Origin: Verrucomicrobiales bacterium
Lineage (GTDB): Bacteria > Verrucomicrobiota > Verrucomicrobiia > Limisphaerales > UBA9464
DNA length: 64,000 bases
Direction of reading: 5' to 3'
Assembly (NCBI GenBank): GCA_027488845.1
Contig: JAIYBC010000057.1
Coordinates: 1 to 64,000 of the forward strand
Shown piece by piece: positions 1-64,000 of the stretch. Every line of letters starts with the position of its first letter. The stretch's first letter is position 1. The notes beneath the pieces are model-generated. The model did no database searches. It had not been told where the DNA came from and saw nothing but the letters and a program-made list of their open reading frames with translations. The position numbers and the translations under genes were made by a program.

Positions 1-267
1 ACACCTCCCTTCCAAACCAACGGTCGCCTCCTTCACCGCCCCATCTCCCACTGCCGCTCCTCTCCGCTCCTACCACCAAACTCCAGCAGATCCCAAACGG
101 CCTCTGCTCTCCTTCGCCTCTACTGGCAAACTGAGCTTGGCCAGCCCACTTCCGCGTCAAGAATCAGAATCCATTCACTCGGGTCCTTGATGGCATCTCT
201 CAGGATGCTACCTTACGCACTCGTCACCAAGATTGCGTGGAATCGCACGCTTTCCTCAGAATCAGCC

Positions 268-585
268 ATGCCGACCTACGAGTACCACTGCAAGAAGTGC
301 GGACACTGTTTCGATGTCCAGCAATCCATTTCAGCCGAAGCGTTGTCCCTCTGTCCCAAGGAGTTGTGCTCGAAGAAGAGCTGGGGCAAAGGAAAGGTTC
401 AACGGGGAGTCGGAGGCGGTTCCGGGTTACTTTTCAAAGGTACAGGCTTCTACATCACCGACTATCGCTCGAAGGGCTACTCTGCGGCGAAGTCCAAGGA
501 AGGGACGAGCGGCGGTGGGACCGCGGCAGCCGCTCCGAGTCCTGCGCCCAGTACAACGCCGAAGCCGGTGTCTGCTCCGAAGTAG
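268..585 (+). CDS. FmdB-family zinc ribbon protein
   Basis: This is a 105-residue protein that begins MPTYEYHC, the signature start of FmdB-type regulatory zinc ribbons. Cysteines at about residues 8, 11, 14, 29 and 34 make up the metal-binding knuckles. The FYITDYR stretch at about 61-67 matches the GSGFY-TDY element of the family. The tail after residue 75 is Ala/Pro/Ser-rich and probably disordered. I chose ATG 268 over an in-frame ATG at 187 because family homology begins exactly there. FmdB proteins are small putative regulators whose ligand or DNA target is generally unknown. The gene is monocistronic as far as visible; a 121-nt gap separates it from the next gene. Confidence 0.85.
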   Translation: MPTYEYHCKKCGHCFDVQQSISAEALSLCPKELCSKKSWGKGKVQRGVGGGSGLLFKGTGFYITDYRSKGYSAAKSKEGTSGGGTAAAAPSPAPSTTPKPVSAPK

Positions 586-706
586 GCTTTGGATTCTGTC
601 TTCCCGCATCCAGCTTCTCAACGGCGTTACCCCAGCCACGATGACAAGCCCAAGAACAGCGGACCTTCTGGCGGCTTGCTTACGTTTCCTTGGAGGAGGG
701 GGGACG

Positions 707-2053
707 ATGCGGGCCTTATGTCTACGTTTTGCCTTCGGATTCCTGCTTGGCCCGGTGGGCCTTTCTGCCGCAGGAACCTTGGGTCTGGTGGGTGAAATCT
801 CGTTGCCTGTAACTGCCAGGAGCCGGTCTGGGCTTTTTGTAGTCCGCGGTGGTGCCCAAAATCCCAATTCATCACCTTCAACCGCCCTTGGGGGCCTTTC
901 GGCTCCCGGGCAATTCTCCCGGATTCAGGCTTCGGACAGCTCGGAGATGGTTTCACTTTCTCCGGCGTTGGTGGCGGTTTCCGGAGAACGGGTCCGCGCT
1001 GCGCTTTCCAGGATTTTGGGTCTCCCGGAGGTACATCATGGGCGAATTCAAGTGGTGATCCAGGCCGGTTATCCCGGGAATGTCCCCCTTCGCATCGATT
1101 CCACGCCTTTCGCCGACGGTTGGCAGTATTCCATCACGGTTCCCGAACGAATCGGATGGCCGAGATTTGTCAGGGCCGTTGCAGAGGCCGTTCTCCTCGA
1201 TTTCTCGAATCCGGATCCAGGGCGGGATTTGGCTCCTGTCCCCCTCTGGCTCTCTGAAGGGGCGTCGCTCCTTCTGACAATCAGTTCCGGCCGTGAATTG
1301 CTTCCGGAGCCCAACCGCGAATTCAAGGATCCCAATCGACATTTCGATCCGCTTCCAGCGGTGCTCCAGCAGATGGAAGGGCGGTCAGCCTTGGATTTCG
1401 CGTCCTTGAGTTTTCCGACGGAGGCTTCCCTCTCGGAGCCGTCGATGTTTTCGCTCTATCAGGCCAGTGCAGCCCTTTTTGTGCATGAGCTTCCAAGGGC
1501 CCCGGGAAGGCCGGACTCGATTCATGCCTTCCTGAGGCAGTTGCAGAAACATCTCAATTGGCAGGCGGCCTTGCTGCAGGCTTGGAGCGGGCGGTTCCAG
1601 TCGCTTTTGGAGGTGGAGAAGTGGTGGGCGGTCCAGTCCAGCTATCGGCGTATCCGAAATCCATTTCGGCTTTGGTCCCGAGAGGCGACTTTGGGGCAGC
1701 TACGCTCGATTCTCACCGAGGCCGTGGTCTTCAACGGTACAAATGCTCCTGCATCGGCCTCGACCCCGGCCGCCCTTCGCCTGTCCCAAGTGGTTTCCGA
1801 GTGGGACTACTCCGCCCAGTCCGAGGTTCTCGACCGCAAGATCACCCAGTTGCTGAATCTCTTCCCGTTGGCCGATCCGGACCTCCTGCCGCAGATCAAG
1901 GAGCTGCATGGATACCTGACAGTCTACAGGACCGCGAGGACGGCACCTTCGGCGGGGCGGCGAGGGGAACCCGACCCGCGCGCCCGCCTTCTTGCTTTGA
2001 CGGCCGCCGGCTCGATCCGGCGGGTAGAAGATTCGATTTTCGGTGTTCCCTGA
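707..2053 (+). CDS. Secreted protein resembling a degenerate gluzincin (peptidase-MA-like) domain
   Basis: This 448-residue protein has a hydrophobic N-terminal signal of about 22 residues ending near LSAAG. ATG 707 follows a strong purine-rich ribosome site (GGAGGAGGGG); an in-frame ATG at 641 lacks one. The middle carries FVRAVAEAVLLDF (about 154-166), followed by PLWLSEGASLLL (about 179-190). This layout matches peptidase-MA-like zinc proteases, where HExxH is followed by a 'WLsEGla' helix carrying the third ligand. The HExxH is lost here (RAVAE in its place), so catalysis is unlikely. The family assignment rests on this layout only; the rest of the protein is not recognised. A membrane-protein gene follows 91 nt downstream. 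Confidence 0.6.
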   Translation: MRALCLRFAFGFLLGPVGLSAAGTLGLVGEISLPVTARSRSGLFVVRGGAQNPNSSPSTALGGLSAPGQFSRIQASDSSEMVSLSPALVAVSGERVRAALSRILGLPEVHHGRIQVVIQAGYPGNVPLRIDSTPFADGWQYSITVPERIGWPRFVRAVAEAVLLDFSNPDPGRDLAPVPLWLSEGASLLLTISSGRELLPEPNREFKDPNRHFDPLPAVLQQMEGRSALDFASLSFPTEASLSEPSMFSLYQASAALFVHELPRAPGRPDSIHAFLRQLQKHLNWQAALLQAWSGRFQSLLEVEKWWAVQSSYRRIRNPFRLWSREATLGQLRSILTEAVVFNGTNAPASASTPAALRLSQVVSEWDYSAQSEVLDRKITQLLNLFPLADPDLLPQIKELHGYLTVYRTARTAPSAGRRGEPDPRARLLALTAAGSIRRVEDSIFGVP

Positions 2054-2144
2054 TCGCGAAATCCGTTCGGTTGGGAAGGGTTCTCCCAATTTCCACTTTC
2101 ACCGCTTCGCCAAACCCAGTTGTCTGGCGCGGAAGGAGACTCCC

Positions 2145-3317
2145 ATGCAACCACGACGATTTCTGTCCACGTTTCTGCTCGCCCTGTGTCTGCTGCTGGC
2201 CCCGACGCTTTCCGCGGCAACCACAGAGAAGCCCGTCGTTCCTGGCTCCGGCATGGTCAACGAACTCTCTGGTGCCATCTCCCAGATCACCGGGATCGCC
2301 ATTTCCCCGCTTCTTGGGATGGGGGCCGTCGGCGCGTATCAGTGGTTCAATGCCAAATCCGACACCGCAAAAGCCAAGTTGCCTTGGTTTGCTCAGCCTT
2401 GGTTCTGGGGACCGGCGCTTCTCCTGGTCGGCCTCTGCTTCGCCAAGGACTCGCTCGGAACGGTCGTCCCGACGGCCTTGAAGAAGCCGCTCGATGTGGC
2501 GGAGGTCTTCGAGAACAAACTGAGCGGCCTGGTAGCCACCGGTGCGATCGTTCCGCTGGCCTTGACGGTTTTCAAGGCACTGGAGCCTTCCTCGGCATCG
2601 CTTTCCGAACACGGATTTGCCGCCATCGATTTCTCCCCCGTCCTCAACATCCTCATGGTTCCCGTCGCGCTATGTGTCTATGCGTGCGTCTGGGTTGTTT
2701 CCCATTCCATCAACATCCTCATCCTCATCAGCCCCTTTGCCACCGTGGATGCGGCCCTGAAATCCTTCCGCACGGCGATCCTCGCCTCGGTGGTCGGCTC
2801 TCATTGGCTGAGCGATTTCTTCGGAGCGTTGTGGGCGTTGGTCATCGTGGGTATCTGCCTGTTGCTGGCCGGATGGGCCTTTCGTCTCCTCGTGTTCGGC
2901 AACGTCTTCGCGTGGGATATCCTGACCTTCCGTCGGACTCGTTTCACGCCGGAGACCGATTGTGCCACGGCCTTCCTTGCCAGGAAGACCGATGGGGTTC
3001 CTGCGCGGACGTTCGGTCGGCTCCGGCCCGACTCCGGTGGGTGGGTGTTTGAATACCGCCCGTGGCTCTTCCTTGCCCGGCGCTCCTTGAAACTGGACCT
3101 GAATCACGGAAACGCGGCCATTGGCAAGGGCATGCTGCATCCGGAGGTGCTCCGGATCGATTCCGGCGACTCGGTGGATCTTCTCGACCTCCCGCCGCGT
3201 TATCGCGGCCATGAGCAGGCCGTGGCGTCGGCCTTGGGAATTTCATCGGTCGAGGACGTCGGGCTGATGGCCGCTTGGAATTGGCTTCGTGGCCTCCTGG
3301 GAGTCCGGCCTGCCTGA
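2145..3317 (+). CDS. Multi-pass membrane protein of unknown function
   Basis: This 390-residue protein starts at ATG 2145 after GGAAGGAG. An N-terminal hydrophobic stretch (FLSTFLLALCLLLAPTLSA) looks like a cleavable signal. At least five further hydrophobic segments follow: AISPLLGMGAVGAY, WFWGPALLLVGLCF, GAIVPLALTVF, a long VLNILMVPVALCVYACVW block, and ALWALVIVGICLLLAGWAF. The last ~120 residues are polar and presumably form a soluble domain. I do not recognise a family with confidence; the segment order recalls small conserved membrane proteins of Verrucomicrobiota. No partner gene hints at a role; the PQQ-type dehydrogenase starts 54 nt downstream on the same strand. Confidence 0.65.
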   Translation: MQPRRFLSTFLLALCLLLAPTLSAATTEKPVVPGSGMVNELSGAISQITGIAISPLLGMGAVGAYQWFNAKSDTAKAKLPWFAQPWFWGPALLLVGLCFAKDSLGTVVPTALKKPLDVAEVFENKLSGLVATGAIVPLALTVFKALEPSSASLSEHGFAAIDFSPVLNILMVPVALCVYACVWVVSHSINILILISPFATVDAALKSFRTAILASVVGSHWLSDFFGALWALVIVGICLLLAGWAFRLLVFGNVFAWDILTFRRTRFTPETDCATAFLARKTDGVPARTFGRLRPDSGGWVFEYRPWLFLARRSLKLDLNHGNAAIGKGMLHPEVLRIDSGDSVDLLDLPPRYRGHEQAVASALGISSVEDVGLMAAWNWLRGLLGVRPA

Positions 3318-3371
3318 AGTTCCGCAATTCCCGTTTGATTACGGCGGGTGGTTTTCCGTCCACTTGGGCTC

Positions 3372-4997
3372 ATGAATTCCCTGAGAGGACTTTGCCTGGG
3401 GCTCCTTTGCGCCCTGCGGCTGTCGTCGGCGGAGGCGCAGAAGCCGACGACCGGCACCGGCGGCCCGGCCACCACCGATTGGCTCCCGCCCGAATCCCAC
3501 TTTGCCAAGGTCGTTCTCGACCAGGACGCGGTCGTCGGTGGCGAGTTGAAGGACACGATCGTGGATCCCATGGAACTGGCGGTCGCTGCCGACGGCCGGG
3601 TTTTCTGGGTGGAGCGTGCGGGTGTGGTGAAGATGTGGGTCCCCGAAGGTAATCGGACCGTTGAGATCGCCCGACTTCCCACCTTCACCGGACTCGAGGA
3701 CGGAGCCTTGGGCATCACGCTCGACCCGGGTTTCGACAAGAACCGGTGGGTCTATGTGAACCGTTCGCTGCCGGAGACCTACGAGTCGGGCGGCGGCAAG
3801 GCCGGCAAGATCCGGGTCGCACGTTTCACGCTCGTCGGGGAGAAGTTGGATCCCGCCAGCGAGACCGTCGTGATCGAGGTCGAGACCCAGAGACGCGAGT
3901 GCTGCCATGTCGGCGGATCGTTGACCTTCGATTCGAAGGGCAACCTCTACATGTCCATCGGCGACAACACGAACCCCTTCGATTCCGACGGCTTCTCCCC
4001 GCATGACGAGCGCCCGGACCGCTATCCTTGGGACGGTCAGCGCACCGCGGCCAACGCGAACTCCCTGGTCGGGAAGATCCTCCGAATCCGTCCGAAAGCG
4101 GAGGGCGGCTACGACATCCCGGAGGGCAACCTCTTCAAGCCCGGCACCACGGGGACCCGGCCGGAGATCTTCGTGATGGGCAACCGCAATCCGTTCCGGG
4201 TTTCGACCGACCCCCGGACCGGATACGTCTATTGGGGCGAGGTGGGACCGGACTCCGGTTCCAATGATCCGAAGCGCGGATCGGCCGGATTCGACGAGGT
4301 CAACCAGGCGCGGCAGGCGGGTTTCTTCGGTTGGCCGATGTTCGTGGGCGACAACCGGCCCTACATGAAGGTCGATTTCGTGGCGAGGGCTGCCCATTCG
4401 GATCTGCGCCGCCAATATGACGAGGCCCGCAAGCGCAACGAGGAGCGCAAGAAGCAGGGGAAGACGAACGAGCTGGAGGCGCTCCCGGCGAAACCCGCCG
4501 ATTGGGATCCCGCCGGAGTCGCCTTCGATCCGGCCCACCCCCGCAACACCTCGCCGAACAACACCGGCATCCAGGACCTTCCTCCGGCCCAGCCTGCGTT
4601 CATCTACTATCCGGCGTCACCATCGACCCGGTTCCCGGTGGTGGGATCCGGCGGACGCACTGCCATGGCCGGTCCGGTCTACTACTACGATCCGAACCAT
4701 CCCTCGAAGAAGCGCCTTCCGAAGGAGTTCGACCACACGCTGTTCATCTACGAGTGGTCGAGGAACTGGATCATCGCGGTGAAGTTGGATTCGAACGACC
4801 AGATCGCCCGGAGCGCCGATGGTAAGCCCATGATGCAACGGTTCATGCCGTCCACCGAGATCAAGCGTCCGATGGACCTGGAGTTGGGACCGGACGGTTG
4901 CCTCTATGTGATCGAGTACGGCAAGGAGTGGGGCAACAACAAGGACACCAGGATCCTACGTCTGGAGTACCGCGGCGAAACGGCCGCGGCTCTCTGA
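3372..4997 (+). CDS. Secreted PQQ-dependent sugar dehydrogenase-like beta-propeller protein
   Basis: The 541-residue protein has an N-terminal signal peptide (MNSLRGLCLGLLCALRLSSAEA), so it should act outside the cytoplasm. The body matches the glucose/sorbosone dehydrogenase (GSDH) six-bladed propeller: GLEDGALGITLDPGF early on, then CCHVGGSLTFDSKGNLYMSI (cf. HtGGSLaFgpDG-LYis-GD), RNPFRVSTDPRTGYVYWGEV and AGFFGWPMFVGDN. These motifs line the PQQ and calcium pocket in characterised members, but substrate cannot be read from sequence. An inserted charged helix (about 340-375) sits in the second half. ATG 3372 is preferred to an in-frame GTG at 3348 because it starts the signal peptide. nadB follows after 12 nt, possibly co-transcribed. 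Confidence 0.82.
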   Translation: MNSLRGLCLGLLCALRLSSAEAQKPTTGTGGPATTDWLPPESHFAKVVLDQDAVVGGELKDTIVDPMELAVAADGRVFWVERAGVVKMWVPEGNRTVEIARLPTFTGLEDGALGITLDPGFDKNRWVYVNRSLPETYESGGGKAGKIRVARFTLVGEKLDPASETVVIEVETQRRECCHVGGSLTFDSKGNLYMSIGDNTNPFDSDGFSPHDERPDRYPWDGQRTAANANSLVGKILRIRPKAEGGYDIPEGNLFKPGTTGTRPEIFVMGNRNPFRVSTDPRTGYVYWGEVGPDSGSNDPKRGSAGFDEVNQARQAGFFGWPMFVGDNRPYMKVDFVARAAHSDLRRQYDEARKRNEERKKQGKTNELEALPAKPADWDPAGVAFDPAHPRNTSPNNTGIQDLPPAQPAFIYYPASPSTRFPVVGSGGRTAMAGPVYYYDPNHPSKKRLPKEFDHTLFIYEWSRNWIIAVKLDSNDQIARSADGKPMMQRFMPSTEIKRPMDLELGPDGCLYVIEYGKEWGNNKDTRILRLEYRGETAAAL

Positions 4998-5009
4998 ACG
5001 AAACGCCGG

Positions 5010-6626
5010 ATGGCCTCACAGACCCGACACTTCGACTTCGTCGTCCTCGGCAGCGGGATCGCGGGCCTGACCTTCGCCCTGAAGGTCGCGGCCCGCGGCA
5101 CCGTCGCGATCGTCACGAAGAAGAACCGCGCCGATTCGAACACCAACTGGGCCCAAGGCGGGATCGCCGCGGTCACCAGCCGCGAGGACAGCTTCGAACT
5201 GCATGTCCGCGACACCTTGGAAGCCGGGGCGGGCCTGTGTCGGGAGCCGGTGGTCCGTTCCATCGTCGAGGAGGGACCGGAGCGGATCGCGGAGTTGATG
5301 GAGCTCGGAGCCCGCTTCACCGAGCGGGAGGTCCCGGGCGGGGGAGGCCGCCGCGAGCTCGACCTCACCAAGGAAGGGGGGCACTCCAAACGGCGTATCC
5401 TTCACGCGCAGGATGCAACAGGCCGGGAAATCGAGCGGGCACTGCTGCGGGCGGTCGCGTCGACACCTTCCATCACGGTCTTCGAGAACCACGTCGCAGT
5501 GGATCTCATCACGACGGCGAAACTCGGCATGGATGGTCCCGACCGCTGCGTCGGGGTCTACGTTCTCAACGGTCCTGAAGGCCGGGTCGATGTCTTCGCG
5601 ACGCCGGCGGTGGTATTGGCGACCGGCGGTTGCGGGGTCGTCTACCTCCACACCACGAATCCGGGCATCGCCACGGGCGACGGCGTGGCGATGGCCTACC
5701 GGGCCGGTGTGCCGGTGCGGAACATGGAGTTCATCCAGTTCCACCCCACCTGCCTCTTCCATCCCAAGGCGAAGTCCTTCCTCATCTCCGAGGCGGTCCG
5801 GGGTGAGGGCGGTGTCCTGCGGGGAGCCGACGGGGAACGCTTCATGGACCGTTACGACGTCCGCGGGGAGCTGGCGCCGAGGGACATCGTCGCGCGTGCA
5901 ATCGATTCCGAGATGAAGCGGACCGGGGCGCCGTGCGTGTTCCTCGACATCACCCACCGCACGCCGGAGTTCATCGCCGGCCATTTTCCCACCATCCATT
6001 CCCGCTGCCTGGAGTACGGACTCGACATCACACAGGAATGGATCCCGGTCGTGCCTGCCGCCCACTACCAATGCGGTGGTGTCGAGGCCGGACTGGACGG
6101 TGCGACGCCGCTTCCCGGGCTTTGGGCGGTCGGCGAGGTCGCCTGCACCGGTCTCCATGGCGCCAACCGCCTCGCCAGCAACTCCCTCCTGGAAGCCCTG
6201 GTCTGTGCCCATCGCGCGGCCGAAAGCCTCCTCGCCTCACCGCCGCCGGGGCCCCTACCGGTGATCCCCGGATGGCAGACGGGCAATGCCACCAATGCGG
6301 ACGAGATGGTCGTGGTCTCCCACAACTGGGACGAGATACGCCGGCTGATGTGGGACTACGTCGGCATCGTGCGGACCACCAAACGGCTGCGTCGCGCCGA
6401 GAAGCGCCTCGGCAACCTCCAGGACGAGATCCGGGAATACTACTGGAACTTCATCGTCACCGCGGACCTGCTCGAGCTGCGGAACCTCGTGACGGTGGCG
6501 GAGATCATCGTCGCCAGCGCCCTGCGCCGTCCGGAGAGCCGCGGACTGCATTTCACCCTGGATTTCCCGCAACGGGATCCACTCTGGGACTGCGTGGACA
6601 CGGTCGTCTCGAGACCCCGCATCTAG
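5010..6626 (+). CDS. nadB: L-aspartate oxidase
   Basis: This 538-residue FAD enzyme oxidises L-aspartate to iminoaspartate, the first step of de novo NAD synthesis, usually handing the product to quinolinate synthase NadA. The N-terminus has the dinucleotide-binding VLGSGIAGLTFALKVA and TNWAQGGIAAV, both typical of NadB. The flavoprotein substrate-site motifs EFIQFHPTCLF, GHFPTIHSRCLEYG and HYQCGGV follow. GLHGANRLASNSLLEALV closes the FAD domain, and the C-terminus ends in RPESRGLHF, as in NadB. No fumarate reductase partner subunits are present, which supports NadB over FrdA/SdhA. Neither nadA nor nadC is in the window, so the pathway is split across the genome. Confidence 0.95.
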   Translation: MASQTRHFDFVVLGSGIAGLTFALKVAARGTVAIVTKKNRADSNTNWAQGGIAAVTSREDSFELHVRDTLEAGAGLCREPVVRSIVEEGPERIAELMELGARFTEREVPGGGGRRELDLTKEGGHSKRRILHAQDATGREIERALLRAVASTPSITVFENHVAVDLITTAKLGMDGPDRCVGVYVLNGPEGRVDVFATPAVVLATGGCGVVYLHTTNPGIATGDGVAMAYRAGVPVRNMEFIQFHPTCLFHPKAKSFLISEAVRGEGGVLRGADGERFMDRYDVRGELAPRDIVARAIDSEMKRTGAPCVFLDITHRTPEFIAGHFPTIHSRCLEYGLDITQEWIPVVPAAHYQCGGVEAGLDGATPLPGLWAVGEVACTGLHGANRLASNSLLEALVCAHRAAESLLASPPPGPLPVIPGWQTGNATNADEMVVVSHNWDEIRRLMWDYVGIVRTTKRLRRAEKRLGNLQDEIREYYWNFIVTADLLELRNLVTVAEIIVASALRRPESRGLHFTLDFPQRDPLWDCVDTVVSRPRI

Positions 6627-6804
6627 GTCGACGGACCGGAGGTGGTGGGCGACCTGTCGCTCCTGTCCGGGGAAAAGGCGTCCGCGCCGCATTGGGAAAC
6701 CGGAGCGACCGACAAGTTGCAGCCGATTGTGCCTCAAGGGCACCACGCGAGGTTCCGATGAACCAGTACAGCCGAGGTGTGTTCCCCGGCCCTGGAGAAC
6801 CACC

Positions 6805-8553
6805 GTGGAACTCAAGCGACTCCAAAGCCTGATCAAATGGATGCTCGTCACCGCCATCGTGGCGGTCCTCGGGGGTTCCGTTCCATCCCTCTGGGTCACC
6901 GTTGCGTCGGGACCCAAGCCCCTGAAGGCGTTCCGGCAACATGACCAGCTCCGGCGTGGGTTGCATCAGCTCCGGCTCGAGGTGAATCACCTGGCTGTGG
7001 TGGCCTCCGACAGCACGCCGCCGTCCGATCCCGCGACCCAACGTCGTCTCGACGGCATCGAAAGCTCCATGGAACGTGCGTTCAAGCTCGTGGAGAGCTC
7101 CGCCGCAGGAACCCGTGCGGGTACCGCCTGGAGGCAGCTCTACGAAAGCTACGAATCCCGGCTGCAACCCGCGCTGCTGGCCTTCCGCCGGCCCGGGCAG
7201 TCCGACCTCGGTGTCGTTCGCGGCCAGCTCCTTTCCTCGCGGGACGAATTCGAGTCGCTCCTGGGAAGATTGGACCGTGCCGCCGTGGAAGGCGCCGAAC
7301 GGGGGTTGAACGAGGTCTCAAGCCAACAGCTCACCACCGCCGCGGTCGCCTTCTTCGTCGCCGTGCTGATCCTGCCGCTGCTGGTCATCCAGCGGGCCAA
7401 CCTGAACCGGTCCCTCACCCAGATGTCGACGACGGTGAAGCAGGTCAAGGTCGCGGTCCCGGACCCCAAGATGTCGGAGGACCTCATGAAGGTCGCAGGC
7501 CGTGTTAGGGAGCTCGAATCGGCCAACGAGATCCTGGAATCCCAGGTCGCGGAACTGCGCGACCTCGCTGGTCGGGCGGAGGCCCTCGAGCAACACCCCG
7601 TCGAGACGGGCCTCGAGGCCGCGCTCAAGTTCCTCAAGGGACGCAGCCGGGCGACGCTCGGCAAGGACGGCCAGCTGGGAATCGTCTTCAACCTCAAGCC
7701 CGAGGAGCTCGAGAAGGTCCAGCCGTTGCTGCAGACCGAGACCGAGTTCGTGAAGATCGAGCCGCCCGCCGCGCCGGAACCGCCGGTGGTCGAGGCCTCG
7801 AAGCCCACGATCCTCATCATCGACGACGACCGCCTCAACCGCACGATCCTCCGTTCCTGCATCGCGGAACTCGAGGTCAACGTCCAGGAGGCGGAGAACG
7901 GGGAGAAGGCCTGGCAGGTCCTCGACGGCGGAACGCATGTCGACCTCTGCCTCTGCGACCTGATGATGCCGGAGCTCGACGGATTCGGCTTCGCGAAGCG
8001 GGTCCATGGCGACCGCCGCTTCGAGTCGCTCGACATCATCTTCTGCACCGCTTCCACGGAGAAGGAACACGTCGCCCAGGCCGCCGAGATCGGCGTCAAT
8101 CAGTATGTCGTCAAACCCTTCAACAAGGAGGACGTGCTCAAGAACGTCCGCATCGCGCTGGAGAGGTCCCAGTCGCGGAAGGACCCGATGGCGGTGGCCC
8201 AGGAGCGCCTGGGCATCGACGCCGAGTCCTATGCGCAGCTCATGTCGATGCTGAACCGCGAAGTCACCGAGACGATCACCTTCGTCCGCACGGCGCTGAC
8301 CCGCGGACAGCGACGGGCCGCCTGGACGCGCATCAATTCCCTCCGGGGCTCGAGCCAGATGGTCGGCGACTCCGGCCTGGTGCAGGCGATCATGGCGGTG
8401 GAGCGCGAACTCGAGCAGGGAGACGTCTTCTTCATCATCACCGAGCTGGAGAAGCTCGAGGAGGCCAACCGCCGCATGGGGCAGGTCGCTGCCCACATCA
8501 CCAAGCCCGGCCGTCAGGACAAGCCCGCCGAAAACCTCGCCGAGGCGGCCTGA
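6805..8553 (+). CDS. Membrane-anchored response regulator with a degenerate HPt-like C-terminal domain
   Basis: The 582-residue protein has two membrane segments (about 13-35 and 177-196) bounding a ~140-residue extracytoplasmic helical region, then a coiled coil (about 225-265). A receiver domain spans about 333-452, with acidic pair D340/D341, phosphoacceptor D385 in LCLCDLMMPELDG, T415 in FCTAST and K437 in VVKPF. Residues 455-582 are helical and contain N-S-L-R-G-S-S-Q-M-V-G (511-521), the HPt signature with the phospho-His replaced by Asn. It has no kinase or output domain, so it probably signals through protein contacts. GTG 6805 is chosen because GGAG precedes it by 7 nt. No cognate kinase is nearby. 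The gene's end overlaps sufE by 40 nt. Confidence 0.8.
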   Translation: MELKRLQSLIKWMLVTAIVAVLGGSVPSLWVTVASGPKPLKAFRQHDQLRRGLHQLRLEVNHLAVVASDSTPPSDPATQRRLDGIESSMERAFKLVESSAAGTRAGTAWRQLYESYESRLQPALLAFRRPGQSDLGVVRGQLLSSRDEFESLLGRLDRAAVEGAERGLNEVSSQQLTTAAVAFFVAVLILPLLVIQRANLNRSLTQMSTTVKQVKVAVPDPKMSEDLMKVAGRVRELESANEILESQVAELRDLAGRAEALEQHPVETGLEAALKFLKGRSRATLGKDGQLGIVFNLKPEELEKVQPLLQTETEFVKIEPPAAPEPPVVEASKPTILIIDDDRLNRTILRSCIAELEVNVQEAENGEKAWQVLDGGTHVDLCLCDLMMPELDGFGFAKRVHGDRRFESLDIIFCTASTEKEHVAQAAEIGVNQYVVKPFNKEDVLKNVRIALERSQSRKDPMAVAQERLGIDAESYAQLMSMLNREVTETITFVRTALTRGQRRAAWTRINSLRGSSQMVGDSGLVQAIMAVERELEQGDVFFIITELEKLEEANRRMGQVAAHITKPGRQDKPAENLAEAA

Positions 8554-8981
8554 CCCGCGGCGCAACGCCCGGCGAAGGCCTTGGCCGAATCCACGATCCG
8601 CAGGGCCGTCGCCTGACGGCTGTCGGTCAGGTGGCGCAGCAGGCCGAGCCTTCCCAGGAACCCGAAATCCGCACGGACGATCTCGTCGGGCGGCGCGCCG
8701 TCGCAGAGGTCGGCCAGGAGCACCGCGAAGGACTTCAGCGTGACCGCGTCGGAATCGGCGGCGAACCGGCACGCCCCGTGTTCCCACGAGGCGACCCACC
8801 AGGTCCGGACCCGGCAGCCGGGGACGAGGTGTTCCTCCAGCCTCGAGGAGTCGGGAAGCGGCGGCCGGTCCCGTGCGCGTTCCACCATCCAACCGAACCG
8901 GGCCTGGGGATCGGGGATCGACTCGAGTCGTCCGAGCAGTTCCGCGATGCGGTCGTCGACGGCGACTCCGGAGAAGTTCAT
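8514..8981 (-). CDS. sufE: SufE-like cysteine desulfurase sulfur acceptor
   Basis: The 155-residue protein matches SufE, which takes persulfide sulfur from SufS-type cysteine desulfurases and passes it to Fe-S or sulfur-carrier pathways. Family features are SIPDPQARFGWMVERARDRP near the N-terminus, the VPGCRVRTWW segment with the acceptor cysteine, then SFAVLLADLCDGAPPDEI and LGLLRHLTDSRQATA. ATG 8981 is selected since the homology begins just after it; longer reading from 9080 is low-complexity. No sufS or sufBCD is nearby. It lies 28 nt downstream of thiG on the same strand, which hints at sulfur supply for thiazole synthesis. Its 3' end overlaps the convergent response regulator gene by 40 nt. 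Confidence 0.88.
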   Translation of the reverse strand: MNFSGVAVDDRIAELLGRLESIPDPQARFGWMVERARDRPPLPDSSRLEEHLVPGCRVRTWWVASWEHGACRFAADSDAVTLKSFAVLLADLCDGAPPDEIVRADFGFLGRLGLLRHLTDSRQATALRIVDSAKAFAGRCAAGQAASARFSAGLS

Positions 8982-9009
8982 CGGTTCCGTCCGGGTCGGG
9001 TGGGAGGGA

Positions 9010-9789
9010 TCAGCCGAGGAACGCGGTGAGGGGGCTGGTGGCGCTGGCCGTGGGGGAGGCGTCGGCCAAGCCCAGCTCAAACGCGGTCCGGCCGCACTCC
9101 ACGGCCTGGCGGAAGGCGCCGGCCATGCGGTCCGGGTCGGAGGCGACGGCGATGGCGGTGTTCACGAGCACGGCATCCGCGCCCAGCTCCATGGCCTCGG
9201 CCGCGTGGCTCGGGGCGCCGATGCCGGCGTCCACCACCACCGGGACGGTCGCCTGCTCGATGATGATCCGGATCTGGTCGCGGGTCTGGATGCCGCGGTT
9301 CGACCCGATGGGGGCGCCGAGGGGCATCACCGTCGCCGTGCCGATCTCCTGGAGACGTTTGGCGAGGACCGGGTCCGCGTTGATGTAGGGGAGGACGACG
9401 AAGCCCTCGGCGACGAGCTGTTCGGCGGCCTTGAAGGTCTCGATCGGATCGGGGAGCAGGTAGCGGGGGTCCGGATGGATCTCGAGCTTCACCCATTTCG
9501 GCAGGCCGGCCGCGGCGGCGAGGCGGGCCAACCGCACCGCCTCGGCGGCGTTCATCGCGCCGCTGGTGTTGGGGAGGATCAGGTACTTCGCCGGATCGAT
9601 GAACTCGAGGATGTTGGCGAAGGGATCCTTCCGACCGGAAAGGTCCGCGCGGCGGAGGGCCACCGTGACCATCGAGGTGCCGCTGGCCTCCAGCGCGGAA
9701 CGCATCGCCTCGGGCGAGGCGAACTTCCCGGTACCGACGAAGAGCCGGGAGGCGAACGTGCGTCCGGCGATGGTCAACGGCTTCGACAT
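9010..9789 (-). CDS. thiG: Thiazole synthase
   Basis: The 259-residue TIM-barrel enzyme builds the thiazole phosphate moiety of thiamine from 1-deoxy-D-xylulose 5-phosphate, dehydroglycine and ThiS thiocarboxylate. It opens with [18 protein letters not shown]. It contains [23 protein letters not shown], and [14 protein letters not shown], whose lysine is the Schiff-base residue of the family. It ends with [28 protein letters not shown]. All are classic ThiG blocks and length is normal. ATG 9789 is the only start that fits; residues upstream in frame are antisense-type low complexity. It lies 86 nt after metH and 28 nt before sufE, co-directional with both. thiS, thiF and thiH/thiO are not in this window. 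Confidence 0.95.
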
Positions 9790-9875
9790 GAGCGGTGGAA
9801 ACTGGCGGCAAGGCACCCGTTTGTCGAGACGCCCCGCCCGCCGGCGCCCCTTGGGGCCAGCCAGCCGGATCCCGC

Positions 9876-13730
<3,855 letters not shown>

Positions 13731-13819
13731 GTCCGAAGGTTATCGGGTTCCAAACCCTGTTTCCAATAGATAAATCAACGCATCCTGATTTGAGGATATG
13801 AACCTACTGCCTGGACTGC

Positions 13820-14389
13820 ATGTGTTTCCGCTGGAGTCGATACGGGGAGGTGGTGGACGTTCCGGCCAATTCACCCCTCCGTCACATGGTCGTCACATGC
13901 CCGTTCGACCCTGGTGATGTGAAAGAGCCGTCCATCAGAGCCGAGTCGGATTTCCCGGCGGTCCCGCAGGACTTGGCCGAATGGATCGGTGCGGTGCGTT
14001 TGATGCAGCTGACCTTGGAGGCCACCGAGGGCGTACGGGTGGATTCGGACCGATTTGCGACGGGGCGCCCGGGCGAGGTCGTTCCGACTCGCATGCTCTT
14101 CTCGCTGCTGGCGTACGCCTATTCCCGAGGCATCTACGCCTCCCAGGACGTCGAGGACGCCGTCGGGCGGTTGGCCGATTTCCGGTATCTGGCCTCCGGC
14201 GATGTCCCGAACCTTTCCGTCCTCCGTCGTTTCCGTCGCGAGAACTGGACCGAACTGCTGGGCGTGCTCACGCGGCTCCTGGTGGCCGTGGTCGACATCC
14301 AGACGCCGGGCAGCCGGGCCGCGGCCGAACTGGAGGCCGAGGATCGACTGGTGGCTGCCGTCCAGGCGGACAGTCTTGCCGCCGAGTGA
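13820..14389 (+). CDS. Stand-alone DUF772 (transposase N-terminal-like) protein
   Basis: The 189-residue protein resembles only the N-terminal DUF772 domain of IS5/IS1182-type transposases: GRPGEVVPTRMLFSLLAYAY, SRGIYASQDVEDAVGR, FRYLASG, and PNLSVLRRFRREN correspond to the family's 'GRP..P..ml..lllYgy..g..Ssr.lee......fr.l.g...pd..ti.rFR' pattern. No DDE catalytic domain follows: 202 nt of non-coding sequence separates it from a convergent gene, and I see no terminal inverted repeats. It is either a transposase remnant or a repurposed DNA-binding domain; the intact, ungapped frame favours the latter only weakly. The start is uncertain (ATG 13820 or ATG 13886). It is divergent from metH. Confidence 0.6.
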   Translation: MCFRWSRYGEVVDVPANSPLRHMVVTCPFDPGDVKEPSIRAESDFPAVPQDLAEWIGAVRLMQLTLEATEGVRVDSDRFATGRPGEVVPTRMLFSLLAYAYSRGIYASQDVEDAVGRLADFRYLASGDVPNLSVLRRFRRENWTELLGVLTRLLVAVVDIQTPGSRAAAELEAEDRLVAAVQADSLAAE

Positions 14390-14591
14390 GCTGAGACCGC
14401 GAAGCGGGGCTCGGAAGACACTTCCGGCGGAGCACCGAGCAGCGGCTGCCGATTCCCAATCCGATTTCGATTCCGGTCCCTCCTTGCCGCATTGCGTTGT
14501 CGCGTGGGCTCCGTCTCCGTTCCCGTTCAACCAATCCGGCCGAGGCCGGGTCCGGCCCACGCGTGTCGGAAGGGCGGCCGGGAAGGCGGCC

Positions 14592-15365
14592 TCAACGGGG
14601 CCGGTGTGGGAAGCTGGAGGTCGCCGGCAGCTTGGGGTTGGCTTCCGCGATGAGATCCACGAGGCCCCGGTGGTAGGCGAACCAGTATGCCATGCCGGAC
14701 AACGCGGTCATCCCCGCCGGCAGCGCCAGCACCATCGGGCCGAGGCGTCGGTCGCCCCAGGCGCCCAGCAGGCCGCCGACCCCGAACGAGCCGAGCAGCG
14801 TGACGAGGAAACCGAGTTTCCAGCGGTCCACCGCCCCGTGGCGGATCCAATGGCCGAGCATGACGCCGATGTCGGTGACCGTACCGGTGACGTGGGTGGT
14901 CCGGATGAGGAATCCGCAGTAGCTGCTGGCCATGGCGTTCTGGAGTCCAAGCGCGGCCGCGGCGAGGGGCAGCGCCCACTTCGAGCCGATCGCCAGAAGC
15001 CACGTCGACAGGGCCAGGAGGAAGCCTTCCGCCATCAAGGCGGTTCCGTAGCTGCGTCCCGGGACGAGGCGTGACGCCCCGATGAGCACCCCGCTCGCGA
15101 GGGCGCCGAGCAGGAAGCCGACGAAGATCAGCGAGGTCGAGGCGGCATCGCCCCAGGCGGACCGGGCGAGGTCGAGTCCGAGATGGGAAACCGCGCCGCT
15201 CATGTGGCTGACCGGGGCGTGGAAGAAGCCGAGTCCGACGGCGTTGACGAAACCCGCGTTGCCGGCGAGCAGCATGGCGCCGGGCACGAGGAAGCGGACG
15301 CCGCCGATGTTGGCCTGGGGACTGAGGACCGACGCGCCCTGGTAGCTCACCGGTGCAGCCTGCAT
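14592..15365 (-). CDS. YoaK/DUF1275-family membrane protein
   Basis: The 257-residue protein has about six hydrophobic segments and the conserved DUF1275 elements. LLAGNAGFVNAVGLGFFHAPVSHMSGAVSHLG corresponds to the 'aG..DavgyL.....fvshmTGN' block in the first half. GLQNAMASSYCGFLIRTTHVTGTVTDIGVMLG is the second-half block. Members are poorly characterised inner-membrane proteins, sometimes proposed as transporters. ATG 15365 is preferred; an upstream in-frame extension reads into the promoter of the divergent WD40 gene and is proline-rich. The gene is convergent with the DUF772 gene and divergent from the WD40 gene (94-nt shared upstream region). Confidence 0.85.
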   Translation of the reverse strand: MQAAPVSYQGASVLSPQANIGGVRFLVPGAMLLAGNAGFVNAVGLGFFHAPVSHMSGAVSHLGLDLARSAWGDAASTSLIFVGFLLGALASGVLIGASRLVPGRSYGTALMAEGFLLALSTWLLAIGSKWALPLAAAALGLQNAMASSYCGFLIRTTHVTGTVTDIGVMLGHWIRHGAVDRWKLGFLVTLLGSFGVGGLLGAWGDRRLGPMVLALPAGMTALSGMAYWFAYHRGLVDLIAEANPKLPATSSFPHRPR

Positions 15366-15459
15366 CCAAGGAAGCGCCTGTGGAAAGCCCGGTTCATGCC
15401 CAAGCGGGTCAAGAATCGGGCTGGAACCCGGAAGCCGGGTTGTCGATGTTCGTCCGACC

Positions 15460-16491
15460 GTGCCGCCGTTTTCCGCCCCGCTTCGCAATGCCGACTGGAT
15501 CCTCGACCTCGATGAACCGGTGTCGGCCGTCTCCGTTGCACCCGACGGTTCCCGCGCCGCCGCGCTGACCATCGAGGGTCACGTCGTCGTGGTGGAGCTG
15601 GCCACCGGACGCCGACTCCACTCGGTCCGTGCCCACGAGGGCGGCGGGTTCCGCCTTGCGTGGCATCCCCGCGAAGACCGCTTCGCGACCTCGGGACAGG
15701 ATGGCCTTGTCCGGATCTGGGATGGGGTCGAGGTCCGCGAGACCGAACGTTTCCAGGCCGGGGCCGCGTGGGTCGAGCAGTTGGCCTGGTCGCCGGATGG
15801 CTCCGTGTTGGCCGCGGGCGCCGGCAAAGGTGTCGTCCTCTGGCGGCCCCAAGGCGGAATTTTCCACAAGTTCCTGGAACACCGCAGCACCGTCGCGGCC
15901 TTGGCGTGGTGGCGTGATGGCCGCCGCCTCGCCGCCGCCTGCTACGGGGGGGTCTCGGTCTACGATCCCGTCGCAGGCGACCTGCTCGAGGTCCTTCCCT
16001 GGAAGACCAGCCTCCTGTCCTTGGCGGTCTCGCCGGATCACCGGTGGGTGGTGGCGGGCACGCAGGAGATGAGTGTGCAGATCTGGCCGTTGCCGTTCGT
16101 GGAGGGCGAGGAGTTGGCCATGTCTGGATACGCGGCGAAGGTCCGAGACCTCTCCTGGCACCATTCCGGACGCTACCTCGCCACCGGAGGCGGCGAGGAG
16201 ATCATGGTCTGGGACTGCGGCGGACGTGGGCCCGCGGGAAGCACGCCCCGGATCCTCGAAGGCCACCTCGGACGAGTCTCCGCGTTGGCCTACCAAAGCC
16301 GTGGGCACGTCTTGGCGAGCGGCGGGCAGGACGGACTGATCTTCTTCTGGAACGCCGGGAAGAGTTCGCAGGCCTTGCGTCAGATCCGCCTGACCGGGGC
16401 GGTCACCGCGCTGGCGTGGACGCCGGACGACCTCAAGGTGCTGGCCGGAACCCAGGACGGCCGTCTCGCCCTGGCCTCGACGCCGGTTTGA
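15460..16491 (+). CDS. WD40-repeat beta-propeller protein
   Basis: The 343-residue protein consists almost entirely of WD40 blades. Recognisable repeats include FRLAWHPREDRFATSGQDGLVRIWD, VEQLAWSPDGSVLAAGAGKGVVLWR, SLAVSPDHRWVVAGTQEMSVQIW, VRDLSWHHSGRYLATGGGEEIMVWD and VSALAYQSRGHVLASGGQDG (each quoted only in part of its blade), giving about seven blades and one closed propeller. There is no signal peptide and no enzymatic domain, so it is likely a cytoplasmic scaffold whose partner is unknown. The start is GTG 15460; no ATG precedes the first blade in frame. It ends 24 nt before an octanucleotide tandem array in the ppc upstream region. Confidence 0.85.
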   Translation: MPPFSAPLRNADWILDLDEPVSAVSVAPDGSRAAALTIEGHVVVVELATGRRLHSVRAHEGGGFRLAWHPREDRFATSGQDGLVRIWDGVEVRETERFQAGAAWVEQLAWSPDGSVLAAGAGKGVVLWRPQGGIFHKFLEHRSTVAALAWWRDGRRLAAACYGGVSVYDPVAGDLLEVLPWKTSLLSLAVSPDHRWVVAGTQEMSVQIWPLPFVEGEELAMSGYAAKVRDLSWHHSGRYLATGGGEEIMVWDCGGRGPAGSTPRILEGHLGRVSALAYQSRGHVLASGGQDGLIFFWNAGKSSQALRQIRLTGAVTALAWTPDDLKVLAGTQDGRLALASTPV

Positions 16492-16515
16492 GGGGTGGGT
16501 GGCTGGGGGGAAGGG

Positions 16516-16595
16516 TTGAAAGGTTGAAAGGTTGAAAGGTTGAAAGGTTGAAAGGTTGAAAGGTTGAAAGGTTGAAAGGTTGAAAGGTTGAAAGG
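16516..16595. repeat. Octanucleotide tandem array, ten perfect copies of TTGAAAGG
   Basis: Ten uninterrupted copies of the 8-bp unit TTGAAAGG were counted directly, beginning 25 nt after the WD40 stop codon and about 130 nt before ppc. The unit is too short, and spacers are absent, so it is not CRISPR. A related array in opposite orientation follows at 16613-16668. Perfect copies suggest recent slippage. Confidence 0.97.
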
Positions 16596-16612
16596 GATGC
16601 CATCTCCGCCCC

Positions 16613-16668
16613 CTTCAGCCCTTCAGCCCTTCAACGCTTCAACGCTTCAACGCTTCAACGCTTCAACC
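16613..16668. repeat. Second octanucleotide array, CTTCAACG type, inverted relative to the first
   Basis: Seven 8-bp units in tandem: two CTTCAGCC, four CTTCAACG and one CTTCAACC. Read on the opposite strand the unit is CGTTGAAG, six of eight positions the same as GGTTGAAA of the neighbouring array. The two arrays therefore form an imperfect inverted pair, 17 nt apart, able to fold into a long hairpin. The array ends 58 nt before the ppc start codon. Confidence 0.95.
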
Positions 16669-16726
16669 TCCCCCCAAGAGTTGAGCTTTTCCCGGAAGGC
16701 TTCACCGTTCCGGCGGGCCTAGGCCC

Positions 16727-19522
16727 ATGGACATGACCCCTCCAGCCATCGACACCCCTTCCATGCCCGCTCCCGACTACGTTGATCTTGGATTCCGCCG
16801 CATCGAGCGGGACATCCGGGAGTTGTCCTGCTGCCTGGCGACCGTCCTCGGCGAGTTGGGCGAGGAAGGGCTCGCGGAATGGCTTCCATGGCGGGGTGGA
16901 GCAGGAACCCTCCCGACGGGGCCGTTGCCGCGTCGTCTTGGGTTGGCGTACTCGGTGGCCTTCCAGCTGTTGAACATGGTCGAGGAATCGGTCGCGGCGG
17001 AGATGCGGATCCTCCGGGAACGGTCGGAGGGACCCGCTGCCGAGCGTGGGCTCTGGGCGGCTCAGCTCTCCGAGATCCGGGAAGGCGGGCAGACGGCCTC
17101 CTCCGTCGCCGCGGCCCTGCGGCGTGTGGAAGTCGAGCCGGTGCTCACCGCCCATCCCACCGAGGCGAAGCGGCTGTCCGTGCTCGAACAGCATCGGGCG
17201 ATGACCGGCCTGGTGGAACGGTTGTCCTCGGACCAATCGCCGGCCCGGCGCGCCGAGCTGCTCTCCGAGATCCGTGCGGCGCTGGAGCGTCTCTGGCGCA
17301 CCGGGGAGATCCTGCTCCAGAAGCCCACGGTCACGGACGAACGCCGCAACGTGCTCCACTACCTGCGGGATGTGTTCCCGGTGGTGCTGTCCGGTCTCGA
17401 CGCGCGGCTGCGGTCGGCCTGGGAGTCCGCGGGCTTCGACCCCTCGTTCCTCCGGGATCCGCAGGCGTTGCCGCGGCTCCGCTTCGGCACCTGGGTCGGC
17501 GGCGACCGCGACGGACATCCGGGCGTCACGGCCGAGGTGACCGCGGAGACGTTGGAACGTCTCCGGGCCAATGCGCTGGAGGTGATGCACCGGCGGCTCA
17601 CGGAACTGGCGGAGCGCCTTCCGTTGTCCGAATGGATCCAACCCGCGCCCCGGTCGCTCTCGGAGCTGCGGGAACGCTGTGTCGCGGCGCTGGGCACCGA
17701 GGCGGCCGCGGTGCTGGAGCTGCATCCGGGCGAACCGTGGCGCCAGTGCGTGGAGCTGATGCTGGCCCGGCTTCCCGTCGAGGTTTCCCCGGGGCAGTTG
17801 GCCCGCATCCACGAAGGTTCCGGACGCTACTCCGAGGCGAGGGAACTGGCGGCCGACCTCGGCTCGCTCCATGCGTCCCTCGTGGAGGCCGGCGCCGCAC
17901 GCCTGGCCGACCACGACGTCGGCCCGGTGCGCCGGACGCTGGACGTCTTCGGCTTCCACCTCGCAAGGCTCGATGTCCGGCAGAACTCCGCCTTCCATGT
18001 CCGCGCGTTGTCGCAGCTGATGTCGGCCGCGGGCATCGACGGTTCCCAATGGGAGGACTGGTCCGAGCCCGAGCGGCTCCGTTTCCTCGAGCGCGAGCTG
18101 CGGTCGCCGCGGCCGTTCCTGCATCCGAGCGCCTCCGCCGGTCCCGAGGCGGACGCGGTCCTCCAGAGCCACCGGGTGCTGGCCCAGCACATCGGACGCC
18201 ATGGGGCGGACGGGGTCGGCGCACTGATCGTGAGCATGACGCGGCGGGTGTCGGACCTGCTGGTGGTGTACGTGCTGGCGAGGGAGGCGGGACTCCTCCG
18301 CATGTATCCGGAGGGCATGGTCTGCCTTCTGCCGGTGGTGCCGCTGTTCGAGACCGCGGACGACCTGGAGCGCGGGCCCGACATCCTGCGCACGTTCCTC
18401 GAGTTCCCGGTCACGCGGCAGAGCCTGGCCTTCCACGCGAGGCGCGACGGCCGGCCGGGCGACCTGGTCCAGCAGGTGATGGTCGGCTACTCCGACTCCA
18501 ACAAGGATGCGGGCATCCTCGCGAGCCAATGGGCGTTGCAGAAGGCCCAGGTGCGGCTCTCGCGGACCGGCACCGAGTCCGGGGTGCGGATCCAGTTCTT
18601 CCACGGACGCGGCGGCACGGTGAGCCGTGGAGCGGGACCGACGCACCGGTTCCTCGAGGCGTTGCCCCACGGCTCGTTGACCGGGGCGATCCGGCTGACC
18701 GAACAGGGCGAGACCATCGCCCAGAAGTACGGCAACCCGGAGACCGCCGCCTACAACCTGGAACTGCTCCTCGCCGGGGTGGCGACGGCGACCCTGCACT
18801 CGCCGGACGCCGACGGGGCACCGCATCCGCTCGCGCCTCTGGTGGAAAGGATGGCCGGCGTCTCGATGCAGGCCTACCGGCGCCTGCTGGAAGCGGACGG
18901 CTTCCTCCAGTTCCACCGCCAGGCGACGCCGATGGATGCGCTCGAGAGCGCCCGGATCGGCTCACGGCCGTCGCGTCGTACCGGGGCCGCGACGCTGGCG
19001 GATCTCCGGGCGATCCCCTGGGTGTTCTCGTGGACCCAGGCGCGGTTCTACCTCACGGGCTGGTACGGCGTCGGCTCGGCGTTGGAGTCGCTCGGCGCCG
19101 GCGAGTTCGACGCCTTGGCCTCGCACCTCCGTCGCTGGCCGTTCCTCCACTACGTCGTGACCAACGTCGAGACCTCGCTCGCCAGCTCGGACCCGATGCT
19201 CATGCGGGAGTACGCGGCGCTCGTCGAGGACGTGGCGGTGCGGGAGAGGATCTTCGGGATGATCGAGGCGGAATGGCTTCGGACCCGCATGGCGCTCGAC
19301 CGTCTGCGGGGCGCGGCGATGACGGAGCGGCGTCCCCGCTTCGCCCGGACGTTGGGCCTCCGCACCGAGGCGCTCCGGGTGCTGCACCGGCAGCAGATCG
19401 CACTGCTGTCGGAGTGGCGTGGGCTGTCCGCGCGGGGTGAAGCCGCCGGGGCGGACGCGATGCTTCCGGACGTGCTGCTGTCGATCAACGCCATCGCCAG
19501 CGGCCTGCGCACGACCGGCTGA
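16727..19522 (+). CDS. ppc: Phosphoenolpyruvate carboxylase
   Basis: The 931-residue enzyme adds bicarbonate to phosphoenolpyruvate to make oxaloacetate, an anaplerotic step. Diagnostic blocks are VEPVLTAHPTEAKR with the catalytic histidine, GGDRDGHPGVT, MVGYSDSNKDAGILAS, FFHGRGGTVSRGAGPTH with the loop arginine, and GSRPSRRTG followed by LRAIPWVFSWTQARF near the C-terminus. Length agrees with bacterial PEPC (about 880-960). ATG 16727 is the first start, and a second ATG (MTPP) lies two codons downstream. No neighbouring gene belongs to the same pathway. Its upstream region is unusual in holding two octamer arrays, which could affect transcription. The C-terminal GLRTTG departs from the common '...MRNTG' end but keeps the last two residues. 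Confidence 0.97.
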   Translation: MDMTPPAIDTPSMPAPDYVDLGFRRIERDIRELSCCLATVLGELGEEGLAEWLPWRGGAGTLPTGPLPRRLGLAYSVAFQLLNMVEESVAAEMRILRERSEGPAAERGLWAAQLSEIREGGQTASSVAAALRRVEVEPVLTAHPTEAKRLSVLEQHRAMTGLVERLSSDQSPARRAELLSEIRAALERLWRTGEILLQKPTVTDERRNVLHYLRDVFPVVLSGLDARLRSAWESAGFDPSFLRDPQALPRLRFGTWVGGDRDGHPGVTAEVTAETLERLRANALEVMHRRLTELAERLPLSEWIQPAPRSLSELRERCVAALGTEAAAVLELHPGEPWRQCVELMLARLPVEVSPGQLARIHEGSGRYSEARELAADLGSLHASLVEAGAARLADHDVGPVRRTLDVFGFHLARLDVRQNSAFHVRALSQLMSAAGIDGSQWEDWSEPERLRFLERELRSPRPFLHPSASAGPEADAVLQSHRVLAQHIGRHGADGVGALIVSMTRRVSDLLVVYVLAREAGLLRMYPEGMVCLLPVVPLFETADDLERGPDILRTFLEFPVTRQSLAFHARRDGRPGDLVQQVMVGYSDSNKDAGILASQWALQKAQVRLSRTGTESGVRIQFFHGRGGTVSRGAGPTHRFLEALPHGSLTGAIRLTEQGETIAQKYGNPETAAYNLELLLAGVATATLHSPDADGAPHPLAPLVERMAGVSMQAYRRLLEADGFLQFHRQATPMDALESARIGSRPSRRTGAATLADLRAIPWVFSWTQARFYLTGWYGVGSALESLGAGEFDALASHLRRWPFLHYVVTNVETSLASSDPMLMREYAALVEDVAVRERIFGMIEAEWLRTRMALDRLRGAAMTERRPRFARTLGLRTEALRVLHRQQIALLSEWRGLSARGEAAGADAMLPDVLLSINAIASGLRTTG

Positions 19523-19543
19523 TCTCCTATCTGCGGAGGGAAG

Positions 19544-19684
19544 CTCACCAAAGGCGCCAAGTCGCGAAGCGGAGGAGAGGGTGCCTGCTCGATGGGCTTG
19601 GCGGAGAGCGCCGTTTCCTTTTCCGCGTGACCCCTTTCCCCCGGATCCAGTTCTCCCTTGGCGGCTTCGCTCCTTGGCGTGAGA
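19544..19684. repeat. Short intergenic inverted-repeat element (CTCAC...CGCCAAG arms)
   Basis: The left arm (19544-19580) reads CTCACCAAAGGCGCCAAG then continues with CGAAGCGGAGG. The right arm (19651-19684) is its imperfect reverse complement and ends CTTGGCGTGAG. The element fills the gap between the convergent ppc and methyltransferase genes. Similar elements lie at 47830-47920 and 59065-59202, and a single arm at 40569-40615. Confidence 0.75.
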
Positions 19685-19715
19685 CCCTCGGGCTCTTCCG
19701 CGTGAGGTCCCCGCC

Positions 19716-20459
19716 TCAGCGTTCCTCGGACTTGCGGAAGACGAGGATGTGCTGCCGCGGGAGGACGGCGAGATTGGTCACGAACGTCAGCGGCTGGAGG
19801 GCCAGCTCCTGACGGACCTGCGCCTCGGTCATCTTGTGCAGCGGCTTGATCGGAACCCACTTCTCCTCGCCGCGGTACTCCACGAGCACCAACCGGCCAC
19901 CGGGACGGAGCGAGCGCGTCATCGCCGCCGCCATCTCGAGCGGGTGGTCGCACTCGTGGTACACGTCGACCAGGATGATCAGGTCCAGCGCCGCCTCGGG
20001 CAGCTTCGGATCGGTGACTTCGCCAAGGACCGGCGTGACGTTGGTCACGCCCCGGGCTGCTACGTTGGTCCGGAGGATCGTCAGCATCTCGGGCTGGATG
20101 TCGTTGGCGTAGACGTGGCCGGTGGGGCCGACCGCCTTGGCGAGGCGCCAGGTGAGGTAGCCGCTGCCGGCGCCGACGTCCCCGACGTGGTTGCCCGGCT
20201 TGAGGTCCAGTGCGGCGACGAGGCGTGTCGGTTCCTCCTCGGTCTCCCGTTCCTCGCGTTCCAGCCACGGAGCCCCCTGATGGGACATGAAGTGGGCGAT
20301 CTCGCGTCCGAGGAACCATTTTCCGATGCCGTCGTAGGAGCCCGGCCGGAATTCGTAGAGGGGCTTGGGCGTCGGCTTGGGCGTCGGGGAATCCGCTCCG
20401 ACGCCGTCGGAGACCACGGCGGGAAGCAGGAGCAGGAGCGGAAGCGGCAGGCGTTTCAT
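19716..20459 (-). CDS. Class I SAM-dependent methyltransferase with an N-terminal signal peptide
   Basis: The 247-residue protein starts with a strongly hydrophobic leader (KRLPLPLLLLLPAVV) and a PTPKPTPKP linker, predicting export, then a Rossmann methyltransferase domain. VGDVGAGSGYLTWRLA is motif I, YANDIQPEMLTIL motif II, and LDLIILVDVYHECDHP then LRPGGRLVLVEYRGE motifs IV-V. The substrate is unknown. An exported SAM enzyme is odd because SAM is cytosolic; the leader may instead be a membrane anchor. ATG 20459 overlaps the upstream gamma-glutamyl hydrolase stop by 4 nt (ATGA), so the two are translationally coupled. It is the last gene of a six-gene minus-strand series starting at kdsD. 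Confidence 0.85.
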   Translation of the reverse strand: MKRLPLPLLLLLPAVVSDGVGADSPTPKPTPKPLYEFRPGSYDGIGKWFLGREIAHFMSHQGAPWLEREERETEEEPTRLVAALDLKPGNHVGDVGAGSGYLTWRLAKAVGPTGHVYANDIQPEMLTILRTNVAARGVTNVTPVLGEVTDPKLPEAALDLIILVDVYHECDHPLEMAAAMTRSLRPGGRLVLVEYRGEEKWVPIKPLHKMTEAQVRQELALQPLTFVTNLAVLPRQHILVFRKSEER

Positions 20460-21214
20460 GGACGGAAGGACCGGACCGCCCTGATGAAGGCCGCGAAGAA
20501 CCGTGCGGGTTCCGGCGGGCCTTCGGTCAGGCGTTCGGGATGGAACTGGACCGAGGAATACCACGGAAGCAGGTCGCGGTGTTCCGGCCGCAGTTCGGTG
20601 CCCTCGATCACGCCGTCGGGCGCCAGAAGCGTCGCCTGGAGCGGATCGGCGAGCCGGTGGACGGCCTGGTGATGGGTGCTGTTGACCCCGAATCGGGCGC
20701 TCTTCCAGAAGCCGGCCGACGCCGTTCCGGGAACCACCTCGACCTCGTGGACCGTCTCGAAACGGCGATCCATCTGCGCATGTCGGATCTCCCCCGGACG
20801 CTGGGAGGGCAGGTCGGCGTAGAGCGTCCCGCCGAGGGCCACGTTGACGAGCTGATGTCCGCGGCAGATGGCGAGCAGGGGACGCGGGGAGCGGAAGAGG
20901 ACGTCCAGCAGGGTCAGTTCCATCGTGTCCCGGACCGGGCCCGCGCAGTCGCACAGGCCGAGCAGGGCGGGGTCGATTTCGGGCTGGTAGATCCGCGGGT
21001 CGATGTCGTCGCCGCCCGTGAGCATCACGCCGTCCGCCGCCTCGACATACTCGGAGAGGCGGGACCGGTCGGTGGTCAGGGGCATCACCAGCGGCAGTCC
21101 GCCGGCGTCGGCCACGGCGTCGAGGTAGCGGTTGCCGACGCTGATCGAGGGGTCGAGCAGTTCGACGCCCGAGTCCTGCGGGCTCGGGGTGACGAGGATG
21201 AGCGGGCGGCCCAT
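20456..21214 (-). CDS. Class I glutamine amidotransferase-like gamma-glutamyl hydrolase (PuuD type)
   Basis: The 252-residue protein belongs to the peptidase C26 family of gamma-glutamyl-gamma-aminobutyrate hydrolases. It has DGVMLTGGDDIDPRIY, the nucleophile elbow LLAICRGHQLVNVALGGTLY with catalytic Cys, GVNSTHHQAVHRLA, and SSVQFHPERL with the catalytic His and Glu. It has no synthase partner, as expected for free-standing hydrolases that split gamma-glutamyl amides. The exact substrate is unknown; polyamine catabolism genes are absent here, so the PuuD name is not assigned. It lies between a VOC gene (31-nt gap) and an overlapping methyltransferase gene. Confidence 0.88.
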   Translation of the reverse strand: MGRPLILVTPSPQDSGVELLDPSISVGNRYLDAVADAGGLPLVMPLTTDRSRLSEYVEAADGVMLTGGDDIDPRIYQPEIDPALLGLCDCAGPVRDTMELTLLDVLFRSPRPLLAICRGHQLVNVALGGTLYADLPSQRPGEIRHAQMDRRFETVHEVEVVPGTASAGFWKSARFGVNSTHHQAVHRLADPLQATLLAPDGVIEGTELRPEHRDLLPWYSSVQFHPERLTEGPPEPARFFAAFIRAVRSFRP

Positions 21215-21245
21215 GCGGGGAAACTGGTCCCGCCGGGCGGAGGCA

Positions 21246-21656
21246 TCAACTGCGGATCGGTCCCGGTGTGGCGGGTTGGATCAGGTCCCAGAGGTTCCCG
21301 TGGAGGTCGGCGAAGACGAGGACGGTTCCCCACGGCTGCACCTCGGGCGGACGGACGATGCGGACGTCCTGCCCGACGAGACGTCGGTGGTCCCGGGCGA
21401 TGTCGTCGGTGTGGAGGAAGAGGAAGACCCGGCCGCCGGATTGGTTCCCGATGGCGGCCTCCTGCTCGGGGCCGACGGCGCGGGCCAACAGCAGGGCGCA
21501 GCCGTCCGATCCCGGGGGCCGGACCACGACCCACCGCTTCGCCTCGCCGAGCGGCGTGTCCTCGACGACTTCGAAGCCGAGTCGGTCCCGGTAGAAGGCG
21601 ACGGCCTCGTCGTAGTCGCGGACGACGAGGGCCACGAGGGCGAGCCGGTGCTTCAT
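21246..21656 (-). CDS. VOC-superfamily (glyoxalase/bleomycin-resistance-like) protein
   Basis: The 136-residue protein has the paired beta-alpha-beta-beta-beta layout of vicinal oxygen chelate proteins. LALVALVVRDYDEAVAFYRDRLGF is the N-terminal module and VFLFLHTDDIARDHRRL with TVLVFADLHGNLWDLIQ is the second. The DLHGNLWDL end is common to glyoxalase-like members of unknown substrate. It contains candidate metal ligands but I cannot define a full set. ATG 21656 is the start, 16 nt after the 94-residue gene on the same strand, indicating one transcript with ispF and kdsD. Confidence 0.85.
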   Translation of the reverse strand: MKHRLALVALVVRDYDEAVAFYRDRLGFEVVEDTPLGEAKRWVVVRPPGSDGCALLLARAVGPEQEAAIGNQSGGRVFLFLHTDDIARDHRRLVGQDVRIVRPPEVQPWGTVLVFADLHGNLWDLIQPATPGPIRS

Positions 21657-21672
21657 GGCCTGGACCGGCGGG

Positions 21673-21957
21673 TCACTCGAACTGGTGTTCCGGGAACCGT
21701 TCGCGGATCCGCTTCTTGATGTGCTCGATGTCGTCCGGCATGAACCGGCGACGCACGTAGCCGCGTTCGACGCAGTCCAGCAGCTCGAGCCAGTCGCGCA
21801 GCGGCGGATCGGGCATGGGGACCCATTCGATCTCGCGTCCGCGGCGCTTGGGGCGCTCGAAGAAGCGCCATTCGCTGCCGACATGCTGGGCGTAGACGTG
21901 GCGCTTCACGCCGTCCTCGCCCGGCGTGGTCCATCCGAGTTCTGCCTTGGCTCCCAT
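21673..21957 (-). CDS. Small conserved-looking protein of unknown function (94 aa)
   Basis: This 94-residue acidic/basic mixed protein has no signal peptide or membrane segment. It contains GREIEWVPMPDPPLRDWLELLDCVERG and ends RERFPEHQFE; no motif is recognised. The gene is tightly packed, 6 nt after ispF and 16 nt before the VOC gene on the same strand. This packing, plus a normal amino acid composition with many aromatic and charged residues, supports it as real. Function cannot be assigned. Confidence 0.75.
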   Translation of the reverse strand: MGAKAELGWTTPGEDGVKRHVYAQHVGSEWRFFERPKRRGREIEWVPMPDPPLRDWLELLDCVERGYVRRRFMPDDIEHIKKRIRERFPEHQFE

Positions 21958-21963
21958 GTCGGT

Positions 21964-22452
21964 TCAGGCGGCGGGTTCGGGGAGGTCGACGGCGGCGACC
22001 GCCATCGCGGCGATCCCCTCCTGGCGTCCGACGAATCCCATGGTCTCGTTGGTGGTGGCCTTGACGCCGACCCGTGTGGGCGGGAGTCCGAGGGCGCTGG
22101 CGATGTTGGCCTTCATGGCGGTGATGTGGGGGAAGATCTTCGGGCGTTCGGCGACGAGGGTGGCGTCGATGTTGACGATGCGGCCGCCGCGCGCGGCGAC
22201 GCGCCGGGCGGCTTCCTCGAGGAACACCCGGCTCGGGGCGCCCTTCCAGGTGGGATCGGTGTTCGGGAAGAGGTGGCCGATGTCGACCTCCCCGACCGCG
22301 CCCAGCACCGCGTCGGTGATCGCGTGCATCAGGGCGTCGGCGTCGGAGTGGCCGTCCAATCCGCGGTCGTGCGGGATCTCGACGCCGCCCAGCACCAGCC
22401 GGCGGCCTTCCACCAGCTGGTGGACGTCGTATCCGATTCCTACGTGAACCAT
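21964..22452 (-). CDS. ispF: 2-C-methyl-D-erythritol 2,4-cyclodiphosphate synthase
   Basis: The 162-residue enzyme makes the cyclodiphosphate intermediate of the MEP isoprenoid pathway from CDP-ME 2-phosphate. It begins with [20 protein letters not shown], whose Asp and His bind the catalytic zinc, and continues with [22 protein letters not shown], carrying the third zinc ligand. The C-terminal half contains the nucleotide-binding [16 protein letters not shown]. Length matches the family (about 157-165). It sits 64 nt downstream of kdsD and 6 nt upstream of the 94-residue gene, all on the minus strand. ispD, often fused or adjacent, is absent. Confidence 0.96.
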
Positions 22453-22516
22453 GGGACCACCCTAACAGCCCGGGAACGGCGAGGTCGAATGGGATCGCGG
22501 ACGGCGCGCGGGGGAC

Positions 22517-23488
22517 TCACATCAGCTTCAGCTTCGGCAGGTCCTGGGAATCGACGAGCCCGACCGGCTCGCGGCGGGCGTTGACCACGATGAGGTCGTC
22601 GATGTTGCGCTCGTGGAAGATGCGGACGGCGGCGGCGGCGAGGGCGTCCTCGCGGATGCACACGGGACCCGCGGTCATGACCTCCTTCAGGGTGCGCAGG
22701 AGCACGTCGTCGTCCGCGGCCATGCGCCGGCGCAGGTCGCCGTCGGTGAAGACGCCGGCGAGCTTCCCCCGGCGGTCGACGACGGCGACGGAGCCGGACT
22801 TGGCGCGGGTCATGGCGAGTAGGGCCTCCTTCACCGTGGAGGTGGTGGGGGCGACGGCGTTGCGGTCGCCGCGGCGCATGATGTCGCCGACCTTGACCAG
22901 CATGGACCGGCCGATGGCGCCGGCCGGATGGCGTTGCGCGAAGTCCTTCACCTTGAAACCCCGGGCGTCCATGACGGCCATCGCGAGGGCGTCGCCCATG
23001 ACGAGGGTGGCGGTGGTGCTGGAGGTGGGGGCGAGGTTGAAGGGGCAGGCCTCGCGCGGGACGTGGCAGTCGAGGACGACGTCGGCGTGGCGGCCGAGGG
23101 TGGAGAGGGGTGAGCCGGTGAGGGCGACGACCTGCACGCCGAAGCGTTCCAGGGCCGGCAACAGGTGGACGAGTTCCTCGGACTCGCCGGAATAGCTGAG
23201 GGCGAGGACGACGTCGCCTTCGTTGAGGATGCCGAGGTCGCCATGGAGGGCGTCGACCGTGTCGAGGACCACCGCGGTGGAGCCGGTGCTGCTGAGGGTG
23301 GCGGCGATCTTCCGGCCGATGTTGCCGGACTTCCCGACGCCGGCGACGACGAGCTTGGAACGACGTGCGAGGGCGGCGACGACGAGGTCGACGGCGCGTT
23401 CGAAGGAGTCGTCGAGATGTCGCGAAACCGCCTGGAGGGCGGCGATTTCCGTCCTGAAGACGTCCCGGGCGCGGGTGAGGTGGCTCAC
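22517..23488 (-). CDS. kdsD: Arabinose-5-phosphate isomerase (KpsF/GutQ family)
   Basis: The 323-residue protein converts ribulose 5-phosphate to arabinose 5-phosphate, the first committed step to KDO in lipopolysaccharide. An N-terminal SIS domain (about 30-170) includes VVAGVGKSGNIGRKIAATLSSTG, VDALHGDLGILNEGDVVLALSYSG, and FNLAPTSSTTATLVMGDALA, all characteristic of KdsD. Two CBS repeats follow (about 205-320): VKEALLAMTRAKSGSVAVVD and then a second repeat ending VGLVDSQDLPKLKLM. The motif FAQRHPAGAIGR links them. It is the first gene of a minus-strand series and is divergent from the secreted protein at 23705. It supports an LPS-bearing Gram-negative envelope. Confidence 0.93.
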   Translation of the reverse strand: MSHLTRARDVFRTEIAALQAVSRHLDDSFERAVDLVVAALARRSKLVVAGVGKSGNIGRKIAATLSSTGSTAVVLDTVDALHGDLGILNEGDVVLALSYSGESEELVHLLPALERFGVQVVALTGSPLSTLGRHADVVLDCHVPREACPFNLAPTSSTTATLVMGDALAMAVMDARGFKVKDFAQRHPAGAIGRSMLVKVGDIMRRGDRNAVAPTTSTVKEALLAMTRAKSGSVAVVDRRGKLAGVFTDGDLRRRMAADDDVLLRTLKEVMTAGPVCIREDALAAAAVRIFHERNIDDLIVVNARREPVGLVDSQDLPKLKLM

Positions 23489-23704
23489 GGAGGGGTTCTA
23501 GCCCCGTGTCGACCCGGAGTCCAACGCCGTGTCACCCACGGCCCGCCTCGGAGGAATTCCTGTGACACTCCGGGTGGCCAAGCGACGCCCGTTTGACGCG
23601 CACTCAACGATTCTGTGACGGGGCGTCCGTGGGATTGCGGCGGGGCGTGGGATGTCGTTTGAAATGGTCCGCACTGTCGGGAGACCGATTCAAGCACTGA
23701 ACAC

Positions 23705-25930
23705 ATGACACCGAAAAACCTGAACCAAAAGAGGGGCTGGGGACTGATCCCGGCCGCCGTGGTCGCGCTGGCGCTGTCCAGCGGGCTCAACGGCCTGCAT
23801 GCGCAGGCCGTGTCGAACCGCCTGTTTGCCGAGAACTTCGAGGGGTTGGCGCTGGGGCCGAACCGCGAAGAGGGGCGGGCCGGACTTGAGGTGTGGACCG
23901 CGACCCCGCCGGCCGGCTGGGTGCAGGACAACACCGGGATGCCCGGCTTCGGCACCGCCAACGACGGCATCGTGGAGTGGGCCGGATGGACGTTCGCGAA
24001 CAAGGACTGGTGGGTGGCCGCGGCCGGCAACCAGCGCCGTGCGGAGTTCGCCTTCGGCAGCGGCACGGTGATGATCGCCGACCCCGACGAGTGGGACGAC
24101 GCGGCGCACGCGCCGGGCCTGTTCAACGCGTACGTCACGCTTCCGCCGATCAACACGGCCGGGGCGGCGGCGAACTCGCTGATCCTGGCGTTCGATTCGA
24201 CCTGGCGCCCCGAGGCGTTCGATGACGGCGCCCCGAACTTCCCGGTGGACGAGAACGGCCGTCCGACGAACCACCAGAACGGCGTCGTGGACGCCTGGTT
24301 CGGCACGGCCGGTGGCACGACCAACCGCGTGATCGACTTCGACTCCGACAGCGAGAGCCCGAACTTCAAGCGGGACGGCGACTTCATCAACGAGTCGGCG
24401 TTCGTGCCGCTGAACAACCCGGCCGGCACGACGAGCCTGAACCTGCGGTTCGGCATGCTGACCGCGGCGAACGACTGGTGGTGGGCGGTGGACAACATCG
24501 CCGTGGGCTATCCGCCGCTGCTGGCGAGCGTGACGGGCAACGGCGTCGCCGTGACCAACCGCATCGTCGAGGCCCTGGGCAAGACGGTGAACGAGGCCGC
24601 CGGGATCACGGTGACCGTGAACGGCACGGCCGTGACGCCGGTCGAGGTGAGCCGCTCGATGGTGAACGACAACGTTCCCGACAGCGAGCGCCTGTTCGTG
24701 GCCTACACGGGCACGACGGTGTTCCCGCCGCGTTCGCGTGTGAACGTGACCGTGCGGTACACGGACAACACGGGCCGCCTGATCGAGGACGCCGGCAGCT
24801 TCGTGGCGCCGGGCTACCTGAGCGTGTCGGCGACGCCGCGCGTCGTGACCGCGGTCCTGACGGACGCGGAGTGGCTGACGATCAACGAGGCCGCGGGCGT
24901 GCAGCTCGAGCTGAACGGCACCTCGGTGACGCCGAGCTCTGTGGTCCGCAGCGGCACCCAGGTGCTGGTGCGCTACACCAGCCCGACGCTGCTGCCGTCG
25001 AACGAGCGCTACACGGTGCGTGCGACGTACCGCAGCGCGACCGGCCAGGTGCTGACCGAGACGGTCGGCTTCACGACGCCGACCTACGCGACGCTGAACC
25101 CCGCGGTCGCGACCGCGGCCGGCACCGCCGCCGAGGCGGGCATGGTGTGGCGCACGCACCAGTCGCCGACGAACCGTCCGACGACGATCGCGACGGTTGA
25201 GAACCAGTTGGCCGGCCTGCTCGGGCCGTCCGTGCACGACGCCTCCGGCGAAGTGAACGGCGTGTTCCCGATCGAGCTGGTGAACTTCGACCAGGCCGGC
25301 GGCGAAGCCGGCAACTTCCGCGCCTCGGGCGCCGGTGAGCTGGCGGTTGCGGACGGCGTGGTCCCCGGTCTGCCGGGCGGCCCCGAGTTCACCCTGACCG
25401 ACTTCGTCGTCGGCGAGGCCCGCGCGTTCATCGAGATCCCGACGGCCGGCCTGTACACGATGGTGGTCAACAGCGACGACGGCTTCCGCGTGACCGTCGG
25501 CACCACGAACAACCCGACCGCGCAGGTGCTCGGCGTGTTCGACGGCGGCCGTGGCAGCTCCGACTCGCTGATCTACTTCAACGTGACCCAGCCGGGCGTC
25601 TACTTCTTCCGCCTCGTGTGGATGGAAGGCACCGGCGGCGCGAACGTCGAGTGGTTCACCGTCAACAACGACGGCACCCGCGCCCTCGTCAACGGCACGC
25701 AGGCCGGCGCACTCCGCGCCTTCCGCCGCCGCACCGTCGCCGAGCCCGGCACCAGCACCGGTGGACGCATCCAGTCCATCGCCCGCAACGGCGGCAACGT
25801 CGTGATCACCTACACCGGCACCCTGAAGAGCGCGACCACGCTCAACGGACCGTTCACCAACGTCAGCGGCGCGACCTCGCCGGCGACGATCACGCCGTCG
25901 GAAGCCTTCCGCTTCTACCGCGCTGAATAA
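23705..25930 (+). CDS. Large secreted protein with duplicated Ig-like modules and a PA14-like region
   Basis: The 741-residue protein has a signal peptide (about 12-34, ending HAQA). Residues 40-270 look like a jelly-roll domain (FAENFEGLALG ... WWWAVDNIAVGY). Two related beta modules follow at about 275-369 and 372-460; each has NEAAG, V-LNGT/VTVNGT, TPxxVxRS and a closing RYT/YRS strand, so they are an internal duplication. Residues 500-640 contain GLYTMVVNSDDGFRVTVG and YFFRLVWMEGTGGANVEWF, resembling PA14-like domains. It ends SEAFRFYRAE, a tail common on secreted verrucomicrobial proteins. Third codon positions are almost all G/C, suggesting high expression. A strong terminator follows. 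Function is unknown, probably surface or carbohydrate binding. Confidence 0.75.
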   Translation: MTPKNLNQKRGWGLIPAAVVALALSSGLNGLHAQAVSNRLFAENFEGLALGPNREEGRAGLEVWTATPPAGWVQDNTGMPGFGTANDGIVEWAGWTFANKDWWVAAAGNQRRAEFAFGSGTVMIADPDEWDDAAHAPGLFNAYVTLPPINTAGAAANSLILAFDSTWRPEAFDDGAPNFPVDENGRPTNHQNGVVDAWFGTAGGTTNRVIDFDSDSESPNFKRDGDFINESAFVPLNNPAGTTSLNLRFGMLTAANDWWWAVDNIAVGYPPLLASVTGNGVAVTNRIVEALGKTVNEAAGITVTVNGTAVTPVEVSRSMVNDNVPDSERLFVAYTGTTVFPPRSRVNVTVRYTDNTGRLIEDAGSFVAPGYLSVSATPRVVTAVLTDAEWLTINEAAGVQLELNGTSVTPSSVVRSGTQVLVRYTSPTLLPSNERYTVRATYRSATGQVLTETVGFTTPTYATLNPAVATAAGTAAEAGMVWRTHQSPTNRPTTIATVENQLAGLLGPSVHDASGEVNGVFPIELVNFDQAGGEAGNFRASGAGELAVADGVVPGLPGGPEFTLTDFVVGEARAFIEIPTAGLYTMVVNSDDGFRVTVGTTNNPTAQVLGVFDGGRGSSDSLIYFNVTQPGVYFFRLVWMEGTGGANVEWFTVNNDGTRALVNGTQAGALRAFRRRTVAEPGTSTGGRIQSIARNGGNVVITYTGTLKSATTLNGPFTNVSGATSPATITPSEAFRFYRAE

Positions 25931-25946
25931 CCACTGAGTCTTCCAC

Positions 25947-25980
25947 GGGGAGACCGGCTTCGGCCGGTCTCCCCCTTTTC
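25947..25980 (+). terminator. Rho-independent terminator with UUCG tetraloop
   Basis: A perfect 12-bp stem, GGGGAGACCGGC (25947-25958) with its complement (25963-25974), is capped by TTCG and followed by CTTTTC. It begins 16 nt after the stop of the secreted protein gene and should end its transcript before the octaheme cytochrome gene. Confidence 0.93.
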
Positions 25981-26011
25981 GTTGAGACGGTTCCCTTTCC
26001 GACGGCCGAAC

Positions 26012-27937
26012 ATGATCGCGGTTCCACGCATTTCCACGACCTTCCTGGCCGTCCTGCTTTCGGCAATCCTGCTGCCGAACACGGTCTTGGCCGGGCCGAC
26101 CCTGATGGAGTGGATCTGGCCGACCACCAACGCGGTCCCCGACGTCCTCCGCACCAATCTCCCCACGGCGGCCCGGACGAACGGGTACGTGGGCTCGGAC
26201 TCCTGCCGGAGCTGCCATGCCGAGGAGCACGCGAGCTGGCACCGGACCTTCCACCGCACCATGACCCAGCCCGCGCAGCCCGGCGCGGTCCAGGGAATCT
26301 TCGACGGGCGCACCGTCCGCTCCGACGGACTCGAGTTCCGGCTCTCCCGCGACGGCGACACCTTCCTGGCCGAGATGCCCGACCCCGACCTCCTGATGTA
26401 CATCGTCCAGGGCGGGATGAAGCGTTCCTTGGAGTCGGTGCCCAGGGTGACGCGGCCCGTGGTCATGACGACCGGCTCCCACCACTACCAGACATACTGG
26501 GTGGCGAGCGCGCGGTACCCCGGACTCCTGCAGACCCTTCCGCTCGTCTTCCTGCCCGATTCCCAGCGCTGGATCCCCCGCGAGGAGGCGTTCCTGCGCG
26601 GACCCGGCGACACCAACCGGTTCATCATCCAGTGGAACCACCAGTGCATCCGATGCCACAGCACCGCCGGCAACCCCGGCCTGGAGGAAACCACGGGCCG
26701 TCTGCGGACGAAGGTGGGCGAGCTGGGGATCTCCTGTGAGGCCTGCCATGGGCCGGGCGAGAAGCACGTCGCCTTCCAGCGGCTGCAGCCTCCGTCCGCG
26801 GCTGGAAGCCCCTCCTCCGGGAAGGCGGATCCAACGATCGTGAACCCCGCCTCTCTCGACCACCGGCGTTCCAGCGAGGTCTGTGGGCAATGCCACGGCG
26901 CCTACATCCTGAAGCCGGAGTTCGCCATGGCGTTCGCCAAGGAAGGCGCGCCGTACCGTCCCGGCGACCGTCTCTTCGACACCCGGTACGAGGTGAAGCA
27001 CCCGAGGGTCGACCCGCGGCCGGAGCGCGTGGCGGACTACCGGCGCAACCCGGCCTTCTTCCGCGAGCAATGGTGGGACGACGGGACGATCCTGGCCGGC
27101 GGCCGCGAATTCACCGGGATGTCCGCCTCGAAGTGCTACACGCAGGGCGAGATGCGGTGCGTCACCTGCCACTCCATGCACAAGAGCGAACCCGACGACC
27201 AGCTGCGGCCGGGACGTGAGGCGTCCCAGTCGTGTGTGCAGTGCCACTCGACTCCGAAGTACACCACGGAACTCGCGAGCCACACCCACCATGCGGTGGG
27301 CTCCGACGGTTCGGACTGCCGGAACTGCCACATGCCGCACACGACCTACGCCCTGTTCAGCGCGATCCGGTCGCACCAGATCGAGTCGCCCCGGAGCGAG
27401 ATGATTTCCCGCTTCGGGACCCCCAACGCCTGCAACCTCTGCCACCTGGACAAGACGCTGGCGTGGACGCGCGACACGCTGTTCCGCTGGTACGGCCAGA
27501 AGCGCCATCCCATGACCGCCGAGCAGGAGTCGGTTTCCGCGGCCGCACTGTGGCTGCTCCAGGGAAATGCCGCCCAGCGGGTGGTCACGGCGTGGCACGT
27601 GGGCTGGGAGCCCGCCCGACGCGCCTCGGGTCGGAGCTGGCTCGCGCCGCTCCAGGCGCAGTTGCTGGACGATGCCTACGGCGTGGTGCGCGAGGTCGGT
27701 GCTCGTTCCCTCCGGTCGCTTCCGGGATTCACCGACTTCCCCTACGACTTCCTCGCGCCGTCGGCGGAGCGTTCGAAGAAGCGCGAGGAGGCGCTGGCCC
27801 GTTGGTTGGCTTCGCCGGAGAAACCGGACCGCACCGGCGAGACGGTCCTGATCGGCAGCGATGGGCGTCCCATGGAGGCCCGTTACCTCGAGCTGCTCGG
27901 AAAGCGGGACAACCGTCCGGTCACGATCCAGGAGTGA
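26012..27937 (+). CDS. Secreted octaheme c-type cytochrome (cytochrome c554-like N-terminus)
   Basis: The 641-residue protein has a signal peptide (about 1-28, ending VLAG). Eight CxxCH haem motifs are seen in order: CRSCH (65-69), CIRCH, CEACH, CGQCH, CVTCH, CVQCH, CRNCH and CNLCH. GYVGSDSCRSCHAEEHASWH at the start is typical of the cytochrome c554/c-prime group. The C-terminal ~130 residues have no haem and look like helical HEAT-type repeats. It should be periplasmic or surface-exposed and carry electrons; the partner is unknown, and no nitrite or hydroxylamine reductase operon is nearby. I chose ATG 26012; a TTG ten codons upstream would extend into the spacer after the terminator. Confidence 0.9.
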   Translation: MIAVPRISTTFLAVLLSAILLPNTVLAGPTLMEWIWPTTNAVPDVLRTNLPTAARTNGYVGSDSCRSCHAEEHASWHRTFHRTMTQPAQPGAVQGIFDGRTVRSDGLEFRLSRDGDTFLAEMPDPDLLMYIVQGGMKRSLESVPRVTRPVVMTTGSHHYQTYWVASARYPGLLQTLPLVFLPDSQRWIPREEAFLRGPGDTNRFIIQWNHQCIRCHSTAGNPGLEETTGRLRTKVGELGISCEACHGPGEKHVAFQRLQPPSAAGSPSSGKADPTIVNPASLDHRRSSEVCGQCHGAYILKPEFAMAFAKEGAPYRPGDRLFDTRYEVKHPRVDPRPERVADYRRNPAFFREQWWDDGTILAGGREFTGMSASKCYTQGEMRCVTCHSMHKSEPDDQLRPGREASQSCVQCHSTPKYTTELASHTHHAVGSDGSDCRNCHMPHTTYALFSAIRSHQIESPRSEMISRFGTPNACNLCHLDKTLAWTRDTLFRWYGQKRHPMTAEQESVSAAALWLLQGNAAQRVVTAWHVGWEPARRASGRSWLAPLQAQLLDDAYGVVREVGARSLRSLPGFTDFPYDFLAPSAERSKKREEALARWLASPEKPDRTGETVLIGSDGRPMEARYLELLGKRDNRPVTIQE

Positions 27938-27959
27938 GCCGCGCGATTCCAGAGGGTCT

Positions 27960-29081
27960 TCAACGTCCCGGACGACGGTAGGCCCCGCAGGAGTCCCGCA
28001 GCACGAGGCTCGGGGCGAGGAGTTGGCAGCGGGGCGGCAGCGACGGGTCGCCCAGCCGGTCGAGCATCGCCCTCAGCGCCACCAGCGCGATGTCCCGGCA
28101 GGGCTGGTGGATCGTGGTCAACGGCGTCGCCGTGCGGGTGGCGTGGTGGACGTCGTCGAAGCCCGCCATGCGCACGTCCGCCGGCACCCGGAACCCCTCG
28201 CGTCCCAGGGTGGCCATGAGTTCGAAGGCGGTGTGGTCGTTGGCGCAGAGGAGGACGTCCCAGCGACGTCCGGCCATGAGGCGTCGGACGAAGCGGACGT
28301 CGTTCGGGTCGCCGAGGTGGACCCAACGCGGTTCCGGTTCGACCCGGTGGTTGGCGAGTGCGGCCCGGACGCCGTGGATCCGGGCGTCGACGGTCGGCGC
28401 GGAATGGGGACGCGCGACGAACGCGACGCGTTCGCAGCCGAGCTTCAGGACGTGTTCCGCCAGGCGGTAGCCGGCCGCCATGTTGTCGATGCCGACGAGG
28501 TCGAAGTCGCTGCGCTTCGGGAACGGGCCGAGGTCCCGGTCGAGCAGCACCACCGGGATCCCCGCGGCGCGCAGTCCGCCGGCGATGCTTCCGTTGGCCT
28601 CCTCGCGGTCCGGGATCAGCTCGAACGGCGCCAGGAAGACGCCGTCGACCCGGGCGGCCACGAAGGCGGCGCAGGCTTCCCGCGCACCGTCGAGGTCGAG
28701 GTCGTCGGGGGCGTTGGACGGGTCCGGGCCTCCCCAAAGCAGCGAGGCGCCGTGGGAGCGCGCGGCCGCGGCCAGTTCGCCGCGGATCCGCTCGAAGATC
28801 TCCGTCCTGCGGAACCCCGGCAGCAGCAGCCCGAATCTCCGCTGCGGGGCCTCCTGGACCGCGGTCCGCAGGACGTAGCTGCCCGATCCGGCCCGCCGAC
28901 CGACCAGGCCCGCCGCGGCCAACTCGTTCAACGCCCGGTTCACGGTGGGACGCGAGACACCGTGTTGCCGCACCAGCCGGGACTCGCTGGGAAGCCGCGC
29001 CCCCACCGGAAAGCGGCCGTCCGCGATCGCCTCGCGGAGTTCGTTGGCGATCCTCCGGTGCTTCAGTTCGTCGGTGGACAT
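27960..29081 (-). CDS. GntR-HTH/LacI-ligand-domain transcriptional regulator of the fructan locus
   Basis: The 373-residue protein has a GntR winged helix (about 5-72: IANELREAIADGRFPVGARL, SRPTVNRALNELAAAGLV) joined to a LacI-type periplasmic-binding-like sensor (about 80-360: VDGVFLAPFELIPD, IPVVLLDRDLG, LVGIDNMAAGYRLAEHVL, MAGFDDVHHATRTATPLTTI). This is the AraR-type architecture, which usually represses sugar genes until ligand binds. It is divergent from the GH32 gene with 137 nt between, so it probably regulates the fructan/sucrose genes; the ligand is inferred, not seen. Three TGTCAGC repeats lie immediately upstream of its start codon. Confidence 0.9.
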   Translation of the reverse strand: MSTDELKHRRIANELREAIADGRFPVGARLPSESRLVRQHGVSRPTVNRALNELAAAGLVGRRAGSGSYVLRTAVQEAPQRRFGLLLPGFRRTEIFERIRGELAAAARSHGASLLWGGPDPSNAPDDLDLDGAREACAAFVAARVDGVFLAPFELIPDREEANGSIAGGLRAAGIPVVLLDRDLGPFPKRSDFDLVGIDNMAAGYRLAEHVLKLGCERVAFVARPHSAPTVDARIHGVRAALANHRVEPEPRWVHLGDPNDVRFVRRLMAGRRWDVLLCANDHTAFELMATLGREGFRVPADVRMAGFDDVHHATRTATPLTTIHQPCRDIALVALRAMLDRLGDPSLPPRCQLLAPSLVLRDSCGAYRRPGR

Positions 29082-29088
29082 CCCCGGT

Positions 29089-29117
29089 TGTCAGCGATCT
29101 GTCAGCAGGCTGTCAGC
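29089..29117. promoter_or_regulatory. Three TGTCAGC direct repeats at exact 11-bp spacing (candidate operator)
   Basis: TGTCAGC occurs at 29089-29095, 29100-29106 and 29111-29117, each separated by 4 nt, so the boxes lie on the same face of the helix. They sit in the divergent region between the GntR/LacI-type regulator (starting 8 nt away) and the GH32 gene 101 nt away, a natural place for an operator. Binding is not shown. Confidence 0.55.
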
Positions 29118-29218
29118 CTGGAAATCCATGCGTCCCGGATGGGAACGCTCGCCGCGTCGACGGTTCCGCGGGAGAAGGGAGACGTACCCGTCGTCGTCCA
29201 ACCGCGCACCGTCGTCCC

Positions 29219-31309
29219 ATGCACCCATTCCCGAGGCCGTTCTCCTCCAAGCCCGCCCTCCTGGCCGTCGCCGTGGCCGCGGCCGTCTCGTCCCATGTCG
29301 CGGCGGCGGAGCCCCCGACGTTCCGGGAGCCGTGGAGGCCGCAGTTCCACTTCACGCCGCCTTCGACCTGGATGAACGACCCCAACGGCATGGTCTGGCA
29401 CGACGGGGAGTTCCACCTGTTCTACCAGAACAACCCGTTCGGCGACAAATGGGGCCACATGAGCTGGGCCCATGCGGTGAGCCGAGACCTGAACCACTGG
29501 GAGCACCTGCCGCTGGCCATCGCGGAGGAGGGTGGCGTGATGGCCTTCTCGGGAAGCGCGGTGGTGGACCACGGGAACACCAGCGGCTTCGGCAAGGACG
29601 GCCGGCCACCGATGGTGGCGATCTACACCGGCCACCACACCGGCAAGCCGCTGCAGAACCAGTGGATCGCCTACAGCAACGACCGGGGCCGCACCTGGAC
29701 CAAGTACGACGGCAACCCGGTCCTCGACATCGGCGAGGCCGACTTCCGGGATCCCAAGGTCTTCTGGCACGCGCCGACGCGGCGATGGGTCATGGCCGTC
29801 TCCTGGCCGTTGCGACGCCAGGTCCGTCTCTACGCCTCGCCCGACCTCAAGCGCTGGAGCCATCTCAGCGACTTCGGTCCCGCGGGTTCGGTGGAAGGCA
29901 TCTGGGAATGCCCCGACCTGTTCCCGCTCGAGGTCGAGAACCCGGACGGCGGCCGCCGCACGAAGTGGGTGTTGGTGGTGAACGTCGGCTCCGGCGCCCC
30001 GGCCGGCGGTTCGGGCACCCAGTACTTCGTCGGCGAGTTCGACGGAACGTTCTTCGGCGAGGACCCGGGATCGGTCCCGGCCTCGCTGCCGGCGTCCGAG
30101 CCCGCCGGACGGGTGCTCGGGGATTTCGAGGACGGCTACGGCGGATGGGTCGCCACGGGCGACGCCTTCGGTGACCGACCCGCCGCAGGGACGCTGCCGG
30201 ACCAGCAGGCCGTGGACGGCTTCTCGGGCCGCGGTCTCGTGAACAGCTACCGCGGCGGCGACCGCAGCACCGGCACGCTGACCTCCCCGGAATTCCGGGT
30301 GGACGCCGACTACCTCAACTTCCGCGTCGGCGGTGGACGTCAACCGGAGGCGCTCTCCGTGCGGTTGCTCGTCGATGGCAAGGCCGTCCGGACGGCGACC
30401 GGCGGCGACGCGGAGCGGCTCGCGATCGCCTCGTGGGACGTCCGGGAGTTCCGCGACCGCAGTGCGCGGATCGAGATCGTGGACCGCGCCACGGGCTCCT
30501 GGGGACACATCAATGCCGACCGCTTCGTCCTGGCGTCCTCACCGGCGAGCAAGGGCGTCGTCGGCGCGAACTGGGCCGACTTCGGCCCGGACTTCTACGC
30601 CGCCGTCACCTGGTCCGACGTGCCGAAGCCGGACGGACGCCGACTCTGGTTGGGGTGGATGAGCAACTGGACCTACGCCAACGACGTGCCGACCTCGCCG
30701 TGGCGCAGCGCCATGACCGTGGCGCGTTCGCTGTCGCTGCGGCATACCGACCGCGGTTACGCACTGCTCCAGCGTCCGGTGCGGGAGATCGAATCGCTGC
30801 GCGGCACGCCGTGGAGGGTGGAAGGCCTTTCCATGACCGCCGCCTCGGAGCGTCTCCGCGAGGTCCGGCTGCCCGAGGGCCTCGCCGACCTGGAGATGGA
30901 ACTGGAAGGCGTCCCGGCTTCCGGACGGATCTCGGTGGTGCTCCGCCATGGCGCCGGGAAGGAACGCCCCGGAATCACCCGCGTCGAACTGGACGCCGCG
31001 TCCGGGCAGCTGCGCTTCGACCGGGGCGCCTCGGGAAGGAAGGACTTCAGCGCCGCGTTCACCGACAGCCACCGTGCACCGATCCGGATCGAAGGCGGCC
31101 GCGCCCGGCTCCGGCTCCTGGTCGACACGTCCTCGGTCGAGGTCTTCGCCCAGGACGGCGAAACGTCCCTGACGGAACTCGTCCTGCCGGCGCACCCGGA
31201 CCTCACCCTGTCCCTCGAGTCCGACGGTGCCGCGTCCGCGACGCGCGTCCGCCGGATGGCCGTGTGGCCGCTCCGTGCCGCGCCTCCAACCTTCTCCTCC
31301 AAGCCCTGA
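29219..31309 (+). CDS. Secreted GH32 fructan hydrolase (levanase/inulinase/invertase type) with an inserted module
   Basis: The 696-residue protein has a signal peptide (about 1-30, ending AAA). It then has the GH32 five-bladed propeller with WMNDPNG at 51-57 (nucleophile Asp54), FRDP at 176-179 (transition-state Asp178) and WECPDLF at 229-235 (acid/base Glu230). A module at about 296-446 interrupts the propeller; it starts GRVLGDFEDGYGGW and contains LTSPEFRVDADYLNFRVGGG and SWGHINADRF, resembling a carbohydrate-binding jelly roll. The propeller then resumes (ADFGPDFYAAVTWSD) with the usual C-terminal beta sandwich. It should cleave beta-fructofuranosyl bonds outside the cytoplasm. It is followed by the sugar transporter and fructokinase genes. 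ATG 29219 precedes the leader. Confidence 0.92.
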   Translation: MHPFPRPFSSKPALLAVAVAAAVSSHVAAAEPPTFREPWRPQFHFTPPSTWMNDPNGMVWHDGEFHLFYQNNPFGDKWGHMSWAHAVSRDLNHWEHLPLAIAEEGGVMAFSGSAVVDHGNTSGFGKDGRPPMVAIYTGHHTGKPLQNQWIAYSNDRGRTWTKYDGNPVLDIGEADFRDPKVFWHAPTRRWVMAVSWPLRRQVRLYASPDLKRWSHLSDFGPAGSVEGIWECPDLFPLEVENPDGGRRTKWVLVVNVGSGAPAGGSGTQYFVGEFDGTFFGEDPGSVPASLPASEPAGRVLGDFEDGYGGWVATGDAFGDRPAAGTLPDQQAVDGFSGRGLVNSYRGGDRSTGTLTSPEFRVDADYLNFRVGGGRQPEALSVRLLVDGKAVRTATGGDAERLAIASWDVREFRDRSARIEIVDRATGSWGHINADRFVLASSPASKGVVGANWADFGPDFYAAVTWSDVPKPDGRRLWLGWMSNWTYANDVPTSPWRSAMTVARSLSLRHTDRGYALLQRPVREIESLRGTPWRVEGLSMTAASERLREVRLPEGLADLEMELEGVPASGRISVVLRHGAGKERPGITRVELDAASGQLRFDRGASGRKDFSAAFTDSHRAPIRIEGGRARLRLLVDTSSVEVFAQDGETSLTELVLPAHPDLTLSLESDGAASATRVRRMAVWPLRAAPPTFSSKP

Positions 31310-31328
31310 CCCCGAACCGCCCTCCGCC

Positions 31329-32729
31329 ATGTCGATGCATTCCAGCAATCCATCCCCGACGGCCGTGTCCCACGCCGGCGCCCCCATGTCCGGCCGCCTG
31401 CTGCTGTGGGCGGTGACGTCGGCCCTCGCCGGCTTCCTCTTCGGATTCGACACCGTCGTCATCTCCGGCGCCGAGCAGCGGATCCAGAAGCTCTGGAGCC
31501 TCTCGGCCGAGCTGCACGGAGTGGCCATGGCGTCGGCGCTGTACGGGACCGTGGTCGGCTCGCTGTTCGGCGGCTGGCCGACCGACCGCTTCGGACGGAA
31601 GACGACGCTGTTCTGGATCGGCATCCTGTACGTGGTCTCGGCGTTCGGCTGCGGGTTCGCCCCGGAGGTCTGGTCCTTCATCGCGGCGCGGTTCCTCGGC
31701 GGCGTCGGCATCGGCATCTCGACCGTCGTCGCGCCGCTCTACATCTCGGAGATCGCGCCGCCGGCCCATCGCGGACGGCTCGCCGGGATGTTCCAGTTCA
31801 ACATCGTGTTCGGCATCGTCGTGGCCTTCGCCTCGAACGCCGCGCTTGTCGGCGTCGGCGAGAACGCCTGGCGCTGGATGCTCGGCATCGCGGCCGTCCC
31901 GTCGCTCGCCTACACCGCGCTGTGCCTCGTGATCCCGGAGAGCCCGCGGTGGCTGCTGTCCCGTCGCGGGGACCGGAAGCGCGGGCTGGAGGTGCTGCGC
32001 CTGATCAACCCGGACGCCTCGGACGCGGAGCTGGAGGCGGAGGCCGCGGCGATGTCCGGTCCTGTCGGCGACGCCCGCGGCGCCGGTGCGGGTGGCACCG
32101 GGTTCTGGAGCCGGCGGATGTCCCTTCCGATCGCGTTGGCGTTCCTGGTCGCGTTCTTCAACCAGCTGTCGGGCATCAACGCGATCCTCTACTTCGCGCC
32201 GCGCATCTTCGAGATGACCGGCCTCGGCGCCAAGGCGGCCATGCTCCAATCGGTCGGCATCGGCGTGACCAACCTCGTGTTCACCTTCGTCGGGCTCTGG
32301 CTCATCGACCGCCTCGGACGCCGCACGCTGCTCTACCTCGGGTCCTTCGGCTACATCCTGTCCCTGGGCCTCGTCTCCTGGGCCTTCTTCACCCAGCACT
32401 ATTCGATTGTTCCCGCGTGCATCTTCGGCTTCATCGCCGCGCATGCGGTGGGGCAGGGGGCGGTGATCTGGGTGCTGATCTCGGAGATCTTCCCCAACCG
32501 CCACCGCGCGGCCGGCCAGACGCTCGGCAGCGCCACCCACTGGGTCTTCGCCGCCCTGCTGACCACGTTCTTCCCGCGCATGGTCGAGGCCTTTGCGCCG
32601 GGGTACGTCTTCCTGTTCTTCTGCTTCATGATGGTCCTGCACCTGGTGTGGGTGAAGGCGATGGTGCCGGAGACGAAGGGGGCCACGCTCGAACAGATCC
32701 AACGGCAGCTCGGACTGCACGGGGAATGA
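31329..32729 (+). CDS. MFS sugar transporter (SP family)
   Basis: The 466-residue protein has twelve membrane segments and SP-family sugar porter motifs: FGFDTVVISGA in TM1, GWPTDRFGRK (loop 2-3), APLYISEIAPPAHRGRL, PESPRWLLSRRG at the end of the N half, FFNQLSGINAILYFAPRIF (sugar-selectivity region), DRLGRRTLL, and PETKGATLEQI at the C-terminus. It most likely moves monosaccharide such as fructose released by the GH32 enzyme. Start choice is ATG 31329; an upstream in-frame ATG at 31227 would read inside the GH32 gene. It is 19 nt after GH32 and 2 nt from the fructokinase, so one operon is likely. Confidence 0.92.
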   Translation: MSMHSSNPSPTAVSHAGAPMSGRLLLWAVTSALAGFLFGFDTVVISGAEQRIQKLWSLSAELHGVAMASALYGTVVGSLFGGWPTDRFGRKTTLFWIGILYVVSAFGCGFAPEVWSFIAARFLGGVGIGISTVVAPLYISEIAPPAHRGRLAGMFQFNIVFGIVVAFASNAALVGVGENAWRWMLGIAAVPSLAYTALCLVIPESPRWLLSRRGDRKRGLEVLRLINPDASDAELEAEAAAMSGPVGDARGAGAGGTGFWSRRMSLPIALAFLVAFFNQLSGINAILYFAPRIFEMTGLGAKAAMLQSVGIGVTNLVFTFVGLWLIDRLGRRTLLYLGSFGYILSLGLVSWAFFTQHYSIVPACIFGFIAAHAVGQGAVIWVLISEIFPNRHRAAGQTLGSATHWVFAALLTTFFPRMVEAFAPGYVFLFFCFMMVLHLVWVKAMVPETKGATLEQIQRQLGLHGE

Positions 32730-32731
32730 CC

Positions 32732-33622
32732 ATGAAGGCGCCCGTCGTCCTCTCCATCGGCGAGGTCCTATGGGATTTCCTCCCCGGCGGCCCGCAGCTC
32801 GGCGGCGCCCCGGCGAACTTCGTCGTCCACGCCCACGCGCTCGGCGCGGAGGGGCTGCTCGTCTCCCGGGTCGGCGACGACGACCTCGGACGCGACGCGC
32901 GTCGCCGGCTGTCGGAACGCGGCGTGGACCTCACCGGCGTCGGCGTCGACACGTCGTTGCCGACCGGCCGTGTCACCGTGGAAGTGGCCGCGGACGGGCA
33001 GCCGCGGTTCACCATCCAGGAGCAGGTCGCCTGGGACGCGATCGCCGCGGGACCGGACGTGTTGGCCTCGGCCGCGCGGGCCGACGTCGTGTGCTTCGGG
33101 TCGCTGGCCCAGCGGGACGCCCGTTCCCGAGCAGCCATTCGGGCCTGCACGGGCGCGGTGCGGCCGGGGACGCTCCGGGTCTTCGACATCAACCTGCGTG
33201 CGCCCTTCCATTCGGCCGACGTGGTCGAGGCGTCGCTTGGGATGGCCGACGTGCTGAAGTTGAACGAGACCGAGCTGCCGGTGTTGGCCGGATGGTTCGG
33301 CCTGCGTGGCGGGCCGGAGGAGCAGTTGGAGACGTTGGCGCGCCGGTTCGGGCTGCGGGCGGTCGCGTTGACACTGGGAGCCGCCGGGAGCCGGCTGCTG
33401 CGCGACGGGGAGTGGCACTTTGAACCGGGGCGGGAGGTGTCGGTGGTGGACGCGGTGGGCGCGGGTGATTCCTACACGGCGGCGCTGGTGCTCGGGTTGC
33501 TGCGGGGCTGGCCGACCTCGGAGATCCTCCGCCGGGCCACGGACATCGCCGCCTTCGTCTGCACCCGGGCCGGTGCGACGCCCGAGCTTTTGTCCGCGCT
33601 TCGGGAACCGTTCCGGTCCTGA
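32732..33622 (+). CDS. Fructokinase (PfkB/ribokinase family)
   Basis: The 296-residue sugar kinase likely phosphorylates fructose entering through the adjacent transporter. It begins VLSIGEVLWDFLPGGPQLGGAPANF, with the PfkB N-terminal sugar-binding glycines, and contains VFDINLRAPFH, LKLNETELPVL and the C-terminal signature VVDAVGAGDSYTAALV with the catalytic Asp in GAGD. I chose ATG 32732 because GGGGA lies 6 nt upstream; ATG 32726, which overlaps the transporter stop (ATGA), is an alternative that adds two residues. The substrate is inferred from context. It closes the fructan locus. Confidence 0.9.
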   Translation: MKAPVVLSIGEVLWDFLPGGPQLGGAPANFVVHAHALGAEGLLVSRVGDDDLGRDARRRLSERGVDLTGVGVDTSLPTGRVTVEVAADGQPRFTIQEQVAWDAIAAGPDVLASAARADVVCFGSLAQRDARSRAAIRACTGAVRPGTLRVFDINLRAPFHSADVVEASLGMADVLKLNETELPVLAGWFGLRGGPEEQLETLARRFGLRAVALTLGAAGSRLLRDGEWHFEPGREVSVVDAVGAGDSYTAALVLGLLRGWPTSEILRRATDIAAFVCTRAGATPELLSALREPFRS

Positions 33623-33640
33623 CGGCGGATCCGCGGAGGT

Positions 33641-33670
33641 TCATCCGCAGATGACGCAGAGGACCGCAGA
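33641..33670. repeat. Degenerate 'CCGCAGATGACGCAGAGGA' intergenic repeat
   Basis: TCCGCAGATGACGCAGAGGACCGCAGAT is a near-duplicate within itself (CCGCAGAT occurs twice) and follows the fructokinase stop by about 20 nt. It resembles the arm sequences of the other intergenic elements (AAGACGCAGAG at 40569-40615). I see no gene in it. Confidence 0.5.
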
Positions 33671-33689
33671 TCTGGGGGAATCGCCCCGC

Positions 33690-33803
33690 TGCACGTGTAG
33701 GAGCCGACGTGAGGAGGCTCAAGCACCTGAGCTGCGGTGCCGGGTATGGAACCGGCGACTTGGGGGGATGCAGAGTCTCGTCACCTCGTCTCCTACGGCG
33801 TGC
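33690..33803. repeat. REP-like intergenic element with 30-bp imperfect terminal inverted repeats
   Basis: The left arm (33690-33720, TGCACGTGTAGGAGCCGACG then TGAGGAGGCT) and the right arm (33773-33803), reverse-complemented as GCGCACGCCGTAGGAGACGA then GGTGACGAGACT, match at roughly three quarters of positions. They enclose about 50 nt that include a smaller palindrome. No gene lies inside, and no transposase is adjacent. It lies between the convergent fructokinase and pseudopilin genes, so it could also act as a bidirectional terminator. Confidence 0.65.
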
Positions 33804-33827
33804 GCGGGCGGCAAACGAGGAGAGGGT

Positions 33828-34673
33828 TCAGTTCCGGCGGCCGGTGGAGCGTTCCTGGAGCCAGGTGAGGTCCCGGTTGTTCGGGGTGCTGATGTGCTGG
33901 GCCACGGAGAGGGCGCTGAGCTTCGGGGAGGTCCTGGGATCGAGCCAGCGACGGCTTTCGGCGTGGCCGTCGGCGAAGTTGAAGGCGCCGGAACCGGAAT
34001 GGTAGCTGGCCGGGACGTCGATGAGGATGTGGGTGGCGCCGTTTCCTTGGAAGCCCTGCATGTCCACGACGAAGAATCCGTCGTTGAGGCTGTCTTCCCG
34101 TTCATCGAGCAGGACCCAGATCTGGGAAGGGCCGGGATTCTGGAGGTCCGAGCCCTTGGCGTAGACCACGTACTGGTCCTGCGCGTTCCACGGGCCGCGC
34201 ACCACGCTGGCCAGCCAGTTGTTCATCGAGACACTGCGGACGCGGGGGACGCGTTGTCCGCCGTGGACCGAGGTGCTGCGGTCGCCGGGGCAGCGCCAGA
34301 CGGCGGCCGTCCGGTGGTAGGGCCAGAGGTGGCTGCGCTCGAGGAAGACCCGATTGGTGTTGTCCGCGACGGGACCGGGGCGTTCGAGGGAACCCGCGAC
34401 CCAGGTGTTCGGGTAATGGGCCATGGTGAGCGGGTTGAAGCCGTCCTGGTTGTTCCCGTTGTTCGGCGGCAGGCGGTCGAGGTTGTCGTTCTGGTACATC
34501 ACCCAGGAAAGCCCGAGCTGCCGGAGGTTGTTCAGGCACTGGATCGTCTGCGCCTTGCTGCGGGCCCGTCCGAGAGCCGGCAGGAGCATCCCGGCGAGGA
34601 TCGCGATGATGGCGATCACCACCAGCAGTTCGATGAGGGTGAATCCGTGTTGGCGGCCGGGTTGGAGACGCAT
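33828..34673 (-). CDS. Type II secretion-type pseudopilin (prepilin N-terminal cleavage/methylation protein)
   Basis: The 281-residue protein has the prepilin signal [20 protein letters not shown] at about 10-29, with the cleaved Gly and methylated Phe, then a hydrophobic helix. [24 protein letters not shown] follows, as in the verrucomicrobial/planctomycete family. Near the C-terminus, [16 protein letters not shown] is the H-x9-DG-type motif. These proteins form short pseudopilus-like structures or are secreted; the precise role is unknown. ATG 34673 is the best start because homology to the prepilin leader begins right after it. It is separated from lysC by a terminator. Confidence 0.9.
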
Positions 34674-34803
34674 CGTGGGGATCGTGCGGCGCGTTTCCAA
34701 CGGGACCATGTCGTCCCGGACACAACCACGTGCCATGGGGCCGGAGGCTGTGGAAGACCGGATCAGCTTCCGCCCTTCGAGGAACAACCGGCCTGTGAAA
34801 CAC

Positions 34804-34833
34804 GAAGGGCGCCGGTGGAAGCCGGCGCCCTTC
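34804..34833 (-). terminator. Rho-independent-like terminator of the lysC transcript
   Basis: GAAGGGCGCCGG (34804-34815) pairs perfectly with CCGGCGCCCTTC (34822-34833) over a 6-nt loop. Reading on the minus strand, the stem is followed by GTGTTTCAC, a modest U-tract. It begins 29 nt after the lysC stop and separates it from the pseudopilin gene. Confidence 0.75.
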
Positions 34834-34862
34834 TGAAACAGCGGACAGGAAGCGGAGGTCCG

Positions 34863-36080
34863 CTACTCGAGGAAGGCCTTGTGCAGGGCCTGCATGGCCT
34901 GCTCGCCCTGGGCGAGGTCGATGACGACGCTGATCTTGATCTCGCTGGTGGAGATGAGGCCGATGTTCACGCCCTCGCTGGCGAGCGTGGTGAACATCCG
35001 CGCGGCGACGCCGGAGTGGCTACGCATGCCGACGCCGACGATGGAGAGCTTGCCGATCTTCTCGTCCGAGGTGACCTCGCGGAAGCCGAGCTGCGCCTGG
35101 AGCCCCTCGAGCACCTTGCCGGCCTTGAGCAGGTCGGGCTTGTCCACGGTGAAGGTCAGGTCGGTGGCGGGGTTGCCGCCGGCGTGGCTCGCGTTCTGGA
35201 CGATCATGTCCACGTTGATCGCGGACTGGGAGAGCGCGTTGAAGATGCTGGCGGCGCGGCCGGGGACGTCGGGGAGGCCCCAGACGGTGACCTTGGCCTG
35301 GTTCTTGTCGAGGGAGACGCCGCGGACGACGACGTCCTCCATGCTGGCGGATTCTTCTTTCACAATGGTGCCTGGGTTGTCGTTGAGGCTGGAACGGACC
35401 TCGAACACGACGTTGAACTTCTTGGCGAACTCCACCGAACGCAGCTGCATCACCTTCGAGCCGGCGCCGGCCATCTCGAGCATCTCGTCGTAGGAGATCT
35501 CGGCGATCTTGCGGGCCTTGGGGACGAGCCGCGGGTCGGCGGTGTAGACGCCGTCCACGTCGGTGTAGATCTGGCAGAGGTCGGCCTTGAGGGCGGCTGC
35601 GAGGGCGATGGCCGATAGGTCCGAACCGCCGCGGCCGAGGGTCGTGATCTGCCCGTCCTCGGTGGCCCCCTGGAAGCCGGCCACGATCACCACGTTCCCG
35701 GCGTCGAGGGCGCGGTGGACCTCGTCGGGCGTGATGTCCTGGATGCGGGCCTTGGTGTGGGTGCCGTCGGTGACGATGCCCGCCTGGGCGCCGGTGAAGG
35801 ACACGGCCTTCTGGCCCAGCGCATGGAGGGCGATCGCCGTCAGCGCGATGGTCTGCTGCTCGCCGGTCGAGAGGAGCATGTCCATCTCGCGCTCGTCGGG
35901 CAGGGCGGTGATCTCCTTCGCGAGTCCGATGAGGCGGTCGGTGACCCCGCTCATGGCGGAGACGACGACGACGACCTGGTCGCCCTGTTCGCGGTATTGC
36001 GCGACACGTCGGGCGACGTTCCGGATGCGTTCGGTATTGGCGACGGAGGTTCCGCCGTATTTCTGCACGATCAGCGCCAT
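34863..36080 (-). CDS. lysC: Aspartate kinase
   Basis: The 405-residue enzyme phosphorylates aspartate, the first step to lysine, threonine and methionine. It begins MALIVQKYGGTSVA, the kinase P-loop-like signature, and has GAQAGIVTDGTH, VAGFQGATEDGQITTLGRGG and TADPRLVPKARKI, all catalytic-domain motifs. Two C-terminal ACT modules (about 265-405) should bind an allosteric inhibitor such as lysine; the linker GVSLDKNQAKVTVWG and VDMIVQNAS fit. Length matches monofunctional aspartokinases of the alpha/beta type. ATG 36080 follows the lipase-like gene on the same strand (85-nt gap). A stem-loop terminator is just downstream. Confidence 0.96.
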   Translation of the reverse strand: MALIVQKYGGTSVANTERIRNVARRVAQYREQGDQVVVVVSAMSGVTDRLIGLAKEITALPDEREMDMLLSTGEQQTIALTAIALHALGQKAVSFTGAQAGIVTDGTHTKARIQDITPDEVHRALDAGNVVIVAGFQGATEDGQITTLGRGGSDLSAIALAAALKADLCQIYTDVDGVYTADPRLVPKARKIAEISYDEMLEMAGAGSKVMQLRSVEFAKKFNVVFEVRSSLNDNPGTIVKEESASMEDVVVRGVSLDKNQAKVTVWGLPDVPGRAASIFNALSQSAINVDMIVQNASHAGGNPATDLTFTVDKPDLLKAGKVLEGLQAQLGFREVTSDEKIGKLSIVGVGMRSHSGVAARMFTTLASEGVNIGLISTSEIKISVVIDLAQGEQAMQALHKAFLE

Positions 36081-36165
36081 GGCTGGAATGAAAGGCGGCT
36101 GTTGTTTCGGAAATGGGCGGTGCGGCAAAGGAAAAAATGGGCGGTGCCGCCGCGGGGACCCGGTG

Positions 36166-37578
36166 TCATCGGAGGGTTTCGAACCAGGCCAAGGCCGCCA
36201 ACAGCGTCGGTTCGACACAGCCGCCGTGGTCCGCCGAGGGCTGGGGATCGAACCGTTCCACACGGGTCGCGCCCAGCACCCGGAACCGGTCGAAGGCCAC
36301 CACCGCGTTCGCCGGGGGGACGTCGAGGTCGCCGGAACAATGGTAGAGGCGGAGCGGCGCCCGCGGCGTCCATTCGGTGAGGCTGTTCTCGCGGAGCGCA
36401 ATCCGGAGGGGATGGTCGGCGCGGCTCCGGAAGTCCTGAAGGAACTCTGTCCGCACCGCGCGCTGGGCCACCGACGGAAGCGCTGCGTTGAGGAGGGCCG
36501 AGGGCGAACCGTTCGCGAACAGGGGCGGCACGGTGGTCGCATACGGCTGGGCCAACACCTCGGACAGCGATCCGGCGATGCCGTAGACGTCGATGTAGGC
36601 GGCGAGGATGTAGGCGAAGTAGTAGGGGTTCGGCGACGGTTGGTCCTTGAGCAGTTCCTCCGTGGTCACGCCTGCCAGGTCGTAGGCCCCGGCGCCGCCC
36701 GCGACGGCCGTGATCGGGAACTCCGCGGAATGGTTGGCCTCCAGTTCGCGCATCGCCGCGAGCGTGGCGTGTCCGCCCTGGGAATAGCCGGTGAGGAAGA
36801 GCCGTCCGCTCAACGCCACGCTGTTCGAGGACGTCCATGTCCGCGCCGCCCGCAGCAGGTCGATCGTGGCCGAGGCCTCGCTGCCGGCGTGGTGGTACGG
36901 ATGGAATCCCGGCGAATCGCCGAGACCCAGGTAGTCGGGAAGCACCGCGACGTAGCCCTGCGAGGCGAGGATCGCCCCGAGGTAGCCCTCGGTGTTCAGG
37001 CGCGACGGCACGTCCTCGCGGGCGGTGACCGTCCCATGCAGGTAGCTCACCATCGGACGCGGGCCCGTCACGCCGTCGGGGATCATCATCGCCCCGGACG
37101 CCTGGGTGCGGAAGCCGTGGGGATCGATGGTCTCGTACACCACCTTGTAGAACCGGACCGCGTTCCTCGCGGAGATGGTGCTGATGCCCTGGAAGGACAG
37201 GATGAGCTGCAGCTCGAACGTCGAGATGGACCGCACGAGGGTCGCCGAGAGGATCTTGCCCCGTTCCGAGGGGTCGGGGATTCCCCGCACGCGGAAGAAG
37301 CCGTGGTCGGGCAGGAATTCCGCAGGAACGGTCAGGGTCCTGCCTGAGACCGGGAATCCGACGAACGGAACCGAGGCCCAGTCGCCCGAGGCGAGGTCCC
37401 TCCGCGATTCGACCACGAAGCGCATGTCCGGCCGCGAGGCGGACCAGTCGAGACGGTAGCCGCCGGCTTGCGGCACGGCGTTGGTGATCCGCACGACGGG
37501 CGGGGCGGCGAGGACCCGCGGTGCCACCAGCACCAGGAGGAGGGCGAACAGCCGCAGCGTTCCGGTTCCAAGGCTCAT
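36166..37578 (-). CDS. Secreted alpha/beta hydrolase, secretory-lipase-like
   Basis: The 470-residue protein has a signal peptide (about 1-24, ending LAA) and a beta-rich N-terminal region up to about 100 resembling the Ig-like or 'FFRVRG' modules of verrucomicrobial secreted proteins. An alpha/beta-hydrolase domain follows: YLHGTVTAREDVPS (oxyanion region), LPDYLGLGDSPGFHPY, GYSQGGHATLAAMREL with nucleophile Ser, CSGDLDVPPANAV (Asp) and SADHGGC (His). The layout recalls fungal secretory lipases and related bacterial esterases. Substrate is unknown, probably an ester. It is 85 nt upstream of lysC on the same strand, and 88 nt downstream of trmO. Confidence 0.82.
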   Translation of the reverse strand: MSLGTGTLRLFALLLVLVAPRVLAAPPVVRITNAVPQAGGYRLDWSASRPDMRFVVESRRDLASGDWASVPFVGFPVSGRTLTVPAEFLPDHGFFRVRGIPDPSERGKILSATLVRSISTFELQLILSFQGISTISARNAVRFYKVVYETIDPHGFRTQASGAMMIPDGVTGPRPMVSYLHGTVTAREDVPSRLNTEGYLGAILASQGYVAVLPDYLGLGDSPGFHPYHHAGSEASATIDLLRAARTWTSSNSVALSGRLFLTGYSQGGHATLAAMRELEANHSAEFPITAVAGGAGAYDLAGVTTEELLKDQPSPNPYYFAYILAAYIDVYGIAGSLSEVLAQPYATTVPPLFANGSPSALLNAALPSVAQRAVRTEFLQDFRSRADHPLRIALRENSLTEWTPRAPLRLYHCSGDLDVPPANAVVAFDRFRVLGATRVERFDPQPSADHGGCVEPTLLAALAWFETLR

Positions 37579-37666
37579 GGGGGCAGGCTACGCGTTTCCC
37601 GTTCGCCGGGAAGGGTCTTCCTCCGATACCCCGGACCTTCGGTTGGAAAGCTCCGCGGATGGCCCC

Positions 37667-38491
37667 TTACGGATCCCGCGGTTCCAGGGCGGGACAGGGC
37701 CAACGGGTGAGGAAGTCGAGCATGGCGTCGTGGTCCGGGATTCCGGTCCGCCAGGCTTCGGTCAGGAAACGGACCGGGTAGGACGGCTCGATGGAGCCGA
37801 CGGTGACCTCGGAACCGGAGACCGCGAACAGCGCCTTCCAGGTGCCGCAGCCGATCTCGAACGGACCGTCGCGCCGTGTCCGGATGCGACGCGTCCGGTG
37901 GGGGGAAGGATCGCGCGAGAGCAGTTCGACCAGGCGCGGTTCGAAGTCCACCGCCCAACGTCCGCGGAGCCAGTCCAGCTGTTCGCGGGCGAGCGGGGCG
38001 AAGGCGACCCTGAAGGCCGGGGCCTCGCGGCTCAGGGCGTCCACGGCGTCGATCCAGCCGGCGGAGGCTTCGGGGAAGCTGTCGTAGGACGGCACGTAGG
38101 GCTTGATGTCCAGCACGGGCGTTCCCTCCAGGAGGTCGCACGGCCCGAGGTGCAGGCGCAGCTTCTCCACGTGCAGCAGGCGGACGGGCGTGATGCCGAT
38201 GGGATTGGGGCGGTGGGGTGAGCGGGTCGAGAGCACGCCACGGCGTTGGGCGGGGCCGCGGGGAGGCAGGACGAGCGGGCGCCAGCTCTCGGCGCGGTGG
38301 AAGACCCACACGATCCAGATGCGTTCCATGCCCTCGAGGTCGCGGACCGATTCGCGCATGCCGGGCCAGGGTTCCAGTTCCAGCACGCTGGATTCCGCGT
38401 CCTTCTCGTCGGGCTGATGCCGCGCCTTGAAGCGCAGGTCCTTGCCCGAGCGCACATGACCGATCGGACGGAACGTGAACGGTGCCTCCAT
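37667..38491 (-). CDS. trmO: tRNA (adenine(37)-N6)-methyltransferase
   Basis: The 274-residue protein is of the TsaA/TrmO family, which methylates the threonylcarbamoyl adenosine at position 37 of some tRNAs using SAM. It starts with FTFRPIGHVRSGKDLRFKARHQP and has LEGMERIWIVWVFHRAESW and GVLSTRSPHRPNPIGITPVR, whose TRSPHRPNPIG block is diagnostic. LDIKPYVPSYDSFPEASAGW completes the core. The C-terminal extension (about 150-274) is the usual second domain. ATG 38491 is selected because upstream sequence falls in the repeat-rich gap 38492-38842. The neighbours on either side are unrelated. Confidence 0.92.
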   Translation of the reverse strand: MEAPFTFRPIGHVRSGKDLRFKARHQPDEKDAESSVLELEPWPGMRESVRDLEGMERIWIVWVFHRAESWRPLVLPPRGPAQRRGVLSTRSPHRPNPIGITPVRLLHVEKLRLHLGPCDLLEGTPVLDIKPYVPSYDSFPEASAGWIDAVDALSREAPAFRVAFAPLAREQLDWLRGRWAVDFEPRLVELLSRDPSPHRTRRIRTRRDGPFEIGCGTWKALFAVSGSEVTVGSIEPSYPVRFLTEAWRTGIPDHDAMLDFLTRWPCPALEPRDP

Positions 38492-38842
38492 CGGCGGACA
38501 CGCTCGGGAAAACCGGATCCGACCGCAACCGGGTTCGGTCGCGGAACCGGGTCCACTGGGGACACGTCCTTGGGAACTGGGTTGGATCCCGTGGCGCTTG
38601 GGTTGGGACGGTTTCCGCCGGCTGAAGCCGGGACTCCATACCCTGAGGATGGTCTCGGCGTCCGGGTGTCCTGCAGATGGCATTCCTGTCGGACCCACCG
38701 GGTCCTCGGACTTGGGACAAAGGGCCCGATCACTGACGGACAGCGGACGTGTCCCTTGTGGGCTATGAAGGTCCTCCTCCGTGTCCTCCGAGTCTCCGTG
38801 GCCAATCTCAGGTCCACTGGGGACACGTCCGTGGGAATTGGA
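38492..38842. other. Gene-free 351-bp spacer with a 19-bp repeat and 'CTCCGTGTCC' repeats
   Basis: I see no gene in this stretch. It holds an exact 19-bp repeat GTCCACTGGGGACACGTCC at 38551-38569 and 38812-38830, and the reverse form of its core, GGACGTGTCC, at 38745-38754. A purine/pyrimidine-repetitive CTCCTCCGTGTCCTCCGAGTCTCCGTGG tract lies at about 38774-38801. The second repeat abuts the 3' end of the MOSC gene. Confidence 0.8.
38551..38830. repeat. Exact 19-bp repeat pair GTCCACTGGGGACACGTCC
   Basis: The two copies (38551-38569 and 38812-38830) are identical, and the next bases are also shared (N then TGGGAA and YTGG). They are 243 nt apart, with an inverted core between. A palindromic GGACRYGTCC core suggests a protein-binding or mobile-element origin; no such protein is assigned here. 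Confidence 0.85.
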
Positions 38843-39382
38843 TCAGACCGCAATGGGGTTCGGCTGCTGAATCGGTCGGATGATGTCTCCGACGCGCAGG
38901 GTGCCGCCTTCGACGATCGCCGCCCGCAGGCCGCCCCGGTGGAGCAGTCCGCGCAGGATGCCGGCGTGGGTGGCTTTCGCGAGGTGGTTGCAGGGTTCGC
39001 AAAGCCGGATTCCGCGGAGCCGGACCGCGCCGACCTGGAATTCCCGTCCGACCAACGCGTTCAGGTCGATGCCAAGGGTGACGAGGTTCCGTCGGGCCAT
39101 CGACGCATTGAACTCCGTGCCGGATTCCCGGGTGTGATGGTCCAGATTCTCCTGTTCGACCAGCGTGACCTCGAAGTCGGGCCGCTGGGGTGACGGAGAG
39201 AAGGTTCCGGCCCCGCTGGCATAGCGGTCGCCGAGCAGTCCGACACCGGCCACGGCCTCGACGGCGTCCATGGCGGCCATCGCCGCGGACGCGGAGGCTG
39301 CGATCAGGATGGCAACCAAACGGCCCTCGGAACGCGCCGTCGGGTCCGAGGGGGCCGCAGGGAGGAGGTGGGAGGTGCTCAT
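38843..39382 (-). CDS. MOSC-domain protein
   Basis: The 179-residue protein resembles MOSC domains of molybdenum-cofactor sulfurase C-terminal type. Features are GVGLLGDRYASGAGTF (the GDR-y element), VTLVEQENLDHH, MARRNLVTLGIDLNALVGREFQVG, and GIRLCEPCNHL with a conserved Cys, followed by GGLRAAIVEGGTLRVGDII. It likely binds or transfers sulfur or molybdopterin, but the substrate is unknown. ATG 39382 is the start. Its last codons run into a repeat shared with the neighbouring spacer. It is divergent from the phosphoesterase gene (135-nt gap). Confidence 0.85.
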   Translation of the reverse strand: MSTSHLLPAAPSDPTARSEGRLVAILIAASASAAMAAMDAVEAVAGVGLLGDRYASGAGTFSPSPQRPDFEVTLVEQENLDHHTRESGTEFNASMARRNLVTLGIDLNALVGREFQVGAVRLRGIRLCEPCNHLAKATHAGILRGLLHRGGLRAAIVEGGTLRVGDIIRPIQQPNPIAV

Positions 39383-39517
39383 GGCGTTCGCCGGACGGGT
39401 CCGAGGCGGGCTGGGAAAACCTGACAAGGCGGGGACGAAAATGGGAGTCGATTGCCACGATTCCGTGGCGACGCATTGCCGGGTTGTCTTGGGGGCGGGG
39501 CGGTTCAACCTCGGTCC

Positions 39518-40537
39518 ATGTTGTCGCGCCGCGAATTCGTCCGTGCCACCCCGCTGCTGTTGGGAGCGGTTGCCTGCTCTTCGTCCTCCCTCCGGGCCGG
39601 TGCGGCGGAGCCGAAGCCGCCGGAAATCGGCCGGAGCAGCCGCAAGCCGCGTGCGGGCGACGGAGTCGCGACCCTCGACGTCGGATCGCGGGGCGGTCTC
39701 CGCGTGCTCCAGATCACGGACAACCACTACTTCTGCGGCGTGAAGTCCGGCCTGGCGGTCACCGACGGCGACACGGCGACCGAACGGGACTGGCAGGAAT
39801 ACGTCCGCATCTACAAGCCGGACCTCATCGTGAGCTCCGGCGACCTGTGGCACGACAACCCCGGTGGCCGGGGCCAGGCCTCGCTGGAATGGGTGTTGCC
39901 GAAGCTGGAGCGTCTCGGGGTGCCGTGGGCGATGTGCTGGGGCAACCACGACCAGCTCGACCGCTTCCAGAGGGGCCACGACGCGCTGGAGGGTGCGGCG
40001 AACAGCCTGTACCGCGGGGGCGGAACCCACGGCGATTACCGCATCGACATCCGGGCCGGATCGAAGTCGGCCGGGCGGATCTACCTCATGAACAGCAACC
40101 AGTTCGGCCTGACCGCCTGGCAGACGGAGTGGCTGCGGCGGACCCGGGCCTCGTTGAAGCCGGCCGACAACCCGGAGGCGCCGGCGCTGGCGTTCTTCCA
40201 CATCCCGCTGCTCGAGCAGAAGTCGCTGTTCACGCTGGGGAAGACGCCGGGTCTGTGGAACGAGGAGGTCTGCAACGAGAAGGAGGAGGGGCAGGCCCTG
40301 CCGGTGCTGGCGGAGGGCGGACGCATCCGAGCCTGCTTCTGCGGCCACGACCACACGAACGACTACCTCGTGCGTGCGCGGGACGTGGACCTCGTCTACG
40401 GAAGGTCGACCGGCCATTCGGGCTACGGCGGCGAGAAGGTCCGGAAGGGGGCCAAGATCATCGAGTTGGATTTCGCGACCGGCGCCTACACGCAGGTCTC
40501 CGTGTTCCCCGACGGCACGCGCTGGACGGCGGTTTAG
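39518..40537 (+). CDS. Tat-exported metallophosphoesterase
   Basis: The 339-residue protein starts with a twin-arginine signal, MLSRREFVRATPLLLGAVAC (RREF motif at 4-7); the following Cys could be a lipobox. The domain shows calcineurin-like metal sites in order: QITDNHYF, IVSSGDLWHD, CWGNHDQLDR, FFHIPLLEQ, CFCGHDHTND. These supply the Asp/His/Asn ligands of two metals, so it is a folded, exported phosphoesterase, possibly a phosphodiesterase or phosphatase of nucleotides or polysaccharide. ATG 39518 is preferred over an earlier in-frame start at 39452 because it begins the Tat signal. It is unlinked to obvious substrate genes. Confidence 0.88.
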   Translation: MLSRREFVRATPLLLGAVACSSSSLRAGAAEPKPPEIGRSSRKPRAGDGVATLDVGSRGGLRVLQITDNHYFCGVKSGLAVTDGDTATERDWQEYVRIYKPDLIVSSGDLWHDNPGGRGQASLEWVLPKLERLGVPWAMCWGNHDQLDRFQRGHDALEGAANSLYRGGGTHGDYRIDIRAGSKSAGRIYLMNSNQFGLTAWQTEWLRRTRASLKPADNPEAPALAFFHIPLLEQKSLFTLGKTPGLWNEEVCNEKEEGQALPVLAEGGRIRACFCGHDHTNDYLVRARDVDLVYGRSTGHSGYGGEKVRKGAKIIELDFATGAYTQVSVFPDGTRWTAV

Positions 40538-40568
40538 TCGGCCGTGATCCGCGGAAGCGGGGACGGGA

Positions 40569-40615
40569 CTCACCCAAAGACGGACCTCACGCAAATCCGC
40601 AAAGACGCAGAGGGA
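40569..40615. repeat. Solo repeat arm (CTCAC...AAGACGCAGAG)
   Basis: The tract runs CTCACCCAAAGACGGACCTC then ACGCAAATCCGCAAAGACGCAGAG. CTCAC-(C/G)CAAA occurs twice, and the AAAGACGC block matches the arms of the elements at 47830 and 59065. It sits just 5' of the frameshifted methyltransferase remnant and no partner arm is visible. Confidence 0.6.
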
Positions 40616-40638
40616 GAGCCGGAATCGGAACCGATCAG

Positions 40639-41441
40639 GTGCTCAACGTCGGGTGGTGGCTTCGTGGGTTGCCGACGCGGCTCCTGGAGTTCCCGGGAGC
40701 CTTGGCCAGGTGGAACCTGAATCCGCCGGAGTCGCACCGGGCGGGAGCCGTTTTTCGGCGGAGATCGCCGCGGGACGCATGACCGTGCTCAACCTCGCCA
40801 TCTCGGATCGGCCGGGGGAGATCGACTTCTGGGTCAACACGGTGGTGTCGGAATGGAGTTCGCTCATCCGGTCGGTTTCCGAGCGGGCGGGGCATCCGGT
40901 GGAACGGATCGTGGTGCCCACCGATTCGTTGGACACCGTGGTGCGCCGACACGGATTGCCCCACTACCTGAAGATCGACATCGAGCACGCGGACGTGATG
41001 TGCGTGCAGGCGCTCGGGAAGACCGGGCCGACGCCGTTCCTGTCCGTGGAGTTCACCGATGAGTCCCTGATGGGGGAGATCGCCGCGCAGGGCTATCGGC
41101 GGTTCAAGCTCGTCGAACAGGTCTCGCATCTCCCCGTCGGTCGTTCGCGCGGTTGGGAGGGGCTTTCGGGAACGATGGGCCGTGTTGCGCTCACCGATCG
41201 CGGAGCCGTTTTCCGTGCCCTGAGGAAGGTTGTGGGCTTCAACCGCATCCTCTCGATGACCCGGCCGTCCCGTAAATCCGCCGGGCTGGTGTTTCCCGAC
41301 GGCGCCTCGGGGACCTTCGGGGACGACATCCCTTCGGAATGGATGGATCGTGAGGAGACGATGGAGCACTGGCGCCGGCACACCGCGGAATGGACGCGAC
41401 ACGGCCGCGACTTCTGGTGCGACCTGCACGCGGCGGTTTGA
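40639..41441 (+). pseudogene. FkbM-family methyltransferase, frameshifted and 5'-truncated remnant
   Basis: The intact downstream frame (from 40653) encodes most of an FkbM methyltransferase: EIAAGRMTVLNLAISDRPGE, SSLIRSV, PTDSLDTVVRRHGLPHYLKI, FLSVEFTDESLMGEIAAQGY. The SAM-binding motif I appears instead in a neighbouring frame (from GTG 40639: VLNVGWWLRGLPTRLLEFPG, cf. 'vlDvGAn.Ggfa.rllefPgA'). The frames join in the region of about 40700-40720, consistent with a one-base deletion. No start with a ribosome site precedes motif I, as a repeat element (40569-40615) lies immediately 5'. The truncated ORF 40653-41441 would lack motif I, so activity is unlikely. A sequencing error cannot be ruled out from this sequence alone. 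Confidence 0.6.
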
Positions 41442-41494
41442 GGAGTCGCTGGGGTTTCGCGATTCGCGACCAGTGATTCGTGATTTCCGAATCC

Positions 41495-41578
41495 GACGCC
41501 AGACGCCTGACGCCTGACGCCAGACGCCTGACGCCAGACGCCTGACGCCTGACGCCCGTTGTCCGTTGTCCGTTGTCC
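41495..41578. repeat. Heptanucleotide tandem arrays (GACGCCW x9, then GTTGTCC x3)
   Basis: Nine consecutive 7-bp units GACGCCA/GACGCCT (last GACGCCC) occupy 41495-41557. Three perfect GTTGTCC units follow at 41558-41578. The preceding ~40 nt (GATTCGC, GATTCGT, GATTTCC, GAATCCG) show the same 7-bp periodicity in weaker form. The array lies between the FkbM remnant and the helicase gene. Confidence 0.95.
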
Positions 41579-41637
41579 GCGGCGGCCTTCCGAGCTCTCC
41601 GCTCACCACTCCCTGCTCCCGGCTCAACCGCCTGAAC

Positions 41638-44202
41638 TCACGCCGTGACCGGTCCGAGGCGGCCCAGGCGGAGGACCGGGGCGCCGGCGGCGCGGCTGGC
41701 GGCGAGGTCGACCTGGAACTCGGCCATCCAGTCGTTGTGGTCCTCCGGGTCGATCAGCACCTGCTGGACCTTCCACGTCGACTTGTCCTCCGAGACCGCC
41801 ACGTGGGTGTGACGCGCGTTCCGGGCCTCGGGGTCGAGGCGGATGCGCTCATGGTCGGCGTAGTAGGGTTCGATCGCGGCCTTGAGGGTGGCGGCGGTCC
41901 ATGGGGTGCCCTCCGGCGACTCGACGCCGTCCAACGCGGCGAGCGCGTCGTCGAAGGCGTCCTGAGACAGGGCGCGCACGAACGGCAGCAGGCGCGCGCG
42001 GACCAGCGCGGTGAAGTTCCGGACGTCCCGGGTGACGTCCTTCGCCGCCTCCTCGGCGCCGGGTGGACGGAGCTCCGGGGCCTCGGGCTTCTCCTCCTTC
42101 TTCGGGTTCTTCATCCGCTCCCATTCCTCGAGCAGGCTGGAATCCACCTGCTTCAGCATCTCGGCGAGGTAGGCCTCCATCTCGACCAGGGACTCGTTCT
42201 TGGCCGACTCCGGGACGGTCTGGCGGAGGACCTTGTACACGCCGGTGAGGTGGCGCAGGAGCAGGCCTTCCACGCGCTGGAGCTCGTAGATCTTGATGTA
42301 GTCGGAGAAGGACCGGTACTGCTCGAACATCTCCCGGGCGACGGACTTCGGCCGGATGTTCTCGGTGCCGACCCAGGGATGTTTGTCGGAGAAGGCGTTG
42401 AAGCTGGAATAGACGAACTCCCGCAGGGGCTTGGGGTGTTCGAGCTTCTCCAGCTCGGCCATGCGGTCGTCGTACTCCATGCCCTGCGCCTTGAGCTCGG
42501 CGACCTTCTCGCCCTTCAGCTTGTCGAGCTGGCGGCGGAGGATCATGTCGGGGTCCTCGAGGATCGACTCGACGAGGGTGACGACGTCGAGGGCGTAGTC
42601 GGGTGATTCGCGGTCGAGGTGGGGCAGGGTGTCGAGCAGGTAGAGGGAGAGCGTCTGGTTGAGCGAGAAGTCGTCGGGCAGCTCGACGTCGACGCGGACC
42701 TTGCGGCCGCCGGGGAACGGTTCGCCCTTGGGCGCGAGCTTGACGATGCCGCGGTCGACGAGGGCGCGGAACAGCTGCCAGGCGCGGCGGAAGTGGGACT
42801 TCTTCTGGGCGGCGGAGTCGTGGCAGTCGCGGATGAGCCGGCGGAGCGCCGCACAGCCGTCGCCTTCCCGCGAGAGCACGTTCAGGATCATCCCGTGGGA
42901 GACCTGGAAGCGGGACGTGAGGCGTTCCGGCGGCGCCTGGATGAGGCGTTGGAAGGTGTTGCGGTCCCAGTTGACGAAGTTCTTCTCGGGTGGCTGGCGG
43001 CGGACGAACTTCTTGCCGTCGCGCTTGGACTTCTCCTCGAGCTTGAGGTTCTCGACGACGTGTTCGGGGGCCTGGGCGACGACCCAGCCGACGTTGTCGT
43101 AGCCCTTGCGGCCGGCGCGGCCGGCGATCTGGTGGAAGTCGCGTGCGGCGAGGATGGAGGTCTTCTCGCCGCCGTACTTGAAGAGGCGGGTGAAGAGGAC
43201 GGTGCGGATGGGGACGTTGATGCCGACGCCGAGGGTGTCGGTGCCGCAGATGACCTTGAGCAGGCCCTTCTGGGCGAGCTGCTCGACGAGGATGCGGTAG
43301 CGTGGGAGGAGGCCGGCGTGGTGGATGCCGATGCCGGCGCGGAGCCAACGCTTGATGTCGGCGCCGTAGGGGCTGGAGAACCTCACGCCCTCGATGGCGG
43401 CGGCGATGGCGGCCTTCTCCTCGCGGGTGGCGACGTTGATCGAGGTGAAGTCCTGGGCGGATTCGGCGGCCTCGGCCTGGGTGAAGTGGACGACGTACAC
43501 CGGGCCCTTTCCGTCCTGGATGAGGGATTCGAGGGTCTGGGAGAGGGGCGTCTCGGCCCAGGAGAAGTCGAGCGGGACGGGGCGGGTGACGGACTTGACG
43601 GAGACGGATTCGCGGCCGGTGACGCGGGACATCTCGCGTTCGAAGAACTCGGTCTCGCCGAGGGTGGCGGACATGAGGAGGAACCGGGCGCGGGAGAGGG
43701 TGAGCAGGGGGACCTGCCAGGCGACGCCGCGTTCGCGGTCGGAGTAGTAGTGGAACTCGTCGACGACCACGTCGCGGAACCCGGCGGCGGGGCCGTCGCG
43801 GAGGGCGATGTTGGCGAGGATCTCGGCGGTGCAGCAGAGGATGGGCGCGCCGTGGTTGATGGTGGCGTCGCCGGTGCTGAGGCCGACGTTCTGCGGTCCG
43901 AACTCGCGGCAGAGCGAGAGCCACTTCTCGTTCACCAGCGCCTTGATCGGGCAGGTGTAGACCGAGCGTCGTCCCTGGGCGAGGGCCTGGAAGTGGAGCG
44001 CCGAGGCGACGAGGGACTTCCCGGAGCCGGTGGGCGTGTTGAGGACGACGTTCTTGCCCGCGTAGAGTTCGAGGATGGCCTCCTCCTGGGCCGGGTAGAG
44101 CCCGATGCCGCGGGCCTGGGCGAAGTCGAGGAAGCGTCCGAGGAGGAAGTCGGAATCCGGCGTCTCGAGGCGCGGCAGGAAGTCGTACAGCGTGGAACTC
44201 AC
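41638..44202 (-). CDS. Ski2-like DEAD/DEAH-box helicase (DUF3516 family)
   Basis: The 854-residue protein has a superfamily 2 helicase core: [17 protein letters not shown] (Walker A, about 50-66), [11 protein letters not shown] (DEFH, motif II), [12 protein letters not shown] (motif III), and [39 protein letters not shown] (motifs IV-VI), matching Ski2/Mtr4-like RNA helicases. The C-terminal half has no HRDC or RecQ domain but contains [19 protein letters not shown], as in DUF3516 proteins of bacteria. It likely unwinds RNA or DNA; physiological role is unknown. The start is GTG 44202 (VSSTLYDFL), the only in-frame codon compatible with the 10-nt gap to the upstream glycosyltransferase. Confidence 0.9.
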
Positions 44203-44212
44203 CGCCGGGACC

Positions 44213-45364
44213 CTACGGGCCGCGGGGTCGCAGGGGCAATTGCCGGTAGAGACGACCGTACCGTTCCCAGACCGCGGTCCCGGAATGGTGCCGGACGCTT
44301 TCGCGGCATTGGTCCGGAGAGGCCGTCGGCCAATGGCCTTCCGCGAAGCCGGCCAGCTGACGGGCGAGGTCCTCGGGATCGTCGGGACGGAAGAGGCGTC
44401 CCGTGGAGCCGTCCCGGACGATGTCGACGTTGCCGCCGCTGGAGCTGACCACCGCCGGGCGGCCGAGGGCGAGGGCCTCCATGAGGGCCACGGAGCACGG
44501 CTCGTTGGTGGACGGCAGCACGAAGACGTCGGAGTCCTCGACGGCCCCGCGGACGTCGTTGGTCGGTCCGGCGAGCCGGACGTAGGGGGCAAGGCCGCGG
44601 CGGCCGATGTCGGCCTTCAACCCGGCCGCGAAGGCCTGCGAGTCGGGGTCCTGGGGCGTGGGGCCCCACAGGGTGAAGTGGAGGCGCTGGCGCAGCGGGA
44701 CGGGGAGGCGGTCGAGGGCGTCGAGGACGAGGTTCCACTTCTTCCAGCGGACGAGGTTGCCGACGCCGACGAGGCGGATGCGCGGGGAGGAGCGGCGCGG
44801 CGGCTGGAGCGGGCGTTCGAAGAGGCCGGGATCGCAGCAGGCGGGGATCACCTCGATCCGGCCCGGGGCCGCCTGCAGTCCGTAGTGGCGGGCCATGGCG
44901 GGCGTGAGGACCACGGTGGTCATGCGGCCCGAGTTGGCGGCGTCGCGGTAGAGACCGACGCGGCGCGCGTAGGTGTGGTTGGTGAAGACCAGCGGCGTGC
45001 GCATCGGCAACCGGGAAAGGATCAGCGCCAGGGCGAAGCCGCCCCGGCTGTGGGCGTGGACGACGTCGAAGCCGCCGCGTCGGACGATCCCGAGCAACCC
45101 GGGGGCCGCGAGGAACGCGCGGAGGAACAGCCGCGGATGGCTGTCGGATTCCGCGATGAGCCAACGGGAGCGTTCCAGCCGGAGTTCCGGGGAGCGGCGC
45201 TGCCGGAAGCGTCCGTGGACCAGGACCGAGTGGAGGAACGAATCCGAGTCCCGTGCCTGACGGACGACGCTGAGGATGCCGCCGTCGTCCTCGACCGAGC
45301 CGAGGAGGTGGAGGATCCGGACCGGTTGGGTCCGGGGCGGCGAAGCCTGGGACGACCCGCTCAC
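44213..45364 (-). CDS. Glycosyltransferase, GT4 family
   Basis: The 383-residue protein is a GT-B fold retaining glycosyltransferase. [16 protein letters not shown] begins the N-terminal domain, with [16 protein letters not shown]. The C-terminal domain contains [53 protein letters not shown] with the conserved E-x7-E (EPCSVALME), and [14 protein letters not shown], which bind the nucleotide sugar. It likely adds a sugar to an exopolysaccharide or O-antigen unit. It lies 1 nt after the Wzy-like gene and 10 nt before the helicase, all on the minus strand. Confidence 0.92.
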
Positions 45365-45365
45365 G

Positions 45366-46892
45366 TCAGGCGGTTTCGGAATCTTCCTCCGACCGGGGCT
45401 TCACGACCAGGTGCCAATGGCAGGCGAGCACCAGACCGGCCGAGAGGCCGAAGGTGGTCATGAGGAAGCCGGCGTCGCCGGTGGTGGTCAGGAAGACCGC
45501 CAACTGGACCAGCCAGAGGGAGCTGATGTGGCAGGCGGTCCGTTCGAAGTTGGTGGAGCAGCCGTGACGGCGGATGTGGAACAGGTTCCGGATCGCCAGG
45601 CGGGAGATGGAGCCCAGGAAGATCAGTGCGCCCAGGGCCCCGGGGATGCCGAGGTTCACGATGAGGCTGGGGGCGCCGGAGTAGAACGCGCCGTTCTCCA
45701 GGTTGCGTTCCACGATGCCGTAGGTGTCGATCTCCCCGTGGGCGTAGAGGTCGCCGAGGTCCGGGACGTAGCCGAGTCCGCGTCCCAGGATCAGGAACTT
45801 GGGCATCACGTCCTTGGCCACACGCCGCATGACATCGCGTCCGATGGCCGTGTTGTCGGCGTCCATCTGGGCGATGGGATCGATCTCGATGCCGGGCAGG
45901 ATGGAGAGCATCCGTTGTGCGGCGAAGGGCAGGTGGCGGGCGGTCTGGTAGGCGACGGTGATGCCGACGACGGCAACGGCGATGCCGAGCAGGATCTTGC
46001 CGACGGTGAGGGTCCGCTGGAAGTAGGCGGAGGTGAACATCACCAGGGGAAGGATGACCAGGGTGATGCGGTGTCCCCCAAGGGCGCCAAGGGCCATGAG
46101 GCCGATGATCAGGATCAGCCGGGCGGAGGACTTCAGGCTGAGCGCGGCCGCGGCCGGCGTGAGGCAGAGGAGGATGTAGTTGATGTCTCGCGTGATGAAC
46201 GCGATGGACTGGAAGCGACGGATGCCGCCCTCCAGCGACTGCATCTCGAACGCGAGGCTGTCCGTGGAGAGGCCGAAGAACGAGAGGAGGAACCAGAGCG
46301 GGCCGGAGCCGGCGGCGAGCGCGAGGTCGGAGACGACGAAGGTCACGCTCATGAGGCAGCCGACGGCGTAGATCCGCACGAGGAGCTTCCGGTCGGTGGG
46401 GACGGCGAGGTAGAGGAACGGGAAGAGCGCGCCGAGGAACTGCGAGATGTAGGCGCGGCCGCCGACCTGGCCTTGGCCGAGCACGTTGAGGCCGAAGCCG
46501 CGGACCTTGATCAGAAGCAGGACGACCCCGAGGAACAGGAGCAGCCCGACGAAGGTCCACTTGAAGTAGCGGATGCGTTCGCCGAGGTCCGGGGCGCCCT
46601 TGCGCATGGCGAACATCAGGGGCAGGCCGCTGAAGGAGAGCATCAGGCTGGCCTCCCAGAAGAAGGGACGTCCCGAGACGAAGGGCACCAGCAGCGAGGC
46701 GTTCATCATCACCGAGCCGAGCACGAGGGCGAGCTTGGCGTGGTGCGGGAGGGTGATGGCCCAGACGATGGCCATGAACCCCAGAAGGGCGAGCACCTGC
46801 ACGGATCCGAGCAGGACGGCGAAGATGAGGAGGGCGAAGGCCAGTCCGACGCCGATCAGCGCCTTCTGGAGTTGGTCTTGTGCGGCAACCAT
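45366..46892 (-). CDS. O-antigen ligase/Wzy-like polysaccharide polymerase
   Basis: The 508-residue protein has about 11 hydrophobic segments from residue 10 to 480. A large loop near FITRDINYILLCLTPAAA and a late loop (FLILGRGLGYVPDLGDLYAHGE) are consistent with the O-antigen ligase/Wzy superfamily, which has no strong sequence motif. Context supports it: a GT4 gene starts 1 nt downstream, and a flippase and methyltransferases are nearby. It could polymerise repeat units or ligate them to lipid A. ATG 46892 is the start; 43 nt separate it from the upstream methyltransferase. It should lie in the inner membrane. Confidence 0.8.
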   Translation of the reverse strand: MVAAQDQLQKALIGVGLAFALLIFAVLLGSVQVLALLGFMAIVWAITLPHHAKLALVLGSVMMNASLLVPFVSGRPFFWEASLMLSFSGLPLMFAMRKGAPDLGERIRYFKWTFVGLLLFLGVVLLLIKVRGFGLNVLGQGQVGGRAYISQFLGALFPFLYLAVPTDRKLLVRIYAVGCLMSVTFVVSDLALAAGSGPLWFLLSFFGLSTDSLAFEMQSLEGGIRRFQSIAFITRDINYILLCLTPAAAALSLKSSARLILIIGLMALGALGGHRITLVILPLVMFTSAYFQRTLTVGKILLGIAVAVVGITVAYQTARHLPFAAQRMLSILPGIEIDPIAQMDADNTAIGRDVMRRVAKDVMPKFLILGRGLGYVPDLGDLYAHGEIDTYGIVERNLENGAFYSGAPSLIVNLGIPGALGALIFLGSISRLAIRNLFHIRRHGCSTNFERTACHISSLWLVQLAVFLTTTGDAGFLMTTFGLSAGLVLACHWHLVVKPRSEEDSETA

Positions 46893-46935
46893 GTGGTGGG
46901 GGCGAAGGGGAGGAAGCGGGCTGCGGTTTCGGGAC

Positions 46936-47817
46936 TCAGCGGCGGTTCTCGACCCGATAGTGGACGCGGGCCCATTCGGGATCCAGTTCGGGACGGCCGT
47001 CGATCCAGCGGATCCATGGAGGGCTTCCGGTACCGGGGGGCGGCTTGACCACGGCGAAGGCGAAACAGTTGGTCTGGCGTGGGAAGACCGCGGCGAGCAG
47101 GCGGGCGGCTGGGACCGCCACCTTGAGACCGGTCCGGACGAGGGCGTTGCGGCTGGAGGCGGCTCCGGAGGGGGGGCGCAAGGCGTACCGGTAGTGGTAG
47201 GAACACTCCATCCACGGGGTGGCGCTGCGGATCGTCTTCTCGATCTCCCGCTCGGTCCAACGGTAGACGAAGTTGGGAACCGGCCCGTTCCGCCATCCGC
47301 CATGGCGGCCGTCGGCGCTGAGCGCCACCGCCGCGGTCTCGTACTCCTGTCCCAGGCCGAACCGGGTGCCGATCCGCGCCAGCAGCGAATCGCGCGGCTC
47401 GAAGACGAGCAGTCCGCACCGGGCCACCCGGTGCATCTCCAGCAATCCCTTGTGCGGCGAGGCGCAATGGTGGAGGCCGTTGTGGGCGATCACGAAGTCG
47501 AACGACCCGTCGGCATGGTCCATGTCCTCGACGTCCCCGCCCGCCAGCACGTGGGGGCCCGGGTCGTCGATGTCGAACCGTGTCTCCAGGTTGGTCAGGG
47601 TCGCGTTCCGGAGGCCTGCCTCCAGCAGCGTCCGATGGTCGCGTCCGCCCGCGCAGACCCCGAGGATGCTCATCCCGGTGTCCAGGACGCCCCGGCGGAT
47701 CAGGTCCCGCAGGGTGTCGAGGTAGAAGGTATCGCCGTCCGCCGCCATGTGTCGGTAGAGGAAGCCGGACCCGCGGTCCCAATTCAAACACCAAGTCCAA
47801 GGCCGGCTTGGACCCAT
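46936..47817 (-). CDS. SAM-dependent methyltransferase (class I) of the polysaccharide region
   Basis: The 293-residue protein has motif I in MSILGVCAGGRDHRTLLEAG, then FDIDDPGPHVLAGGDVEDMD and SFDFVIAHNGLHHCASPHKGLLEMHRV, a class I methyltransferase layout. The substrate could be a sugar of the surface polysaccharide, but that is inferred from location. I chose ATG 47817, since an upstream in-frame ATG at 47847 falls in an intergenic repeat element; neither has a clear ribosome site. The C-terminal ~80 residues are basic and uncharacterised. It is the second of the co-directional polysaccharide genes. Confidence 0.78.
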   Translation of the reverse strand: MGPSRPWTWCLNWDRGSGFLYRHMAADGDTFYLDTLRDLIRRGVLDTGMSILGVCAGGRDHRTLLEAGLRNATLTNLETRFDIDDPGPHVLAGGDVEDMDHADGSFDFVIAHNGLHHCASPHKGLLEMHRVARCGLLVFEPRDSLLARIGTRFGLGQEYETAAVALSADGRHGGWRNGPVPNFVYRWTEREIEKTIRSATPWMECSYHYRYALRPPSGAASSRNALVRTGLKVAVPAARLLAAVFPRQTNCFAFAVVKPPPGTGSPPWIRWIDGRPELDPEWARVHYRVENRR

Positions 47818-47829
47818 GTGAAAGGAAGC

Positions 47830-47920
47830 CTCACGCCAATGCGCCAAGACGCCATGGGAAGGCGACAGTCGTCGGGAGACGGATCGGATTCTCCTTCGCG
47901 GCTTTGCGCCTAGGCGTGAG
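47830..47920. repeat. Short intergenic inverted-repeat element (CTCACGCC...CGCCAAGACGCC arms)
   Basis: The left arm CTCACGCCAATGCGCCAAGA (then CGCC, 47830-47853) and right arm (47890-47920), whose reverse complement begins CTCACGCCTAGGCGCAAAGC, are imperfect inverted copies around a 36-nt centre. It lies between two methyltransferase genes and belongs to the same family as 19544-19684 and 59065-59202. Confidence 0.75.
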
Positions 47921-47945
47921 GGGCAACTTCACCCTGAACGGCCGA

Positions 47946-48668
47946 TCAGCCGCCGTGCTTGCGGATCACGGTCAGGATCCAGCCCTCGTGCATCCGGGCG
48001 GTACAGACGCCGATCTCCCGCAGCGCCTCGGCGACGTCGGTGCGTCCGGCCTTGCCGGTCACGATGAACCGGCCGTCCTCGAGGGTGAAGTTCCACTGGT
48101 GAAGCCCGGTGTACTCCTGGGTCTCCGCCTCGTTCGGGGCGTGGTACAGCACCGCCTCGCATCCGGGCTTCGCCACCCGCACCATCTGCCGCATGGCCTC
48201 CACCGGGTTCTCGGCGTGGTCGATGCAGTTCTGAGCGTAGACGAAGTCGAAGGCGTCCTCGCCGAACTGCGCCACCAGCGCCTCACCGGATCCGGCGATG
48301 GTCCGGACGGGCGGCGTCACCCGGTACTTCGCCATCAGCGCGTCGTAGCGGGACGCGAGCGGATCGACCGCGGTGATCTCGAGCGCCTTTCCGGGAAAGG
48401 TCTTGCCGAGGATGGTCAGCGGTCCCGCCCCGACGTCGAGGATCCGGATGCGATTGCCGGCGAGGCGTTCGATGAACGGCCGGTGCATCGCCTCGAGCGG
48501 GGCGGCGGGGTCGAGCCGGCGGACGTAGTCCTCGGGCCACCGGCCGCCCCGGGTCCGGAAGTAGTCGTCCCAGAAGTCGGTCTCGAAGTTCAATCCGGCC
48601 TGGCGTCCGGCGAAGAGCTGGACGACCCGGTTGCGCAGCTTCCTCAGCAATTTCAATGGGGACATCAT
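47946..48668 (-). CDS. SAM-dependent methyltransferase (class I)
   Basis: The 240-residue protein has IRILDVGAGPLTILGKTFPG (motif I), LEITAVDPLASRYDAL (motif II), and DFVYAQNCIDHAENPVEAM then VAKPGCEAVLYHAPNEAE (motifs III-V). Class I methyltransferases of this form act on small molecules or lipid-linked sugars. ATG 48668 (MMSPLKLL) is used; a second Met follows directly. It is divergent from the TylF-like gene (171 nt between starts), so a shared promoter region is likely. Polysaccharide O-methylation is suggested only by the neighbourhood. Confidence 0.85.
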   Translation of the reverse strand: MMSPLKLLRKLRNRVVQLFAGRQAGLNFETDFWDDYFRTRGGRWPEDYVRRLDPAAPLEAMHRPFIERLAGNRIRILDVGAGPLTILGKTFPGKALEITAVDPLASRYDALMAKYRVTPPVRTIAGSGEALVAQFGEDAFDFVYAQNCIDHAENPVEAMRQMVRVAKPGCEAVLYHAPNEAETQEYTGLHQWNFTLEDGRFIVTGKAGRTDVAEALREIGVCTARMHEGWILTVIRKHGG

Positions 48669-48839
48669 CGTCGACTTGGGCGTTGTCGGACCGATCGAAC
48701 CCGAAAGGACCGCGGTTTGGAATCCGCGAATCGGCAGGCCGTCGACCGCAAGGACCCGCCGTGGGTTTCCCAAACCGGCCGTGCGGCCCGGCTTGATCGG
48801 CCGCCATCCCCGGGTGAGGCTTCGTCCCCTGTCCGACCG

Positions 48840-49592
48840 ATGAAAAAGATTCTCAACCGTCTGCTGCGCCGATTCGGCCACGAGATCCGGCCCGTGGCTG
48901 CGGGGCGCACGGAGGCGGGGATCGACGACCTGGATCCCGACGAGCTCCGGATCCTGGAGTCGGTGCGTCCCTTCACCATGACCAGCACGGAGCGGATCGT
49001 CGCCTCGATGCTGGCGGTGCGCCACGTTGTGGAGAAGGGGATCCCGGGGGACCTCGTCGAATGCGGCGTCTGGCGGGGTGGCAACATGCTGGCCATGGCC
49101 CAGGTGCTGGCCCGGCACGGGGACACGGGTCGGAACCTCTACCTCTACGACACCTTCGAGGGGATGTCCGAACCCACCGACTCCGATGTCGCCGTGCATG
49201 GCGAATCGGCGAAGGAACTCTACGCCGGATTGCAGAAGTCCAGCGAGGGCTGGTGCAAGGCCACGCTGGAAGACGTCCAGGCGACGATGTCCCAGTCCGG
49301 TTATCCGGCCAGCCGGATCCATTATGTCCGGGGTCGGGTGGAGGACACGATCCCGGGCACGATCCCGGGACAGATCGCGGTGCTGCGTCTCGACACGGAC
49401 TGGTACGAGTCGACCCGGCACGAGCTGGAGCATCTCTATCCGCGGTTGGTGCGGGGCGGGATCCTGATGATTGACGACTACGGCCATTGGCAGGGCGCGC
49501 GGCGGGCCACGGACGAGTACTTGAAGGTGGTGGCGCCGGGGGTGTTCCTGCACCGGATCGACTATACCGGTCGCGAGATGGTGAAGCCCTGA
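48840..49592 (+). CDS. TylF/MycF-type methyltransferase
   Basis: The 250-residue protein shows the TylF (macrocin O-methyltransferase) family set: IPGDLVECGVWRGGNMLAMA (SAM site), LYLYDTFEGMSEP, and the metal-binding AVLRLDTDWYESTRHELEHL with LMIDDYGHWQGARRATDEY. TylF enzymes methylate sugar hydroxyls in antibiotics; homologues occur in polysaccharide loci. Its location beside GT4, Wzy-like and flippase genes suggests methylation of a surface sugar. ATG 48840 starts the coding region. It is transcribed opposite to its neighbours, alone on the plus strand. Confidence 0.88.
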   Translation: MKKILNRLLRRFGHEIRPVAAGRTEAGIDDLDPDELRILESVRPFTMTSTERIVASMLAVRHVVEKGIPGDLVECGVWRGGNMLAMAQVLARHGDTGRNLYLYDTFEGMSEPTDSDVAVHGESAKELYAGLQKSSEGWCKATLEDVQATMSQSGYPASRIHYVRGRVEDTIPGTIPGQIAVLRLDTDWYESTRHELEHLYPRLVRGGILMIDDYGHWQGARRATDEYLKVVAPGVFLHRIDYTGREMVKP

Positions 49593-49776
49593 GCCCTGCG
49601 GAAGGGACGGGCACGTGGAGATGCCAAGCCACCGGGGAAGAGGGAACTTCTGGTTTCCCGGGTTGGAACCGCAAACAAGCCGGTGACGGCATTCCCGGTC
49701 ACGGATCCGGAATCGGGAAATGGAGAGGAGACCCCAGCTTGGCAGCCGCGGCCACTTGCGGGAGACCGGAAATCCC

Positions 49777-49801
49777 GAATCGAGAATCAGGAATCAAGAA
49801 T
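49777..49801. repeat. Short 7-bp-periodic tract (GAATCGA GAATCAG GAATCAA GAAT)
   Basis: Three and a half 7-bp units GAATCNN lie in the convergent spacer (49593-49838) between the TylF-like gene and the flippase. The unit resembles the GATTC units near 41470 and strengthens the case for a heptamer class. I see no gene in this spacer. Confidence 0.6.
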
Positions 49802-49838
49802 GCCACGCCGGCCTTCGGGGTCGGCAACCGGTCCGGGA

Positions 49839-51323
49839 TCAGAGGAATGCGGCGGCCTCGAGAGGCCTGGTGACGCCGGCCTTCCGGGCGCGGCCGTAGG
49901 CGACCGAGGCGGCGATGCCTGGAGGGAGCGCCGCGGCCAGCGCTGCGAAGGCCACGATCGAGATCCACCCGGCGTCCAGGCGTATCCCGACCAGGGAAAC
50001 CAACGCCGCAAGCAGACCCGCCGCCGCGGCCCGGGACCAGAGGCCGGTGAGCAGACGGACGGGCGCGATCCCCGCGGCGCGGGCGTATTCGGCGGGCAGC
50101 GGGTAGAGCATCCCCGCCGCGGTGCCGACCAGGAAACCCAACGCCACACCCACGGGTCCCAACCACCATCCCAGGGGCACGGAAAGCGCGATGGAGGCGA
50201 TCAGCTCGCGGCGAACGTGGAGGGCGATCGAGTGCATGTGGCCGTGGCCGTAGAGCCACCAGGCCGGCTGTGCGGCGAGGCCGGTGATCAGGAAGCGGCC
50301 CGCCATCAGCGCGGCGACAATGGCGTCCGAGGTCCATTCGCCGCCGAGGTAGCCGGAAAGGAAGGCGGGGATGCAGAGCGCGGCGGCGGTCATCGCGGCG
50401 CCGTGGATCCAGCCGTTGAGGCGGGCGATCCCGGCGGAGATCCGTTCGCCGTTGGCCGCCTTCGCGGCGAGGATCGGCCAGACGGCTTCGTCCGCCGACT
50501 GGAAGAGGAGGCGCAGCTTCGAGAACAGGTTCGCCGCGATCACGTAGCGTCCGACCTGCGTCTCGGTCCAGATCCATCCGACCAGCAGCGTGTCGACGGT
50601 GTAGAGGGCCAGGGTCCAGACTTGCATGCTCAGGACGCCGGAGGCCTCCCTCCACAGGTCCCGGAGCCGAGCGGTGTCCCCCGAGTCCCAGGTCAGGTCG
50701 AGGAGGCGCGTCTCCGGTGCGGCGATCCGGATCATGGGCACCGCGAGGGCGACGGCGCAGAGTTGGGGGAGGGAAGTGGAGAGGATGAAGGACCACATCC
50801 CAAGGCCGGCTCGGAAGCCCGCCCAGAGCACGAGGACCGTGGTCCAGGCCATGACCGTCTGGATGGCGAACATCCGACGTTGCAGGCCGAGGCCGATCAG
50901 TTGCTGGAGGTAGGCGTTGGCCAGGACGACGACGGCGCCGGTGGAACCGAGCAGCAGGTAGAAGAGGAACGGGAGTTGCAGTTGCCGGGCGTTCGGGGTC
51001 AGCGAATAGGCCGCCATGACGACCACGCCCAGCGCGAGCGCGGCCACACCGAACCAGGAGTACAACCTCTGACCGAACACGACGAAGACGTCGCGGTCGG
51101 CGTCTCCGGCCAAGGAGAGGATCCGCCGGTTGATCGCGGTCCGGAATCCGCCGTCGAGAGCCGGGAGGCATCCGAGGATCAGGACCGCCACACCGATCAG
51201 CCCGTACAGCGGCAACGTCAGGTTCAACCGGAACAGCTTCAGGGTGACCAGGGACACCATCACCCAGGAAAGGGAGGAGAGAACCCTCCAGAACACGGTC
51301 TGGACGAAGATGGAACGGACCAT
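49839..51323 (-). CDS. Wzx-like polysaccharide flippase
   Basis: The 494-residue protein has 12-14 hydrophobic segments, starting VRSIFVQTVFWRVLSSLSWV. It shows the two-lobe layout of polysaccharide exporters in the MOP superfamily, with a middle region ESADEAVWPILAAKAANGER-like (actual: QSADEAVWPIL, AAKAANGERIS). Proteins of this class move lipid-linked oligosaccharide across the inner membrane. Short motifs are not diagnostic, so it rests on topology plus the adjacent glycosyltransferase, polymerase and methyltransferase genes. ATG 51323 is 39 nt downstream of the FAD oxidoreductase on the same strand. Confidence 0.82.
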   Translation of the reverse strand: MVRSIFVQTVFWRVLSSLSWVMVSLVTLKLFRLNLTLPLYGLIGVAVLILGCLPALDGGFRTAINRRILSLAGDADRDVFVVFGQRLYSWFGVAALALGVVVMAAYSLTPNARQLQLPFLFYLLLGSTGAVVVLANAYLQQLIGLGLQRRMFAIQTVMAWTTVLVLWAGFRAGLGMWSFILSTSLPQLCAVALAVPMIRIAAPETRLLDLTWDSGDTARLRDLWREASGVLSMQVWTLALYTVDTLLVGWIWTETQVGRYVIAANLFSKLRLLFQSADEAVWPILAAKAANGERISAGIARLNGWIHGAAMTAAALCIPAFLSGYLGGEWTSDAIVAALMAGRFLITGLAAQPAWWLYGHGHMHSIALHVRRELIASIALSVPLGWWLGPVGVALGFLVGTAAGMLYPLPAEYARAAGIAPVRLLTGLWSRAAAAGLLAALVSLVGIRLDAGWISIVAFAALAAALPPGIAASVAYGRARKAGVTRPLEAAAFL

Positions 51324-51362
51324 TCGGGCCAGCCTGCCATGGTGCCGGCCGTGGCGCCATTT

Positions 51363-52379
51363 TCAATCGGTCCGCGCCGGTCCGGGGGGCATGTGCCGGC
51401 CGGTTCGTCCCTGGAGGAGCATCGCGGCCGCAGCCCAACCCGAGTTCGCCGCGTCTTCCGCACGGGGTCCACCGAAGGCGTCACCGGCGAGGATGAGCGG
51501 TGGCGCGTCGCCGACGCGGACACAGGGTTCCGGATGCCAGATTCTCGGGCGGCTGAAGCGCCAGCCGTGCACCTGGAACTCGCGGATTCCGACGCCCAGC
51601 CAGGGAGCCGCGGCGTCCAGGAGACGTCGTCCCGCCTCGACACGGTCGGCATCCCAGTGCTCGAGGCTGAAGCCCGGGGTGGCGTGGATCGTCACCGCAG
51701 GCGTGTGGGATATCCCCTTCGTCCGGTTGTCCGCGATCCAGGCGATCGGGCCTCCGGTGGGCGTCATGACGCCGACGTCGGACGGGAGTTGCGACGGACC
51801 TTCGAGCACGGCCAGCACGGCGATGCAGCGATCGTAGTCGACGGCTTCGAGCTGCGGGAGCAACCCGGCCGGAACGTCGAAGCCTGCCGAACGCAGCAGT
51901 TCCAAGGATTGGGGCAGGGGCTGTGTCAACACCACGGCATCGGCGGTGAACGGGCCGTCGGTCGCGGTTTCCACGCACCAGCGTTCTCCGGCGCGGCGGA
52001 GGCCGGACACGGACGTCTCGAGCCGGACGTCGAGTCCAAGCGCGAGGCGCTTGGCGACGGCGGACATCGAGGGTTCGCCGCGCCAGCGGAGCGGTTGGCT
52101 GGTCCCAGAGGCGGAGTCCTTCCAGGGAACCAGCGTCCCATCCCGGATCAGCGGTTCGAGCAGTGCGGCGAAACGTGGGCCTTCCGCGGTCAGGAACTGT
52201 GCGCCGTGGTCGAAGGCGGCGTCGCCGATCCGGCGGCTGGCGAGTCGGCCACCGAAGCCGCGTCCCTTGTCGAGCACGAGCACGCGGAGGCCGGCGCGCC
52301 GGAGTTCCGCCGCGGCGACCAGGCCGGAGATCCCGGCGCCGACGACCAGCACGTCGGTTGTGGGAATTGGGGCGTCCAT
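51363..52379 (-). CDS. FAD-dependent amine-oxidase/renalase-like oxidoreductase
   Basis: The 338-residue protein begins with TDVLVVGAGISGLVAAAELR and LDKGRGFGGRLASRR, the Rossmann FAD site and the R-G-GR motif of the amine oxidase superfamily. It has MSAVAKRLALGLDVRLETSV and near its end PPLILAGDAFGGPRAEDAANSG, the second FAD motif. It is shorter than monoamine oxidases and resembles renalase and related NAD(P)-binding proteins. Substrate is unknown. It is 25 nt after the PaaK-like gene and before the flippase, so it may be part of the same transcript; role in surface synthesis is unproven. Confidence 0.85.
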   Translation of the reverse strand: MDAPIPTTDVLVVGAGISGLVAAAELRRAGLRVLVLDKGRGFGGRLASRRIGDAAFDHGAQFLTAEGPRFAALLEPLIRDGTLVPWKDSASGTSQPLRWRGEPSMSAVAKRLALGLDVRLETSVSGLRRAGERWCVETATDGPFTADAVVLTQPLPQSLELLRSAGFDVPAGLLPQLEAVDYDRCIAVLAVLEGPSQLPSDVGVMTPTGGPIAWIADNRTKGISHTPAVTIHATPGFSLEHWDADRVEAGRRLLDAAAPWLGVGIREFQVHGWRFSRPRIWHPEPCVRVGDAPPLILAGDAFGGPRAEDAANSGWAAAAMLLQGRTGRHMPPGPARTD

Positions 52380-52404
52380 GGGAAAGGGCTTTCCGCGGAA
52401 CCGA

Positions 52405-53664
52405 TCAGGCCCCGAGGTTCCGCCAGCGGCGGGCCTTCAGTTCGAAGCGGGGCAGCGAGCCGGCGGCCACGGAGGTGACCGGCACGCGCAGGGCCAGCGA
52501 TTCCTGGATGCGTGCGGCGACCGCGCGGGCCTCGGCCTCGCCGGCCTCGACCTCGATGGCCAGCTCGAGCAGCGGTTGGCGGCGGTCGACAGTGACGCGG
52601 TATTCGCCGACGCCGCCGGCCTCGCGGACCAGCGCGTCGAGGGCCGACGGATAGACGTTCACGCCCCGGACCACGAGCATGTCGTCGACCCGTCCGAGGA
52701 TGCCGCCCTCGAGCACGAGTCTTCCGCCGATGCGGCGGGCGCGGACGAGGTCGCCGGTGCGGTAGCGGATCAGCGGAGAGGCGGTACGACGCAGGGTGGA
52801 CAGGATCAGCTCACCGGCGGCACCGGGGGCGACGGCCGACAACGTCTCCGGATCGACCACCTCGGCGAGGAAGCTCCGCTCCATGACGACGAGGTGGCCG
52901 GGATGCCGCGGGTCCTCGTGGGTGACGGGGCCGGTCTCGGTCATGCCGTGGTGGTCGGACACGTGGGCACCGTTCCAGGCCTCGGCGATCCGTTGGCGGA
53001 CGGCGGGGATGGAGCCGCCGGGTTCACCGGCGACGAGGATGCGGCGGACGCGGAAGTCGGAGGGTTGGAAGCCCTCGTTGCGGGCGGTTTCGGCGAGGTG
53101 GAGGGCGTAGGTCGGCGTGCAGCAGAGGACGGTGCAGGCCTGTTCGCGGAGAACGCGGAGACGTTGGGCGGAACTCATTCCCCCGCCGGCGACGGCGAAC
53201 ACGCCCATCCTGCCGGCGGCCTCGAAGGCGAGCCAGAAGCCGAGGAACGGTCCGAAGCTGAAGGCGAAGAAGGCGCGGTCGCCGCGCTCCACGCCGGACG
53301 CCTGGAGGACCGTGGTCCAGTCGTCGGTCATGGCGGACCAGCTCTCGGGCGTGTCGAGCCAGCGGAGCGGGGCGCCGGTGGTGCCGCTGGTCTGGTGGCA
53401 GCGGGTGTAGCGGTCGAGGGGATGGGTGAGATCCGAGCCGTAGGGCGGGTGGAGCGCCTGGTCTTCGACGAGGTCCCGCTTGGTGGTGAAGGGGAAGCGC
53501 GCGGAGAAGTCGGCGATGGAATCGACGGAACGGCCGCCGTCGGCGAGGTCGGCGAGGCGGCGTCGGTAGAACGGATTGCCTGCGGCGACTTCGGCCAGCA
53601 GGTGTCGCAGGGCCGGGAGCGATTCCGCCGGGGCGGCCAGCGGGGTGACGTCGTCGTTCGCCAT
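52405..53664 (-). CDS. AMP-forming acyl-CoA ligase of the phenylacetate-CoA ligase type
   Basis: The 419-residue protein has adenylate-forming motifs: RCHQTSGTTGAPLRW (A3), HHGMTETGPVTHED (A5), and IRYRTGDLVRARRI (A7) with GGILGRVDDMLVVRGVNVYPS (A8). It fits the PaaK family (about 430 residues) that activates aromatic or small carboxylic acids. The C-terminal domain keeps RFELKARRWRN. Which acid it activates is unknown, and a polysaccharide acylation role can only be guessed. It is 55 nt after the EamA-like gene and 25 nt before the FAD oxidoreductase on the same strand. Confidence 0.85.
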   Translation of the reverse strand: MANDDVTPLAAPAESLPALRHLLAEVAAGNPFYRRRLADLADGGRSVDSIADFSARFPFTTKRDLVEDQALHPPYGSDLTHPLDRYTRCHQTSGTTGAPLRWLDTPESWSAMTDDWTTVLQASGVERGDRAFFAFSFGPFLGFWLAFEAAGRMGVFAVAGGGMSSAQRLRVLREQACTVLCCTPTYALHLAETARNEGFQPSDFRVRRILVAGEPGGSIPAVRQRIAEAWNGAHVSDHHGMTETGPVTHEDPRHPGHLVVMERSFLAEVVDPETLSAVAPGAAGELILSTLRRTASPLIRYRTGDLVRARRIGGRLVLEGGILGRVDDMLVVRGVNVYPSALDALVREAGGVGEYRVTVDRRQPLLELAIEVEAGEAEARAVAARIQESLALRVPVTSVAAGSLPRFELKARRWRNLGA

Positions 53665-53719
53665 CCGGGATCGGAGGGTTGGGGATCGCGGCCGACGGCG
53701 GGAGCCGGCGGTGGGGCGG

Positions 53720-54307
53720 CTACCGTGCCGGGGCGTTGGTGGCCGGGGCGGCGACGCCGGCGGGCTTCGTTCCGCCGCCGGTGTTCGACGGCGCGTACTT
53801 GGCCACGAGGAAGGCTCCGGAGGCGGCGAGCACGCAGCCGAGGATGAAGGGCGCCGGGATGGCCCGGATGCCGCCGGCGGGCGGATGCAGGAGCATGGCG
53901 ACCACGGTGTTCACCACCGGGGCGCCGCCGAAGACGATCGGCATGACGGCGGCGGCGGCCGCGGCCTTGTAAATCGGAGAGGCCGCGCCGAGGGCGAGGA
54001 CCAGCGTGAACGCGCCCACGGCGCCGGCGGAACCCGCGATCAGGCTCCAGCGGATGCCGTCGCCGGTGAGGCTCCAGTTCGAGCCCCGGACCTTGAGCAT
54101 GACGGCCGCCACCACGCCGATCAGGGCGTAGGCGATGCAGACGAACAGGAAGGCCTTGAGGCTGGCATGGGGCGCCTCGGCTCCCATGGGCATGTAGCCG
54201 CGGGCCTTGTGCAGGATCACCCCGTACACGCCCCACGAGAAGACCGTGAGCAGGGCGAAATAGAGCCAGGTGTTGCCGGGACCGGCCGCGACGGGGGCGG
54301 AATTCAT
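53720..54307 (-). CDS. Small EamA/DMT-like membrane protein
   Basis: The 195-residue protein has five or six hydrophobic segments: TWLYFALLTVFSWGVYGVI, LKAFLFVCIAYALIGVVAAV, SLIAGSAGAVGAFTLVLALG, IYKAAAAAAVMPIVFGGAP, and FILGCVLAASGAFLVAKY. It is about half the length of drug/metabolite transporters, but the SWG and 'GAFTLVLALG' patterns recall DMT proteins. The C-terminus is Ala/Pro-rich and soluble. ATG 54307 is preferred over a 16-codon upstream extension that lacks a ribosome site. It follows the S9 peptidase gene by 67 nt. Confidence 0.65.
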   Translation of the reverse strand: MNSAPVAAGPGNTWLYFALLTVFSWGVYGVILHKARGYMPMGAEAPHASLKAFLFVCIAYALIGVVAAVMLKVRGSNWSLTGDGIRWSLIAGSAGAVGAFTLVLALGAASPIYKAAAAAAVMPIVFGGAPVVNTVVAMLLHPPAGGIRAIPAPFILGCVLAASGAFLVAKYAPSNTGGGTKPAGVAAPATNAPAR

Positions 54308-54374
54308 ACGTGTGCGGATGATATGCGGTTTGGGCGAATCGGCAATGGCCGGCACGCGGCGGACCCCAGGACGG

Positions 54375-56432
54375 TCACTTGGCGGTGCCGATGTAGCCCC
54401 GCAGCCAGTCGAAGATCGTGTCGTGCCAGAGGCGGCTGTTCTGCGGCTTCAACACCCAGTGTCCCTCGTCGGGGAAGTAGAGGAGCTTGCTCGGCACACC
54501 CTGGCGCTGGAGCGCTGTGAAGAGGGCGAGTCCCTGTCCGATGGGAACGCGGTAATCGCGCTCGTTGTGGATGATCAGGTTCGGGGTGCGGAACTTCGCG
54601 GCGAACCGGTCGGGGGAATGTTGGGCGAAGTCCGGGTTCTTCCACGGAATCCCATGCTCCCACTCGTCGAACCACAGCTCGTCGGTGGTTCCGTACATCG
54701 AGTGGAACTCGTACACGCCGCAGTGGGTGACCAGCGTCTTGAAGCGCTCGGTGTGGCTCTGGAACCAGTTCATCATGTAGCCGCCGTAGCTGCCGCCGGC
54801 CGCCGCCATCCGGTCCTTGTCGATCCAGGGCTGTGCGGCGCACCAGTCGGCACAGGCCATCAGGTCGGTGAACACCCGGCCGCCCCAGTCGTGCGAGATC
54901 TGGTCGGTGAACTTCTGTCCGAATCCGGTGGAGCCGCGCGGATTGGGCATGGCCACGATCCAACCCTGGGCGGCCCAGGCCTGGGGATTCCAACGGGTGG
55001 ACCAGCCGTCCATCCAGGCGCCTTGGGGACCGCCATGGACCCAGAACACCAACGGCGTCTTCTTCGAGGCGTCGAAGCCGGGCGGACGGAGGATCCACAT
55101 CTGCACCGGGTCGCCGTCGGCGCCCTTGACCACCACGGACTCCGGCTTCGGCAGGTCGAGTTCGGCGAGGCGGGCGGTGTTGGGGTCGACGAGCTTCGTC
55201 GGCTTGCCGTCCGCCGGCCGGATCCAGACCGCGGTCGGGGCATCCAGGGACGCCCGGGTGAACACCACGGCGCCGCCGCGCACCGATGCGGCTTCGCCGG
55301 AGGAACCGCCTTCGGTCAGGGGCTCAGGACGTCCGCCACCCGGGACCGCGAGGCTCCAGAGGCGTTTGGTCCCTTGGTCCTCGGCCTCGATCACGACTCG
55401 GTCGGAGCCCATCCAGGCGATGTTCTCGACCGAGGAATCGAAGTCGGCGGTGAGGCTGCGGAGGGCGCCGGTTCCGCGGTCGAGCAGGTGGAGCTGCCAG
55501 CGGTCGGCCTCGAAGCCCGCACGGGATTGGGCGCGGAAGGCGAGCCAGCGTCCGTCCGGCGAGATGCGCGGGCAGCCGTCGGCCGCGGCGTTGGTGGTCA
55601 GCTGGCGACGCGAGCCGGTGGCGACGTCCACGGCCCACAGGTTGTGGTCGGTGGACCAGGCCTCCTCCCGCACGGGGAACTGCGACGCGGTGTGGACGAT
55701 CTCCTTGGAATCCGGCGACCAGGCGAACTCGGCCCCGGCGGCGAAGGTGCTCGACCAGGGCACCGCGTCCTGTTCGCCCGGGGTGAGGTCCTTCGGGGAA
55801 CCGGCCTGCACGCCGTTGGTCACCCCGACCACGAAGAGGTGGCTCCGGCGGCCGTCGACCAGGGAATCCCATTTGCGCACGGGAAGCCTCTCGAAGACCT
55901 GCGCCTTCACCTTCGACTTCTCGAGGGCCTCGGACTTCTCGCGGTTGAGCCGGTCGGACTCCGCGAAGGGCTTGTCGGAGAACGCCGGGAACACCGAGGA
56001 CAGGAAGGCGATGCGCGAGCCGTCCGGCGACCAGGTCGGCTCGGTGGCCCCGGTCGACAGCGAGGTCAGCACGTGGGCCTCGCCGCCGTCGGCGGGGATC
56101 AGCCAGACCTGGAAGGCGTCGCCGCGGTTCGATTCGAAGGCGATCCATCGGCCGTCGGGCGACCAGCGCGGATGCCGGTCGTGCTTCGGCGAGAAGGTCA
56201 GGCGGCGCGGCGTGCCGCCGGCGGTGGGCACGATCCAGATGTCGCTGTCGGTGCGGTTCTCCGGCTCGTTGGCGTCGGTGACGACGTACGCGATGCGGGA
56301 TCCGTCCGGCGACGGCTGCGGATCCGACACCCGATGCAGGGCGACGAGGTCGTCGAAGGTCATCGGCCTGGCCGCGGAGAGGGCGGTCGCGCCGGCGAGG
56401 AGCAGGACGGGGAGCTGGAGGCGTCGTGACAT
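54375..56432 (-). CDS. S9-family prolyl-oligopeptidase-type serine peptidase
   Basis: The 685-residue protein has a signal peptide (about 1-21), so it is exported. An N-terminal propeller (about 25-420) has TolB-like repeats: HRVSDPQPSPDGSRIAYV, RHPRWSPDGRWIAFESNR, EPTWSPDGSRIAFLSS, PRISPDGRWLAFRA. The C-terminal alpha/beta-hydrolase domain (about 430-685) carries GGSYGGYMMNW with the nucleophile Ser, NERDYRVPIGQG with Asp, and DEGHWVLKPQNS with His. It resembles S9C acylaminoacyl peptidases. It probably trims oligopeptides in the periplasm. ATG 56432 is the start; the EamA-like gene lies 67 nt downstream on the same strand. Confidence 0.93.
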   Translation of the reverse strand: MSRRLQLPVLLLAGATALSAARPMTFDDLVALHRVSDPQPSPDGSRIAYVVTDANEPENRTDSDIWIVPTAGGTPRRLTFSPKHDRHPRWSPDGRWIAFESNRGDAFQVWLIPADGGEAHVLTSLSTGATEPTWSPDGSRIAFLSSVFPAFSDKPFAESDRLNREKSEALEKSKVKAQVFERLPVRKWDSLVDGRRSHLFVVGVTNGVQAGSPKDLTPGEQDAVPWSSTFAAGAEFAWSPDSKEIVHTASQFPVREEAWSTDHNLWAVDVATGSRRQLTTNAAADGCPRISPDGRWLAFRAQSRAGFEADRWQLHLLDRGTGALRSLTADFDSSVENIAWMGSDRVVIEAEDQGTKRLWSLAVPGGGRPEPLTEGGSSGEAASVRGGAVVFTRASLDAPTAVWIRPADGKPTKLVDPNTARLAELDLPKPESVVVKGADGDPVQMWILRPPGFDASKKTPLVFWVHGGPQGAWMDGWSTRWNPQAWAAQGWIVAMPNPRGSTGFGQKFTDQISHDWGGRVFTDLMACADWCAAQPWIDKDRMAAAGGSYGGYMMNWFQSHTERFKTLVTHCGVYEFHSMYGTTDELWFDEWEHGIPWKNPDFAQHSPDRFAAKFRTPNLIIHNERDYRVPIGQGLALFTALQRQGVPSKLLYFPDEGHWVLKPQNSRLWHDTIFDWLRGYIGTAK

Positions 56433-56559
56433 CGGGGCCAGTGAACGACAACGGACGGGATTCGGCAAATGGAGTGGCGCGGCTTTGGCGGTCGAACTAG
56501 CTCTTCACCTCGCCGGTGTCTGGTGACAGATTCCGCGCCCTGTCATCGCTTCCAGTCCC

Positions 56560-57291
56560 ATGTACACGAATCCAAAGAAGTTCCGTCTCCTGGCGTTGCT
56601 CGCCACCTGCGTCGCGCCGCTCGCGGCCCAGTCCCTAGCCGTCAACAACCCCTCCTTCGAGGCGCCGTCGGTGCCTCCCGGATTCCCCGCCCTTCCGAAC
56701 GTGGACGGCTGGCAGAAGCCGCCTCCGCCCCCGCCGGAGTTCGGCATCTCGGCCGACGACTGGAACAACCTCGGGGGGATCTTCCCGAACGCGCCGGTGG
56801 GCGATGGCCGCCACATCACCAACCTCGACGGCAACCAGGTGGCCTTCGTGTTCCCGTTTCCCGGGATGAGCCTGAGCCAGGAGACCTCGAACGCCTTCGC
56901 GGCCGGCCAGACCTACAGCCTGCAGGTCGCGCTCCGCGGCGGCGGCGCGCTCACCCCCGGAACCCAGTTCCGGATCGGACTCTACTACCTGGACGGCGCC
57001 AACCGCGTGACCGTCGGATCCACGTCCATCTCGGCGACCGAGGCGTTCGTGACCACCCCGCAGCTGCTCGAGTTCTCGGCGACGACCCCGCTCGTCCAGT
57101 CGACCGACTCCTGGGCCGGCCGCAACATCGGCATCGAACTCGCCGCGCTGAGCCAGAACGGCGCGCCCGGCATCGCGTACTGGGAGCTGGACAACGTGCG
57201 CCTGAGCGCCGTCCCGGAGCCGGGCACGGTGGCCCTGGGCCTCGCGGGTGCCGCGGCGCTGGGATTGTCCCTGCGTCGCCGTCGCGCCTGA
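56560..57291 (+). CDS. PEP-CTERM-sorted secreted protein
   Basis: The 243-residue protein has an N-terminal signal (LLALLATCVAPLAAQSLA). It ends in VPEPGTVALGLAGAAALGLS followed by RRRRA: the PEP motif, hydrophobic helix and basic end required for exosortase processing. The body has SFEAPSVPPGFPALPN, GIFPNAPVGDGRHITNLDGNQ, IGLYYLDG, DSWAGRNIGIELAA and YWELDNVRLSAV, likely a beta-sandwich. The next gene encodes a paralogue lacking the PEP end. Exosortase is not encoded in this window. ATG 56560 is the start. It probably reaches the cell surface or matrix and shares a transcript with 57312 (20-nt gap). Confidence 0.9.
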   Translation: MYTNPKKFRLLALLATCVAPLAAQSLAVNNPSFEAPSVPPGFPALPNVDGWQKPPPPPPEFGISADDWNNLGGIFPNAPVGDGRHITNLDGNQVAFVFPFPGMSLSQETSNAFAAGQTYSLQVALRGGGALTPGTQFRIGLYYLDGANRVTVGSTSISATEAFVTTPQLLEFSATTPLVQSTDSWAGRNIGIELAALSQNGAPGIAYWELDNVRLSAVPEPGTVALGLAGAAALGLSLRRRRA

Positions 57292-57311
57292 ACCGACCCG
57301 ACGAGCCTCCG

Positions 57312-58250
57312 ATGTCCTCCCCCTTCCGGCGTGTCCTGGCACTGGTCTCGGCCATGGCCTGGGCTGCCGCCGGGAGCGGGGGGGCGGCGCCGTTGGATCC
57401 GCGGATCCCGTTGCCCAACGCCTCGTTCGAGGCGCCGGCGACCACCTTCGTCACCACGCGGATCGACTCGTGGCAGGAGACCGCCAAGCCCGACGACTAT
57501 GTCGAAGGGGGCGGATTCCAGTGGGACCAGCTCACCGGGGTGTTCCGCAACACGTTGCCCGGGGCCGCGGACCACCTTCTGAACATCGAGGGGAACCAGG
57601 CGCTGTACCTGTTCGCGCTTCCCGGCGTGGGCCTCTTCCAGGACCGCGAGACCCGCGACTTCGACGATCCCGAACCGCGCCGGGCCTTCGATGTGGTCTA
57701 CCGGACCGGCTACCGCTACACGCTGTCGGCGGGCGTGCTCGGCATGGGCGGCAACATGCTGGAAGGCGTGCCGTTGGAACTGTCCCTGTACTACCTCGAC
57801 GCCGCCACCAACCGCGTGCCGGTCGCGACCCGCGTGGTGACCAACTCCGCGGCGCTCTTCCCCGACCGCAACCACCTGGTCGGGTTCGCGGTGACCTCCG
57901 GTGCGGTTTCCGCCTCGGATCCGTGGGCGGGACGGCCCGTCGGCATCCGCATCCTCTCGGTCGTTTCCGCCGCGATGCAGGGCGGGTATTGGGACGTGGA
58001 CGACGTCCGTTTGGAGGCGGTGTCCGAGTTGCCGGCGATCACGCCCTTGGAAGCCGTGCGCTCGGCGGACGGGCTGGTGATCCGCTTCGGATCCCGGGTC
58101 GGCTACGCCTATCGCCTGCAGCGGTCCACGGACCTCGTCCGCTGGGAAGACGTGGACGGGATGTTGATCGGAAACGACGGGACCCTCGGGTTCACGGCAC
58201 CCGGCGGGGACCGGGTCTTCTACCGTGTTGAAGCCATCGGCCTACCCTGA
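57312..58250 (+). CDS. Secreted paralogue of the adjacent PEP-CTERM protein, without the PEP signal
   Basis: The 312-residue protein has a signal peptide (about 1-25) and the same core as its neighbour: [66 protein letters not shown] and [14 protein letters not shown]. Instead of a PEP-CTERM tail it has about 80 extra residues with [20 protein letters not shown] and ends [15 protein letters not shown], a C-terminal module like 'FYR' secreted verrucomicrobial proteins. ATG 57312 is the start. The pseudopilin gene overlaps its last 26 nt in another frame. Confidence 0.82.
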
Positions 58251-59052
58251 ACGGCCGGGAACCGGGGCCGCATCGGCGGACCGCGGTCCGGGCGGCTTCA
58301 CGCTCGTGGAACTGCTGGTCGTGATCGCCATCATCGCGGTGCTCGCGGCGCTGCTCCTGCCGGCGCTTTCCTCGGCGAAGGACTCCGGGAAGCGGGCCGC
58401 CTGCCTTTCGAACCTCCGGCAGATGGGCATCGCGATCCACGCGTATGCGGCGGACTTCGAGGGGCGCATCCCGTACGGACCCAAGGCGCCGCCGTTCACC
58501 AGCCCGGCGATCCTGTATCCGTCGACCGGTTCCCCCACGAGCCTGCTCTCGTTGCAGGGAGGCACGCCGGTGGCCCTGGGACTCCTGCTGGCCCAGCACC
58601 TGGGTTCGCAACCGCGGGTGCTCTTCTGTCCGGGAGTCGACCAGCCCCTGGATGCGGGAACCGAGTTGGCCCGCGTGGGGACGGGGCAGGCGCAATGCAG
58701 CTACTACTACCGTCACGCCGGCAACACGCGGCTGTTCGACGACCTGTCCCAGACCAATCCCCCTGCGAACCTCCGCCTCGACGCCCTGGGCGAGAACCGC
58801 GAGGGACAGCCGATCCGCGCGCTGGCGATGGACGTCCAGTTCCTCAGCCCGCCGGACCTCGAGTCCTTCAACGTCCGCACCCGGACGCATCACCGTCGGA
58901 AATCGACCGACGTGCTCTACGCCGACGGCAGCACGGTCTCCCTGAGGAACGGCGCGGATCGGTTCACGGTGGACGCCCGGGATGCCCAGGAACTGCGGGA
59001 ATCGTTCTCGCGGATCCTGTCCCTCTTCGAGAAGGCGGACCTCGAGCGTTGA
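58225..59052 (+). CDS. Type II secretion-type pseudopilin (prepilin N-terminal cleavage/methylation protein)
   Basis: The 275-residue protein has the prepilin leader [20 protein letters not shown] at about 23-42, then [24 protein letters not shown]. Near the C-terminus is [17 protein letters not shown], the H-x9-DG-type motif. GTG 58225 is the first start, overlapping the preceding gene by 26 nt; a TTG at 58228 is an alternative with a shorter overlap. Such overlap suggests coupled translation with the secreted paralogue. It is a relative of the pseudopilin at 33828-34673. Confidence 0.87.
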
Positions 59053-59064
59053 GCCCGATGGGGA

Positions 59065-59202
59065 CTCACGCGAAAACGCAAAGACGCCAACGGACGGCTG
59101 GATCCGGAGCCGGTTTGGCGACCTCGACCGCAGGTTGATGTCGTCACCTGAAACCGTGGTTCACCTCCCATTCCTCCGCGCTCCCCGTGTCTCCGCGTGA
59201 GG
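59065..59202. repeat. Short intergenic inverted-repeat element (CTCACGCG...AAGACGCC arms)
   Basis: The left arm (59065-59093, CTCACGCGAAAACGCAAAGA then CGCCAACGG) and right arm (about 59172-59202), which ends CGTGTCTCCGCGTGAG, are imperfect inverted copies. The centre includes no gene. The element lies between the convergent pseudopilin and NamZ genes and belongs to the family at 19544-19684 and 47830-47920. Confidence 0.72.
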
Positions 59203-59234
59203 CTTCCCTCCCAAGAAACCCGGGGAGTACCGGT

Positions 59235-60518
59235 TCAGCGCGGGTAGAGGAGGTACGGGCGGCGCAGGGCTTCGAACTTCCGGAGGTCCTCCTCGAACGA
59301 GGCGATCTCCGTGGCGAGGTCGCCGCCGGACTCGAGGACCTTCCGCGTCCGGTCGGTTCCCATGAGGCGGTCGAAGGTCGCGGCCTGGAAGGTGAGTTGT
59401 CCCGGATGGAGTGCGCGGACCTGTTCGAGGATGCGCAGGGTGGTGCCGACCGAACGGAACGCAGTGCGGTCGGTGACATGGATCTGGCACCCGCCGCAAA
59501 GCGTCTTGGTGTGCTTCGAGAACGTCGGGGTGAACCAGGCCTCACGGAAGCGGACTCCGGGCAGGCGGAGCGAGTTGAGACGCTCGGTCAACGCCGGCGC
59601 GTCGATCCACGGGGCGCCAAACAGCTCGAAGGGCCGTGTGGTTCCGCGGCCTTCCGAGAGGTTGGTGCCCTCGAGCAGCACCTGGCCCGGATAGACGAAC
59701 GCGGTGTCCGGGGTCGGCATGTTCGGCGAAGGCTGGATCCAGGGCAGGCCGGTCTCCTCGGGCATCCCGGTCGGATTCCAGCCGGTCATCGGGATCACCG
59801 TCAGGTCCGCCGGCTTCGCCAGGAACCGCCCGTTGAACAGGCGCGCCAGTTCGCCGGCGGTCATGCCGTGGCGCATCGGCACCGGGTGGATGCCCACCAG
59901 CGAGACGAAACGGGGTGCCTCGAGGACGGGGCCTTCCATCACCGTTCCGCCGAGCGGATTGGGGCGGTCGAGCACCACGACCGGGATGCCGTTCTCGGCG
60001 CAGGCCTCCATGGTCTTGGAGAGCGTGCCGACGTAGGTGTAGGCGCGGGAGCCGACGTCCTGGATGTCGAACACCATCACGTCGATGCGTTCGGCGACGG
60101 TGGCGTTGGTGGGGAATCCCTCGGCCCCGCGGACCGTGCCGGCGATGTTGGTCAGCATCGCGCCGGTGGGCTTGAAGGTCTTTCCGTAGAGGCTGAACAG
60201 GGGAAGCCGCAGGACGGGATCCCACTGGAAGCCGACCTTGTCGCCGGCCTGCGCGTTCCCGCGGACGCCGTGCTCGGGGCCGTAGAGGGCGACGAGCTGG
60301 AGGCCTTCCACGGAACGGAGCGCGGCGGGCAGCGGTTCGAGCGAGCGGGTGACGCCGGTGGGGTTGGTGACCAGGCCGATGCGTTTCCCGCGCAGCGGCG
60401 ACGGGTCGGTGGCGATGAGGACATCCGCCCCGGTGCGGACGGCACCGTCCCCGGCGGCGAGCGCGAAGGCGACCGGCAGGGACGCGGCGAGGTTGCGCAG
60501 GGCGATGCGGAGGTTCAT
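59235..60518 (-). CDS. namZ: NamZ-type exo-beta-N-acetylmuramidase (DUF1343)
   Basis: The 427-residue protein has an N-terminal leader (RIALRNLAASLPVAFALAAG) suggesting export. The rest is DUF1343: VALYGPEHGVRGNAQAGDKV, MVFDIQDVGSRAYTYVGTLS, VLDRPNPLGGTVMEGPVLE, HPVPMRHGMTAGELARLFNG, and LLEGTNLSEGRGTTRPFELF, all characteristic of NamZ, which removes N-acetylmuramic acid from peptidoglycan ends. No muropeptide transporter or AmiE/NagZ partner is in the window. ATG 60518 overlaps the transglutaminase gene by 4 nt, so it is coupled with the MoxR/DUF58/transglutaminase unit, an unusual context for NamZ. Confidence 0.88.
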   Translation of the reverse strand: MNLRIALRNLAASLPVAFALAAGDGAVRTGADVLIATDPSPLRGKRIGLVTNPTGVTRSLEPLPAALRSVEGLQLVALYGPEHGVRGNAQAGDKVGFQWDPVLRLPLFSLYGKTFKPTGAMLTNIAGTVRGAEGFPTNATVAERIDVMVFDIQDVGSRAYTYVGTLSKTMEACAENGIPVVVLDRPNPLGGTVMEGPVLEAPRFVSLVGIHPVPMRHGMTAGELARLFNGRFLAKPADLTVIPMTGWNPTGMPEETGLPWIQPSPNMPTPDTAFVYPGQVLLEGTNLSEGRGTTRPFELFGAPWIDAPALTERLNSLRLPGVRFREAWFTPTFSKHTKTLCGGCQIHVTDRTAFRSVGTTLRILEQVRALHPGQLTFQAATFDRLMGTDRTRKVLESGGDLATEIASFEEDLRKFEALRRPYLLYPR

Positions 60519-62584
60519 GGGGTCTTCGCGGCGGAGTCGGCGTCGGGGCGTCGGGTGCGGCTCCGACGGAGCTGCAGCATCCAGTCGCCGGTGGCCTCGC
60601 GGAGGGTGCGGCGGGACGGCTCGGGAAGTCCCGCGGGATCGAACCGGAGCCGGTAGTGGAGCCGGAGGAGCGGCAGGACGGAAGCGGTGCGGCCCGGGTG
60701 GGAGCGTTCGATCCGGTGGAGCCAGGATTCCAGGGTCTCGCCCCGGCGACGTTCGTGTCCCTCGCGTTCGAGTTGGCGGACCACGTCGTAGAACTCGGAG
60801 TCCGAACCTTGGGCGGGTCCGGTTGCGAGGCCCTTGCCGGTCTTGCCGCCGCGCCAGTTGCGTCGGCGCAGGACCTGGAAGAGCAGCCAACTCGCGACAA
60901 GGGCGATTCCGCCGAAGAGCCAACGCTGCGGGGAGGAGAGGCCGTTCCTCAATCGGTTCCACTCGAAGACCGTGCGTTGGAAGAGATCCTGGATCGGCTG
61001 CCACCAGGCGCCTTCCTTCGATTCGATCTCGGACCAAGAGGGCGGCGTGGTGTCCACGTCCCGCCAGGCGCCGTCGATCCAGGCGAGGGTCCAGGCGTGG
61101 GCGTGGCGTTGGCGGACGGGGATCCAGCGGCTGCTGCCTTCGCGGTCGGGGACGGCCCAGCCGACGACATAGCGGGCGGGAATGCCGGCCTGTCGGAAGA
61201 GCAGCGTGGTGGCGGTGGCGAAGTACTCGCAGTGGCCGCGGCGGTTGGTGAGGAGGAACGACTCCAGGGTGGAGTTGGTCGGCCCGGCGCGGCGGTCGAT
61301 TCCGCGGTAGAGGGCGTACTCGAAGCGCTCCAGGAAGAACCTTTCGAGACGGCGCCTCACCTCGGTCGCCGTGGAACCCGCGACGAGTCCGCATTCCTCC
61401 GCGACCTTCCTGAGCACCGCCGTCTCCGAGTCGGGCAGCGTCAGGTCCACCTCCGAGGGCGGCGGCAGCGGGCGCGGCGTGGTTCCGTGGTGCAGGGTGA
61501 CGGGGGCGAAGGTGAGGTCGGTGAGCAGGAACATGCCGAGCGCGTTCGTCGCGAGGAGGTCGGCCGGGACCGGATCGATGACCTGGAGGCCCGGCGGCGT
61601 GGGCAGGAGACGGCGTCGGCCGGGTTGCAGCCAGAGACGGAGGGAGGCGAGTCCGTTGGTCTCGGGACCGACGACGAACGCGCCCTCGAGGGTGGAAGGG
61701 GTGAGATCGCCGAAGTCCGCGCCGGTGGGGTTCTGCCAGACGGTGCGGCGGTAGGAGGAATAGATGGCGTCGCGGAGCAGTTCGACCGGGGGATTGGTGG
61801 GATCGGACTCGATGCGGAAGGCCACCGCGCCCGAGCCCTTGCCGACGCCGATGCGGCCGATGGAGGTCCGGCTTTCCGAGGGGTTGGCATCGCGCTGGAA
61901 GAGGCGGCTGAGCACCCGGGACTCCATGTCGCGCCACCAGGCGGCGGCGGGCTGCAGGGGGCGGTGGCCGAACAGGGCGGCGGCTGCGGCGAGGGAGAAG
62001 CCGACGGCAAACCACACCGGACGGTAGCCGGGGTTGCGTCGGGTCCAGAGCAGCCAGCCGAAGTAGGCCACGAGCACCGGGACGAAGCCCGGGGAGGTGT
62101 CGCCGGCGGAGGCGCCGGCGACGACGAGGATGAGGTAGGTCCAGTCGATCCGGATCGTGGTGGTGATGTCGGGCCGGCGTTTCTGGAGGTACCAGGAGAA
62201 GGTGGAGACCGGCAGCGTCTCGAGGCGTCCCCAGGCGGCGGCCAGGATCATCGGCGCGGTGCAGAGGGGGAACCACTGGGTGAGATGCCGGAAGGCCAAC
62301 CCGGCGCGTTCGGCGGACGCGGGGTTCCTGCGGGAACCGGCCACGGCCGCGGCGAGCCCCAGGCCGTCCTCCGCCGAGGCCAGCAGGTACACCGTGCAGC
62401 CGGCGAAGGCGACCACGCAGAGGTTCCAGAGGCGGTTCAGGTCGGTTTGGTCGAAGTTCCACCGGATCGACGAGAAGCGGCTGCCTTCGAGGGCGAGCGC
62501 CAGGGGCAGCGCGATCCACCACAGCCCGGTTTGCCAGGCCCAAAGGAGGAGCGCCCCGCCGAGCAGCAACGGGGGAGTCCTCAT
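60515..62584 (-). CDS. Membrane-bound transglutaminase-like protein (with C-terminal DUF4129-like segment)
   Basis: The 689-residue protein has several N-terminal membrane segments (about 5-215), a periplasmic transglutaminase-like domain with LLTNRRGHCEYFATATTLLF (catalytic Cys), RQRHAHAWTLAWIDG (His) and WRDVDTTPPSW (Asp), then another membrane helix (RWLFGGIALVASWLLFQVL) and a soluble tail. The tail (EFYDVVRQLEREGHERRRGE) resembles DUF4129. This order is the 'TgpA'-type protein that co-occurs with MoxR and DUF58. It may crosslink or process envelope proteins. It overlaps NamZ and DUF58 by 4 nt (ATGA) on either side. Confidence 0.9.
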   Translation of the reverse strand: MRTPPLLLGGALLLWAWQTGLWWIALPLALALEGSRFSSIRWNFDQTDLNRLWNLCVVAFAGCTVYLLASAEDGLGLAAAVAGSRRNPASAERAGLAFRHLTQWFPLCTAPMILAAAWGRLETLPVSTFSWYLQKRRPDITTTIRIDWTYLILVVAGASAGDTSPGFVPVLVAYFGWLLWTRRNPGYRPVWFAVGFSLAAAAALFGHRPLQPAAAWWRDMESRVLSRLFQRDANPSESRTSIGRIGVGKGSGAVAFRIESDPTNPPVELLRDAIYSSYRRTVWQNPTGADFGDLTPSTLEGAFVVGPETNGLASLRLWLQPGRRRLLPTPPGLQVIDPVPADLLATNALGMFLLTDLTFAPVTLHHGTTPRPLPPPSEVDLTLPDSETAVLRKVAEECGLVAGSTATEVRRRLERFFLERFEYALYRGIDRRAGPTNSTLESFLLTNRRGHCEYFATATTLLFRQAGIPARYVVGWAVPDREGSSRWIPVRQRHAHAWTLAWIDGAWRDVDTTPPSWSEIESKEGAWWQPIQDLFQRTVFEWNRLRNGLSSPQRWLFGGIALVASWLLFQVLRRRNWRGGKTGKGLATGPAQGSDSEFYDVVRQLEREGHERRRGETLESWLHRIERSHPGRTASVLPLLRLHYRLRFDPAGLPEPSRRTLREATGDWMLQLRRSRTRRPDADSAAKTP

Positions 62585-63930
62585 GCCGAAGCGCCTCCGG
62601 TGACGGCCCCGATCCGGCCGAGTTCCTCGCGGACACGTCCGCAGTGGAGGAGCGTGACCGCCGGCGCGAGTTCCGGATCGGTTCCGAGGTCGGGATCCTT
62701 CTCGCCGGGACCGAGGACGAGGAAAACCCGGATCGGGATGCGGTCCCGCACGATCCGACGCACGAACTCCTTGCGCGGTGCGTCCCATTCGATGAGCACG
62801 CAGACGATCCCGCTGAGTTCGCCGAGGTGTTCGAGCACCTTCTGGAAGAGGGTGTCCACCGGCCGGTCGAGGGTGAGCCCGACACCGGCGAGGATCTCGA
62901 GCAGCGGTCCGCCGCCGCCGGGTCCGCGGTCGCTGGCGACGCGATAGGAACGGTCGCCGACGAACATCAGGTCGAGCAGGGAACCGTCCGGCCGTTCCTG
63001 GGCGGCGAAGGAGGCGGCGATGCTGACGGCCTCCTCGAAGGCCTCGGAGTTGTCGGGATCGCTGAAGGTGTCCAGCACCAGGGCGTGCCGGGTGAACTGC
63101 TCCTCCTGATATTCGCGGGTGATGGGCTGTCCGGTGCGGGCCCAGGCGCGCCAGTGGATCCGGCGGAGCGGGTCGCCGGGGCGGTAGTCGCGGAGGCCGA
63201 GGAACTCGTCGGAATCGCCGGGGCGTGTCGCGAGGGCGGCCCCGAGGGTCTGCGGATGCGGCGTGCCGGGCATCCGGATGGCCGGCACCGGATGTCGTCG
63301 GGGCAGGACCACCACGCGGTCCTGGAGCGGCAGGCGGATGACGGAACGCAGCAGGCCGAACGGGTCGGTCCGGGACAGCAGCAGTCCGTCGAGCCGCAGG
63401 ACGCCGCGGCGAAGCGGGGTCATCTCGACGGTGGCGGTGGCGGATTCCCCGGGGGCCAGCGTCGGAAGGGGGACGTTCGCGAAACGGGCGGCCCTGCCGA
63501 GCGGCCGGCTCCGTGAGACGCGGAAGTGGCCGGTGCGACGGGTGGGCTTCATGCGGGCCTTGAACTCGGCGAGGCCGAGCCGGGTGTCCGCCGGCAGCTC
63601 GATGAGTTCCAGTCCGGCGAGCCGGCGCCGGGAGTGGTTCTGCACGTGCACCGGATAGCGGACCGGTTCGCCGACCGAGACGCAGCGGGGCAGGGAACGG
63701 ATGGCGGAGAAGCGTCCACGGAAGAACGGCAGGCTGGCCACGGCGATGGTTCCCAACGCGGCCAGCATCAGTCCGACGCGGCTGCCGATCGACTGCTCCA
63801 GGCTGCTGCCGCCGCCGACCACCAGGCAGGCCAAGGCGAAGGCCGCCCAGCCTCCGGCCGTCACCCGGCGTCGGCTCCACTCGGCGAGCGCCGAGGTGGT
63901 GCGATATCCGCGGTGGAGCAGTCGGAACAT
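62581..63930 (-). CDS. DUF58-domain protein (MoxR partner)
   Basis: The 449-residue protein has two N-terminal hydrophobic segments (about 25-45 and 52-70) and the DUF58 core: RTDPFGLLRSVIRLP, DEFLGLRDYRPGDPLRRIHW followed by RAWARTG, and a VWA-like end (SGIVCVLIEWD). DUF58 proteins usually act with a MoxR AAA+ ATPase in assembly of membrane complexes. ATG 63930 lies 28 nt after the partial MoxR-like gene, and its stop overlaps the transglutaminase start. The three should be one transcript. Confidence 0.9.
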   Translation of the reverse strand: MFRLLHRGYRTTSALAEWSRRRVTAGGWAAFALACLVVGGGSSLEQSIGSRVGLMLAALGTIAVASLPFFRGRFSAIRSLPRCVSVGEPVRYPVHVQNHSRRRLAGLELIELPADTRLGLAEFKARMKPTRRTGHFRVSRSRPLGRAARFANVPLPTLAPGESATATVEMTPLRRGVLRLDGLLLSRTDPFGLLRSVIRLPLQDRVVVLPRRHPVPAIRMPGTPHPQTLGAALATRPGDSDEFLGLRDYRPGDPLRRIHWRAWARTGQPITREYQEEQFTRHALVLDTFSDPDNSEAFEEAVSIAASFAAQERPDGSLLDLMFVGDRSYRVASDRGPGGGGPLLEILAGVGLTLDRPVDTLFQKVLEHLGELSGIVCVLIEWDAPRKEFVRRIVRDRIPIRVFLVLGPGEKDPDLGTDPELAPAVTLLHCGRVREELGRIGAVTGGASA

Positions 63931-63958
63931 GGCCGGGTTGGCGGAAGGGGTGCGCGGT

Positions 63959-64000
63959 TCAGGCCGGCACCGGGGTCTTGAGCAGCAGGTCCTCGACGGC
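63959..64000 (-). CDS. Partial C-terminus of a probable MoxR-family AAA+ ATPase
   Basis: Only the last 13 codons are inside the window (AVEDLLLKTPVPA then stop). The end resembles MoxR C-termini and the position directly upstream of DUF58 and transglutaminase genes is the standard place for MoxR. The assignment rests mainly on this context; the gene continues beyond base 64000 on the minus strand. Confidence 0.55.
   Translation of the reverse strand, partial: AVEDLLLKTPVPA

Follow-up and report, generated by a model that had tools for sequence, protein, structure and literature searches.

Facing octamer arrays upstream of ppc as one copy of a variable, intergenic repeat family in a Verrucomicrobiales bacterium

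Paired arrays between a WD40 gene and ppc

The window, that is, the whole stretch of 64,000 nucleotides that was analysed, carries two short tandem arrays of 8-nt units, lying in opposite orientation between a gene for a WD40-repeat protein and ppc, the gene for phosphoenolpyruvate carboxylase. Gene calls came from a script based on codon usage, for which the window served as training sequence, and the start of ppc was set by hand, moving it from 16943 to 16727. The features of the locus are as follows.

15460-16491, plus strand: gene for a WD40-repeat protein (PF00400), the upstream neighbour
16505-16510, plus strand: G run outside the left arm, which lengthens the predicted hairpin
16516-16595, plus strand: left arm, ten perfect TTGAAAGG units (direct reading and Tandem Repeats Finder)
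16596-16610, no strand: core GATGCCATCTCCGCC, 15 nt
16611-16666, minus strand: right arm, seven units, namely CCCTTCAG twice, CCCTTCAA once and CGCTTCAA four times (direct reading and Tandem Repeats Finder)
16670-16675, plus strand: C run outside the right arm, which pairs with the G run in the predicted hairpin
16676-16726, plus strand: ppc-proximal leader, with at most 3 of 51 positions changed in three other species
16727-19522, plus strand: ppc, phosphoenolpyruvate carboxylase (PF00311, E = 3.2e-217; a second model matches below cut-off)

The left arm starts 24 nt downstream of the WD40 stop codon. Its ten perfect TTGAAAGG units, followed by a facing array, were confirmed both by direct reading and by Tandem Repeats Finder, which reported 16510-16595 on the left (period 8, 10.8 copies, 98% matches) and 16613-16667 on the right (period 8, 6.9 copies, 95% matches). 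On the minus strand, the right arm reads as four TTGAAGCG units, one TTGAAGGG unit and two CTGAAGGG units. The original prediction had described all seven right units by one named sequence with two mismatches; this holds for the four CGCTTCAA units, but not for CCCTTCAA (one mismatch) or for the two CCCTTCAG units (two mismatches). The arms are not perfect complements, because TTGAAAGG and CGCTTCAA agree at only 6 of 8 positions. The long imperfect hairpin that had been proposed for the pair is possible: the predicted fold of the arrays has an energy of -110.7 kcal/mol (z = -4.73), and none of 200 shuffled sequences was equally stable. The arrays do lie upstream of the ppc start codon, as had been stated; the distance from the last full unit to the ATG (16727) is 60 nt instead of the claimed 58 nt.

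We compared the locus in this genome (G000) with those of three other species of the genus, G012, G005 and G013. The left arm has 10 units in G000, 4 in G012, 3 in G005 and 2 in G013, while the right arm has 7, 2, 3 and 7 units, respectively. Two of the four left units of G012 are TCGAAAGG, and the two-unit left arm of G013 is interrupted by other sequence and not merely shorter. For 14 further members of the genus with the WD40 gene, the alignment stops before ppc, and no array was seen in the stretch behind the gene. In a distant relative (L009), TTGAAAC/TTGAATC heptamers are found about 300 nt before ppc, preceded by a TTCAA stretch, which by eye makes the pair divergent. Several of the metagenome-assembled genome records among the ppc relatives are titled Akkermansia muciniphila despite widely differing ppc genes, which looks like a mislabel.

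The leader from AAGAGTTGAGC (16676) to the ppc start is identical to that of the window in G013, and G012 and G005 each differ from it at 3 of 51 positions; the sequence neighbouring the leader in G005 is about 84% identical. The leader is nearly constant in four species whose arrays differ, which places the arrays on the upstream side of the conserved sequence, and array copy number leaves the spacing to the ppc start unchanged. This bears on the proposal that changes in copy number alter promoter spacing or the expression of ppc. A variable-number switch tuning ppc would account for arrays that stand between the WD40 gene and ppc and vary in length between species, but we regard it as highly improbable given the constant spacing, the presence of similar arrays at at least 47 other clusters in the genome, and the lack of promoter-like sites in 16300-16900 in a scan for the sigma-70 type only. 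The proposed effect on ppc is unsupported, and nothing here points to the arrays acting as a ppc switch.

A repeat family across the genome

The pattern (TTGAAAGG)3 has 65 matches in the whole genome, and the same pattern written backwards has none, which excludes a chance origin; thus other TTGAAAGG arrays, for which a search had been suggested, are present genome-wide. The more general pattern (TTGAANNG)3 has 246 matches, and its backwards control has none. In 37 fetched stretches of this genome (271 kb) together with the window, we counted at least 57 runs with a minimum of three units, grouped in at least 48 clusters, a count of clusters that was completed for three unit types and that leaves some mixed arrays outside it. 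None of 57 runs among the matches listed lies inside a called gene, and the few that overlap a gene end do so by 20 nt or less. Pure TTGAAGCG runs terminate at least 11 of the 138 contig ends, so arrays longer than those seen in the assembly probably exist. The ppc copy is an ordinary member of a real, variable repeat family.

Arrays of other short units were also observed. At C36:215575, C36:220370 and C37:37500 (stretches L106 and L107), TTGAAAGG arrays lead into a core of a third kind and CGGACAA-type heptamers, and the arrays of L106 and L107 are mosaics of several short-repeat families. Within the window, heptamer arrays of nine GACGCC(T/A) and three CCGTTGT units occupy 41495-41579, between convergent genes, with far fewer units in the G012 orthologue and none seen in G005.

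The layout of the octamer arrays is highly regular. In stretches from four genomes, arm pairs that are at most 120 nt apart and have at least two units in each arm comprise 25 convergent and no divergent pairs; when arms of one or more units are included, there are 36 convergent and 2 divergent pairs, and one of these two overlaps an insertion sequence (IS) end. The arrays of the at least 48 clusters lie beside genes of either orientation and at either gene end. Among the 33 runs with both neighbours called, the nearer gene is the outer one, from which the TTGAA strand reads away, for 28 (p = 6.6e-5), while the other five break this rule. The median distance of a run is 9 nt to an outer stop codon (n = 28) and 73 nt to an outer start codon (n = 21).

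Closeness to stop codons would also be explained by a function at the 3' end, and neutrality is not implied by it. The arrays might be transcribed as a hairpin that ends or protects the upstream mRNA, either as a REP/BIME-like stabiliser or as a terminator. We consider this unlikely, even though the median of 9 nt and the strong predicted hairpin agree with it, because a start codon faces the array in 21 of 49 outer genes, the arms are complementary only in part, and no intrinsic terminator (a hairpin, then a T run) was found in 16300-16900. Where the genes on both sides of an array-bearing intergenic region were called, they are convergent in 11 of 30 cases, compared with 8 of 46 intergenic regions in the window, but this excess, from a hand count, is not significant (Fisher p = 0.10). 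In the alignment of the core that recurs between the arms, none of 27 predicted pairs has changed on both sides, which leaves a selected RNA fold unsupported.

Changes in arms, cores and inserted elements

Among 58 other genomes searched, (TTGAANNG)3 is present in seven; within the genus, it is present in 3 of 18 members, namely G005, G012 and G013. The genome G059 (that of stretch L010) was counted as G012, with which it shares identical contig numbers and matches. For 17 of the at least 48 clusters, both flanks were found in the fetched sister stretches, and the longest run was unequal in 15 of the 18 two-sided comparisons with G013 and G059; the flanks were 82-99% identical, and at least 94% identical in 25 of 36. 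For example, the longest run has 12 versus 3 units at C36:64479, 7 versus 11 units at C65:89063, and 5 versus 8 units at C44:12717, while it is equal between species at C38:8325, C57:131619 and C57:150319. The absence of arrays is under-counted here because the loci were picked for holding arrays. The compared genomes stand for species, and the copy-number variation that had been expected of the arrays is thus borne out as variation between species, including the left arm at ppc (10/4/3/2). Units are uniform within an arm and different between arms and between species, which argues that the arms may grow and shrink by slipped-strand mispairing, each arm independently of the other. Speaking against simple slippage at ppc are the interruption of the G013 left arm by other sequence and the agreement of the G013 right arm with that of G000.

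The sequences enclosed by the arms vary as well. At five loci of G000, the arms enclose copies of one core of about 55 nt, relatives of which are found in G012 and G013. The G000 copies are 79-95% identical among themselves, a range that is overlapped by the 64-88% identity of five orthologous core pairs. The C60/C3 locus of G000 has a core that is 84-93% identical to its paralogues and 64% identical to its G013 orthologue, with flanks that are about 96% identical. Several unlike core types occur between similar arms. Judged by eye, the 15-nt ppc core GATGCCATCTCCGCC appears to be what is left of one end of the 'type 1' core (about 55 nt) in reverse orientation, and its counterpart at other loci, also recognised by eye, is GCGGAGATGGC, read the opposite way round.

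Some cores are reversed between species. At ppc, the core of G000 and G013 differs in kind from that of G012 and G005. The cores of G012 and G005 are reverse complements of each other at 30 of 32 positions (score 54 when reversed and 19 forward; the best of 2000 shuffles reached 22). At the C20-end locus, the G013 core is reversed with respect to the G000 core (score 29 versus 15; the best of 2000 shuffles reached 21). A reversed core was thus observed at 2 of 8 loci compared and was absent at 6 of 8, mostly as judged by eye. A flip of the core through the inverted arms, or template switching, would be the simplest account of these reversals, the alternative being re-insertion of the core in the opposite orientation.

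Another reading is a small non-autonomous mobile element (MITE-like) with octamers at its ends. Such an element could explain why copies of the core of about 55 nt are enclosed by arms at five G000 loci as well as in G012 and G013, and why the core type at ppc differs between sister species. It is, in our view, rather improbable: fixed inverted ends, a target duplication and a matching transposase were not seen in the loci read, where arm variation obscures the ends, and similar arms enclose several unlike core types. Moreover, the ends of the IS found in the arrays are different, and the lone match to a Y1 transposase has no adjoining array run. A Y1/RAYT transposase was rejected as a mobiliser of the arrays, with only a single Y1_Tnp match in the genome (C12) and no array run alongside it; the 3.3 kb around this match contain single TTGAANNG units only.

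An IS4-like element has ends that lie in such arrays; its junctions and complete copy are as follows.

Contig ends C5, C7, C19, C30, C32, C38 and C56 of G000: junctions of the IS4-like element
L223:823-2283 (contig C785 of G005): complete copy of the element, with a 415-aa DDE transposase

The ends of the element are CATCGGTGTCC(C/T)GG, an exact pattern that gives the seven junctions in G000, of which six (all except C32) lie within TTGAANNG arrays with at least two units. One G005 contig contains the complete copy and one further end, and all three junctions there are beside arrays. Altogether, nine of the ten junctions read in the two genomes fall in TTGAANNG arrays, where junctions belonging to one insertion are not independent. 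The transposase matches DDE_Tnp_1 (PF01609, E = 5.5e-12), and the IS4 models match below cut-off. At one site, G013 is without the element, and its contig joins the sequences of the C30 end and the C7 start of G000. The flanks of the element at these two ends have GGTTGAAGG on both sides, a duplication of 9 bp or of 1 bp, which is ambiguous because the period of the array is 8. On the two sides of the complete G005 copy, the repeats are inverse and not direct, so this copy lacks a simple duplication.

A second repeated sequence (around CAAGTGACAGGGAGAGTTGGTCACTCAGGTGACAGGGGGAGTAGGTCA) ends in or against octamer arrays in G013, at the ppc and C20-start loci (ends of L158 and L153), and remnants that resemble it by eye are found beside arrays at C57:131657 and C36:209927 in G000.

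Interpretation and comparison with known repeats

The ppc feature belongs to a non-coding, intergenic family of facing TTGAANNG arrays that is spread over the genome. We think it probable that this family is slippage-grown, recombining and REP-like, and we propose no specific role for it in the control of ppc. Besides slippage within the arms, recombination or template switching between inverted arms may swap or invert the cores. The elements could persist since the ends of intergenic regions tolerate them, and any effect that they have on the structure of DNA or mRNA ends would presumably be mild at most. Octamer arrays break assemblies, vary in length between close species and serve as landing sites for an IS.

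Outside the genus, TTGAANNG octamer arrays occur in G023, G029, G040 and G042, and 4 of the 11 outside-genus loci read (L207, L209, L210 and L211) have the look of convergent pairs by eye. Heptamer TTGAANN arrays are present in 11 of the 58 other genomes, ten of which come from other families of the order, and several of the genomes with these arrays also match the backwards control; in G000, no TTGAANN heptamer arrays of four units were found. A wider reading, which we offer tentatively and would not yet favour, is that the arms are recombination substrates, that cores flip and swap between loci such that each genome tends to its own core set, and that the TTGAA arrays of 7- and 8-nt units in several families of the order are the counterpart of the GGGAATC pairs of Xanthomonas and Nostoc. 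If this were true, it would suggest that one general process gives rise to convergent pairs of short repeats near gene ends even in bacteria that are unrelated.

Cyanobacterial short tandemly repeated repetitive (STRR) heptamers are 7-nt tandem units, which are like the octamers in their tandem repetition and differ from them in unit length and sequence. REP elements are single short palindromes and are linked to the Y1 (RAYT) transposase, whereas the octamers form arrays with several core types, and no array lies beside the Y1_Tnp match. According to Tobes and Pareja (2006, PMC1525189), REP elements are intergenic, palindromic, repeated and targeted by particular IS elements; the octamer arrays are likewise intergenic, palindromic, repeated and IS-targeted (9 of 10 junctions of the IS4-like element). 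Marine Beggiatoaceae have many intergenic tandem arrays of the heptamer TAACTGA (MacGregor 2015, PMC4679880), and in this abundance of intergenic short arrays of one unit they resemble the octamers. However, the TAACTGA units are direct repeats according to that paper, mostly a few nt upstream of start codons, with a single indirect repeat in the main genome studied. The literature searched yielded no account of such paired octamer arrays from Verrucomicrobiota, and the available text of one survey (PMC4060949) does not describe such arrays.

The closest known system is that of the convergent GGGNATC-type (GGGAATC) heptamer pairs that Rehm et al. (2015, PMC4692102) described for Xanthomonas and Nostoc, in a paper which also mentions Calothrix heptamers. 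Those arrays consist of GGGAATC and GGGGA(C/T)T units, the criterion being a GGGNATC unit capable of forming a G-quadruplex. They are genome-wide short tandem units over-represented in non-coding DNA, with 70 close convergent pairs (one site per strand) in Xcc and 75 in Xac; they are closer to the 5' neighbour gene regardless of its direction, their length varies between related species, and the authors identified no role for them in gene regulation (PMC4692102). The octamers agree with this description in being intergenic (0 of 57 listed runs inside called genes), in the convergence of their pairs (25 versus 0 for two or more units per arm), in lying closer to the 5' neighbour, in whichever direction that gene runs (28 of 33 runs), and in the variation of array length between related species. 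In contrast, the unit here, TTGAANNG, is 8 nt long, and a GGG tract is lacking from two of the three forms in which it commonly occurs, such tracts being present in TTGAAGGG runs. The octamer arrays are IS targets, while an association with IS elements was generally not found in PMC4692102; their cores change and reverse, while conserved neighbourhoods are reported there; and their host belongs to a different phylum. The octamer family is thus laid out like the Xanthomonas and Nostoc repeats and targeted like REP elements, and by its unit it is a member of neither. That the same layout rule holds with a different unit and a different unit length suggests that the layout, and not the G-quadruplex, is what needs explaining.
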